In this document: piece by piece, positions 1 through 23,525 of the stretch
How positions within the stretch are numbered: the stretch's first letter is position 1
How the letters are laid out: each line of letters starts with the position of its first letter
Assembly: GCA_900313295.1 (NCBI GenBank)
Contig: OMQS01000005.1
Location: 1-23,525, forward strand
Reading direction: 5' to 3'
DNA: 23,525 bases
DNA from: an uncultured Eubacteriales bacterium
GTDB lineage: Bacteria; Bacillota; Clostridia; Oscillospirales; Oscillospiraceae
Notes under the pieces: generated by a model
The model's database searches: none
What the model saw: the letters and a program-made list of their open reading frames with translations, nothing else
Told to the model about the DNA's origin: nothing
Made by a program: the position numbers and the translations under genes

Positions 1-63
1 GCCGGTCTGATGCTGGGCGGCTACGTCGTGCAGGCGCTTTGCAAAAAGGAGGACTCCCTATGA
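1..63 (+). CDS. C-terminal end of an unidentified, probably membrane, protein (partial)
   Basis: Frame 1 is open from the window edge to a TGA at 61-63 and gives about 20 residues, ending LCKKEDSL. The visible part is a hydrophobic, glycine-containing stretch followed by a charged tail, which would fit the end of a membrane helix and a cytoplasmic terminus. The stop overlaps the ATG of the DUF554 gene by four bases (ATGA at 60-63), so the two are probably translationally coupled and co-transcribed. Too little is present to name the family. Confidence 0.55.
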   Translation, partial: AGLMLGGYVVQALCKKEDSL

Positions 64-737
64 TCCTGTTAGGTTCCATCGTCAACGGCGCGGCCATAGC
101 CGTGGGCGGCTTTGCCGGCCTGTTTGTGGGCAAGCTGCTGCCCGACCGAATGCAGAAGACCCTTATGAGCGCACTGGCGCTGGTGGTCATCGGAATAGCC
201 GTGCCGGGGATCAGCGACTCCCAAAAGCCTCTGGTTCCCATCCTGTCCATGGTGCTGGGCACCGTTCTGGGCGAGCTGTTGGATCTGGACAGCGCCTTGA
301 TCCGCTTGGGCGATTGGCTCCAGCGGAAAACCGGCGGCCGCGGCAAGTTTACGGACGGCTTTGTCAACAGCACCATGGTCTTCGCCGTGGGCGCCATGTC
401 CATCATGGGCGCGCTCAACAGCGGCCTGCAGGGTGACCACACCGTGCTTTTGTCCAAGTCCGTCATCGACGGCGTTTCCTCCGTGATCTTCGCCTCCACC
501 TTGGGCGTAGGCGTGCTCTTCTCCTCCGTGCCCGTGTTCCTGCTGGAAGCGCTCATTACCCTTCTGGCCTCGCTGCTGGCGCCGCTGCTGGGGGCGGATG
601 TCCTGGCGGAGATCAGCTCTGTCGGCTCCCTGCTCATTCTGGCCATCAGCCTGAATATGCTGGGCGTCACCAAGATCCGCGTGCTGAACCTTGTCCCCGC
701 CATGTTCTTCCCCCTGCTTCTTTGCAAATTCCTATAA
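60..737 (+). CDS. DUF554 family integral membrane protein (YqgA/YdfK-like)
   Basis: A 225-residue polytopic membrane protein starting MILLGSIVNG, the usual start of the DUF554 family. The start at 60 is chosen over an in-frame TTG at 39 because AAAGGAGG at 45-52 lies 7 nt before this ATG. The TTG would put that ribosome binding site inside the gene. Hydrophobic segments alternate with short glycine-rich loops, and the middle holds the family-like stretch FVNSTMVFAVGAMSIMG. Family members are annotated as possible transporters but no substrate is established. The gene overlaps the preceding one by 4 nt and is closed by an intrinsic terminator at 744-771, so it ends its operon. Family assignment is confident; function is unknown. 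Confidence 0.85.
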   Translation: MILLGSIVNGAAIAVGGFAGLFVGKLLPDRMQKTLMSALALVVIGIAVPGISDSQKPLVPILSMVLGTVLGELLDLDSALIRLGDWLQRKTGGRGKFTDGFVNSTMVFAVGAMSIMGALNSGLQGDHTVLLSKSVIDGVSSVIFASTLGVGVLFSSVPVFLLEALITLLASLLAPLLGADVLAEISSVGSLLILAISLNMLGVTKIRVLNLVPAMFFPLLLCKFL

Positions 738-743
738 AATACG

Positions 744-771
744 ACAGGGCGCCTCGGCGTCCTGTTTTTTT
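744..771 (+). terminator. Intrinsic terminator after the DUF554 gene
   Basis: A 9-bp stem (ACAGGGCGC with GCGTCCTGT, one G-T pair) and a CTCG tetraloop span 744-765. The stem is followed directly by a run of seven T (765-771). It lies 7 nt after the DUF554 stop. Confidence 0.88.
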
Positions 772-836
772 AGGCACGCCCACCCCCGCAGACTTCTATC
801 GTGCCTCCGTAGGGCGGGGTGCCCTCACCCCGCCGC
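772..836. repeat. Intergenic palindromic element (single-hairpin relative of the 14.45 and 20.25 kb elements)
   Basis: A perfect 8-bp inverted repeat, GGCGGGGT (813-820) and ACCCCGCC (827-834), has a 6-nt loop and is preceded by CGTAG. An outer pair, AGGCACG (772-778) and CGTGCCT (800-806), lies just before it. There is no T-run, so it is not a terminator. It resembles the GTAGG...CCCCTACG hairpins at 14.45 and 20.25 kb. It sits between convergent genes. Confidence 0.55.
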
Positions 837-888
837 CGGCCACGCTCCGCACCCCCAAAAAACGCATTTTTTATTTTATAAAATATAT

Positions 889-926
889 AAAAAACCGCAG
901 GGCACCCCTCCGCCGGAATGCCCTGC
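889..926 (-). terminator. Intrinsic terminator of the formate/nitrite transporter gene
   Basis: An 8-bp perfect inverted repeat (897-904 and 919-926, GCAGGGCA and TGCCCTGC) is followed on the minus strand by GG and then a T6 tract (889-894 on plus as A6). It lies 11 nt beyond the stop of the minus-strand gene at 938. The plus-strand side also has a T-rich tract, so it may act in both directions. Confidence 0.8.
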
Positions 927-937
927 CCATTTCTTTT

Positions 938-1681
938 TTAAGTATTTTTTCGGCCATACAGCAGGTAGAGAATGCCCCCCAGCCCGCAGCCGCCCACCAT
1001 GTTCCCCAGCGTCACCGGCAGCAGATTCCGCCACAGGCTCAGCCATGTCACTTCTCCCTTTTCGGCCAGAAAAATGCCGGCAGGAATGTAATACATGTTG
1101 GCCACGCTGTGCTCAAAGCCGCACAGGACGAACAGGAAAATAGGCCCAAAGAGGGACACCACCTTTCCCCCCGCCGACTGGGCGCAGAACGCCATCCACA
1201 CCGCCAAGCACACGAGGAAATTGCACAGCACACCCCGCAGCAGCGCCGCACCGAAGGGCAGCACCGCCTTTGTCAAGGCAGTGGACACTGCGGCTTCCGC
1301 AACTCCGTTCAGCGCACCGCATCGCGCCACAAGAAAGGCCACCGCCACGCTGCCAAACAGGTTCCCCAGATAGACGGTCGCCCAGCTTTTCAGCATAGAT
1401 CCCGCCGTGATATTCCCCCGCAGCAGCGGCATGAGAAACAGGCAGTTGCCCGTAAAAAGCTCGCTCCCCGCCAAAAGCACCATGGTGAGTCCTATGGGAA
1501 AAATAGCCGCCGATGCCAGCCTTCCGCCCAGCGCACCGCCTATCGAAGCCGCTACCCCCGCAAAGGCGATGAACACCCCCGCCAGCGCGCCCAAAAGCAG
1601 CAGACGGGACAGGCTCTGCGCCGTTCTCTTTTCCGCAGCGGCGCAATAATCCGCCGCCGCTTGGTCAAATGTCTTCAGCAT
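938..1681 (-). CDS. Formate/nitrite transporter (FNT/FocA-NirC family)
   Basis: A 247-residue channel of the FNT family, which moves formate, nitrite or related small monovalent anions across the cytoplasmic membrane as pentamers. Visible family signatures are AGSELFTGN (residues 71-79, before the Omega-loop region), the CNFLVCLAVW helix (153-162) and CGFEHSVANMYY, with the central-pore histidine at 191. Length is slightly below FocA (about 285) and close to NirC (about 268). The ATG start has GGAGGAG 4 nt upstream. The gene diverges from proC through a shared symmetrical promoter and ends at its own terminator. No pyruvate formate-lyase or nitrite reductase gene is adjacent. Formate is the likely substrate in a fermenter, but FocA and NirC cannot be separated here. 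Confidence 0.88.
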   Translation of the reverse strand: MLKTFDQAAADYCAAAEKRTAQSLSRLLLLGALAGVFIAFAGVAASIGGALGGRLASAAIFPIGLTMVLLAGSELFTGNCLFLMPLLRGNITAGSMLKSWATVYLGNLFGSVAVAFLVARCGALNGVAEAAVSTALTKAVLPFGAALLRGVLCNFLVCLAVWMAFCAQSAGGKVVSLFGPIFLFVLCGFEHSVANMYYIPAGIFLAEKGEVTWLSLWRNLLPVTLGNMVGGCGLGGILYLLYGRKNT

Positions 1682-1731
1682 CCTGCTCCTCCGTTTCCGC
1701 AGCGTAACACCTCCGCTGCTCCTTTTGCACT

Positions 1732-1783
1732 ATTATAGCAGAGTGCGCATTCTGTTGCAATTCCGCATTTGTCATTGTATAAT
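1732..1783. promoter_or_regulatory. Symmetrical divergent promoters for fnt (-) and proC (+) sharing one -35 box
   Basis: The palindromic hexamer TTGCAA at 1755-1760 lies exactly 17 nt from a perfect TATAAT at 1778-1783 on the plus strand. It is also exactly 17 nt from a perfect TATAAT on the minus strand (1737-1732). One -35 element can thus serve both proC and the transporter gene. Polymerase bound in one direction should exclude the other, so the two genes are probably expressed in competition unless a regulator decides. The boxes are seen; the competition is inference. Confidence 0.8.
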
Positions 1784-1817
1784 GTAAAAAAATAAAAAAC
1801 GAGGGAAGGGTAACAAT

Positions 1818-2618
1818 ATGCTGTACGGATTCATCGGCACAGGCAACATGGGCGGGGCGCTGGCGCGGAGCTGCGCCAAGGCCGTAAAGCCCGAAAACCT
1901 GCTTCTGTCCAACCGCACGCGGGAAAAGGCGCAGGCGCTGGCCAAGGAGCTGGGCGCGCAGGCGGTGGACAACGAAACCATTGCCGCACGCTGCGATGTG
2001 CTCTTTCTGGGCGTAAAGCCCCAGGGAATGGAAAATATGCTGCGCCGGCTCCGGCCGGTGCTGGCCGGTCGAACCGACTCCTTCGTGCTGGTCTCCATGG
2101 CGGCAGGTCTGACTGTCGCCGCTCTGCAGCGCATGGCGGGCGGGTCTTATCCGGTCATGCGCATCATGCCCAATACTGCCTGCGCCGTAGGCGAGGGCAT
2201 GACGCTTCTGACCTGCTCCGACGAGGTAACGCAGGCGCAGCGGCAGGCGGTGCTGTCAGCTCTGTCCGCCTCCGGACTTGTGGAGGAAATGAGCGAATCT
2301 CTTATAGATGCCGGCAGCGCAGTGGCCGGCTGCGGCGGCGCTTTCGCCTGCCTGTTTCTGGAGGGGCTGGCGGACGGCGGCGTGCTGTGCGGCCTGCCCC
2401 GTGACAAGGCGCAGCGCATGGCAGCGCAGATGCTGCTGGGCGCAGCCAAGCTGGCGCTGGAGGGCGGTGAGCACACGGGGCAGATGAAGGATGCCATCTG
2501 CTCCCCCGCCGGCACGACCATCGCCGGCGTCCGAAAGCTGGAGTCCATGGCCTTCCGCTCTGCTGCCATGGAGGCGGTGATAGCCGCCTATGAGCGGACG
2601 GAAGCGCTGAAAAAATAG
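1818..2618 (+). CDS. proC: Pyrroline-5-carboxylate reductase
   Basis: A 266-residue cytoplasmic enzyme that reduces 1-pyrroline-5-carboxylate to L-proline with NAD(P)H, the last step of proline synthesis. The N-terminus carries the dinucleotide-binding Rossmann motif FIGTGNMG (residues 5-12), followed by SNRT (31-34) at the cofactor phosphate region. The C-terminal dimerisation domain holds the P5CR signature around 224-241, DAICSPAGTTIAGVRKLE. Length is typical of the family. The ATG is preceded by GGGAAGGG. It has its own promoter (TTGCAA-17-TATAAT) and ends before a strong hairpin at 2693-2720. proB and proA are not in the window, so this is a lone proC. Confidence 0.96.
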   Translation: MLYGFIGTGNMGGALARSCAKAVKPENLLLSNRTREKAQALAKELGAQAVDNETIAARCDVLFLGVKPQGMENMLRRLRPVLAGRTDSFVLVSMAAGLTVAALQRMAGGSYPVMRIMPNTACAVGEGMTLLTCSDEVTQAQRQAVLSALSASGLVEEMSESLIDAGSAVAGCGGAFACLFLEGLADGGVLCGLPRDKAQRMAAQMLLGAAKLALEGGEHTGQMKDAICSPAGTTIAGVRKLESMAFRSAAMEAVIAAYERTEALKK

Positions 2619-2655
2619 GAGAAATTTTTATCATTTTCCTATATAGATCACGGCC

Positions 2656-2720
2656 AAAAGCGGACGGTTTTTTCGCTTTTATCCCATAAAATAAAGAGGA
2701 GCTTATGCTCCTCTTTTTTT
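2656..2720. terminator. Bidirectional terminator between proC and the atp operon
   Basis: A 10-bp perfect stem, AAAGAGGAGC (2693-2702) with GCTCCTCTTT (2707-2716) and a TTAT loop, is followed by T7 (2714-2720) on the plus strand. On the minus strand it is followed by TTTATTTTAT, so it can serve both convergent units. A weaker A-T-ended hairpin (AAAAGCG 2656-2662, CGCTTTT 2674-2680) lies just upstream on the proC side. Confidence 0.9.
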
Positions 2721-2732
2721 GCTGAAAACAAA

Positions 2733-3146
2733 TTATTTTTTCATCATGCGCACCGCCGCCTGTCGGGCTATGGCACGATGCAGGGCGATCTGGGCACGCT
2801 TCATGTCCCACCCGCCGGTCTTATCGCCAAGCCGCTCTCTGGCGCGGTGCTCCGCCGCCTCGGCGCGGGGCAGGTCGATGTTTTCCGCCCGCTCCGCCGT
2901 GCGCACCAGCAGGGTCGCCTCGTTGTGCACCACGTTGGCCACGCCCAGATCCACGGCGATGAACGCCTCAGTTCCATCGCTTTTTCGGGCGGTAACCACG
3001 CCGCTTTCAACGGCGCCCAGCATGGGTGCATGATCCTGCAGCACGCCTACGCTGCCACCGAAAAGCGGCAGCTCCACATAGCTGACCATGTCGTCATAGA
3101 CGCTGCCGCCGGCGGTGGCGATCTCCAGATGGATCCCGTCTTTCAT
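2733..3146 (-). CDS. atpC: F1 ATP synthase epsilon subunit
   Basis: A 137-residue central-stalk subunit that binds gamma and the c-ring and can inhibit ATP hydrolysis. Residues 1-83 form the beta-sandwich domain, including FGGSVGVLQDHAPM; the rest is the C-terminal helical hairpin. At the junction, residues 90-95 read IDLPRA. This matches the I(L)DxxRA ATP-binding motif known from Bacillus epsilon subunits, so ATP sensing is plausible. The ATG at 3146 is preferred over an in-frame GTG at 3152. GAGG sits 5 nt before this ATG and overlaps the end of atpD (stop 9 nt upstream). It is the last gene of the operon and ends at the bidirectional terminator. Confidence 0.93.
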   Translation of the reverse strand: MKDGIHLEIATAGGSVYDDMVSYVELPLFGGSVGVLQDHAPMLGAVESGVVTARKSDGTEAFIAVDLGVANVVHNEATLLVRTAERAENIDLPRAEAAEHRARERLGDKTGGWDMKRAQIALHRAIARQAAVRMMKK

Positions 3147-3155
3147 AGGCACCTC

Positions 3156-4547
<1,392 letters not shown>

Positions 4548-4550
4548 CTA

Positions 4551-5423
4551 TCACTTTTTTGCCTTTTTCAAGGCGTTGGCGCCGCCGACGATCTCGGCGA
4601 TCTCGGTGGTGATGGCGGCCTGACGCACACGGTTGAGCTGCAGACTCAGGTCGTTTATCAGCTCGGTGGTGGCGTCGGTGGCTGCGCTCATGGCGGCCAT
4701 GCGGGAAGCCTGCTCGCTGACCTTGGCCTCCAGCAAAACGGAATAGACCATGTTGTTCAGATAGAGCTGCACCATGTTTTCCAGCACGCTGCGGGCATCC
4801 GGCTCAAAGATATAGTCGTTGCCGGCCTCCTCCCGCTCCTGCGGCTGAAGCTGTGCAGGAAGAAGCTGCACCTGATCAGGCACCTGCTGCAGAGCAGAAC
4901 GGAAGCGCTGGTAGACCAGATGGATCTCATCTGCCTCGCCGCTGAGGTACAGGCGCTTGAGATAGTCCGCCACCGGCAGAGCTTCTGCCATGTCGGGGGT
5001 GTCGCTCAAAGCGTCGAAGGTGTGGCACACAGGCAGGCCGGACTGGGCGATGATGTCCCGCCCCCAGCTGCCGCAGACCACCACGGTGCAGGGTCTCTCA
5101 TCCGCCTGCACCAGCTCCTGGGCATGGCGCAGCACCGCGTGGTTATACACGCCGCAAAGGCCACGATTGCCCACGAAGAGGACATAGCAGACCGTGCGAA
5201 CCTCCTTGCGGGGAAGCAGAAACTCGTTATCATAGCCGGCGTTTTCTCCGGCCATAAGCTCGGCGAGAACGTGCTGGCTCCGCCGGGCAAAGCTGCGGAT
5301 GCCGCTCAGACCGCTCTGGGTGCGGTGCAGCTTGGCGGAAGCCACCATTTTCATGGTCTTGGTGATCTGCTGCGTACTTTTCACGCTCCGGATACGGGCG
5401 CGTATCTCACGCATACTGGCCAT
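4551..5423 (-). CDS. atpG: F1 ATP synthase gamma subunit
   Basis: A 290-residue rotor shaft that sits in the alpha3-beta3 hexamer and couples c-ring rotation to catalysis. The N-terminal helix REIRARIRSVKSTQQITKTM (residues 5-24) and the C-terminal helix RQAAITTEIAEIVGGANAL are the two strands of the coiled coil and match the family closely. The central Rossmann-like domain holds VGNRGLCG. Length is typical. The ATG has AAGGGGGG 8 nt upstream. The gap to the fused upstream gene is 33 nt, the longest in the F1 part of the operon, but no separate promoter was seen there. Confidence 0.97.
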   Translation of the reverse strand: MASMREIRARIRSVKSTQQITKTMKMVASAKLHRTQSGLSGIRSFARRSQHVLAELMAGENAGYDNEFLLPRKEVRTVCYVLFVGNRGLCGVYNHAVLRHAQELVQADERPCTVVVCGSWGRDIIAQSGLPVCHTFDALSDTPDMAEALPVADYLKRLYLSGEADEIHLVYQRFRSALQQVPDQVQLLPAQLQPQEREEAGNDYIFEPDARSVLENMVQLYLNNMVYSVLLEAKVSEQASRMAAMSAATDATTELINDLSLQLNRVRQAAITTEIAEIVGGANALKKAKK

Positions 5424-5456
5424 TCTGTCTTCCCCCCTTTCTCAAATCATTCTTTT

Positions 5457-7733
5457 TCAAAAGGACTCCTTAAAGCTCTCCAGTGTTTTGCGCAGAGAGG
5501 CCAGCATATCGGCGGGGATCTTCTTTCCCTCGCAGATCACGTCCACCAGCTCCGGCATGGTCAGCTTCACATGCGCCACCACCTCCCGCTCAAAGCGGGA
5601 CATATCGGCAAGCGCCACATCATCGGCGTAGCCCTCGTTGGCGGCAAAAATGGCGATGACCTGATCCTCCACGGACTTGGCATCGAACTGGTTCTGCTTG
5701 AGCAGCTCCGTCATGTGCTGGCCGCGGCACAGGGTAGACTGGGTGGCCGCATCCAGCTCGGAGCCGAACTGGGCGAAGGACGCCAGCTCGCGGTACTGCG
5801 CCAGATCGGTGCGCAGACGACCCGCCACCTGCTTCATGGCAGGCATCTGGGCGGCGCCGCCCACACGGGACACGGACAAGCCCACGTTGATGGCCGGCCG
5901 GTTGCCGGAATGGAACAGACCGGTCTCCAAGAAGATCTGACCGTCGGTAATGGAGATGACGTTGGTGGGGATATAGGCGGAAATGTCGCCCGCCTGGGTC
6001 TCGATGATGGGCAGGGCGGTCATGCTGCCGCCGCCGGTGGCCTCGTCCAGCCGAGCAGCGCGCTCCAGCAGACGGGAGTGCAGATAAAACACGTCGCCGG
6101 GGTAGGCCTCGCGTCCGGGGGGACGCTGGAGCAGCAGGGAAATTTCGCGGTAGGCAGCCGCCTGCTTGCTCAGATCGTCATACACGATGAGGACGTCGCG
6201 GCCCTGATACATGAAGAACTCGCCGATGGCCGCGCCGGCATAGGGGGCGATATACAGCATGGGGGCAGGCTCCGAAGCGGAGGCGCACACCACGGTGGTA
6301 TAGTCCATGGCGCCCAGCTCCGTCAGCTTGCGCACAACGTTGGCCACCGTGGACTCCTTCTGGCCGATGGCCACATAGATGCACAGAACGTCCTTGCCCT
6401 TCTGGTTGACGATGGTGTCCAGGGCAATGGCCGTTTTACCGGTCTGGCGGTCGCCGATGATAAGCTCACGCTGGCCGCGGCCGATGGGAACCAGGGCGTC
6501 GATGGCCTTGATGCCCGTTTGCAGCGGGACAGTGACGCCCTGCCGGTGCAGCACGCTGGGGGCGGGGCTTTCCACCGCTCGATAGCCGTCGGGGGTGATG
6601 GGACCCTTGCCGTCTATGGGACGGCCCAGTGCGTCCACCACGCGGCCACACATACCATAGCCCACGGGGACTTCGATGATGTGCCCCGTGCGGCGCACGA
6701 CGTCGCCCTCCTGAATGCCGGCAAAATTGCCCAACAGGACAACGCCCACGTTATCCTGATCCAGATCCATGACCATGCCGCGCAGGTCGCCCTCGAACTC
6801 CAGCATCTCGCCGGCCATCACGTCCGCCAGACCCGCCACACGGCAGATACCGTCGGACACGCTGATGACCTCGCCCACCTGATAGTTGTCTATGGAGCTG
6901 TCGGCGGAAGCGATGATCTGCCGCACGTTCTCCAGAACGGGCTGACCGTCCTTGCAGCCGTGATCCGCATCACGAACCAGACGCTCCAGACGGTGAAGGG
7001 CAGAGCCGTCATACACGGTGTCGCCCACGCGCAGGCGCACGCCGGCCACCAGACTTTCGTCCACCTCGCTGCGCAGGTCGATCAGCTCACCGGCAGGAAC
7101 GTCCTCCCCCGCTTCCTTGCAGGCGGCGGCGAAGATCGCCGTCAGCTTCTGCCGCAGCGATGCAAGCTCTTCCTCCGGCAGCGGCTGGGCGGCGGCAACG
7201 GTCACCGCCAGCTTTTTCCCCTCGGACAGGGTGAGAAGGTCGCTGGGCTGGGCGGAAACCGAATGGTCCATATTTTGAATGAAATCGTCCACCAGCGCCT
7301 TGCGCCGGAGGGCGTACTCGTCTTTTTGCAGCGCCTTGCCGGTCGCCTCCGCCACCTGACGGAGAACCTGTGCGCTGACCTCCTCCTGCATGATGGAGCG
7401 AAGCTGCTGCTCACGCACAGCGGCGCTCTGGCGCAGCACGTTGGCCGCCTCCTGGCTGCTCTCGGCAGCGGAAACGCTGTTTTCCTCCACCTGGCGGCGG
7501 GTGCCGGCCAGCAGCTCGTCTTCCCGCTGCTGCGCCTGTGCCTTGTCCTTGCCTATGCGGTCTTCAAGGGCAGCGGCGTTCTCCTCCGCAGCCTTCGCCT
7601 CGTCCAGCGCTGCGGCGATCTTATCCCTGCGCTCCTTAAACATCCGCGCGATCATCTTGCGGGTGATGAAAAACAGGGCGCCGAAGAGGATGACGAAGTT
7701 GATGACGGCAAATAAGAAATCTTTCAAATGCAT
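5457..7733 (-). CDS. Fused ATP synthase stator b - delta C-terminal domain - alpha subunit
   Basis: One 758-codon frame holding three F-ATPase parts. Residues 1-158 are b-like: one membrane helix (about 4-26), then a long charged helix ending [10 protein letters not shown], as b subunits do. Residues 165-254 match the delta C-terminal domain, with [13 protein letters not shown], then [20 protein letters not shown] and LHRLERL. Residues 280-758 are a full alpha subunit, with Walker A GDRQTGKT (427-434), DVLIVYDD (513-520) and the arginine-finger stretch SVSRVGG (R623). The delta N-terminal six-helix bundle is missing. No stop, frameshift or strong internal ribosome site marks either junction. 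The ATG follows GAGG by 5 nt, and the upstream b gene ends 7 nt away. The protein should sit at the membrane as peripheral stalk plus F1 head. Mycobacteria have a b-delta fusion; I know of no described b-delta-alpha fusion. Domain calls are confident; stoichiometry is open. Confidence 0.95.
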
Positions 7734-7740
7734 TTCAGCC

Positions 7741-8181
7741 TCACTGCTCCTCTCTGCCTGCGTCGCCGCTCAGAAGCTGCTGCGCCAGGGCGGAAACGAG
7801 CTGCGGCATCTGCTCTCCGGCTTCTGCCTGCGCCTGCTCCCGCTCACGCGCTATGCGCCCCTGCGCCTCCTGCAGCGCCTGATCCACCTCGGTCTGCGCG
7901 TTTGCCAGCACCCAGGTGCGCTCTTTATCATCGGCTGCTTTTCCCTCTGCGAGAAGCTGCTTGGCCTCCTGGCTGCGCTCATTCCAGCTTTCACGCAGCG
8001 CAGCGTCGCTCTCGTCCTTCTTCTGCTGCGCCTGACGGGCCTTTTCGTGCCCCTCGTCAATGGACGCCTGACGGGCCTCCATGAATCGCACCAGCGGATC
8101 AAACAGGAACTTTTTCAGCACAAACAGCAACGCAAAAAAGCAAACGATGGTCCAAATCACTTCTGACACGTTAATGCTCAA
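7741..8181 (-). CDS. atpF: ATP synthase F0 subunit b (stand-alone)
   Basis: A 146-residue peripheral-stalk subunit: one membrane helix at about residues 6-26 ([20 protein letters not shown]), then a long alanine-, glutamine- and glutamate-rich helix predicted to form the b dimer coiled coil. The start is TTG at 8181, supported by AGGAGG 8 nt upstream; the next candidate (GTG, codon 5) is too far from that site. It ends 7 nt before the fused b-delta-alpha gene, whose own N-terminus is a second b-like segment. The stalk is therefore probably a heterodimer of this b and the fused b', as in phototrophs (b/b') or mycobacteria (b and b-delta). Confidence 0.93.
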
Positions 8182-8218
8182 AGCGTGTGCCTCCTTACTT
8201 TTTCTATAGGGGGTCGGA

Positions 8219-8449
8219 TCAGATCTTGCCGATCAGCATAAAGGCGATGAGCAGGCCGTAAATGGTGAGAGCCTCCATCAGAGCCAGAGCGATGATCATG
8301 CTGGAACGGATGCTGCCGGCTGCCTCGGGCTGGCGAGCCATGGCCTCCATGGCCTTGGACGCAGTGAGACCCTGTCCGATAGCGGGGCCGATGGTGCTCA
8401 GAGCCACAGCCAGAGCGGCTGCCAGGGCGATGATTGCGGATGAAGTCAT
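8219..8449 (-). CDS. atpE: ATP synthase F0 subunit c (rotor ring)
   Basis: A 76-residue two-helix hairpin that oligomerises into the membrane rotor ring. Helix 1 contains GPAIGQG (residues 21-27), the polar loop contains ARQPE (38-42), and helix 2 carries the ion-carrying glutamate E59 in MEALTIYG. The start is the ATG at 8449, with GGAGG 8 nt upstream; the in-frame TTG at 8464 lies inside that site. Q26 and Y64 match sodium-binding c-subunits, but the residue after E59 is alanine instead of the serine or threonine found there. Coupling-ion identity is therefore unclear. Confidence 0.96.
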
Positions 8450-8496
8450 AGTTGTTTCCTCCAAAAATTATTGAATGTATTTTTTTAATTATTATA

Positions 8497-9168
8497 TTAG
8501 TGTTCCTCGCCTACGGCTTCCTCGATATAGATGGACAGCAGCATGGTGAACACCACCGCCTGGATCAGACAGAACAGCAGGCTCAGCACCTGCATGACAA
8601 GGGGCAGCACCAGGGGGAAGATACCGGAAAGCTGCTCGGTGACCATCTCCTCGCCGTAAAGGTTGCCGTACAGTCGCAGCGCCAGGGAGAAGGGGCGCAC
8701 CACCTGCTCGATGAGGTTTAGGGGCAGCATCAGGATAAAGGGGGAAATGAAGGTCTTTAAGTAGCCCAGCACACCTCTGCGCTTCACGCCCACGACGTGG
8801 GTGGTGAAGAAGGCGATGACCGCCAGACCCGCCGTGGTGGACAGGTTGGCCGTGGGCACGGCGAAGCCGTGGCCGGCGCCCGGCAGAAGACCGGAATAGT
8901 TGCTCACCACGATGAAAATAAAGAACGTCGCCATGATGGGGAAATACCGGCGGGCATTGTCGCGCCCCATGGTGCCGGTGAAGTAGTCCTGCAGCTTGGC
9001 CACTGCCATTTCCGCTGCGCTCTGGATGGGGCCGGGCACGGCCTTGAGCCGACGGGTGGCCAGCCACGACACCAGACCCAGCACAGCTATGATGACCCAC
9101 ATGGTGACAACGGTCTTCGTCACCTCCAGCGGGCCGATGGAAAACAATACGTTACTGGTCGCTTCCAT
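8497..9168 (-). CDS. atpB: ATP synthase F0 subunit a
   Basis: A 223-residue polytopic membrane stator subunit that forms the ion half-channels against the c-ring. The essential arginine is R165 in LALRLYGN, equivalent to E. coli R210. PTANLSTTAGLAV (105-117) in the middle and the tail YIEEAVGEEH also fit the family. It is shorter than E. coli subunit a (271), as in many Firmicutes. The ATG at 9168 is preceded by GAGGTGA at an unusually long distance (about 10 nt or more), so translation may rely on coupling to atpI, which ends 17 nt upstream. Confidence 0.96.
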   Translation of the reverse strand: MEATSNVLFSIGPLEVTKTVVTMWVIIAVLGLVSWLATRRLKAVPGPIQSAAEMAVAKLQDYFTGTMGRDNARRYFPIMATFFIFIVVSNYSGLLPGAGHGFAVPTANLSTTAGLAVIAFFTTHVVGVKRRGVLGYLKTFISPFILMLPLNLIEQVVRPFSLALRLYGNLYGEEMVTEQLSGIFPLVLPLVMQVLSLLFCLIQAVVFTMLLSIYIEEAVGEEH

Positions 9169-9185
9169 AGTTTGATTCTCTCACC

Positions 9186-9512
9186 TCAATTCCTACCGTC
9201 TGTTGACTCGGGATTATTCCGGGGGTCTTTCAGCTGCTCTTTGCTGAGCTTGAGGTTCAGCAGTATGCCCACAAGGGACAGACCCACCGCCGTGCCGACG
9301 ATGGTGCCGTAAAACGGGAGGGGGAGCAGGTTCCTGGTGAAATACACCACCGCCAGCGCCGCGATGTTCACAAGCATCCGCAAAATACTGGCCGCCATGA
9401 TGGCATTGGCGCTGTTTTTCCGGACGCTATGGCGCGTGATCTGTGCGTTTGCGAAGGACACCAGCGCTCCGAACACAAAGCCGACTCCTCCGGCCAACAG
9501 GTACATTTCCAC
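9186..9512 (-). CDS. atpI: AtpI-like small membrane protein, first gene of the atp operon
   Basis: A small, poorly conserved membrane protein at the usual atpI position; AtpI proteins assist assembly of the c-ring or ion supply. It has about four hydrophobic segments (LAGGVGFVFGALVSF, a central IMAASILRMLVNIAAL region, then FYGTIVGTAVGLSLVGIL) and a charged C-terminal tail. The start is uncertain. A frame extends up to GTG 9575, but the promoter -10 box at 9590-9595 would leave almost no leader. GTG 9512 is chosen because AGGAG lies 10 nt upstream; ATG 9551 has no ribosome site. Identification rests on position and hydropathy more than on motifs. Confidence 0.75.
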   Translation of the reverse strand: MEMYLLAGGVGFVFGALVSFANAQITRHSVRKNSANAIMAASILRMLVNIAALAVVYFTRNLLPLPFYGTIVGTAVGLSLVGILLNLKLSKEQLKDPRNNPESTDGRN

Positions 9513-9589
9513 GGGCAGTTTGCTCCTCTCATCCGTTCCGCTTCCCGCCATCGGCAGACGCAGGGCGCTGAACACAACATTACAAATTT

Positions 9590-9618
9590 AGTATATCATA
9601 AGTCCATGGGCTTTTCAA
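9590..9618 (-). promoter_or_regulatory. Promoter of the atp operon
   Basis: On the minus strand TTGAAA (9618-9613) is followed after exactly 17 nt by TATACT (9595-9590), a good sigma-A-type promoter. Transcription would start near 9583, giving a leader of about 70 nt before the preferred atpI start. Confidence 0.75.
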
Positions 9619-9695
9619 TTTGAATTTTCACATTTTATTAACATTTTTGGAGGTTTCTTTTTCGGGTATATATACGTTTTGCCGCAAAATGCAAC

Positions 9696-9738
9696 AAAAA
9701 AGACGCCTTCCGCAGCGGAAATGCCGCAGAAGACGTCT
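9696..9738 (-). terminator. Intrinsic terminator of the glucokinase gene
   Basis: A long hairpin with outer arms 9701-9710 and 9729-9738 (one mismatch) and inner arms GCGG and CCGC is followed on the minus strand by a T-run (9696-9700 and the adjoining T). It starts 20 nt after the stop of the ROK kinase. The remaining bases up to the atp promoter are AT-rich and include a GTATATATAC palindrome (9666-9675) of unknown meaning. Confidence 0.82.
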
Positions 9739-9757
9739 ATAAAGCCGTATCAGCCTG

Positions 9758-10696
9758 TCATTCTTCGGCGAACAGGGCGGCGCCGATGACGCCGGCATCG
9801 TTGCCGAGGATGCAGCGGAGAATGCGGGGATGTCTGGTGGTGTAGGCCGCGCCGTACTCCTGCTGCGACACCGCCTGACGCAGAGGCGCCAGCAGGTTCT
9901 CCCCCTGATTGGACACGCCGCCGGAGACGGCCACCACCTCCGGAAAGAAGATGTTCACGATGTTGGCGACGCCGATGGACAGGTAGTGGACGTACTCCCC
10001 CACCACGGCGCTGCCGGCGGCGTCCCCCTGCTGCTGCGCCAAAAAGGCCGTGCGGCCGTCCACGCCGCCGTTTTCAGCGGCTATGGAATGCATGGCGCTT
10101 TCGGGGTGCTTTTCCATGGCGGCCTTCGTCATGCGAATGAGGGCTGTGGCGGAGGCATAGGCCTCGAAGCAGCCTCTGCGGCCGCAGGCGCACGGCTCCC
10201 CGTCTGCCACGATGACCATGTGCCCCAGCTCGCTGGCGGCGCCGGAATAGCCCGTGAGCAATTTGCCGTCCAGCACCACGCCGCCGCCCACGCCGGTGCC
10301 CAAGGTGACCACCACGGCGCTCTGGGCGCCCTTGGCGCAGCCCGCCTTTACCTCCGCCAGCGCGGCGGCATTGGCGTCATTCACCAGACGGACGGAAAAG
10401 CCCGTCTTCTCCCGCAGGGCGGCGCGGACGTCATAGTGCATCCAGCCCAGATTGCAGGCGTAGACCACCGTGCCGCCGGCATCGTCCACCGTGCCGGGGC
10501 AGCCCATGCCCACGCCGGTTATCTCCCGACCCGCCGCCAGGTCGTTTATCATGTTCGCTATGGACTCCGTTACCGCCGCCGCGCCCGCCTCGGCACGGGT
10601 GGGGCAGGAACTCTGCCGGAGGATCTCTCCAGTTTCGCTGACCACGGCACCTTTTATGTTGGTGCCGCCTAAGTCGATGCCGATGTAATACTTCAT
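9758..10696 (-). CDS. glk: ROK-family glucokinase
   Basis: A 312-residue cytoplasmic sugar kinase, most likely converting glucose to glucose-6-phosphate with ATP. The phosphate-binding motif GIDLGGTNIKG occupies residues 6-16. The catalytic aspartate lies in VNDANAAA (D107), and LGTGVGGG (132-139) is the second phosphate loop. The ROK zinc site is complete (H159, C169, C171, C176 in ELGHM and CACGRRGCFEAY). There is no N-terminal helix-turn-helix, so it is an enzyme and not a ROK repressor. The ATG at 10696 is chosen over GTG 10702 because AGAGG is 5 nt upstream. It diverges from a GH13 alpha-glucosidase, whose product would be its substrate. Another hexose kinase specificity is possible. Confidence 0.9.
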   Translation of the reverse strand: MKYYIGIDLGGTNIKGAVVSETGEILRQSSCPTRAEAGAAAVTESIANMINDLAAGREITGVGMGCPGTVDDAGGTVVYACNLGWMHYDVRAALREKTGFSVRLVNDANAAALAEVKAGCAKGAQSAVVVTLGTGVGGGVVLDGKLLTGYSGAASELGHMVIVADGEPCACGRRGCFEAYASATALIRMTKAAMEKHPESAMHSIAAENGGVDGRTAFLAQQQGDAAGSAVVGEYVHYLSIGVANIVNIFFPEVVAVSGGVSNQGENLLAPLRQAVSQQEYGAAYTTRHPRILRCILGNDAGVIGAALFAEE

Positions 10697-10768
10697 GGTC
10701 ACCTCTCCAGATCTGTTTCAATATATACTGCCGCTCAGGCGGCGGGAAATGGAGCTTTTTCGCTCTTT

Positions 10769-10797
10769 ATTTTACTCAATGCGGCAGCGAAACGCAA
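10769..10797 (-). promoter_or_regulatory. Probable promoter of the glucokinase gene
   Basis: On the minus strand TTGCGT (10797-10792) and TAAAAT (10774-10769) are separated by 17 nt. The leader then contains a small hairpin (GCCGC 10730-10734, GCGGC 10739-10743) that could be an operator or a structural element. Confidence 0.5.
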
Positions 10798-10880
10798 GGG
10801 AGATTTTGAAAAAATGCACACCCGACGCGCAGCTGCGGTTTTAGCGGGAAAATCGAACGGAAAAATGCGGAAATTGCCCA

Positions 10881-10908
10881 TTGATTTTTCGGAATAAGTT
10901 GCTATAAT
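10881..10908 (+). promoter_or_regulatory. Probable promoter of the alpha-glucosidase gene
   Basis: TTGATT (10881-10886), a 16-nt spacer and a perfect TATAAT (10903-10908). Transcription would begin about 60 nt before the ATG. The glucokinase promoter lies about 85 nt away on the other strand, leaving room for a shared regulator site, but no clear operator palindrome was found. Confidence 0.65.
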
Positions 10909-10977
10909 GCAGGTAAAAAAAATGCCGAAAACAGACTGCGGCACCCTGGAACCTACTATATGACAAGGAGGATGACT

Positions 10978-12594
10978 ATGGGCACTTGGTGGAAGGAACG
11001 GGTCTTTTATCAGATCTATCCCCGCAGCTTTCAGGACTCCAACGGCGACGGCATCGGCGACCTGCGGGGCATCATCCGCCGGCTGGACTATCTGAAGGAG
11101 CTGGGCGTGGGCGCCGTGTGGCTCAGCCCCATATACGACTCCCCCAACGCCGACATGGGCTACGACATTCGGGACTATGAGAAGATCATGACGGAGTTCG
11201 GCACCATGGAGGACTTTGACGAGCTGCTGCGGGAGATGCACAAGCGGGACATCAAGCTCATCATGGATCTGGTGGTGAACCACACCTCCGACGAGCACAG
11301 GTGGTTCAAGGAGTCGCGCAAGAGCAGAGACAATCCCTACCGCGACTACTACATCTGGCGGGACGGCCAAAACGGGCAGGAGCCGAACAACTGGGTCTCC
11401 TTCTTCGCCCCCTCCGCCTGGCACTACGACGAGGGGAGCAGCCAGTGGTACCTGCACCTCTTTGCGGACAAGCAGCCGGATCTGAACTGGGGGAATCCCT
11501 GCATGCGGCGGGAGATCTACGACATGATCAACCGGTGGTTCGACAAGGGCGTGGACGGATTCCGCATGGATGCCATCTCCTTTTTGGCCAAGGAGCCGGG
11601 GCTGCCGTCAGGCAGCGGAGAGGGGCGCTACGTCTTTTCGCCGGAGCATTACACGTTTCAGCCGAGGCTCCACGACTACCTGCGGGAAATGCGGCGGGAG
11701 TGCTTTGACGGACGGGACTGCATGTGCGTGGGCGAGACCAGCTTCGTGACCACGGACATCGCCAAGACCCTCGTGGAGGGCGGGCAGGAGATGGATCTGC
11801 TGTTCCAGTTTGACATTGTGGAAATGGACGGAGAGGGCGGTAAATGGAACGTCATTCCCTTCGACCTGTCCCGCTTCAAAAAGATCATAAACGACTGGCA
11901 GCACGCCATTGACTGGAACACCCTCTTCTGGGGCAACCACGACCAGCCCCGCATCGTGTCGCGCTTCGGCTGCACCGCCAGCGAGGAGCTGCGCGTGCGC
12001 AGCGCAAAAATGCTGGCCACGGCCATGTATCTGCTGCGGGGGACGCCGTTCCTCTATCAGGGGGAGGAGATCGGCATGACCAACTACCCCTTCACCTGCG
12101 AGGCGGAGCTGCGGGACATTGAGAGCTTTAACCTGCTGGAGCAGAACCGCGACAGGGAGGACTGGGCCTGGCGGGGCATCCGCGCCAAGGGGCGGGACAA
12201 CTCCCGCACCCCCATGCAGTGGACGGACGCGCCTAACGCCGGCTTCACCACCGGCACGCCGTGGATCGGTGTGAATCCCAATTACAGGGAGATCAACGTG
12301 GAAAAGGCGCTGGCGGAGGAGGACTCCGTGCTGCACTTTTACCGGAGGCTCATCGCCCTGCGCAGCGGCAGCGAAACGCTGCAATACGGCAACTTTACGC
12401 TGCTTCTGCCCGACGACCCCCAGCTATTTGCCTACAAGCGCACGCTGGGGGACGAAACGATCCTGGTCTGCTGCAACTTCAGCGGCAGCGAGGCGGCCAT
12501 TCCGGCGCAATTTGCCGGAGAGCGCCTGCTGGCGGCGGGGGCGGACGGGGACACCCTGCTGCCCTACGGAGCCGTTGCGGTGCGGATAGAGTGA
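10978..12594 (+). CDS. GH13 alpha-glucosidase (oligo-1,6-glucosidase / GH13_31-like)
   Basis: A 538-residue cytoplasmic glycoside hydrolase (no signal peptide) that releases glucose from short alpha-glucosides. The GH13 regions are complete: DLVVNH (97-102), nucleophile D198 in GFRMDAISF, acid/base E253 in GETS, and D322 in GNHDQPR. DSNGDGIGD (20-28) matches the calcium loop of oligo-1,6-glucosidases. The residue after the nucleophile is alanine. In yeast maltase and isomaltase this position separates alpha-1,4 (Thr) from alpha-1,6 (Val) preference, so a relaxed or alpha-1,4 specificity is possible. The start at ATG 10978 has AAGGAGG 6 nt upstream; the ATG at 10960 would bury that site. The divergent glucokinase neighbour supports a catabolic role. 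No transporter is adjacent. Trehalose-6-phosphate hydrolase is an alternative. Confidence 0.92.
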   Translation: MGTWWKERVFYQIYPRSFQDSNGDGIGDLRGIIRRLDYLKELGVGAVWLSPIYDSPNADMGYDIRDYEKIMTEFGTMEDFDELLREMHKRDIKLIMDLVVNHTSDEHRWFKESRKSRDNPYRDYYIWRDGQNGQEPNNWVSFFAPSAWHYDEGSSQWYLHLFADKQPDLNWGNPCMRREIYDMINRWFDKGVDGFRMDAISFLAKEPGLPSGSGEGRYVFSPEHYTFQPRLHDYLREMRRECFDGRDCMCVGETSFVTTDIAKTLVEGGQEMDLLFQFDIVEMDGEGGKWNVIPFDLSRFKKIINDWQHAIDWNTLFWGNHDQPRIVSRFGCTASEELRVRSAKMLATAMYLLRGTPFLYQGEEIGMTNYPFTCEAELRDIESFNLLEQNRDREDWAWRGIRAKGRDNSRTPMQWTDAPNAGFTTGTPWIGVNPNYREINVEKALAEEDSVLHFYRRLIALRSGSETLQYGNFTLLLPDDPQLFAYKRTLGDETILVCCNFSGSEAAIPAQFAGERLLAAGADGDTLLPYGAVAVRIE

Positions 12595-12618
12595 CGGAGA
12601 GATGCTGTTTATTATAAT

Positions 12619-12656
12619 GAGAGGGGCGGCGTCTTTGGCGGGTGCTGCCCCCTCTC
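12619..12656 (+). terminator. Probable terminator hairpin after the alpha-glucosidase
   Basis: GAGAGGGG (12619-12626) pairs with CCCCTCTC (12649-12656), with further partial pairing (GGC, GCTG) inside. The following tract, ATATTGGATTTTG, is only modestly T-rich, so termination may be incomplete. It lies 25 nt after the stop. Confidence 0.55.
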
Positions 12657-12690
12657 ATATTGGATTTTGAACAAATTGTAAATTTGGGAC

Positions 12691-12719
12691 TTGCATTCCC
12701 GCTTTTGCTGTGCTATAAT
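12691..12719 (+). promoter_or_regulatory. Promoter of the glycine riboswitch-symporter unit
   Basis: TTGCAT (12691-12696), a 17-nt spacer and a perfect TATAAT (12714-12719). Transcription would start near 12726, just upstream of the riboswitch. Confidence 0.8.
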
Positions 12720-12749
12720 AACCGCATCATTTGAATATGACCCTGTGAA

Positions 12750-12866
12750 CCGTTAAGGATCCCGCCGGAAACTGAACGGGGAGGGGACTCTGGAGAATCC
12801 CATTGAGTTGGGTGCCGAAGGTGTAAGGCTTTTATGGCCGAATCTCTCAGGCAAAAGGACAGAGAC
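12750..12866 (+). ncRNA. Glycine riboswitch (single aptamer with probable 5' ghost aptamer)
   Basis: The segment 12788-12864 carries the conserved glycine-aptamer blocks: CTCTGGAGA, GTGCCGAAGG, GGCCGAATCTCTCAGGCAAA and AGGACAGAG. P1 is CTCTG (12788-12792) with CAGAG (12860-12864). Upstream, CCGTT (12750-12754) and AACGG (12774-12778) close a hairpin where a first aptamer would be. This fits the type-2 singlet form, in which a degenerate ghost aptamer precedes the working one. It lies in the leader of an AGCS symporter, a usual target. The aptamer motifs are seen; the ghost assignment is inference. Confidence 0.93.
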
Positions 12867-12903
12867 GGAAGTAGTTTTTGAACTGTTTCCTCTGCATTCT
12901 TCG

Positions 12904-12933
12904 GAGTCGCTGCGCAGCGGCTCTTTTATTTTA
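12904..12933 (+). terminator. Riboswitch-controlled terminator
   Basis: GAGTCGCT and AGCGGCTC form an 8-bp stem (12904-12923, one G-T pair, GCGC loop), followed by TTTTATTTTA. It lies between the aptamer and the symporter ribosome site. Its 5' arm GAGTC can pair instead with GACTC (12786-12790) at the 5' side of P1. This provides a possible anti-terminator when P1 is open. Confidence 0.75.
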
Positions 12934-12953
12934 CTCAAAAGGAGAGAGAAAAC

Positions 12954-14372
12954 ATGATTGAAGAAGTATTGTATCCTATTGTTTGCAAGATCAACGAATA
13001 CCTGTCCAACTACATTCTGGTGTTCCTGCTCATCGGCGTGGGTCTGTGGTACAGCATCCGCACCCGCTTCGTGCAGGTGCGCTGCTTCGGCGAGGCCATG
13101 AAGAAGACCTTCGGCAACCTGAAGCTCAAGGGCGGCGCGCAGAAGAGCGGCATGACCTCCTTCCAGGCGCTGGCCACCGCCATCGCCGCCCAGGTGGGCA
13201 CCGGCAACATCGTGGGCGCTTCCGGCGCTATTCTGACCGGCGGCCCCGGCGCCATCTTCTGGATGTGGGTCATCGCTTTCTTCGGCATGGCCACCATCTA
13301 CGCCGAAGCTACCCTGGCACAGAAGACCCGCATCATCGACAAGGACGGCAACGTCCACGGCGGCCCCGTGTACTACATCACCACCGCGTTTAAGGGCGGG
13401 TTCGGCAAGTTCCTGGCCGGCTTCTTCGCCGTGGCCATCATTCTGGCGCTGGGTCTTATGGGCAGCATGGTGCAGTCCAACTCCATCGGCTCCACCTTCA
13501 ACACAGCATTCGGTATTCCCACCTGGATCATGGGCGTGGTGCTGGTGATCATCTGCGCCATCATCTTCCTGGGCGGCGTGCAGCGTCTGGCCGCCGTCAC
13601 CGAGAAGATCGTGCCCATCATGGCCGGCATCTTCCTGCTGGGCGCACTGGTGATTCTGGTGGCTCGCATCAAGTACATCCCCGAAACCTTCGGCATGATC
13701 TTCAAGTATGCCTTTAACCCCAGTGCCATCATCGGCGGCGGACTGGGCTATGCTCTGAAGACCGCCATCAGCCAGGGCGCCAAGCGCGGCCTGTTCTCCA
13801 ACGAGGCCGGTATGGGCTCCACCCCCCACGCACACGCACAGGCCAACGTGGCGCATCCCCACGATCAGGGCGTTGTGGCTATGGCGGGCGTGTTCATCGA
13901 CACCTTCGTGGTGCTGACGCTGAATGCTCTGGTCATCATCTCCACCCTGTATACCTCCGACGGCCCCCTCCACGAGTGCGGCGCTGCCGCGGCCAGCACC
14001 ACGCTGGGCAAGGCCAACCTGGCGCAGACCGCCTTCGGCACCGTGTTCGGCGAGTCCTTCGGCAACATCTTCGTGGCCGTGTGCCTGTTCTTCTTCGCTT
14101 TCTCCACGGTGCTGGGCTGGAACCTCTTCGGCCGCATCAACGCCAACTACCTCTTCGGCCGGAAGAACACCAAGCTCTGCAACACCATCTACACCATTAT
14201 TGCTCTGGTATTCATCTTCCTGGGCACCCTCACCGGCAACGACTTCGTGTGGGAGCTGACGGATATGTTCAACAACCTCATCGTTCTGCCCAACGCGCTG
14301 GCGCTGTTTGCCCTGACGGGCATGGTGTTGTCCATGCTGAAGGAGGGACGGCAGAATAAGCTGAAGGTTTGA
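12954..14372 (+). CDS. AGCS-family sodium:alanine/glycine symporter
   Basis: A 472-residue polytopic membrane protein that imports alanine or glycine with sodium. Family hallmarks are VGTGNIVGASGAILTGGPGA (81-100), followed by WMWVIAFFGMATIYAEATLA (103-122), and FSNEAGMGSTPHAHA near residue 283, all close to the AlsT/DagA consensus. About ten to eleven hydrophobic segments are present. GGAG lies 9 nt before the ATG. Its leader carries a glycine riboswitch, so glycine is probably a physiological substrate. Transcription ends at a strong bidirectional hairpin at 14402-14435. Codon use is strongly biased (many GGC, CTG and ATC), suggesting high expression. Confidence 0.96.
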   Translation: MIEEVLYPIVCKINEYLSNYILVFLLIGVGLWYSIRTRFVQVRCFGEAMKKTFGNLKLKGGAQKSGMTSFQALATAIAAQVGTGNIVGASGAILTGGPGAIFWMWVIAFFGMATIYAEATLAQKTRIIDKDGNVHGGPVYYITTAFKGGFGKFLAGFFAVAIILALGLMGSMVQSNSIGSTFNTAFGIPTWIMGVVLVIICAIIFLGGVQRLAAVTEKIVPIMAGIFLLGALVILVARIKYIPETFGMIFKYAFNPSAIIGGGLGYALKTAISQGAKRGLFSNEAGMGSTPHAHAQANVAHPHDQGVVAMAGVFIDTFVVLTLNALVIISTLYTSDGPLHECGAAAASTTLGKANLAQTAFGTVFGESFGNIFVAVCLFFFAFSTVLGWNLFGRINANYLFGRKNTKLCNTIYTIIALVFIFLGTLTGNDFVWELTDMFNNLIVLPNALALFALTGMVLSMLKEGRQNKLKV

Positions 14373-14401
14373 GATTGGCAAATATTGGCAAATATATAGG
14401 C

Positions 14402-14435
14402 AAAAAGACATCCGGCTCTCGCCGGATGTCTTTTT
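14402..14435. terminator. Bidirectional terminator between the symporter and the HAD phosphatase
   Basis: A perfect 15-bp inverted repeat (14402-14416 and 14421-14435) with a TCTC loop. Both ends are A5/T5, so it can stop transcription from either side. It lies between convergent genes. Just before it are two copies of GGCAAATAT and a third GGCAAA, of no obvious function. Confidence 0.93.
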
Positions 14436-14447
14436 GTGTGGTGCGTG

Positions 14448-14527
14448 CGGGCCGTCGGGGACGCCGACCCCTACGGATGCATAGCACGGTACGGTGTGTG
14501 TTGGGTGGGACGATGCGGGCATCGTCC
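14448..14527. repeat. Two-hairpin intergenic repeat element, copy 1
   Basis: The first hairpin, GTCGG (14454-14458) and CCGAC (14464-14468), ends in CCCCTACG. After a 31-nt linker comes the second, GGACGATG (14508-14515) and CATCGTCC (14520-14527) with a CGGG loop. The same order, spacing and second-hairpin sequence recur at 20.25-20.33 kb. It has no coding potential and no T-run. Confidence 0.7.
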
Positions 14528-14548
14528 TGTGCGTTTATTCCGAGGTTT

Positions 14549-15364
14549 TTACTTTGCTTTTGCTGCCGTGGCCAGAGCGGCAATGTCGCCCACGCCGTTC
14601 AGGACGGCGCCGGGGCGATAGGCATACGTCCGGAGGGTGTCCATGGTGGAAACGCCGGAGAGGACAAGCACCGTGGACATGCCGCTCTCCAGACCGGAGA
14701 TGACATCGGTGTCCATGCGGTCGCCCACCATCACCGCCTCGGCGGAGTGACAGTGCAGCATGCGCAGACCCGTGCGCATCATGAGCGGATTGGGCTTGCC
14801 GCAGAAATACGCCTGCCGGCCAGTGGCCATTTCAATGGGGGCGATGAGCGCCCGACAGGCGGGGGCAATGCCGTTTTCAATGGGGCCGGACACATCGGAA
14901 TTGGCGCCGATGAGCTTGGCGCCGGCCATGACCAGATTGGTGGCCTTGGTGAGAGTGTCCAGCGAGTAGCTGCGCCCCTCCCCCACTATCACATAGTCGG
15001 GGTTCACGTCGTTCATGGTGATGCCGGCGTCATAGAGGGCGTTGAGCAGACCAGCCTCGCCGATGGCAAACACGGAGCACCCGGGCGCCTGCTCCTTCAA
15101 AAACGCAGCCGTGGCCAGAGCGCTGGTGTAGAAATGCTCCTCGGACACGTCCAGCCCCATGCGCGCCAGCTTCTGCTGCAGCTCTCGGGGCGTATAGCCG
15201 CTGTTGTTGGTGAGAAACAGGAACTCCTTGTCCTCATCGTGGAGCCACCGGATGAACTCGGCCACCCCGGGCAGGATACGGTTGCCGTGATAGATCACGC
15301 CGTCCATATCGCATATAAATCCCTTTTTCTCGTTGAAATCAATTTTGCAGGATGCAGCACACAT
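14549..15364 (-). CDS. HAD-superfamily phosphatase, subclass IIA (NagD-like)
   Basis: A 271-residue cytoplasmic phosphatase of the NagD/p-nitrophenyl-phosphatase group. HAD motifs are complete: CDMDGVIYHG with the nucleophile D19 and acid D21, TNNSG (52-56), K190 in FCGKPNP, and the magnesium site GDRMDTD (214-220). The cap region between motifs II and III is the type IIA form. The substrate is not predictable; relatives dephosphorylate nucleotides, sugar phosphates or phosphoglycolate. The ATG at 15364 has AGGAG 10 nt upstream. It is 90 nt from the UPF0210 gene, and the gap holds a TATACT box without a good -35, so it may be the last gene of that cluster or have a weak promoter. Confidence 0.88.
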   Translation of the reverse strand: MCAASCKIDFNEKKGFICDMDGVIYHGNRILPGVAEFIRWLHDEDKEFLFLTNNSGYTPRELQQKLARMGLDVSEEHFYTSALATAAFLKEQAPGCSVFAIGEAGLLNALYDAGITMNDVNPDYVIVGEGRSYSLDTLTKATNLVMAGAKLIGANSDVSGPIENGIAPACRALIAPIEMATGRQAYFCGKPNPLMMRTGLRMLHCHSAEAVMVGDRMDTDVISGLESGMSTVLVLSGVSTMDTLRTYAYRPGAVLNGVGDIAALATAAKAK

Positions 15365-15454
15365 ACAGGCTAAGCTCCTTCCCTATTTTTACATGCAGTA
15401 TACCATTGAGCAGACCGTTATTCCATCATAGAAACGTTAAATCCGCATTAAAAA

Positions 15455-16813
15455 TCAGTTTTTCAGGCTCTGCAGAGGAGCGGGGATGCGGCCGCCGCGG
15501 GCGATAAAGGCGGCGGAGGATGCATCGTGCACCGGCATCACCGGCGCGGAGCCAAGCAGACCGCCCATCTCGATCATGTCGCCTACAGCCTTACCCTCCA
15601 CGGGGATGATGCGCACAGCGGTGGTCTTGCTGTTGACCATGCCCACGGCGGCCTCGTCGGCAATGATGGCAGAGATGGTCTCGGCGGTGGTATCGCCGGG
15701 GACGGCGATCATGTCAAGCCCCACGGAGCACACGCAGGTCATGGCCTCCAGCTTGTCAATGGTCAGGGCGCCGCTGAGGGCAGCGGCGATCATGCCCTCG
15801 TCCTCGGACACGGGGATAAACGCTCCAGAGAGACCGCCCACATGGGAAGAAGCCATGACGCCGCCCTTTTTCACGGCGTCGTTCAGCAGGGCAAGCGCCG
15901 CCGTGGTGCCATGGGTGCCGCAGACTTCCAGCCCCATTTCCTCCAGAATGCGCGCCACGCTGTCCCCCACCGCCGGCGTAGGCGCCAGAGAAAGATCCAC
16001 GATGCCAAAGGGCGTGCCCAGACGGCGGGACGCCTCGGCGGCCACCATCTGCCCCATGCGGGTGATCTGGAAGGCGGTCTTCTTCACCGTTTCCGCCACC
16101 ACGTCAAAGGGGGCACCCTTCACGCTTTGCAGGGCGTGGTACACAACGCCGGGGCCGCTGACGCCCACATTGATGACGCTGTCCGCCTCGCCCACGCCGT
16201 GGAAGGCGCCGGCCATGAAGGGGTTATCCTCCACGGCGTTGCAGAACACCACCAGCTTGGCGCAGCCCAAGCCCTCCTTCTCACGGGTCAGGTGAGCCGT
16301 TTCCTTGATGATGCGTCCCATGCGGGCTACGGCGTCCATGTTGATGCCCGCCTTGGTGGAGCCAACGTTTACACTGGAGCAAACGAAATCCGTTTCCGCC
16401 AGCGCTCGGGGAATGGCGCGAAGCAGCAGCTCGTCCCCCCGCGCAAGCCCCTTCTGCACCAGAGCGGAAAAGCCGCCGATGAAGTTCACGCCGCAGGTCT
16501 TGGCCGCCCGATCCATGGTGAGGGCAAAGGGCACCAAGTCCTCCGTATCGCAGGCACCGGCCACCAGCGCCATGGGGGTGACGGAGATGCGCTTATTGAC
16601 GATGGGGATGCCGAACTCGCTCTCGATGTCGTGCCCCGTCTGCACCAGATGCTCGGCGTAGCGGGTGATCTTGTCATAGATTTTATCGCAGCAGCGCTTG
16701 GGATCCTCGCTGATGCAGTCCAGCAGGGAGATGCCCATGGTGATGGTGCGGATATCCAGATGCTGCTTGTCGATCATATTGATGGTGTCAAAAATGCTGC
16801 TTAAGCTCAACAT
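15455..16813 (-). CDS. UPF0210 (DUF711, PFL-like) protein
   Basis: A 452-residue cytoplasmic protein of the UPF0210/DUF711 family, whose fold resembles the pyruvate formate-lyase barrel but which has no known reaction. Recognisable blocks are [15 protein letters not shown] (65-79), the [20 protein letters not shown] region, [38 protein letters not shown] and [14 protein letters not shown] glycyl-radical RVxG-type motif is not evident. GAGG lies 7 nt before the ATG and the ACT-domain gene ends 12 nt upstream. This ACT-UPF0210 pair is widely conserved in bacteria, so the two products very likely work together. Function is unknown. Confidence 0.93.
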
Positions 16814-16825
16814 ACGGCCACCTCT

Positions 16826-17095
16826 TTACAGCTTGTGCATGGCGTCGAAGATGTCCTCCCGCTGGATGCGGATGGACAGGCCGCGCTCCTCGCCGTACGC
16901 CTTCATTTCCTTGCTCAAACGGTCAAACGCCGTAGTGCACAGCGCCAGATCCACCACCATCATCATGGTGAAATAGCCCTCCATGATGGTCTGGCTGATG
17001 TCCAGCACGTTGATGCTGTAGTCCGCCAGACGGTTGCAGACGCCGGCTATGATGCCCACCTGATCTTTTCCCACTACGGTCACGATCGCTTTCAT
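16826..17095 (-). CDS. ACT-domain protein (UPF0237)
   Basis: An 89-residue single ACT-domain protein beginning MKAIVTVVGKDQVGIIAGV, the standard start of UPF0237. ACT domains bind amino acids or similar small ligands and regulate partner enzymes. ATG 17095 is chosen over GTG 17107: GGAG sits 11 nt upstream of the ATG, while it directly abuts the GTG. The yfbR stop is 8 nt upstream and the UPF0210 gene starts 12 nt downstream, a conserved pairing. A role as the ligand-sensing subunit for UPF0210 is inference. Confidence 0.93.
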   Translation of the reverse strand: MKAIVTVVGKDQVGIIAGVCNRLADYSINVLDISQTIMEGYFTMMMVVDLALCTTAFDRLSKEMKAYGEERGLSIRIQREDIFDAMHKL

Positions 17096-17103
17096 ATTTT
17101 CTT

Positions 17104-17676
17104 TCACTCCATTTCATCCAAAGTAAGGGCCATGCTGCCCAAAAAATTATCGCAGAAATATTTCAGCTCCGGCAGATCCATTTTGTCCAGCGCCTGTCGA
17201 GTCTGCTGCGCCGCCAAGCGGAACTCGCCGTTACCGGCCTTCATCTCCTCCAGACACTTGATGTGGGCGGAGAGCTTGTCCGCCGCCTTCACCAGCTCCT
17301 CCACCTCCGGATCCGAGGGGCGCAGCACCTCCTCATAGGCAGGCTGCAGCTCCCGAGGCAGCATGTGCAGGAGCCTCTCGCAGGCCACCTGCTCCACCTG
17401 CTTGTAGGAGTCCCGTATCTGGGGATTATAGTACTTGATGGGGGTGGGCAGGTCGCCGGTGAGGATCTCCGGCGCGTCGTGATACAGCGCCGCCGCGGCC
17501 ACCGCGCCCTCGTCCACGCAGCCGCCGAAGCAGTGGTTGCGGATGACGGCCAGAGCATGCGCCAGCACCGCCACCTGATGGCTGTGCTCCTGAATGTTCT
17601 CGGTGTAGCTGTTGCGCATGAGCGCCCAGCGGTTGATAAAGCGCATGCGGTTGATATAGGCAAAAAAGTGGCTCAC
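17104..17676 (-). CDS. yfbR: YfbR-like HD-domain 5'-deoxynucleotidase
   Basis: A 190-residue HD-domain phosphohydrolase closely resembling E. coli YfbR, which removes phosphate from deoxynucleoside 5'-monophosphates. Shared features are HFFAYINR, INRWALMRN (R16, N15), the metal histidine in EHSHQVA (H31), the HD pair in YHDAPEILTGDLPTPIKY (H66, D67) and the late aspartate in KAADKLSAHIKCLEE (D133). The start is GTG 17676, whose last bases overlap the mtaB stop (GTGA), so translation is coupled; GGAG lies about 10 nt upstream. It probably takes part in nucleotide-pool homeostasis. Confidence 0.92.
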   Translation of the reverse strand: MSHFFAYINRMRFINRWALMRNSYTENIQEHSHQVAVLAHALAVIRNHCFGGCVDEGAVAAAALYHDAPEILTGDLPTPIKYYNPQIRDSYKQVEQVACERLLHMLPRELQPAYEEVLRPSDPEVEELVKAADKLSAHIKCLEEMKAGNGEFRLAAQQTRQALDKMDLPELKYFCDNFLGSMALTLDEME

Positions 17677-18962
17677 AGCAGAATCTCTCCTTTCAAAACG
17701 CTCCCATCCACGCCGGTGATGCGCACGGAGCGCAGGCAGTTGTGCAGGTTTTCGCCCGCAGCGGCCACCTCCATATAGTTGGGGGCGTGCCCCACAAAGC
17801 AGCCGTCCTCCCCCGCCTGCTCGAAGAGCACAGGGAAGATCTGCCCCACGCAGGAGCGCAGATATTTTTCATGAAGCTCGGCGGCGACCTGACCGGCACG
17901 GGCGGCGCGCGCTTCCTTCACGGACTTGGGCACCTGCTCCATGGCGGCGGCGCGGGTGCCGGGGCGGATGGAATAGGGGAACACATGGATCTGTGCAAAG
18001 GCGCAGCGGCGGAGGAAGGCCAGCGTTTTTTCAAACTCCTCCTCCGTTTCCCCGGGGAAACCGGTGATGAGATCCGTGGTGACGGCCACGCCGGAAAAAT
18101 ACGCACGCAGCAGCGCCACGGACTCGAGGTAGCGGGCGGTATCATAGCGGCGGTTCATGCGGCGGAGGGTCTCGTCGCAGCCGGACTGGAGGGACAGGTG
18201 GAAATGGGGACAGAGATTTTTGAGCCGCGATGCACGGCGGCAGAAATCCTCTGTAATAGTCCGCGGCTCCAGACTGCCAAGGCGCAGGCGCATATCGCCG
18301 GCGGCCTCCGACACCGCCTCCAAAAGGTCGACGAGGCTCTGCTCGCCGGACAGATCCTGCCCCCAGGAGGAGATCTCGATGCCGGTGAGCACCACCTCGC
18401 GGTACCCCTCCGCCGCCAGCTGCTCCGTCTGCCGCACCGCCTCGGCCACAGGCAGGGAGCGCACGGGGCCGCGGGCAAAGGGGATGATGCAGTAGGAGCA
18501 GAAATTGCGGCATCCGTCCTCCACCTTCAGCATGGCGCGGGTGCGGCTCATCTGGCCGCCGGCAGGCAAAACCTCGAACTCGTGGCGATGGAGCGCATCG
18601 TCCACCAGCACGCGCTGCCTTTTCTCCTCCGCTGCCGCGAGAAGCTGCCGCAGGAACTCCATGCGCTGACCGGTGCCGCCCACAAGGTCGATGCCCAGCG
18701 CCGCCACCTCGTCGGTGTGGGTCTGGGCATAGCAGCCGCAGGCCGCCACGATGGCGTGGGGATTCATTTTTTTAGCCCGACGGATCATCTGGCGGGATTT
18801 TTTGTCACTGACGGCGGTGACGGAGCAGGTGTTGATGATATAGGCATCCGCCGGCTCCTCAAACGCCACCAGCTCGTGTCCCTGCGTCGTAAGCTCTTGC
18901 TCCATGGCCTGGGTCTCGTACTGGTTGACCTTGCAGCCAAGGGTATATAGGGCGATTCGCAT
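17673..18962 (-). CDS. mtaB: tRNA t6A37 methylthiotransferase MtaB
   Basis: A 429-residue radical-SAM enzyme that converts t6A37 to ms2t6A37 in tRNAs reading ANN codons. The N-terminal MTTase domain has cysteines C10, C46 and C77 for one iron-sulfur cluster; KVNQYETQAM (11-20) is typical of MtaB. The radical-SAM cluster motif is CRNFCSYC (151-158). The C-terminal part fits a TRAM-type RNA-binding region. The ATG at 18962 has AGGAG 8 nt upstream; an in-frame TTG at 18980 would include that site. It is the first gene of a minus-strand cluster with yfbR, the ACT protein and UPF0210. It diverges from a cysteine desulfurase, a plausible sulfur source for its clusters. Confidence 0.95.
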   Translation of the reverse strand: MRIALYTLGCKVNQYETQAMEQELTTQGHELVAFEEPADAYIINTCSVTAVSDKKSRQMIRRAKKMNPHAIVAACGCYAQTHTDEVAALGIDLVGGTGQRMEFLRQLLAAAEEKRQRVLVDDALHRHEFEVLPAGGQMSRTRAMLKVEDGCRNFCSYCIIPFARGPVRSLPVAEAVRQTEQLAAEGYREVVLTGIEISSWGQDLSGEQSLVDLLEAVSEAAGDMRLRLGSLEPRTITEDFCRRASRLKNLCPHFHLSLQSGCDETLRRMNRRYDTARYLESVALLRAYFSGVAVTTDLITGFPGETEEEFEKTLAFLRRCAFAQIHVFPYSIRPGTRAAAMEQVPKSVKEARAARAGQVAAELHEKYLRSCVGQIFPVLFEQAGEDGCFVGHAPNYMEVAAAGENLHNCLRSVRITGVDGSVLKGEILL

Positions 18963-18974
18963 GGGGTTTTCTCC

Positions 18975-19003
18975 TTGCACTTTGTCGATTTATCCATTAT
19001 AAT
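18975..19003 (+). promoter_or_regulatory. Promoter of the cysteine desulfurase gene
   Basis: TTGCAC (18975-18980), a 17-nt spacer and a perfect TATAAT (18998-19003) on the plus strand. The -35 box overlaps the mtaB leader and ribosome site region. Transcription would start near 19010. Confidence 0.65.
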
Positions 19004-19033
19004 ATATCTTTGCATTCCATTATAATCTATCTT
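18994..19033. repeat. Two-copy direct repeat, 23-bp period, carrying -10 boxes
   Basis: CCATTATAATATATCTT (18994-19010) recurs at 19017-19033 with one change (A to C). The first copy holds the plus-strand -10 box and the second the minus-strand -10 box, because ATTATAAT reads as TATAAT on both strands. The repeats may also be a regulator site. Confidence 0.7.
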
Positions 19034-19047
19034 CTGTTCGCTGGCAA
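19019..19047 (-). promoter_or_regulatory. Promoter of the mtaB cluster
   Basis: On the minus strand TTGCCA (19047-19042), a 17-nt spacer and a perfect TATAAT (19024-19019). The start would be near 19012, almost exactly where the plus-strand transcript begins, so the two promoters face each other. Confidence 0.6.
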
Positions 19048-19068
19048 GTGTCCGGCGGAGGAAATGAG

Positions 19069-20211
19069 GTGTTTTTCTTGCATTATTTGGACAATGCCGC
19101 CACCACGCTGGTGCCGGAGGAGGTCGTGCAGGCCATGGAGGAGGCGCTGCGCCGTCACAGCGGCAATCCCTCCTCCCAGTATCCCTTCGGGCAGGACGGG
19201 AAGGACATCGTTGAAGGCGGGCGTATGGTCATCGCCAAGGCGCTGGGCTGCGACAAGGAGCGGCTGTTTTTCACCTCCTGCGGCACAGAGAGCGACGTGT
19301 GGGCCATCCGCAGCGCCGTGTGGCATGGACGACATAAGGGAAATCACATCATTACCACCGCCGTGGAGCACAGCGCCGTGCTGGAGACCTGCAAATGGCT
19401 GGAGACGGAGGGTTGCCGCGTGACCTATCTGCAGCCGGACAAAACCGGCATGGTGTCGGCGCAGCAGGTTCGGGAGGCGCTGCAGGAGGACACGGTGCTG
19501 GTGAGCATGATGCTGGTGAACAACGAGACCGGCTGCGTGTTCCCCGTTGCGGAGGTGGCCAGATTGCTGCGGGAGGTGGGCAGCACCGCCCTGCTGCACT
19601 GCGACGCCGTGCAGGGCTTTTTGAAGGTACCCTGCGACCCGGTGGGCTGGGGCGTAGACCTCATGAGCCTGTCGGGGCACAAGCTGGGCGGACCTAAGGG
19701 CATCGGGGCGCTTTATATCAGCCCGAAACTGCGGAATTTCCGTCCTCTCCTCCCCGGCGGCGGGCAGGAGCAGGGCCTGCGCTCCGGCACGGAGGCCACG
19801 GCGCAGATCGCGGGCTTTGCCAAGGCAGTGGAGCTGCGGCTGGAAAACTACGATGAAAAAATCCGGCATATGGCGGAGATGAAAGCGCTGTGCCTGGAGA
19901 AGCTGCTGACCCTTCCCGACGTTGTGGCAGTGGGCGGCGGCACTGCACCGCATATTCTGGCCGTGTCTTTGCCGGGGTATCCCAGCGGAAATATCGTGAC
20001 GGATCTGGGCAGTCAGGGCATCTGCATTTCCGCAGGCTCCGCCTGCCACAAGGGCAAGAGCAGCCACGTGGTGTCGGCGCTGGGGCTTCCGAAGCGCACC
20101 GCTGCGGGGGTCATCCGCATCAGTTTTTCTCCGGAGACCACGGTAGAGGACATTGAGGCGCTGTATGAGGCGCTGCGGAAGCATCAGGCGAACAGGTGCA
20201 GCATGCTGTGA
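19069..20211 (+). CDS. Cysteine desulfurase (NifS/IscS-like)
   Basis: A 380-residue PLP enzyme that takes sulfur from cysteine for iron-sulfur clusters or thiolated cofactors. HYLDNAATT opens the protein. The PLP-contacting histidine lies in AVEHSA (H101), NNETG is at 151-155, the lysine is K205 in SGHKLGGPKG, and the mobile catalytic cysteine is C326 in SAGSACHKGKSS (class I). The start is GTG 19069, with GGAGG 7 nt upstream; GTG 19048 lies upstream of that site, and TTG 19078 is a weaker alternative. No iscU, nifU or thiI is adjacent, so the acceptor is unknown. It diverges from mtaB, an enzyme that consumes sulfur. Confidence 0.93.
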   Translation: MFFLHYLDNAATTLVPEEVVQAMEEALRRHSGNPSSQYPFGQDGKDIVEGGRMVIAKALGCDKERLFFTSCGTESDVWAIRSAVWHGRHKGNHIITTAVEHSAVLETCKWLETEGCRVTYLQPDKTGMVSAQQVREALQEDTVLVSMMLVNNETGCVFPVAEVARLLREVGSTALLHCDAVQGFLKVPCDPVGWGVDLMSLSGHKLGGPKGIGALYISPKLRNFRPLLPGGGQEQGLRSGTEATAQIAGFAKAVELRLENYDEKIRHMAEMKALCLEKLLTLPDVVAVGGGTAPHILAVSLPGYPSGNIVTDLGSQGICISAGSACHKGKSSHVVSALGLPKRTAAGVIRISFSPETTVEDIEALYEALRKHQANRCSML

Positions 20212-20221
20212 GCGGAATATG

Positions 20222-20364
20222 CCCCCCATTGCGAGGGGGGTGTGCCGGTAGGCGGGCAGAGGTGTCCGCCCCTACGCAGGACTTGATGTGCGGTGCGAGG
20301 AGCGGTCGGCGGGACGATGTGGGCATCATCCCCTACGACTCGCCGCTTTGAAGTGCGGCGAGTC
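20222..20364. repeat. Intergenic palindrome cluster containing two-hairpin repeat, copy 2
   Basis: Four hairpins lie in 143 nt. CCCCCC and GGGGGG arms span 20222-20240. GTAGGCGGGCA and TGTCCGCCCCTAC arms span 20248-20275. GGGACGATG (20311-20319) and CATCATCCC (20324-20332) have a TGGG loop. GACTCGCCGC (20337-20346) pairs perfectly with GCGGCGAGTC (20355-20364). Hairpins two and three repeat the element at 14.45-14.53 kb. None has a T-run. The remaining bases to the MATE ribosome site show no convincing promoter. Confidence 0.7.
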
Positions 20365-20407
20365 CGGACATTGGCGGTTACGGTTTGATTATTTTCAAGG
20401 AGTTATT

Positions 20408-21802
20408 ATGTCTATTTTGATTCGGCGGGAACAGGGGTTTTATCGGCGGCTCATGAAGCTGAGCATGCCCATTGTTCTGCAAAATCTTATCACTTTTTCT
20501 CTGGGGCTGATTGACACGTTCATGGTCAGCCAGCTCGGAAACACGGAGATGGCTGCTGTGACGGCGGCCAACGTGCCGGTGTTTCTGCTCATTTCCATCG
20601 TGTTCGGCGTGCAGAGCGGGCTGGGCATTCTGGTGAGCCAGTACTGGGGCAAGCAGGACATGAAGAGCATCAGCCGCTCCATCGGCGTGGCCGCCGCGGC
20701 GGGCGTGGTGGTGGCCGCGCTGCTGGCAGCAGTGCTGTTTTTGTGGCCGGTGCAGATCATGGATCTGCTGTCAAACAACCATGAGCTGTCTATTTTGGGC
20801 GCGCCGTATCTGAAGCTCATCGGCATCTCCTATATTTTCAACATGCTCTCCTCCGTGTATGCCAGCGCCCAGCGCAGCGCCGAGAATCCCAGCTTCGGCA
20901 TGAAGCTGTTCGGCGCCTCCACGCTCATCAACACGGGGCTGAACTACCTGCTGATTTTCGGCAAGCTGGGCTTTCCCATGCTGGGCATTCAGGGGGCGGC
21001 CATCGCCACCCTTTGCTCCCGCATCTGCGAATTTCTCATCTGCGTGGTGTACGCCCTGCGGGACAAACGCATCCGGATGCGGTGGGCGGCCTTTTTCCGG
21101 CCGGGCTGGGACATGCTCCGGCGGTTTCTCAAATACGCTTCTCCGGTGGTGCTGAACGAGGCCGGGTGGGGGCTTGGCAACAGTTTGCTGACGGTGATAC
21201 TGGGCTACACGGAGAACTCCGTGGAAATGCTGGCGGCCAACGCAGTGATGGGGAACCTGAACAGGCTCTTCCTGGTGTTCTGCTTCGGTCTGGGCGCCGC
21301 CACGGCGGTGCTGGTGGGCAAGGCCATAGGCGAAGGGCAGAATGAGGAGGAGGTCATGTCCCTGAGCAATGCGCTCTTGCGGTTTACCATCGTGTCCGGC
21401 GCCGTGCTGGCGGTCATAGCGCTGGCGCTGCTGCCCTCGCTGTTCACGCCGGTGGTCTTCCCGCTGTTTAAGCTCTTCGGCGAGTCCGCCGCCATTGCAA
21501 CGGCGCTGGCCGTGACGGGCTTTGCCTCCATTCCCCTCCACGCCTACTCCATCACCAGCATCACAGGCGTGCTGCGCTCCGGCGGCGACGTGATATGGAG
21601 CGCTGCGCTGGATCTGGCGCCTCAGTGGATCATCTGCCTGCCGCTGACGGCGCTGTGCGCGCTGGTGCTGAAAACCGGCATCTGGCCCATTGCGCTGGCC
21701 ATGCAGACGGAATCCATGGCGAAGATTCCCCTGTGCATCTATCGGGTGCGCAGCCGCAAGTGGATCCACGACGTCACCGTGTCCCGAGGGGAGGAACTAT
21801 GA
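20408..21802 (+). CDS. MATE-family multidrug/metabolite efflux transporter
   Basis: A 464-residue membrane protein of the MATE family, which exports cationic compounds using sodium or proton gradients. The N-terminal half begins RRLMKLSMPIVLQNLI, followed by SLGLIDTFMVSQLG, a family hallmark; the second half repeats the fold from about residue 240 (LKYASPVVLNEAGWGLG). About twelve hydrophobic segments are present. ATG 20408 is chosen because AAGGAG lies 5 nt upstream; an open frame reaching back to 20288 runs through the palindrome cluster and is not coding. The stop overlaps the rlmA start by 4 nt, so the two are coupled. The substrate cannot be predicted. Confidence 0.93.
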   Translation: MSILIRREQGFYRRLMKLSMPIVLQNLITFSLGLIDTFMVSQLGNTEMAAVTAANVPVFLLISIVFGVQSGLGILVSQYWGKQDMKSISRSIGVAAAAGVVVAALLAAVLFLWPVQIMDLLSNNHELSILGAPYLKLIGISYIFNMLSSVYASAQRSAENPSFGMKLFGASTLINTGLNYLLIFGKLGFPMLGIQGAAIATLCSRICEFLICVVYALRDKRIRMRWAAFFRPGWDMLRRFLKYASPVVLNEAGWGLGNSLLTVILGYTENSVEMLAANAVMGNLNRLFLVFCFGLGAATAVLVGKAIGEGQNEEEVMSLSNALLRFTIVSGAVLAVIALALLPSLFTPVVFPLFKLFGESAAIATALAVTGFASIPLHAYSITSITGVLRSGGDVIWSAALDLAPQWIICLPLTALCALVLKTGIWPIALAMQTESMAKIPLCIYRVRSRKWIHDVTVSRGEEL

Positions 21803-22632
21803 AAAGCCTTTTTGTCTGCCCCCTGTGCGGCAAAGCCCTCACGCGGACGGAGAAAAGCTGCGTCTGTCCCGCCGGACACAGCTTCGACCTGGCCAAAGAG
21901 GGCTACTGCCATCTCCTGCCAGCGAACCGGAAGCACTCCAAGGCGCCGGGGGACGACAAGGATATGGCCGCCGCCCGCTCCGCCTTTCTCTCCAAGGGGT
22001 ACTATGCGCCGCTGCGGGAGGAGCTGTGCCGTCTGGCCGTTTCCATGACGGGAAATGCGCCCACGGTGCTGGACGCCGGCTGCGGCGAGGGGTACTACAC
22101 CGGCGGCATATACGGCGCGCTGCTGGCGGCCGGCAAGCAGGTGCGCATGGCCGGCACGGACATCTCCAAATTCATCCTGCGGCGGGCGGCCAAGCGGGAA
22201 AAGGACATTGAGTTTGCCGTGGCCTCATCGTATCACCTGCCGGTGGCGGACGGGAGCGTGGAGCTGCTCCTCAACTGCTTTTCGCCGCTGGCGCTGGAGG
22301 AGTTTCGCCGTGTGCTGCGGCCGGAGGGCGTGATGCTGTATGTCGTTCCGTCGGAAAAGCACCTGTGGGAGCTGAAGGAGGTGCTCTACGATGAGCCGTA
22401 CCCCAACGAGGTGAAGCAGATCCCCTACGAGGGCTTTTCCTACGCGGAGATACGCCACGTGGAGCGGGTGATCCACCTGCCCTGTCAGGAGGACATTCAC
22501 GCCCTGTTTCAAATGACCCCCTACTGCTGGAAGACCCCCAAGGCGGGGGTGCTGCGGCTGGCGGCCCTCAGAGAACTGGACTGCTGCATCAGCTTTGACA
22601 TCCATGTTTTCCGCAGGTCAGGGGAAAAATAA
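21799..22632 (+). CDS. rlmA: 23S rRNA (guanine-N1)-methyltransferase RlmA family
   Basis: A 277-residue SAM-dependent enzyme methylating a guanine in helix 35 of 23S rRNA (G745 for E. coli RlmA, G748 for Gram-positive RlmA(II)/TlrB). The N-terminal zinc site is C7, C10, C23 and H27, followed by FDLAKEGYCHLLP (29-41). SAM motif I is LDAGCGEGYY (91-100). The QMTPYCW motif near residue 239 matches the family. Which guanine is modified cannot be told. The ATG overlaps the MATE stop (ATGA) and has GGAGG 4 nt upstream. RlmA(II) modification can affect tylosin-type macrolide binding, so coupling to an efflux gene may be meaningful; that is inference. Confidence 0.93.
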   Translation: MKSLFVCPLCGKALTRTEKSCVCPAGHSFDLAKEGYCHLLPANRKHSKAPGDDKDMAAARSAFLSKGYYAPLREELCRLAVSMTGNAPTVLDAGCGEGYYTGGIYGALLAAGKQVRMAGTDISKFILRRAAKREKDIEFAVASSYHLPVADGSVELLLNCFSPLALEEFRRVLRPEGVMLYVVPSEKHLWELKEVLYDEPYPNEVKQIPYEGFSYAEIRHVERVIHLPCQEDIHALFQMTPYCWKTPKAGVLRLAALRELDCCISFDIHVFRRSGEK

Positions 22633-22633
22633 G

Positions 22634-22662
22634 TTGTATTTTTGGAAAAATCATGGTATTCT
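22634..22662 (+). promoter_or_regulatory. Possible promoter of the nhaC-like gene
   Basis: TTGTAT (22634-22639), a 17-nt spacer and TATTCT (22657-22662). Neither box is perfect, but spacing and position fit. Confidence 0.45.
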
Positions 22663-22663
22663 A

Positions 22664-22697
22664 CATTCGCTGCGCTGTTTGAGGGGCGCAGCGGATG
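22664..22697 (+). other. Leader hairpin (possible terminator or attenuator)
   Basis: CATTCGCTGCGC (22664-22675) pairs with GCGCAGCGGATG (22686-22697): 12 bp with one T-G pair and a 10-nt loop. TTTATATTTG follows, a weak T-tract. It could terminate rlmA transcripts or shape the nhaC leader. Confidence 0.5.
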
Positions 22698-22731
22698 TTT
22701 ATATTTGAGGAAAAAATGAGGAGAAAAGCAA

Positions 22732-23525
22732 ATGAACGAGAAAAAGACGCCACGGGCGGCGGCGCTGCTGCCCATTGCGGTGTTTCTGGTGCTGTATCTG
22801 GGACTGGGCATCGTGCTGGAGTATGTGCTGAAGGTGAAGATGGGCTTTTACCAGATCCCCATTGTGGTGGCCTTTCTGGTGGCCATTCTGGTGGCCTGCC
22901 TGCAAAACCGCAGCATTTCCTTTGACGAAAAGCTGGCGCTCATGGGGCAGGGCATCGGCGACAAGAACATTGTGACCATGATCCTGATCTTTTTGGCAGC
23001 GGGCGTTTTCGTGGGCGTCACCGGACGCAGCAGCGCCGAGGCGGTGGCCTACTTCCTGCTGTCCATTGCGCCGGCCAAGCTGGCGGTGGCGGTGCTGTTC
23101 GTGGTGGCGTGCTTCGTGTCCATGGCCATGGGCACCAGCGTGGGCACCATCACCCTGCTGACCCCCATCGCCGTGGCCGTGGCCAAGGATTCCGGCTTCA
23201 GCCTGCCGCTGTGCGTGGCGTCCGTCATGGGCGGCAGCATGTTCGGCGACAACCTGTCGTTTATCTCCGACACCACCATTGCCGCCTGCTCCACCCAAGG
23301 CTGCCAGATGAAGGAGAAGTTCCGCGCCAACTTCAAGATCGCGCTGCCGGCGGCGCTGGTGACCCTGGCGCTCATCATCGTTATCTCCCTGCAGGCGGAT
23401 GTGGTGCAGACCCCCTCCGGCGGCCACAACCTGCTGCTGCTCATCCCCTATGTGCTGGTGCTCATCGGCGGCATTGTGGGGCTGAACGTGTTCGTGGTGC
23501 TGCTGGTGGGCATTGCCGCCGGAGC
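22732..23525 (+). CDS. NhaC-family Na+/H+ antiporter-like protein (partial, 3' end outside window)
   Basis: The frame from ATG 22732 is open to the window end (264 codons), with AGGAG 8 nt upstream. The protein is highly hydrophobic and carries MGTSVGTITLLTPIAVAVAK (about residues 127-146), then GGSMFGDNLSFISDTTIAA, the most conserved part of NhaC-type antiporters. These exchange sodium (or organic acids, in MleN-like members) for protons at the cytoplasmic membrane. About half of a typical 450-500 residue protein is seen. Together with the sodium-dependent AGCS symporter upstream it suggests a sodium cycle in this organism. Confidence 0.88.
   Translation, partial: MNEKKTPRAAALLPIAVFLVLYLGLGIVLEYVLKVKMGFYQIPIVVAFLVAILVACLQNRSISFDEKLALMGQGIGDKNIVTMILIFLAAGVFVGVTGRSSAEAVAYFLLSIAPAKLAVAVLFVVACFVSMAMGTSVGTITLLTPIAVAVAKDSGFSLPLCVASVMGGSMFGDNLSFISDTTIAACSTQGCQMKEKFRANFKIALPAALVTLALIIVISLQADVVQTPSGGHNLLLLIPYVLVLIGGIVGLNVFVVLLVGIAAG

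Follow-up and report, generated by a model that had tools for sequence, protein, structure and literature searches.

A b′–δCTD–α fusion protein in clostridial F-type ATP synthases points to a possible three-stalk architecture

The 23,525-nucleotide stretch of DNA analysed here (the window), from an uncultured Eubacteriales bacterium, encodes an F-type ATP synthase in which a b-type stator arm (b′), the C-terminal domain (CTD) of δ and the α-subunit form one continuous polypeptide. The fusion is real and widespread. The N-terminal domain (NTD) of δ is missing from the chain, a separate b gene lies immediately upstream, and on the evidence of sequence comparison the enzyme is probably an F-type synthase with three peripheral stalks, each α bearing its own anchored arm.

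The fusion gene (positions 5457..7733, minus strand) begins with an ATG that carries a Shine–Dalgarno-like stretch (duplex energy −6.5 kcal/mol) and extends over 758 codons plus stop with zero internal stops, giving a calculated mass of 82.1 kDa. Its b′-type arm (residues 1–158; 7260..7733, minus strand) matches PF00430 (ATP-synt_B) at residues 6–135 (E 4e-08) and is predicted to fold as helices 3–89, 94–135 and 138–158. Hydropathy places a single transmembrane anchor at residues 6–24 (7662..7718, minus strand): the best 19-residue segment scores 2.58 at residue 6, the one strongly hydrophobic segment within the first 160 residues, and the maximum from residue 61 onward is 1.34. The δ/OSCP CTD occupies residues 173–256 (6966..7217, minus strand), a piece that covers CTD positions only in each of the models PRK13430, TIGR01145 and PRK05758; the Pfam OSCP match runs from 88 to 253 (E 1.3e-07). 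A linker and the N-terminal helix of α follow (residues 257–285; 6879..6965, minus strand; aligned to chain I of PDB entry 9jc1, model helix 266–275) and lead into the α core (residues 286–758; 5460..6878, minus strand), which comprises the β-barrel (286–350), nucleotide-binding (407–622) and C-terminal (629–754) domains (PF02874, PF00006 and PF00306). The α-subunit model TIGR00962 (atpA) aligns with residues 267–758 and scores 778.2 bits versus a curated cut-off of 484.45, which places the chain among F-type α-subunits. The predicted structure of the whole chain has a mean pLDDT of 70.6 and a pTM of 0.63, with residues 571–626 below 50; the δ CTD is modelled as a strand–helix–strands–helix fold at 175–257 (block pLDDT 77–88 up to residue 250). 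The original prediction, made from the sequence alone, of a single 758-codon b–δ(CTD)–α frame with intact α motifs is borne out by the open reading frame (ORF), Pfam and TIGR00962, and its domain limits (1–158, 165–254 and 280–758) differ from the structure model by at most about 10 residues. The absence of the δ NTD, the separate b gene and the consequence for stalk stoichiometry go beyond it.

A search of protein databases for single proteins combining b, δ and α found them in number. With window residues 1–275 as query (E up to 1e-3, scoring limited to the 7,991 candidates with the most words in common), 647 proteins matched, and each of the 120 listed carries all five Pfam domains at a length of 756–761 aa. 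Using the N-terminus of G055, a distant member, as query gave 1,114 proteins, a set that may overlap with the first; among the 120 listed, 116 are 724–789 aa long and four are shorter (500–668 aa). OSCP is present in 60/60 aligned members and ATP-synt_B in 55/60. The matching database proteins are annotated plainly as ‘subunit alpha'. The closest named record, the metagenome-assembled ‘uncultured Oscillibacter sp.', has an operon identical in layout.

Among related genomes, the full fusion span lies in an open frame in 14 of the 60 searched (the window's own counted), and contig ends cut it in two more. One of the 14 (G017) has an assembly gap just upstream of the fusion, within b; an apparent quadruple b–b′–δ–α fusion of 895 aa in this genome was rejected because its b part contains undetermined bases. 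A strong F-type α match is lacking in 18 of the 31 other members of the window's genus, including G003 (97% complete) and G008 (100%), which makes the distribution of the operon within the genus patchy. Elsewhere in the order the fusion was found in at least 17 of 394 genomes, from families f1, f18, f19, f20 and f23, a count to which the genus members add. Outside the order, searches of the class and phylum, which would miss weaker or unlisted cases, gave no triple fusion among the 76 genomes listed for the class (E 1e-185; 391 searched) besides the split case G832 described below, and none among the matches listed for the phylum (398 searched, 322 matched).

Operon layouts around α were compared at 66 loci and one more, and were assigned to types A, A′, B and C from ORF lengths and matches, type C being the triple fusion. 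The window derives from a metagenome-like assembly (198 contigs, 77% complete), as an artefact of sequencing or assembly, or a decayed gene, might; such an origin is refuted by the hundreds of independent proteins and contigs, by a fused frame that is uninterrupted in 27/27 type-C genes compared, with neither stop nor frameshift between the domains, and by dN/dS values below 1, and we give it virtually no credence. These values, which are rough owing to high dS, were obtained by comparing the window with G009, G018 and G013, and amount to 0.31–0.51 for b′, 0.37–0.44 for the δ CTD, 0.09–0.12 for α and 0.27–0.65 for the δ–α linker. The b′ and δ parts thus change faster than α, which counts against a three-stalk enzyme. 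Taken with the conservation of key residues in the a- and c-subunits (see below), the comparative evidence indicates that the fusion is functional, in line with the earlier view of a working enzyme.

The fusion lies on the minus strand in the classical gene order a–c–b–(b′–δ–α)–γ–β–ε, and the operon surroundings are normal, as originally described: Pfam and NCBIfam identify genes for a (8497..9168; 223 aa, LRLYGN arginine motif; PF00119), c (8219..8464; PF00137), b (7741..8181; 146 aa; PF00430, E 4e-15), γ (4551..5423; PF00231, TIGR01146), β (3156..4538; TIGR01039, 800 bits) and ε with both of its domains (2733..3152; PF02823 and PF00401), all on the minus strand. A small ORF upstream of a (9186..9575, minus strand) has no Pfam or NCBIfam match and corresponds to atpI by position only; relatives occupy the equivalent position in most type-C operons. 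The separate b, with which the fused b′ arm presumably pairs, is spaced 7 nt from the fusion, and such a gene is present in 28/28 type-C operons with a readable upstream region. Its product is 138–152 aa long in type C (except for a single 212-aa ORF whose start is doubtful) versus 159–194 aa in all other types, a shortening that would be expected if b′ alone now bears the δ-binding end.

The arginine motif of a and the glutamate of c are kept in 29/29 readable type-C operons. The c motif of these operons is EALTIYG or a near form, which we take to resemble that of proton enzymes, whereas type-A operons of the order mostly carry ES/ETTGIY-like motifs; the coupling ion has possibly switched between the canonical and type-C operons of the order. 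The genome of the window also encodes V-type ATPase A- and B-subunits on another contig (G000:C13; L003, L004), and may therefore have an ion pump besides the F-type enzyme.

Between the b′ arm and the δ CTD there is no room for the δ NTD, which would require about 100 residues. Whole-genome searches with the Pfam OSCP profile returned exactly one match in each of 24/24 genomes. In five canonical genomes the match covers profile positions 1–172 (to within 3 positions); in the 13 fusion genomes, 8 of which are at least 94% complete, no second δ was found and the sole match is the fused domain. This match starts at profile position 93 or later in 9 of the 13 and reaches further N-terminal in four (position 19 in the window, 35 in G011, 74 in G001 and 80 in G018). 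We read the N-terminal extension in these four genomes as b′ coiled coil; a reduced helical remnant of the δ NTD may alternatively persist there. The conclusion on δ rests on Pfam, and the δ HMM used for the operon survey had four sound seeds of five, one being out of frame. The δ NTD is absent from the fusion chain, with no other copy in 13/13 fusion genomes searched, which is the state expected of a multi-stalk enzyme.

F-type synthases are characterized by one peripheral stalk and one a-subunit, a textbook constant that together with the c ring fixes the number of ions per ATP. This one-stalk rule was broken in 2025 by a laboratory construct (Ueno et al. 2025, PMC12229609), and it is this construct, the triple-stalk Bacillus PS3 FoF1, that the window's protein resembles most. 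In a search of all PDB sequences, 9jc1 chain I ranks first (residues 181–758 to 10–576, E 8e-204) and aligns with one gap only, of 3 residues, at the δ–α junction; the three 9jc1 chains also rank 1–3 in a Foldseek search with the predicted model. Ueno et al. argue that the δ NTD, located on the threefold axis, limits the stalk to one, and that every F-type enzyme described before theirs had a single stalk. Deletion of the δ NTD and fusion of the remainder to α gave enzymes with up to three stalks and three a-subunits (mean two stalks) and an H+/ATP ratio of 5.8, ions per turn being the product of c-subunit and a-subunit numbers; stalks were often lost, and the authors call for stably bound ones (PMC12229609).

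Like the engineered δΔN–α FoF1, the natural protein joins an NTD-less δ collinearly to the N terminus of α in one chain. The natural protein, which has become fixed in a clade, differs in having a covalently linked b′ arm that brings a membrane anchor of its own, alongside a short b encoded separately, whereas the engineered enzyme holds b homodimers non-covalently and has a shortened ε. Ueno et al. also mention natural δ–α fusions without the δ NTD, in Acidaminococcus fermentans and two other sequences, and suspected natural multi-stalk cases, so the concept is already in print (PMC12229609). The Acidaminococcus protein and the type-B enzymes described below share with the window the loss of the δ NTD and the fusion of the δ CTD to α; type B has no fused b. 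The earlier statement that no b–δ–α subunit had been described holds for the open-licence PMC literature searched, where, as in the available sections of PMC12229609, no report of a covalent addition of b to δ–α was found; it needs qualification in that NTD-less δ–α itself had been engineered and noted in Acidaminococcus.

F1 holds three α-subunits, each of which would bring its own membrane-anchored b′ arm, giving up to three stalk arms. A single F-type α is present in 14 of the 17 listed fusion genomes, and with b′ anchors on all three α-subunits and no second α in these genomes, three arms are the simplest outcome. Each arm would pair with a separate b to form three b:b′ stalks around one α3β3 head, from which the symmetry-breaking δ NTD is gone, and these could hold up to three a-subunits on the c ring. 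If ions per turn are reckoned as Ueno et al. do, the ion/ATP ratio would then reach at most threefold the value for a one-stalk enzyme whose c ring is equal. The three-stalk enzyme could therefore make ATP even when the proton-motive force is very low or, in reverse, use ATP to drive large numbers of ions against a weak force. Stalk loss of the sort seen in the engineered enzyme would also be prevented by the covalent attachment of b′.

The same chain could instead support one working stalk, a single arm pairing with b and a while the remaining two rest unused against F1 or the membrane. Three of the 17 listed fusion genomes do encode a second F-type α, and the precedents of PMC12229609, namely the universal single stalk before the engineered enzyme and the frequent stalk loss within it, agree with such an arrangement. 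The domain thought to enforce a single stalk is nevertheless absent, room would in any case have to be found for three b′ membrane anchors on each F1, and b adjoins the fusion in every readable operon, all of which makes one working stalk rather unlikely.

A post-translational cut of the chain into b′–δ and α, yielding in effect a one-stalk, N-ATPase-like enzyme, would fit the variable 257–285 linker, with its dN/dS of 0.27–0.65, and the organization of N-ATPases, in which δ is absent or fused with b (PMC11738941, PMC5706428). The window shares this δ–b fusion, and TIGR03321, the N-ATPase b model, matches its residues 9–255 (E 1e-15) and so spans the whole b′–δ part (6930..7733, minus strand); the same model covers all of this part in G018 and G054 and most of it in G035. 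Cleavage is improbable, however: it leaves the open frame of all 27 genes unexplained, has no known protease site to act on, and would still yield three b′–δ pieces. Membership of the N-ATPases themselves was rejected, since α scores 632.1 bits with TIGR03324 versus a cut-off of 750.5 and the gene order differs from the β–ε–X–X–a–c–(bδ)–α–γ order of these enzymes (PMC11738941), in which α is not fused (PMC11738941, PMC5706428). N-ATPases also lack a separate δ, and might be multi-stalk too.

Free α could also arise if translation began internally, in which case arms would be borne by only a part of the α-subunits. Start codons occur between δ and α in 25 of the 27 genes, some with Shine–Dalgarno-like stretches (−10.3 kcal/mol in G018, −9.3 in G004, −7.6 in G409 and −7.3 in the window), and an ATG at residue 306 is common to all 27 but lies inside the β-barrel. 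Across residues 241–298, on the other hand, start codons stay below 40% of the 27 genes in every alignment column, and the stretch 257–292 is free of them in G055 and G415 (for G029 and G035 this comparison used manually placed start points, which do not coincide with start codons). With no start codon conserved between δ and α, internal initiation is unsupported and appears very improbable.

The three-stalk reading is thus favoured by collinearity with 9jc1, loss of the δ NTD, the shorter b and the lack of a conserved internal start; it is weakened by the second F-type α in 3 of 17 listed genomes, the mean of two stalks in the engineered enzyme and the moderate confidence of the model. It predicts a b′–δ–α band of about 82 kDa in place of a free α. 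A bolder form, which we advance only tentatively, is an obligatory multi-stalk enzyme in a gut bacterial lineage, with three b′–δ–α, three b and three a around one rotor and all three stalks kept attached by the covalent link; its ion/ATP ratio would equal the c-subunit number, exceeding several-fold that of all F-type enzymes measured, and it might make ATP far below the usual proton-motive threshold.

Other δ–α arrangements bear on how the fusion arose. Separate δ and α (type A) were found at 13 loci in the order and 17 in the wider phylum, and a δCTD–α fusion without fused b (type B) at 16 in the order, three in family f53 and one outside the order (G832). Of the 16 type-B operons of the order, 10 have δ assigned by Pfam, HMM or alignment and six by an extended N-terminus together with a match starting inside δ; type-B ORFs measure 571–616 aa versus 735–767 aa for the triple fusion. 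In five further genomes (G367, L103:3125-5167; and G237, G334, G181 and G258, with loci L104, L105, L106 and L107) a δ with an apparent NTD is fused to α (668–697 aa). Fusion by itself accordingly does not require loss of the δ NTD, which speaks against the three-stalk reading. Single variants include two tandem δ CTDs fused ahead of α (G134, L102:4041-6068; 675 aa), a free 72-residue δ CTD gene before a separate α (G051, L059:4917-5135) and a layout of no clear type (G041). The f53 fusions (L137, L138 and L139; 597–600 aa), from a different order of the phylum, are perhaps of independent origin. G012 (L048), a member of the window's genus, has a type-B enzyme instead of the triple fusion, which suggests operon replacement or transfer.

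Mapped on phylogenetic trees, all from searches of the ‘quick' kind, the triple fusion falls in one clade. In the tree of β, a gene outside the fusion, the 27 type-C rows are grouped with an SH-aLRT of 99; in the α+β tree type C is again one clade, sister to a clade of type-B and full-δ–α enzymes (SH-aLRT 99). The branching of type C relative to the δ–α clade lacks resolution with β alone, and since α is itself the fused part, a shared pull on α could favour their joining. A constraint uniting all δ–α fusions in one clade, f53 included, is not rejected (AU p 0.292). In G832, from another order (L159, minus strand; G832:C32:56417-58636), a single b lies in frame with δCTD–α, separated from it by one TAA and a few codons, and the OSCP match covers profile positions 101–172 only. 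Its sequence likely pictures the state before the triple fusion, in which case type C could have arisen by copying of b and loss of one stop.

Two other systems invite comparison. The mycobacterial b–δ protein likewise fuses a b arm to δ beside a separate second b-type subunit, but its δ keeps the N-terminal region and has an extra helical bundle, its α is separate and one stalk is seen (PMC8617483); the window, with α fused and δ incomplete, falls outside this type. V/A-type ATPases have two or three peripheral stalks built of E and G heterodimers, and the stalks of the window's enzyme are likewise predicted to be heterodimeric, yet these ATPases use different subunits and belong to another family (PMC6131620), whereas the window combines an F-type head with F-type stalk parts.

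What is new here is the covalent b′ on a δΔN–α, itself a kind of protein previously represented by an engineered construct and by briefly mentioned natural examples. Hidden under the plain annotation ‘subunit alpha' and conserved in one clade across five families, b′–δ–α represents a large, independent and stronger natural case, in which the stalk arm is covalent with α and the stalk-limiting δ domain is gone. Natural multi-stalk F-type enzymes, and what they would gain for low-energy lifestyles, become a directly testable question, and the bacteria that carry the fusion may run a three-armed energy machine.
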